DNA of 12,317 nt from Deltaproteobacteria bacterium. Its GTDB lineage: Bacteria > Desulfobacterota > Desulfarculia > Adiutricales > Adiutricaceae. The position numbers and the translations under genes were made by a program. Positions 1 to 12,317 of the stretch are shown one piece after another; the first letter of the stretch is position 1, and every line of letters starts with the position of its first letter. The DNA is taken from NCBI GenBank assembly GCA_031278795.1, contig JAITJT010000270.1:1-12317 (forward strand), in the 5' to 3' direction. The notes beneath the pieces were generated by a model. The model was not told the DNA's origin, made no database searches, and worked only from the letters and a program-made list of their open reading frames with translations.

Positions 1-133
1 CCTAGATCTCAAAAGAAATTTTTAACTTTGTATACACGCATCTTTAATAAAATGTGAAATATTTAGCCTTGCGGAGTAATGTCAGGTGAGTGGGTATCGT
101 AAAAACACACGGCCCTGATTAGCTTATAAAGTT

Positions 134-1312
134 CTATTCCACCGCGGCCCAGCCCCCCTTGGGAAGAACCTCGGCTAGGTAGCTGCCGCCCGGGTCGTCC
201 GGGTTGTTGGGAAGCTTATTGCCGGAGAGGATGGTGCCGTCTAAGGTCACCTCCCTGAAGGCCCGGCCTAGTTTACTGGAGAGGTTGGTGGATTTGTCGG
301 TCGCGACCGTGGTGACGGCGCGCGCGAAGACCTGGCCCTGGCCGAAGCCCAGGAAGGTCTGGTAGTCCGGGTGGAGCCCGGGGAGGCCGTATTTGCTGAG
401 GACCATGGAGTAGGCGGCGGGTATCTGCTCGGAGGGGATGAGGACGCTGGGAAAGAGCATGCCCGTCCAGGTGCCGGCGGACATGCGCACTATCTCGTGA
501 TCCGGGGTGTTTAGGGAGTTGGTGAGCCAGACCGTGTTGGGCAGGTAGTTTTTGGCCATGCGCCTGATGGCGGCGGAGGGCCCGGGGTTGGTCCAGAGGA
601 TCACAAAGCTAGGATCCGTGAGCTCGGTCGTGAGCTGTTTCCAGTTGCTGAAATCAGTGGAAAGCGGTATGAGATCCAGTTCCAGCTCGAAGCTTCTGGA
701 TTTGGCCCTGGCCAGGGCGCTTAAGGTCTCGCTCCCCGGGAGCCCGGAGGTGTAGATGAAATATATCTTCTGGCCGGGTTGAATGTGTTTTTTGATGTGC
801 TTGAAGAGCATGTCCAGCTCGGCCGGGGCGGCCGGAAGGAGGCCCACCGGGTCGTCGTCCCTCTCAGCGTAGAGCTTGGGGTCGTCCGTCCAGGGCCCGA
901 ACCAGGGAATGGCTATGCGCCTGAAATACTCCGCCGTCTCGGAGGCCCGGCTGTTGGCGGCCCCTCCCACCACCAGGTCCGGCTGGCCCTGGATAACCAG
1001 GGCATCCAGTTTTTTCCCGAAATCCGCGCTGGTGTCGTCCATGTCCAGGCTCTGCATCTGGATCTCCCTCTGGGAGATCCCGCCGTTGGCGTTGAGGAAG
1101 GTGGAGAGGGCTTTTATGCCGTAGAGGGTCTCAAAGGTGATGGACTGGGCCCCCACCGGAGACGACCAACTAATGATATTGATGGGTTGGCCCTGGGCCC
1201 AAAGCCTCGGAGCCGTACTTAGGCCAAGGAAGGCCAGGGCCGCCAAGAGAAGGACAAGCCTTTCCAAAAGACCAAAGGATAGAAGGCAGTGGTGGCGTTT
1301 CTGATATTCCAA
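134..1312 (-). CDS. Periplasmic amino-acid/branched-chain-type solute-binding protein (type 1 PBP fold)
   Basis: A 392-residue protein resembling the substrate-binding subunit of LivK-like ABC importers (Peripla_BP_6 family), which bind a small solute in the periplasm. Residues 1-39 form a signal peptide: a basic start (QKRHH), a long Leu/Ala core, and a likely cut after LWA before QGQP. The mature part opens with a beta strand, a helix containing ALSTFLNANGGI, then a DMDDTSAD segment and DLVVGGAANSRAS, the order expected for this fold; length suits the family. I chose TTG at 1312 because AGGGGG lies 8 bases upstream and a good promoter lies just beyond it; the frame stays open to 1537, but that part is AT-rich and has no start signal of its own. 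No permease or ATPase gene is adjacent, so this is an orphan binding protein and its ligand cannot be told. A sensor role is possible. Confidence 0.85.
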   Translation of the reverse strand: MEYQKRHHCLLSFGLLERLVLLLAALAFLGLSTAPRLWAQGQPINIISWSSPVGAQSITFETLYGIKALSTFLNANGGISQREIQMQSLDMDDTSADFGKKLDALVIQGQPDLVVGGAANSRASETAEYFRRIAIPWFGPWTDDPKLYAERDDDPVGLLPAAPAELDMLFKHIKKHIQPGQKIYFIYTSGLPGSETLSALARAKSRSFELELDLIPLSTDFSNWKQLTTELTDPSFVILWTNPGPSAAIRRMAKNYLPNTVWLTNSLNTPDHEIVRMSAGTWTGMLFPSVLIPSEQIPAAYSMVLSKYGLPGLHPDYQTFLGFGQGQVFARAVTTVATDKSTNLSSKLGRAFREVTLDGTILSGNKLPNNPDDPGGSYLAEVLPKGGWAAVE

Positions 1313-1355
1313 GGCAGTATCCCCCTGGCTGCGGGCGTTATGGAAATCTATAGCG

Positions 1356-1384
1356 ATTATAGATGACTCTCTAACATAAATCAA
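1356..1384 (-). promoter_or_regulatory. Sigma-70-type promoter of the solute-binding protein gene
   Basis: On the minus strand a TTGATT box (1384-1379) is followed after 17 bases by a perfect TATAAT (1361-1356). The start site would fall near 1349, giving a leader of roughly 37 bases that contains the AGGGGG ribosome site (1326-1321) and the TTG start at 1312. The good fit of all three signals supports the 1312 start and argues that the open frame from 1313 to 1537 is not translated. Confidence 0.65.
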
Positions 1385-1743
1385 AGAAGCTCCCAACTTT
1401 TGTTGGAAAAAGAGCAAATAGCTTAGAAACAGGGCTGGAAAAATCACCAATGAGGCGGAAAAGCCCTTAAATAATGCGAAAAAAAGCCCATATATGACCG
1501 TAAAGGCTGAAATAAAGCTAGAAAAATCTAGAATCAATGGAAAAACAACTAAAAATTAGGTAAAATCTCAAGATCTTTCACCCTCCAAAGACAACAAATA
1601 TGTAGATATAAACAGAAATCACTAAATAAATAAGTATCGTTAGAATCTGGCGACTAGCCTATGAAAAAAAAGCTTGACTTTAAGAGATTAGTTAGAATTC
1701 TGGACCTATTAGAATATAACGAAAATAAATTATAGGAAACAAG

Positions 1744-1772
1744 TTGAAATTATGATATGCTATTGGTAAAAT
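1744..1772 (+). promoter_or_regulatory. Candidate sigma-70 promoter for the SCP2-domain gene
   Basis: TTGAAA (1744-1749), a 17-base spacer and TAAAAT (1767-1772) match the sigma-70 pattern well. Transcription would begin near 1779, leaving a leader of about 330 bases before the ATG at 2113. That leader contains the A-tracts and the palindrome, so it could carry control, but a nearer unrecognised promoter is possible. A lone TATAAT at 1915-1920 has no good -35. Confidence 0.45.
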
Positions 1773-2018
1773 TTGACTAGCATAGAGATATACTGGCTTC
1801 CGGGCCCGCCTTTCCTCTTGATCTTAGCTTTAAACCCTAAAAATCCAAAGCTCTTAGGCTCTCTTTCTAGCCTTGCCCCTTGGCCCCGGTATCCGTAAAA
1901 TCCCCTTGTGCCACTATAATCCTTATAAATCATAGTCAAAAGTGAAAAATTTTTTTTATGATCGCCTGGATTGCGCGTCCAGATGCCCTGATAGCGGCCA
2001 GGGGCCTTAATATCCGCG

Positions 2019-2049
2019 AAAAAAACCGCAAAAAAAATCCCAAAAAAAA
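2019..2049. promoter_or_regulatory. Three regularly spaced A-tracts (predicted bent DNA)
   Basis: Runs of 7, 8 and 8 adenines lie at 2019-2025, 2030-2037 and 2042-2049, each separated by four bases, with centres about 11.5 to 12 bases apart. A-tracts repeated near the helical period are known to curve DNA. They sit 64 to 94 bases before the SCP2 start. A regulatory role is inferred. Confidence 0.45.
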
Positions 2050-2066
2050 GTGAATTCCATATGTTA

Positions 2067-2095
2067 AGCCCCCTCCGCGTACGCGGATAAGGGCT
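2067..2095. repeat. Strong palindrome/hairpin just before the SCP2 gene
   Basis: A perfect 14-base palindrome, TCCGCGTACGCGGA (2074-2087), is enclosed by an outer pair AGCCC (2067-2071) and GGGCT (2091-2095). As RNA it would be a stable hairpin ending 9 bases before the GAGG ribosome site (2105-2108); as DNA it could be an operator for a dimeric protein. No U-run follows, so it is not a typical terminator. Confidence 0.55.
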
Positions 2096-2112
2096 ATCTT
2101 TCATGAGGTTTT

Positions 2113-2436
2113 ATGAATCTTGATGAACTTTATTCAAAGGTAAAAGAGAAGGCCCAGGATTTGACTTTCTCCAAGGCCCAGGTTGACGCCCTTATTCTGC
2201 TTGACATCCAGGGCGAGGACCCCAGGAAGTGGCTGGTTACTTTCAAGGATCAAAGGGCCTCAATCGATGAGTTCCAGGGAGAGACTCCCGACGTGGTGGT
2301 GAGCGCCACGGGGAAGACCATTCTTTCCATAGCCCAGCGCACGCTCAAGCCCACCATGGCCTTCCTCACGGGACGCCTGAAAATCAAGGGAGATAAATCC
2401 CTGCTCACCCAGCTCTCCCAGATCTGGCCGGACTAA
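2113..2436 (+). CDS. SCP2 sterol-carrier-domain protein, single domain
   Basis: A 107-residue cytoplasmic protein made of one SCP2 (sterol carrier protein 2) domain. After an N-terminal helix, residues 27-70 give the beta sheet (LILLDIQGED, KWLVTFKD, DVVVSAT), and the C-terminal part carries the family's typical helix-strand ending: TILSIAQRTLKPTMAFLTGR, then LKIKGD and a final helix. The family binds lipids in a hydrophobic tunnel; bacterial stand-alone members are mostly of unknown physiological role. Length is normal. ATG at 2113 has GAGG 4 bases upstream, a slightly short spacing. It is not in an operon: the next gene starts about 560 bases later. There is no signal peptide or membrane segment. 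Base composition fits the pil genes, so it looks native. The fold call is firm; the substrate is unknown. Confidence 0.85.
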   Translation: MNLDELYSKVKEKAQDLTFSKAQVDALILLDIQGEDPRKWLVTFKDQRASIDEFQGETPDVVVSATGKTILSIAQRTLKPTMAFLTGRLKIKGDKSLLTQLSQIWPD

Positions 2437-2745
2437 AAGTGAAAAGCTAAATTTTTAAAAAGCCCCAAAAAAAATTTCTGAGCCCCCAAAACATAAAAAA
2501 CGCACAATCAAAAGATTAATCATCTTAAAATCAATCTATTAGTCTCAATTTGTGAAGTGATTTCTCACTAAAATCTGTTCTGCTTTCACATTACACATTA
2601 GCTATGTATCTTGTTTTTTAGATTTAATTGCATTAATCTATACTAAGAAGAGTTTTCTTGCCCCCAAAGCTACTCTAAAATGCTTACAACTTTTGATTAA
2701 AAGATCTGTTTATGGCTAACAAATAAAAGGCGAAATAATTTCTTT

Positions 2746-2758
2746 TAGAATCATTCTA
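2746..2758. repeat. 13-base perfect palindrome TAGAAT-C-ATTCTA
   Basis: Two 6-base arms around one central base form a perfect dyad about 78 bases upstream of the -35 box of the XRE gene promoter. The half-site TTAGAAT also occurs at 1640, 1692 and 1709. Such a dyad suits a dimeric repressor or activator, but AT-rich DNA gives such matches by chance, so this is tentative. Confidence 0.3.
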
Positions 2759-2835
2759 GATATTGAGCTGAATAAGCCTCAGTCCACTGAACAGGGTATA
2801 CTTGAAATAAATTAAATATAATAAGAAAAAACTAC

Positions 2836-2865
2836 TTGACAACAATAGCTTAAAACGTCTAAATT
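2836..2865 (+). promoter_or_regulatory. Sigma-70 promoter of the XRE regulator gene
   Basis: A perfect TTGACA (2836-2841) is followed after 18 bases by TAAATT (2860-2865). The transcript would start near 2872 and have a leader of about 130 bases to the ATG at 3001. The leader contains three ACAAGTT boxes that could serve autoregulation. Confidence 0.55.
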
Positions 2866-2896
2866 ATTATTCGATTAAGAAATTAAAGCGGATCGA

Positions 2897-2947
2897 ACAA
2901 GTTAAAGACAAGTTGAATACGTGTTAGGGAAACGTTCGAGACAAGTT
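2897..2947 (+). promoter_or_regulatory. Three helically phased ACAAGTT boxes
   Basis: ACAAGTT occurs at 2897-2903, 2908-2914 and 2941-2947, so the start-to-start distances are 11 and 33 bases, about one and three helical turns. All three therefore face the same side of the DNA, between the promoter and the start codon of the XRE gene. Binding by that regulator itself is an inference. Confidence 0.4.
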
Positions 2948-3000
2948 TTGAACTTAGTTAACCGCTGATTTCCACATTTATAGAAAAGAGGTGTTTCCAT

Positions 3001-3201
3001 ATGACTGAGAACTCGTTGAAACTGCTCCGAGAACAACTTCTCCTAAGCAAGGCTGAGTTGGCCCGGAAAGCAGGCGTTTCACCCATGACAATCGATCGAA
3101 TCGAGAATGGGGAAAAGTGCCGGATGGAGACCAAGCGCAAGATTATTCTTGCCCTGGGGTACTCCCTAGAGGACAAGGACAAAATATTTTCCGACCTCTA
3201 A
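3001..3201 (+). CDS. Small XRE/HTH_3-family DNA-binding protein
   Basis: A 66-residue protein that is almost entirely one Cro/C1-type helix-turn-helix domain. Residues 16-26 (SKAELARKAGV) are the first helix of the motif and 27-37 (SPMTIDRIENG) the turn and recognition helix, followed by KRKIILALGYSLED, the usual closing helix. No sensor or dimerisation domain is attached. ATG at 3001 has AGAGGTG 7 bases upstream. It sits directly upstream of the pil locus in the same direction, with about 550 bases between, so it could control pilM, but it could equally be a self-contained regulator. From memory, similar short XRE proteins are widespread in Desulfobacterota; I cannot verify this here. Family call firm, target unknown. 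Confidence 0.88.
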   Translation: MTENSLKLLREQLLLSKAELARKAGVSPMTIDRIENGEKCRMETKRKIILALGYSLEDKDKIFSDL

Positions 3202-3298
3202 TGGGCGTACCTCAATGTTTTCGCCCCCGAAAGGGTCCGGTCATGCTCCCCGGCGGTCTTTCGGCATTTTTCGTCAAACTCCCCCAAAAAAACAAAAC

Positions 3299-3356
3299 TG
3301 GCGTCTGTTACATTGGTCTCATGCCGGAGATTATTGGACAGACGCCAACAACCAAT
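3299..3356 (+). promoter_or_regulatory. 10-base perfect inverted repeat interleaved with a second one
   Basis: TGGCGTCTGT (3299-3308) and ACAGACGCCA (3338-3347) are perfect reverse complements around 29 bases, with a small TCTC/GAGA pair inside. A second pair, ATTGGT (3312-3317) and ACCAAT (3351-3356), is interleaved with the first, so the two stems could form a pseudoknot or exclude each other. It may be an operator pair lying just before the possible -10 at 3385, or an RNA switch in a read-through transcript. I could not match it to a known riboswitch class; the GEMM (c-di-GMP-I) core sequences are absent. Confidence 0.5.
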
Positions 3357-3384
3357 TTCCCTGTACTGAATTGTTAAAGTAAGC

Positions 3385-3390
3385 TATAAT
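3385..3390 (+). promoter_or_regulatory. Possible -10 box for a pilM transcript
   Basis: A perfect TATAAT stands about 360 bases before pilM. The -35 region at 17-base spacing (TGTACT, 3362-3367) is poor, so the promoter would need an activator; the inverted repeat at 3299-3347 is suitably placed. The resulting leader of about 350 bases would contain several hairpins. Confidence 0.3.
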
Positions 3391-3483
3391 CAGGCGCGGT
3401 TCTACGGCCTATGGGCCTCGGAGCCCTTACCAAAGCTCTTTTCTTTGGTGAAAATCTCGCCTTTTTAAGCTTTTTCCCCCTTA

Positions 3484-3548
3484 CCTTTCGGCCCAATCCG
3501 CAAGGTAAGTCTTAAGCCTCTCAAATGGCGGCCTTTCGGCCCAATCCG
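3484..3548 (+). repeat. 17-base direct repeat in the pilM leader
   Basis: The 17 bases CCTTTCGGCCCAATCCG occur at 3484-3500 and again at 3532-3548, 48 bases apart. The first copy is framed by TTACC (3481-3485) and GGTAA (3503-3507), which could pair. No coding function is evident. It may be a local duplication or paired sites in the mRNA leader. Confidence 0.55.
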
Positions 3549-3748
3549 AAGGGCTTCCTGCGGCCTACCCAAAAGGCCGAGGGGCCTTTGTTTAGGCCGT
3601 GTTTCCTAAGGTAAGCATAGCCATGCCCGTGGTGTATCCTTAAGAGCTCCCAAGGGACTCCCAAACCTTTGGCCTCTTTGCTTCTTAACATGTTTTTTTC
3701 CCTCAAATTCGGGCCTCAGGGCCTTTCTCCCTGGAGGATTGTGGGTCA

Positions 3749-4807
3749 GTGTCTGTAATCGGCTTTGACATAGGGACTTTTGCCGCCAAGGGATTGCTCC
3801 TCAACCTGAAGGGGAAGGGCCGCACCACCACCGTGACCCTCATGGGCCTGGGCATTGCCCAGCTGCCCGCGGGAGTCATGACCCAGTGGGAGGACCAGCC
3901 CGTCCCGGCCAGGAACGCCATGGCCAACGCCATGAAGACCATCTCCAAGGTCTCCAAGCTCACCGGAGGGAAGTTCGCCGCCCTGTCCTTAAGCGGCGAC
4001 ACTATGATTATCAAGAAGATAAACATGCCCATAACCTCCCAAAAGGAGCTGCGCGGCTCCTTGGCCTTGGAGGCTGAACAGTACATCCCCTATCCCATAA
4101 ATGAGGTCATCATAGACGGGCACATCCTCAACACCGATGACCGCACCGGACAGATGTCGGTCCTTCTGGTGGCGGCCAGAAAGGACGTGGTCTATAATTA
4201 TATCCAGGCCCTGGCCATCACCAAGACCTTGAAACCCGCGGTCATTGACGTGGACGCCCTGGCCCTCTTCAACGCCTATGACTTCATCTACCCGGACAGC
4301 CGGGAGAATGTCATCCTCATAGACATAGGGGCCAATCTCCTCCACATCACCATCCTCTACGAGGGAGTGCCCCACACCATCAAGGAGGAGGGCATAGGTG
4401 GCCAGAGGGTGACCGACGACATCGAGGACGCCTTCGGGGTGACCCCGGACGAGGCCGAGGCTATCAAGCTGGGCTCTCTACCCGTCTCCAACCCCTATGA
4501 GGTGGCCGAGATCATAGACCGCATCGTCTCCAACTGGGAGGCGGCCATAGAACGGGCCCTGGAGAGCATTCGCTCCGAGATACCCGAGTACAAGCCCTCC
4601 AAGATCTTCCTGGCCGGCGGCTCGGCCCTCTTTCAAGGGCTCCCGGAGGAGTTCAGCAAGCGTTTCCAGATACCCGCCGAGCTATTCAATCCACTCACCA
4701 GCGTGAAGTACAACTCCAAGAAATTTGATCCAGCCTACCTCAACTATATCGGCCCCCAGATGGCCGTGAGTTTCGGGCTGGCCATCAGAAAGGCGGAAAC
4801 CCTATGA
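3749..4807 (+). CDS. pilM: PilM, actin-like type IV pilus assembly ATPase-fold protein
   Basis: A 352-residue cytoplasmic protein of the actin/FtsA-like fold. It binds the short cytoplasmic tail of PilN and anchors the alignment complex of type IV pili. Visible motifs: phosphate-1 loop GFDIGTFAAKG (5-15), the PilM signature AEQYIPYPINEV (109-120), phosphate-2 loop LIDIGANLLHITI (190-202) and the adenosine motif LAGGSALFQGL (288-298). Length is normal. GTG at 3749 is the only in-frame start placed behind the GGAGG at 3733-3737, with an 11-base spacing that is a little long. The stop overlaps the pilN start as ATGA, so the two are translationally coupled. Composition matches the other pil genes. 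The identification is firm. Confidence 0.95.
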   Translation: MSVIGFDIGTFAAKGLLLNLKGKGRTTTVTLMGLGIAQLPAGVMTQWEDQPVPARNAMANAMKTISKVSKLTGGKFAALSLSGDTMIIKKINMPITSQKELRGSLALEAEQYIPYPINEVIIDGHILNTDDRTGQMSVLLVAARKDVVYNYIQALAITKTLKPAVIDVDALALFNAYDFIYPDSRENVILIDIGANLLHITILYEGVPHTIKEEGIGGQRVTDDIEDAFGVTPDEAEAIKLGSLPVSNPYEVAEIIDRIVSNWEAAIERALESIRSEIPEYKPSKIFLAGGSALFQGLPEEFSKRFQIPAELFNPLTSVKYNSKKFDPAYLNYIGPQMAVSFGLAIRKAETL

Positions 4808-5490
4808 TGATCAAGATCAACCTTCTGCCCCTGGAGTCCTTCAAGCAGACCCAGACCGGCCAGCTCTCGGTTACCATCTTCGCCTTTGTCGTATTGGCCT
4901 TGGGTATCGCCCTCTATCTATTCAAGGCCTTCATCATGGACGCCGAGATATCCAAGCTAGAGACCCAGAAGACCACTCTCAACTCAGAGCTCACCAAGCT
5001 CAAGACCTCCTCCACCGAGGCCCTGAAGCAGACCACGGAGTTTGTGACCCAGTTCCGCCAGGTCTCCTCCATCTCGGAGCTGGAGGAGAGGCGCCGGGAT
5101 CAAACCAGGCTCTTCAACTCCCTGGCCAAGGAGGTAATTAACCAGGCCTCTTGGCTAATCTCCATCTCCCACCAGAACAAGCTCTTAACCATGAGGGGGA
5201 TGGCCATAGACCTCCAGGTGGTGGCTGACTTCCACCTACGCCTGGAGCAGAACCCCTTCCTCTCCAACGTGAAGCTGGTGCGCTCGGAGGAGACCAGTAT
5301 AAACAACGTTCCGCTTTTCACCTTTGATTTTGTGGCCGAGACCCATTTCGAGGCCCCCACCCTCCTTAAAGACGGCTTGGAAACCATAGACCTTCCGCCC
5401 CAGGAACAGCTGGTGAAGCTGGTTAACGCTGCGGCACCGGATCTAGCCAAGACCATGCAGAAGGAGGAGGCCGGGAAGGCTACTCTCTAG
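4804..5490 (+). CDS. pilN: PilN, inner-membrane type IV pilus alignment protein
   Basis: A 228-residue bitopic inner-membrane protein. The N-terminal IKINLLP (3-9) is the conserved cytoplasmic peptide that docks on PilM. One transmembrane helix covers about residues 22-42, then a charged coiled-coil (about 46-110) and a periplasmic ferredoxin-like domain (about 110-180: SWLISISHQNKLLTMRGMA, then VVADFHLRLEQNPFLSNVKL). A tail of about 45 residues rich in Leu, Pro and Lys extends past the usual end, making it somewhat longer than common PilN proteins. It starts inside the pilM stop (ATGA overlap); the next ATG, at 4807, would also work. PilN pairs with PilO in the periplasm. No terminator follows, but a 191-base gap with tandem repeats separates it from pilO. 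Confidence 0.95.
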   Translation: MMIKINLLPLESFKQTQTGQLSVTIFAFVVLALGIALYLFKAFIMDAEISKLETQKTTLNSELTKLKTSSTEALKQTTEFVTQFRQVSSISELEERRRDQTRLFNSLAKEVINQASWLISISHQNKLLTMRGMAIDLQVVADFHLRLEQNPFLSNVKLVRSEETSINNVPLFTFDFVAETHFEAPTLLKDGLETIDLPPQEQLVKLVNAAAPDLAKTMQKEEAGKATL

Positions 5491-5519
5491 TAATTTTTCC
5501 CGCATCTCAGGCAAAAAGT

Positions 5520-5602
5520 GCCTTTAAGCTAAAAGAAATTGCCTTTAGTGTAAAAGAAAAGCCTTTAGGGTAGTGGAAATTGCCTTTAGATTAGTGGAAA
5601 AA
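5520..5602 (+). repeat. Degenerate tandem repeat of 20-21 bases upstream of pilO
   Basis: Four adjoining units begin at 5520, 5541, 5561 and 5582, each reading roughly GCCTTTAGNNTAGTGGAAAT; a partial fifth begins at 5603 (GCTTTAATATAAG). The period of 21, 20, 21 and 21 bases equals two helical turns. The block fills the middle of the 191-base pilN-pilO gap and ends about 80 bases before the pilO start. The pattern suits an array of protein-binding sites. A purely neutral repeat remains possible. Confidence 0.7.
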
Positions 5603-5681
5603 GCTTTAATATAAGCTCACTATTTAGTTTTTTTTTAGTGCTCAATACATACATTAATATGCATTAACCACAGAGGTATTT

Positions 5682-6332
5682 ATGGCCAAAGCCCAGACCA
5701 AAAAAGCCGACAGTGGTGATTTCTTCACCAAGATATCCAAGCTCAAATCGGGCCAGAAACTGGGAATCCTGATAGGCTCGGCAGTGGCCATCATAGTGGC
5801 CTTCTACATGCTCTACTTCCAGCCATACACGGATCAAAAGACGGCCTTAAACTCCGAGATAGCCACCCTCAACACCAACATCTCCACGGAACAGACCAAC
5901 GTCAATAAGCACAAGCCCATTGCCAAGTACGTCTCGCCTGTCGCGGATATGTACCTCTACCTCAAGAGCTTCTTCACCACGGAAAACGAGATACCCAGGC
6001 TCATGCAGATAATCTCGGATCTAGGCGCCCAGGCCGGCATAAAGGTGATCCTCTTCGCCCCGGGCTCCAAGGGGGCGCTCCTCAACCCGGAGTACGCCGA
6101 GATCCCCTTCTCCATGAACCTCCAGGGCCCCTTCCTCAATGTCCTTAAATTCCTCTACACCTTAAGCCAGATGGAGAGGATAATAAATATCAAGACCATC
6201 AGCATGGACAATCCCGTCCTGGGCGACAACCTCCAGATTCACCTGAGCGTCAAGTGCGACGGTAGCACTTACCGCTCCTTAACCGAGGAAGAGGTGAAGA
6301 CGGTCAGCGACCCGAAAAACGCCAAGAAGTAA
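5682..6332 (+). CDS. pilO: PilO, inner-membrane type IV pilus alignment protein
   Basis: A 216-residue bitopic inner-membrane protein that forms heterodimers with PilN and contacts PilP. After a Lys-rich cytoplasmic start (1-26) there is one transmembrane helix (about 27-46, LGILIGSAVAIIVAFYMLYF), a coiled-coil with Asn/Thr-rich heptads (50-80) and the PilO core: EIPRLMQIISDLGAQAGIKV (103-122), then AEIPFSMNLQGPFLNVLKFL (139-158) and a closing strand (DNLQIHLSVK). Length is normal. ATG at 5682 has AGAGG 5 bases upstream. Unlike most pilNO pairs it does not overlap pilN; the repeat block lies between. The downstream gap to pilP is 110 bases and contains a GC hairpin. Confidence 0.95.
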   Translation: MAKAQTKKADSGDFFTKISKLKSGQKLGILIGSAVAIIVAFYMLYFQPYTDQKTALNSEIATLNTNISTEQTNVNKHKPIAKYVSPVADMYLYLKSFFTTENEIPRLMQIISDLGAQAGIKVILFAPGSKGALLNPEYAEIPFSMNLQGPFLNVLKFLYTLSQMERIINIKTISMDNPVLGDNLQIHLSVKCDGSTYRSLTEEEVKTVSDPKNAKK

Positions 6333-6376
6333 TAAATTTTGACTTATGTAGTTCTCTTATTTTTTGAATTCCTTAC

Positions 6377-6398
6377 CCCGCCGCCAGCGGGCGGCGGG
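6377..6398 (+). promoter_or_regulatory. GC-only 9-base-pair hairpin between pilO and pilP
   Basis: CCCGCCGCC (6377-6385), loop AGCG (6386-6389) and GGCGGCGGG (6390-6398) form a perfect, very stable stem-loop in an otherwise AT-rich gap. No U-run follows, so it is not a standard terminator; it could stabilise the 3' end of the upstream message or hinder read-through. It also buries a GTG at 6398 that is in frame with pilP, which argues against that start. Confidence 0.6.
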
Positions 6399-6442
6399 TG
6401 TGCCTAGCCAGGGCTAAGTTAGAACGCATTCAAGTGGTAGCC

Positions 6443-7654
6443 ATGTCATTTTTAGCCAAATTTCATAGACAAATAGAGCAGGGCCTCCTCGTGATGGCGC
6501 TGTGCGCTTTTATGACAGCTCCACCCCAAGATGCCCAGGCGCAAACGGTCCCGCCGCCTCAAGAGCCGGTGGTCGCCCAGCCCCTGTACCAGCCCCAGGC
6601 GACGGATCCCAATGTCCAGACCCCGCTTGCGCCTCCCCAAGCCCCGGCCCAAACCCCGGCGATGCCTCCGGCCCAGGCGGGCGCTAATGTTCAGCCGGTG
6701 GCCTTAGATCCTGCTTCCCAAGCCCAACTCCAGTCCCAGCAGCTTCCAAGCTACACCCCGCCGCCGCCTTCCCAAGGCGCGGTGCAAGGCGCCCCCCAGG
6801 GCGGTGGCTATACCCTGCCCACACCCATGCCCGCCGCACCCGAGGCCCAACCTGGAGCCCCAGCTGGGGCCCAGCCCCCGGCGGTGCCTACCTACGCCGT
6901 GCCCACGGCCATTCAGGGCGCGACCCCAACTGAGGCCCAGCCCGGGGCCACTCCGCTTCCCACTAACGCAGCCCCACAGGCCCCACAGGCCCCTCAGCCT
7001 GGGACTGACGTCCAGCAACAGCCCACAGTAGATGCCAATGGCGAGCTCCAGTATCCCCCCCAGGTGCTGGTGGCGGACCCTGACAGCGCCGTGAGCCCCC
7101 CGGGAACGCCTGGCTCTTTGGCCCCCGTTAGCCCCGCGGCCCTAGGCGCGGACACGGATCTTATCCTTCCGGCCCCCAAGGTGCCGGAAGACCCGGAGGC
7201 GGCACCGGTCTATCAGGAAATGGACAAGTGGCACAGTAAACTCCTGGCGGCCTATAATTTGAATCTCAACACCCTTCCGGACCCCTTCATGCCCATAGAG
7301 ACGGTCATGCGTCCAGCCAACACGGAGGTCGCCAAGAAAGAGCCCGACAAACGCCTGCCTATGATTCAGCGCCTGTCGCTCAACAGTTTCACCCTCACCG
7401 CGATCGTCGTGCACCCCAATCCCGCCAACAGCACCGCCCTGGTGGACAGTGGCGGCGTGGGCTACCTCATACGCCAAGGCACCAAGATTGGCCCCAACAA
7501 CGGTGTTGTGAGGGAGATAACGGACAGCAAGGTCGTGATAGAGGAGCCCGAGGTCAACTACAAGGGCGACAAGCGGGTGAGATACACCGAGCTCAAGCTC
7601 AATCCCATAGACTCGGGGCTTCCCGAGGAGGGCTTCCTGGACGACTCCGCCTGA
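6443..7654 (+). CDS. pilP: PilP-family pilus protein with a long Pro/Ala/Gln-rich linker
   Basis: A 403-residue periplasmic protein. The signal peptide spans residues 1-33 (core LLVMALCAFMTA, cut after AQA). A low-complexity Pro/Ala/Gln linker follows to about 250, then a motif DPFMPIE (280-286) and the PilP domain (about 310-386: FTLTAIVV, GGVGYLIRQGTKIG, NNGVVREITDSKVVIEE). PilP bridges PilN-PilO to the secretin PilQ. Typical PilP proteins are near 170-180 residues, so this one is more than twice as long because of the linker, which might span the periplasm or cross peptidoglycan. PilP is usually a lipoprotein, but the single Cys (21) has Leu before it and no lipobox is seen. ATG at 6443 fits the signal peptide; GTG at 6398 is in frame but sits in the hairpin. 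A ribosome site is only weak. Confidence 0.85.
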   Translation: MSFLAKFHRQIEQGLLVMALCAFMTAPPQDAQAQTVPPPQEPVVAQPLYQPQATDPNVQTPLAPPQAPAQTPAMPPAQAGANVQPVALDPASQAQLQSQQLPSYTPPPPSQGAVQGAPQGGGYTLPTPMPAAPEAQPGAPAGAQPPAVPTYAVPTAIQGATPTEAQPGATPLPTNAAPQAPQAPQPGTDVQQQPTVDANGELQYPPQVLVADPDSAVSPPGTPGSLAPVSPAALGADTDLILPAPKVPEDPEAAPVYQEMDKWHSKLLAAYNLNLNTLPDPFMPIETVMRPANTEVAKKEPDKRLPMIQRLSLNSFTLTAIVVHPNPANSTALVDSGGVGYLIRQGTKIGPNNGVVREITDSKVVIEEPEVNYKGDKRVRYTELKLNPIDSGLPEEGFLDDSA

Positions 7655-7755
7655 TACAAGCGAGTGTAGGACTAAATTAGGCTATAACGGATGAGCGCCC
7701 TGGATTCTGGATTTAAATTTTGGGTGAACCTTTTCCAATGTGCATTCACCTTATA

Positions 7756-7815
7756 TAGCTCTCGCTTGTTTAGCTCTCGCTTGTTTAGCTCTCGCTTGTT
7801 TAGCTCTCGCTTGTT
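7756..7815 (+). repeat. Four perfect tandem copies of a 15-base unit
   Basis: TAGCTCTCGCTTGTT is repeated exactly four times (7756, 7771, 7786, 7801). The lack of any divergence implies a recent expansion or a constraint. Nine bases of the unit (CTCGCTTGT) are the exact reverse complement of ACAAGCGAG at 7656-7664, next to the pilP stop codon. It is not a CRISPR array: there are no spacers and the unit is too short. Confidence 0.9.
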
Positions 7816-7816
7816 C

Positions 7817-7848
7817 GCGCGCATTAGTTTTTAGAAAAAAACTCGCGC
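7817..7848 (+). repeat. Hairpin immediately after the 15-base repeats
   Basis: AGTTTTT (7826-7832) and AAAAACT (7837-7843) are perfect complements around AGAA. Outside them GCGCG (7817-7821) and CGCGC (7844-7848) can pair, with CATT bulged on the left. It adjoins the last 15-base repeat. No U-run follows, so termination is doubtful on the plus strand. Confidence 0.5.
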
Positions 7849-7883
7849 ACCATAGCGTATCTTAAAATTATTTTTGTCCTTGT

Positions 7884-7911
7884 TTGGACTGTCTTTTGTT
7901 AAATTTATATT
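7884..7911 (+). promoter_or_regulatory. Weak candidate promoter for the second pilP gene
   Basis: TTGGAC (7884-7889), a 16-base spacer and TATATT (7906-7911). The -10 is close to consensus and the -35 is poor. A transcript from here would have a leader of about 330 bases containing the 8062-8088 hairpin. Other partial matches lie nearer the gene (TTGTTA at 8147) but lack good partners. Confidence 0.25.
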
Positions 7912-8061
7912 TTTAGTTTGTTTTAAAAAAACATTTTTCTTAGGTAAAGCTAACAAACGACAGAAGCTAAACTTAAGGCATGAGTTGGTAGGCGTAAAAA
8001 GAATTAAAATTTAAACGCTACCGTGTCACAAATTCATGTTAACAATATGATTTTTATGCCA

Positions 8062-8088
8062 AAGGCAAATATATTTTTCATTTGCCTT
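8062..8088 (+). repeat. 9-base-pair hairpin AAGGCAAAT/ATTTGCCTT
   Basis: The arms 8062-8070 and 8080-8088 are perfect reverse complements around a 9-base loop. It is a clear stem-loop about 160 bases before the second pilP gene. Neither strand has a proper U-run next to it, so it could be an operator or a leader hairpin. Confidence 0.55.
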
Positions 8089-8250
8089 GTGGGATATTTT
8101 TCACCAATTAATCAGGAATTATACTTATATTATTTGGCAAAAGCGCTTGTTAAAGCCATTATTACAGTAACTTATAAATAACTTGAGCTTTAGTTAAAGT
8201 GTTTTGTCTTAAAATTTTTTTTAAGAACCACTTGAAGGAGGCACCAGTAT

Positions 8251-8745
8251 ATGTCAAAATCAGTAGTAAGGATTGTTATGGCACTTGTTTTTTTCACGAC
8301 TCTTTCACTGGTTCTCCACACACAACTAAGTGCCCAAAACGATCCTAAGCCAGGCGACGAGTTAATCATTCCACCGCCAGCACCCGGGGCGACACCTCTT
8401 GCGCCTTCCACTCCAGGGCTTCCACCCGCGACTCCCGCTTCACCAAAAGTAACGAGTTTCGCGGACGATACCGTGGATATGGATGGTCAAGTGGATCCGA
8501 CTAATCTGGAAAAATATCCACTCCAGGATCTTAGTCTCTCCGCCATAGTGGTGAAAAGCGATCCTGAGTACAACATAGCCCTTCTTGAAGTTGGAGGAAT
8601 CGGCTACAGCGTGCGCAAGGGCGCCAAGGTGGGATCCGGAAACGGTATAGTCCGCGAGATAACCGAATCCAACGTGATTATCGAAGAGCTTAGCAAAGAC
8701 GGGGCCCCCACGGGCAAAATGGTAACATTGAGCTTCAACAACTAA
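8251..8745 (+). CDS. Second, short PilP-domain protein (tandem paralogue)
   Basis: A 164-residue periplasmic protein. A signal peptide covers residues 1-28 (VVRIVMALVFFTTLSLVL, cut after LSA), followed by a short Pro-rich stretch (40-66) and a PilP domain (about 88-163: YPLQDLSLSAIVV, GGIGYSVRKGAKVG, GNGIVREITESNVIIEE). Across about 60 residues the domain matches that of the upstream pilP at roughly half of the positions by eye, so the two are paralogues. It is the usual PilP size. It has no cysteine at all, so it cannot be a lipoprotein, unlike standard PilP. ATG at 8251 has AAGGAGG 9 bases upstream, the best ribosome site in the window, suggesting good translation. It lies about 600 bases from each pil neighbour or more and probably has its own promoter. 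Its codon use seems a little more AT-rich than the other pil genes. Confidence 0.88.
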   Translation: MSKSVVRIVMALVFFTTLSLVLHTQLSAQNDPKPGDELIIPPPAPGATPLAPSTPGLPPATPASPKVTSFADDTVDMDGQVDPTNLEKYPLQDLSLSAIVVKSDPEYNIALLEVGGIGYSVRKGAKVGSGNGIVREITESNVIIEELSKDGAPTGKMVTLSFNN

Positions 8746-8775
8746 CACACTTCACTTTTTTCTCCTGTTCAAGAG

Positions 8776-8819
8776 GTTTCAGGCGCGTCAAAATAAATCG
8801 CATTTTGGCGCCCTGAAAC
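8776..8819 (+). terminator. Long hairpin after the second pilP gene, possible terminator
   Basis: GTTTCAGG (8776-8783) pairs perfectly with CCTGAAAC (8812-8819); inside, after one bulge, CGC pairs with GCG and CAAAAT (8789-8794) pairs with ATTTTG (8802-8807). The stem begins 30 bases after the stop codon, the right place for a terminator, but only three T follow it, so termination may be weak or Rho-assisted. It may instead protect the message end. Confidence 0.45.
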
Positions 8820-9339
8820 TTTCACTACCAAAGGTACCTTAAAATCACGCTTTTAGATTTGAACATTCAGCTCTTTTTTTTCTCACTATTTTAATTCCAA
8901 AATGCCTTAATAATCACGAAAGAAAAAAAGTTATTACGTCCTTGTCTTTGTCCACACAAGCTTTTGTAAAGTTTTTTAATATCTTTTGTAATATCTTTTT
9001 TCATAAATCTCATTAAAAATTTACTTTCCCTCTAGCATAAATTTTTTCCTAATTCTTTAATTTTTCCCAAAACTTTTTAATCTTCTTCTTTTTATTATCA
9101 AAATAAGCCCTCTACTTTCGTAAATATTTAAATACCTAAACTTTTTAAATTACCACTTAAAAGCCCTAAAGATATTGGTCTCCAAATTGTTCCACACTAT
9201 GAATAGCTTTTGAAAGGAGATTTATAGAAAAATAAATAAAAAAATATTATCTTTTCATTGTGTTGAAGTTTTACGCGCTTACGGGCCTTTCTAAAGATTT
9301 TTGATGGCCCCGGGCCTCAAAACCGGCCGCCAAGTACTA

Positions 9340-9425
9340 TTTTGGGAAATAATTAACCCGTGCCACAGGGGAAATAGCTTTTTCCCAAAAAGTCTATATA
9401 TCATTGCCACTGAAATATAGACTTT
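9340..9425 (+). promoter_or_regulatory. Two overlapping perfect stem-loops upstream of pilQ
   Basis: Stem 1: TTTTGGGAAA (9340-9349) with TTTCCCAAAA (9381-9390), 10 pairs. An internal GGGAAA (9369-9374) can compete for the same TTTCCC. Stem 2: AAAGTCTATAT (9389-9399) with ATATAGACTTT (9415-9425), 11 pairs around a 15-base loop. The stems share bases 9389-9390, so full formation of one disturbs the other. This resembles an RNA switch or a tandem operator. No known RNA family was recognised. Confidence 0.5.
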
Positions 9426-9504
9426 AATATATGGTGGTTGGGAGTCTTAATGACTCGTATTTAATTAGGTGAAAGTTTTAAGATTTATGCTTATTTTAGG
9501 CTTA

Positions 9505-9510
9505 TATAAT
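9505..9510 (+). promoter_or_regulatory. Possible -10 box for pilQ
   Basis: A perfect TATAAT about 220 bases before the pilQ start, but with no credible -35 at the right distance (GATTTA at 9482-9487). An alternative lies at the inverted repeat: TTGCCA (9404-9409), 17 bases, ATATAT (9427-9432). Neither is convincing alone. Confidence 0.25.
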
Positions 9511-9731
9511 TTTTTTGGGAACTTATAGGTAAGTATCAGATTAAACAAAGCTCAGACATAATCGAAGAAATAGACATCTGTCTAATTTTCTTAAAGTACT
9601 ATCTCGCTTCTGCCGATTAATTTATAGAGAGCTTCTAAGCTTATTTAAGGGATGAAGCCCAGATTGCTACTTAAAGATTCGAAAGTGATCTAGAGTGATC
9701 AGTTCTGATGATTACCCTTCAGGAGACTGCC

Positions 9732-11183
9732 ATGAGAACCAGCCCTAATATATTTCTCAGGCCTATTGTGCCGTTAATAATTTTGTTCGCCTCCGTGTTC
9801 ATGCTATCCGGAGGCCTGGCTTACGCCCAGACCTTCGCGCCCCCGGCTGACCCCTCCAGGCCCGCGACGCCCCAGGCCGCCCAGGCCCAGGCCCAGGGTC
9901 AGGCCGCTCCCCGGGCGGGAGGCGCCTTGGCGGGATTGGGCCTGGGTGACGAGAAGGTATACACGGGAGAGCGCATAAGCCTCGATTTTCAAAACGCTGA
10001 CATCCACAACATACTCCGCCTCATAGGCGAGGTCTCCGGCAAGAACGTCGTGGTATCCGACGCCGTTAGTGGAAAGGTCACCCTTAAACTGAGAAACGTC
10101 CCTTGGGATCAGGCTCTGGACATTGTCTTGGCGTCTAAGAACCTAGATTTCGAGGAAGTCGGAAACGTCCTCCGCATTGACACCAAGGACAACATCCGCC
10201 GGGCTACCCCGGATTACTCGGACCCCACCATTAGGGTGACTTTGGACAAGTGGACCTATACCCCCAAATACTCCTCAGTCACCACGCTGGCAGCTGAATT
10301 GGAGAAGGCCAAGAGCCCCAGGGGAACCGTCAGGGTCATCGGAAACGACATCTACGTGGAGGACGACGTAGATACCCTCAAGGCTATCAGGCTACTTGCC
10401 GTGCGCAATGACCGGGTCACCAAGCAGATACTCATAGAGGCCCGTATAGTGGAGGCCACGGCCCTGTTCCAGCAGTCCCTGGGCGTGCGCTGGGGCGGTG
10501 GCTATGACCGTTTCGGAAACTTCAGCAACCATACCGAGGCCATGGATCTGGTGGGCACCGATCTCACCGAGGGCGACTACTCCCCTGGTGAGGCCTTTGG
10601 GGCTTTTAGCGTGGGAAACGGGAGCGGCATCGCCTTGGGCATGGGATTCCTCAACCGGGCCGGAACGCTTTTGCTAAACGCCGAGCTCTCGGCGGCTGAG
10701 ACCGTGGGCCAGACCAAGATCATCTCCGCCCCACGCATAATGGCCGCAAACGACCAGCAGGTCTATATCAAGCAGGGCCAGCAGATCCCCTATAAGTCCG
10801 GCGGCGGCCTGGGCACCAACACCTCCACCGAGTTCAAGGACGCGGTCATGGAGCTGAGGGTCACCCCCCACATAGAGGAAAACGGCGAGATAGTGACCCT
10901 AGATATCACGCTCACCAAGGACTCACCCGGCGAGAGGTATGGGGCCTCAGATGAGCCCTCCATAAACAAGAGGGAAGCCTACACCAAGCTCATGGTTAAA
11001 AATGGCGAGACCGTGGTAATCGGTGGTATAATAACAGATGACCAGAGCGTGGGCGGCACCCGGGTTCCCGGACTACACGCCATTCCGCTCTTGGGGTGGC
11101 TCTTTGAAGAGAAAAATATCTCCAACTCCAAGACCGAGCTACTAATCTTCATAACAGCCTCCATAATTCCCATCAACATTTGA
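9732..11183 (+). CDS. pilQ: PilQ, type IV pilus outer-membrane secretin
   Basis: A 483-residue secretin, the outer-membrane ring through which the pilus passes. Signal peptide 1-32 (cut after AYA), an Ala/Gln/Pro-rich linker (33-70), an N0/STN domain (about 76-155: ISLDFQNADIHNILRLIGEV), an N1 domain (about 167-232), then the secretin barrel domain (about 235-481), with ILIEARIVEA (233-242), TKIISAPRIMAANDQQVYIK (328-347) and the hallmark VPGLHAIPLLGWLFE (445-459). The end reads LLIFITASIIP, with Ala where Pro is usual. It lacks the AMIN domains that many PilQ proteins carry, so it is short. ATG at 9732 is chosen because AGGAG stands 6 bases upstream; an in-frame ATG at 9708 has no ribosome site. 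A terminator follows 20 bases after the stop. PilP is its expected inner-membrane-side partner. Confidence 0.95.
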   Translation: MRTSPNIFLRPIVPLIILFASVFMLSGGLAYAQTFAPPADPSRPATPQAAQAQAQGQAAPRAGGALAGLGLGDEKVYTGERISLDFQNADIHNILRLIGEVSGKNVVVSDAVSGKVTLKLRNVPWDQALDIVLASKNLDFEEVGNVLRIDTKDNIRRATPDYSDPTIRVTLDKWTYTPKYSSVTTLAAELEKAKSPRGTVRVIGNDIYVEDDVDTLKAIRLLAVRNDRVTKQILIEARIVEATALFQQSLGVRWGGGYDRFGNFSNHTEAMDLVGTDLTEGDYSPGEAFGAFSVGNGSGIALGMGFLNRAGTLLLNAELSAAETVGQTKIISAPRIMAANDQQVYIKQGQQIPYKSGGGLGTNTSTEFKDAVMELRVTPHIEENGEIVTLDITLTKDSPGERYGASDEPSINKREAYTKLMVKNGETVVIGGIITDDQSVGGTRVPGLHAIPLLGWLFEEKNISNSKTELLIFITASIIPINI

Positions 11184-11203
11184 CAATCGACTGTTTTTTC
11201 TCC

Positions 11204-11255
11204 AAAAGAGTCTCAAACTAAGGAAAATATTCCGTAGTTTTGGGGCTCTTTTTTT
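11204..11255 (+). terminator. Intrinsic terminator of pilQ
   Basis: AAAGAG (11205-11210) pairs with CTCTTT (11246-11251); inside, CAAACTA (11214-11220) pairs with TAGTTTTG (one bulge, 11235-11242) and GGAA (11222-11225) with TTCC (11230-11233) around AATA. A run of seven T (11249-11255) ends it. It begins 20 bases after the pilQ stop. Confidence 0.88.
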
Positions 11256-11303
11256 GTGGTTGTCTTAAGAGCTTAAGTACTACTTCAAGGGGGAAGCGCC
11301 ACC

Positions 11304-11537
11304 ATGGGCTTTTATTCGTCGCTTAGGTTTCCAGGCGCTAAAAGCCCTCTTGCGCCTTTCAATAAAGACACTATGGTAGATAGAAGCGTCCATATTTCCA
11401 AAAAATCGAACTCAATCGTTTTACAATTAGGCAACCGCTTGATAGACGCTTATCTTTCCGGATTTTCCAAAACGCACTTGTATATATCTAGTCTCACTAT
11501 TAGAGGCAAAGTTAGCGTCTTTACAAAAATTCTCTAA
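11304..11537 (+). CDS. Doubtful small hypothetical protein
   Basis: A 77-codon frame starting ATG at 11304 with AAGGGGG about 10 bases upstream, 48 bases after the pilQ terminator. The predicted product is basic, rich in Ser, Leu and Lys, with no signal peptide, membrane helix or motif I recognise. A palindromic CTTAAG-AG-CTTAAG (11264-11277) lies before it. Base composition is AT-rich, unlike the sure genes here, so this may be chance or a decayed gene. I give it as a possibility only. Confidence 0.2.
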   Translation: MGFYSSLRFPGAKSPLAPFNKDTMVDRSVHISKKSNSIVLQLGNRLIDAYLSGFSKTHLYISSLTIRGKVSVFTKIL

Positions 11538-11985
11538 TCTACGGCGCTTCCAACAAGGGAAAGGTCGCAGAAATTTTAGTGCTAAGCGATCCCAATATGT
11601 ATCCTAGCTTAAGCAACATGGAGAAAATGAATTTTTAGCAAAAACCAATTATATCCAAGAGTTTTAAGGTGCTATTTTGCTCTTTTTTGAAATTGTTTTT
11701 CAGTCGTATCAGCGGATTTAAAAACAAATCCTACTTAGAGGTACATGACTTACCGCCCCTCTAAAACTAAATTTAGAATTTAGAGCATTTTTAAAGGGCC
11801 GCCTCATCAAGCCCTCTACCAAAGGCGCTAGATTGCGGCCTCGAGTAAGCCCGTCAGCTTGAGCCTTAAATATTTCTGTTTTTAGGTCATAAACCCTAAA
11901 AGGGCGCGTCTTTTAGGGACGGATTAGGAAAAAGGCCCCAAAAGCCTCTCCGTATTGGGCACCCTGGGAAAGAGGGATAATTTTC
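11538..11985. other. AT-rich gap before the tRNA promoter
   Basis: No gene is supported. It includes CTAAATT/AATTTAG (11767-11783), a GGCC-containing patch (about 11795-11845) and the perfect hairpin at 11894-11918. I see no recognisable protein remnant, mobile element or RNA gene. Confidence 0.55.
11894..11918. repeat. 8-base-pair hairpin CCCTAAAA/TTTTAGGG
   Basis: The arms 11894-11901 and 11911-11918 are perfect complements around a 9-base GC-rich loop. It lies about 70 bases before the -35 box of the tRNA promoter. Neither strand has a U-run adjoining it. It may be an operator or the remnant of a terminator. Confidence 0.45.
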
Positions 11986-12013
11986 TTGACAAAGAGCCGA
12001 TTTTTGGTAAAAT
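11986..12013 (+). promoter_or_regulatory. Strong sigma-70 promoter for tRNA-Val and its leader
   Basis: A perfect TTGACA (11986-11991), a 16-base spacer and TAAAAT (12008-12013) make this the best promoter in the window. The start site would be near 12020, which leaves about 115 bases before the tRNA. That is longer than most tRNA leaders and is structured. Confidence 0.7.
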
Positions 12014-12018
12014 GACAA

Positions 12019-12125
12019 CATACGGGCCTTGCCGCTCTGAACCAGGTGCTTAAAAATAAGCTAAAAATCTGGCCAGGCCCTCGGCTCGAAAGTTCAATCT
12101 CCACCTGCCCCTTCGTGGAGTTTTG
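12019..12125 (+). ncRNA. Candidate structured small RNA or tRNA leader
   Basis: Downstream of the promoter the sequence can fold into a nested stem: GGGCCT (12024-12029) with AGGCCC (12075-12080), CCAG (12042-12045) with CTGG (12069-12072), and GCTTA (12048-12052) with TAAGC (12057-12061). A separate hairpin CTCCAC (12099-12104)/GTGGAG (12115-12120) is followed by TTTTGGCTTTT, terminator-like. It does not match 4.5S, 6S, tmRNA or RNase P as far as I can see. It may be an independent RNA, or a processed leader of tRNA-Val with an attenuator. The ends are estimates. Confidence 0.35.
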
Positions 12126-12133
12126 GCTTTTAA

Positions 12134-12208
12134 AGGCGTGTAGCTCAGGGGGAGAGCACTACCTTGACACGGTAGTGGTCAAGAGTTCAAATCTCTTCAC
12201 GCCTACCA
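12134..12208 (+). tRNA. tRNA-Val (anticodon GAC), CCA encoded
   Basis: A full cloverleaf can be drawn. The acceptor AGGCGTG (12134-12140) pairs with CACGCCT (12198-12204), the D stem is GCTC/GAGC (12143-12146, 12154-12157), and the anticodon stem CTACC/GGTAG (12159-12163, 12171-12175) has loop TTGACAC with anticodon GAC at 12166-12168. The T stem AAGAG/CTCTT (12181-12185, 12193-12197) has loop TTCAAAT. A discriminator and CCA (12205-12208) are encoded. It reads Val codons GUC and GUU. Confidence 0.97.
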
Positions 12209-12233
12209 TTAGCTTTCTTTTTCTATATACCTC

Positions 12234-12279
12234 AAAAGCCTTAGACCCTCACTTTCAAGGGTTTAAGGCTTTTTATTTT
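12234..12279 (+). terminator. Intrinsic terminator after tRNA-Val
   Basis: AAAAGCCTTA (12234-12243) pairs with TAAGGCTTTT, and inside it ACCCT pairs with AGGGT around an 8-base loop, with one G/T mismatch between the stems. TTTTTATTTT follows. It lies 26 bases after the tRNA. Confidence 0.88.
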
Positions 12280-12317
12280 GCGCTGCTTACGCCAAGCGCC
12301 AGGCTACCACTTTTTTT

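Follow-up and report, generated by a model that had tools for sequence, protein, structure and literature searches.

The window, the whole 12,317-nucleotide stretch of DNA analysed here, holds a type IV pilus locus with the gene order pilM-pilN-pilO-L-S-pilQ, all on the + strand, as read from the list of open reading frames (ORFs) and from profile matches. L and S denote a long PilP and a short PilP-domain protein, respectively; the genes, and the parts of these two proteins, are as follows:

3749–4807, + strand: pilM (PF11104, 155.8 bits; TIGR01175 above cut-off)
4804–5490, + strand: pilN (PF05137 above cut-off)
5682–6332, + strand: pilO (PF04350, 58.9 bits)
6443–7654, + strand: L, 403 residues (PF04351, 25.3 bits; cut-off 25.6)
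6443–6541, + strand: L signal sequence, residues 1–33, predicted cleavage AQA/Q (33/34), no lipobox (rule-based scan; helix at residues 3–24 in the model)
6542–7201, + strand: L linker, residues 34–253, Pro/Ala/Gln-rich (127/226 P/A/Q; pLDDT block means mostly <60)
7202–7255, + strand: L helix, residues 254–271, an upstream segment with no counterpart in the S of the window (AlphaFold2 models)
7280–7294, + strand: L DPFMP motif, conserved in PilPs and absent from 15/15 S (sequence comparison)
7352–7606, + strand: L HR-type beta domain, residues 304–388
8251–8745, + strand: S, 164 residues (PF04351, 33.7 bits)
8251–8334, + strand: S signal sequence, residues 1–28, predicted cleavage LSA/Q (28/29), no cysteine in the protein (rule-based scan)
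8335–8496, + strand: S short linker, residues 29–82 (pLDDT block means <55)
8497–8739, + strand: S HR-type beta domain, residues 83–163
9708–11183, + strand: pilQ, N0 and secretin domains without an AMIN domain (TIGR02515, 342.8 bits; PF21305, PF07660, PF00263)

The original prediction had described two tandem PilP-domain proteins of 403 and 164 residues, and these are found as ORFs 6443–7654 and 8251–8745 between pilO and pilQ: L lies 3' of pilO and 5' of pilQ, and in the window S intervenes between L and pilQ. The two genes are not tightly coupled, given the AT-rich spacer of 596 nt (33% GC) that separates them; the gap between S and pilQ measures 962 nt. S has an AGGAGG immediately 5' of its ATG and a long upstream region of its own. 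Promoter-like sites number 10 (6.2 expected) and terminator-like sites 6 (10.0 expected).

In the L-S gap a 15-nt unit is also repeated in tandem, about four times (7750–7824). Elsewhere in the window are an ORF for a periplasmic ligand-binding protein (134–1537, − strand; PF13458, 33.2 bits), which by eye resembles an ORF 5' of the pil genes in two related loci, L001 and L002; an SCP2 sterol-carrier-like protein of 107 residues (2113–2436, + strand; 57.3 bits), an odd constant neighbour, since a similar ORF, again judged by eye, lies 5' of pilM in both of those loci; a short ORF that by eye resembles an Xre-type helix-turn-helix protein (3001–3201, + strand); and a tRNA-Val (GAC) 3' of pilQ (12134–12208, + strand). 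A search of a plasmid collection gave no match.

In profile searches of both domains, S scored above the cut-off of the Pfam PilP family (PF04351) and L just below it, its ortholog in a related genome (G001) reaching 32.7 bits. GspC family models remained far under their cut-offs for both proteins (NF041515, 18.0 bits vs. 150), and membership of L or S in that family was rejected. The predicted likeness of the two domains at about half of their positions agrees with their best local alignment, in which 29 of 61 positions are identical (score 161; best of 1000 shuffles, 52). The assignment of L as the PilP ortholog stands, though its lipoprotein status fails. S is a PilP-domain paralogue rather than PilP, because it lacks the DPF segment that L keeps (absent from all 15 S proteins) and because the L helix has no counterpart in the only S modelled, that of the window. 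In Pseudomonas, the DPF segment of PilP is part of the stretch that binds PilN and PilO.

The same gene order, pilM-pilN-pilO-L-S-pilQ, was found by a scan of genome contigs in the near relatives L001 and L002, metagenome-assembled genomes (MAGs) named Deltaproteobacteria that we take to be Adiutrix-like termite-gut bacteria; the S-bearing group probably consists of gut bacteria. Such MAGs are placed in the family Adiutricaceae in the available part of PMC9137090. Database searches with S and with L returned six proteins each. With a profile made from 16 S-type sequences 18 proteins were found, some of which are not S-type (P0021 and P0022 carry the DPF segment). A survey of the class (63 genomes) gave a PilP match in 36, a PilO match in 37 and S in 14, which bears out, by comparison with related genomes, that the L-S-pilQ order recurs. 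S lies between L and pilQ in all 15 S-bearing loci (14 genomes plus the window), as one of two families, S (12 loci) and S2 (3 loci); in L044 and L045 the L profile outscores the S profile for the second copy (58.1 vs. 36.1 and 47.9 vs. 43.2), which was named S2 for its position, length and missing DPF segment. A further 26 inner-clade loci have an L ortholog ahead of S or pilQ; the contigs of two of these loci, L040 and L057, are without pilO. In the gene-order scan, which used ORFs of at least 70 residues and profiles derived from three loci, pilQ comes straight after L in 12/12 inner-clade loci without S, and S is therefore not essential to this type of pilus.

In the wider phylum, PilP was matched in 281 of 395 genomes, five of which are listed with two matches, three belonging to this class (G001, G002 and G013). 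No tandem PilPs were seen outside the class in these 395 genomes, where G119 and G404 have their second match on a separate contig; the survey model and limit, when tried within the class, detected the second copy in 10 of the 14 S-bearing genomes (missing G014, G027, G029 and G036), which means that the survey may have overlooked divergent pairs elsewhere. Among the papers of the library searched, none reports two PilPs for one pilus locus in its title or the opening of its abstract. The L-S pair is confirmed as real and conserved, and an adjacent pair was not seen elsewhere in the wider-phylum sample.

By the trees, S appears to descend from PilP by duplication. The domain tree, built without L062 and L067 (long branches), unites the 12 S rows in one group (100/100) and the three S2 rows in another (97/95). 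In the best tree S2 stands beside the L proteins of its own genomes (70/90), and a single clade of S and S2 is not rejected (p-AU 0.145); one origin and two are both readings compatible with this tree. In a tree of PilM plus PilO (35 rows), a single clade of S-bearing genomes is rejected (p-AU 1.2e-7), and because these genomes are not one clade and at least three changes are required, the L-S arrangement arose repeatedly or was lost. The S domain shows signs of purifying selection, with dN/dS of about 0.09–0.14 (three pairs; uncertain, as dS exceeds 1) and about 0.16–0.26 for whole S.

A confident AlphaFold2 model gives S the predicted fold of the secretin-docking HR domain found in PilP, GspC and GspB. 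The S of the window ends three residues beyond the last strand, with no C-terminal extension; it retains about 50 residues ahead of the domain, which could harbour another contact. Because beta4 is almost as conserved as beta1, conservation does not pinpoint the docking edge. The 11 residues immediately upstream of beta1 are far less well kept in S than in L (conservation 0.61 vs. 0.97), so the docking geometry of S may differ. A SASDDFEP-like motif precedes the domain in most S2-type proteins (P0014, P0016–P0019, L045 and L046), a possible extra contact; S and the S2 of L044 are without it.

Both proteins had been claimed to have AxA-type signal peptide cleavage, and rule-based reading places a site before Q in each. 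S has no earlier start, since its frame is closed by a stop 18 nt before the ATG, and without a cysteine it has no lipobox. L has none at any start: its sole cysteine, C21 (MALC), lies within the hydrophobic core outside a lipobox context, and the in-frame upstream extension to a GTG at 6398 adds none. This inspection of the upstream frames ruled out a lipobox at a corrected start for both L and S, and the claim that neither is lipidated holds. By a loose rule ([GAS]C after the hydrophobic core), lipobox-like sites occur in 0/12 S, 0/3 S2 and 0/15 L, in 1/12 single inner-clade PilPs, in three of 10 outer relatives, and in 17 of 20 PilPs of the wider phylum, a sample that leans canonical because it was drawn from the best listed PilP matches. 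The strict motif is matched by eight of these 20 and, in the middle of the hydrophobic core, by one S (L035). Judged by these motifs, the lipid anchor is lost from the PilP of this clade. An A/Q cleavage site follows the hydrophobic core in 10/12 S, 2/3 S2 and 11/15 L by the rule-based reading; the hydrophobic N-terminus of S, together with this site, suggests cleavage at the level of prediction, and an uncleaved anchor is possible.

The L linker had been put at more than 200 Pro/Ala/Gln-rich residues, as is indeed the case (residues 25–250 hold the 127 P/A/Q among 226). It has grown to about 250 residues in the L of the window and measures 156–304 in the 14 S-bearing loci, compared with about 47 in phylum PilPs, where the distance from the lipobox-like site to the DPF segment is 43–56 residues in 15 of 17 proteins (120 and 123 in the other two). 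The median is 216 in S-bearing loci (n=14) vs. 136.5 in other inner-clade loci (n=12; p 0.0007, unadjusted), excluding L040 (truncated) and including L044 despite its unsure start. When kinship is considered, just two independent pairs remain (L044 excluded; G029 scored as S-bearing via another contig), and an association of linker length with S is therefore not established.

The PilQ of the window and of six short relatives scanned (470–514 residues) comprises N0 and secretin domains with no AMIN domain, which is present in three long outer relatives (684–844 residues); an AMIN match occurs elsewhere in 7 of 25 inner-clade genomes, never on the pilQ contig. The missing AMIN domain, the missing lipid anchor and the longer linker are common to clade members without S too, so S does not follow from any of them. 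Secretin matches were found in all 25 inner-clade genomes, of which 14 have S and 11 lack it. For 10 of the S-bearing genomes, the only full secretin domain found is that of the pilQ beside S (G027 also has a 47-residue fragment at a contig end), and S hardly serves another secretion system there for that reason, though these are MAGs of unstated completeness, which makes absences weak. There are two matches each in G013 and G014 and three in G015, genomes in which other secretins exist or may exist; the sole match in G024 lies on a different contig from a truncated pilQ and is presumably its missing end. In G033, a second ORF matching the PilQ profile (256 bits; locus L056, 7744–9156) directly follows pilQ. 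PilT-family ATPases score above the cut-off in 24/25 inner-clade genomes, and in 22/25 two such ATPases are adjacent, as read from the listing.

Drawing on the sequences, the models and analogy with known systems, we judge it about an even bet, or marginally better, that S is a shortened PilP paralogue that docks its HR domain on PilQ N0 and stabilises or gates the secretin without a tie to the inner membrane, L being the likely bridge. For S we infer PilQ binding, no PilN or PilO binding, solubility in the periplasm and a stabilising or gating role. The evidence favours the two kinds of secretin contact suggested in the original prediction, since in L the domain is preceded by a helix and the DPF segment, whereas S has the docking fold alone; a specialised second pilus state, the other suggestion made there, is neither favoured nor disfavoured. 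L would act as the working PilP, its helix and DPF segment directed to PilN/PilO and its HR domain to PilQ, with the long disordered linker between them; that this linker of about 220–250 residues reaches across the periplasm is conceivable from its length. S would be a secreted, unanchored HR module that takes up part of the N0 sites, or that keeps hold of the ring ahead of docking events or in the intervals between them; with one S subunit on each N0, the ring would be capped or braced. S may share the ring with L, come before L or compete with it.

Since S and L may vie for the same site, S would in that last case be an antagonist: a soluble competitor that takes PilQ N0 from L, limiting the number of pilus machines that link inner and outer membrane. 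S does share its predicted fold and docking edge with L, minus the DPF segment, but competition and co-occupancy are indistinguishable here, and long AT-rich gaps are the only sign of separate regulation; we regard this as unlikely. Slightly less credible to us is a secretin assembly or targeting factor like GspB or a pilotin, which would act on PilQ before assembly and be absent from the finished machine. The lack of an AMIN domain in the PilQ of this clade fits such a role, as does OutB, which directs its secretin to the outer membrane via an HR-N0 contact according to the available part of PMC9239104; S, however, is without the C-terminal extension of GspB, and its membrane anchor is doubtful. 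The shared locus, the AGGAGG just before the S ATG and the long separate upstream region would also suit an alternative PilP isoform that replaces L in some conditions, giving a second state of the same pilus, yet from what is established of PilP biology S could hardly bridge alone because the DPF segment is missing, and we consider this improbable.

A role for S with some other secretin or secretion system, which would have told against the original reading, is highly improbable: a weak GspC match (NF041515, above), the name 'PulC' given to one S2 protein in the database and the two to three secretin matches in G013–G015 are outweighed by the pilQ neighbour in 15/15 loci and by the secretin counts above, and gene order and secretin counts together disfavour it. 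We give as little credence to a functionless, decaying duplicate. S occurs in only part of the clade and is flanked by long AT-rich gaps, but its domain dN/dS is low, its 12 loci form one family with 100/100 support and its predicted fold is confident; shuffles, synteny and dN/dS disfavour both chance and decay.

It is not settled by what means a type IV pilus, pulling with high force, holds its outer-membrane gate and couples it to the inner motor; the textbook account names one lipid-anchored PilP. If S is the secretin-docking module that we favour, the two jobs of PilP seem, judged by their parts, to be divided over two genes, one for the bridge and one for a secretin-only contact, a natural split that would allow separate tests of the tie to the inner membrane and of the stabilisation of the gate. 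The type IV pilus would also gain a counterpart of GspB, which to our knowledge is known from type II secretion only. A bolder picture, which we hold tentatively and with more doubt than belief, places two adaptor rings on a single secretin in a type IV pilus: PilP would bridge by way of a giant elastic linker that has no anchor, and a second, free PilP module would touch the secretin only. This would have evolved twice in gut bacteria of a clade that has lost the PilP lipid anchor and the PilQ AMIN domains, the gate being held by a soluble collar rather than by membrane or wall anchors.

Among known systems, L resembles the PilP of type IVa pili (Neisseria, Pseudomonas, Myxococcus) in its place after pilO and before pilQ, its DPF segment and its HR-type domain, and S resembles it in its HR-type domain and its place by pilQ; they differ from it in that neither L nor S has a lipobox, the L linker is about 250 rather than about 47 residues long, S is without the DPF segment, and there are two genes instead of one. 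Compared with the HR domain of GspC, the window differs in that it has no type II locus and the family models score far under their cut-offs. PilW of Thermus is encoded between pilO and pilQ, in the place of PilP, whereas here PilP is present; the available part of its description reports no homology to known type IV pilus or type II secretion proteins. The closest working analogy for S is GspB/OutB of type II secretion, each being a second HR-domain protein. OutB binds the N0 domain of the type II secretin in vitro with an affinity above that of the OutC HR domain by the authors' reading (available part of PMC9239104). GspB is anchored in the membrane and carries a C-terminal extension for attachment to peptidoglycan, whereas S stops at its domain and its signal is predicted to be cleavable; GspB belongs to a type II context, whereas S sits in a pilM-N-O-P-Q locus and by the trees descends from PilP. 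By this analogy, and with docking itself inferred, S most likely is to the type IV pilus what GspB is to type II secretion, having arisen by duplication of PilP.
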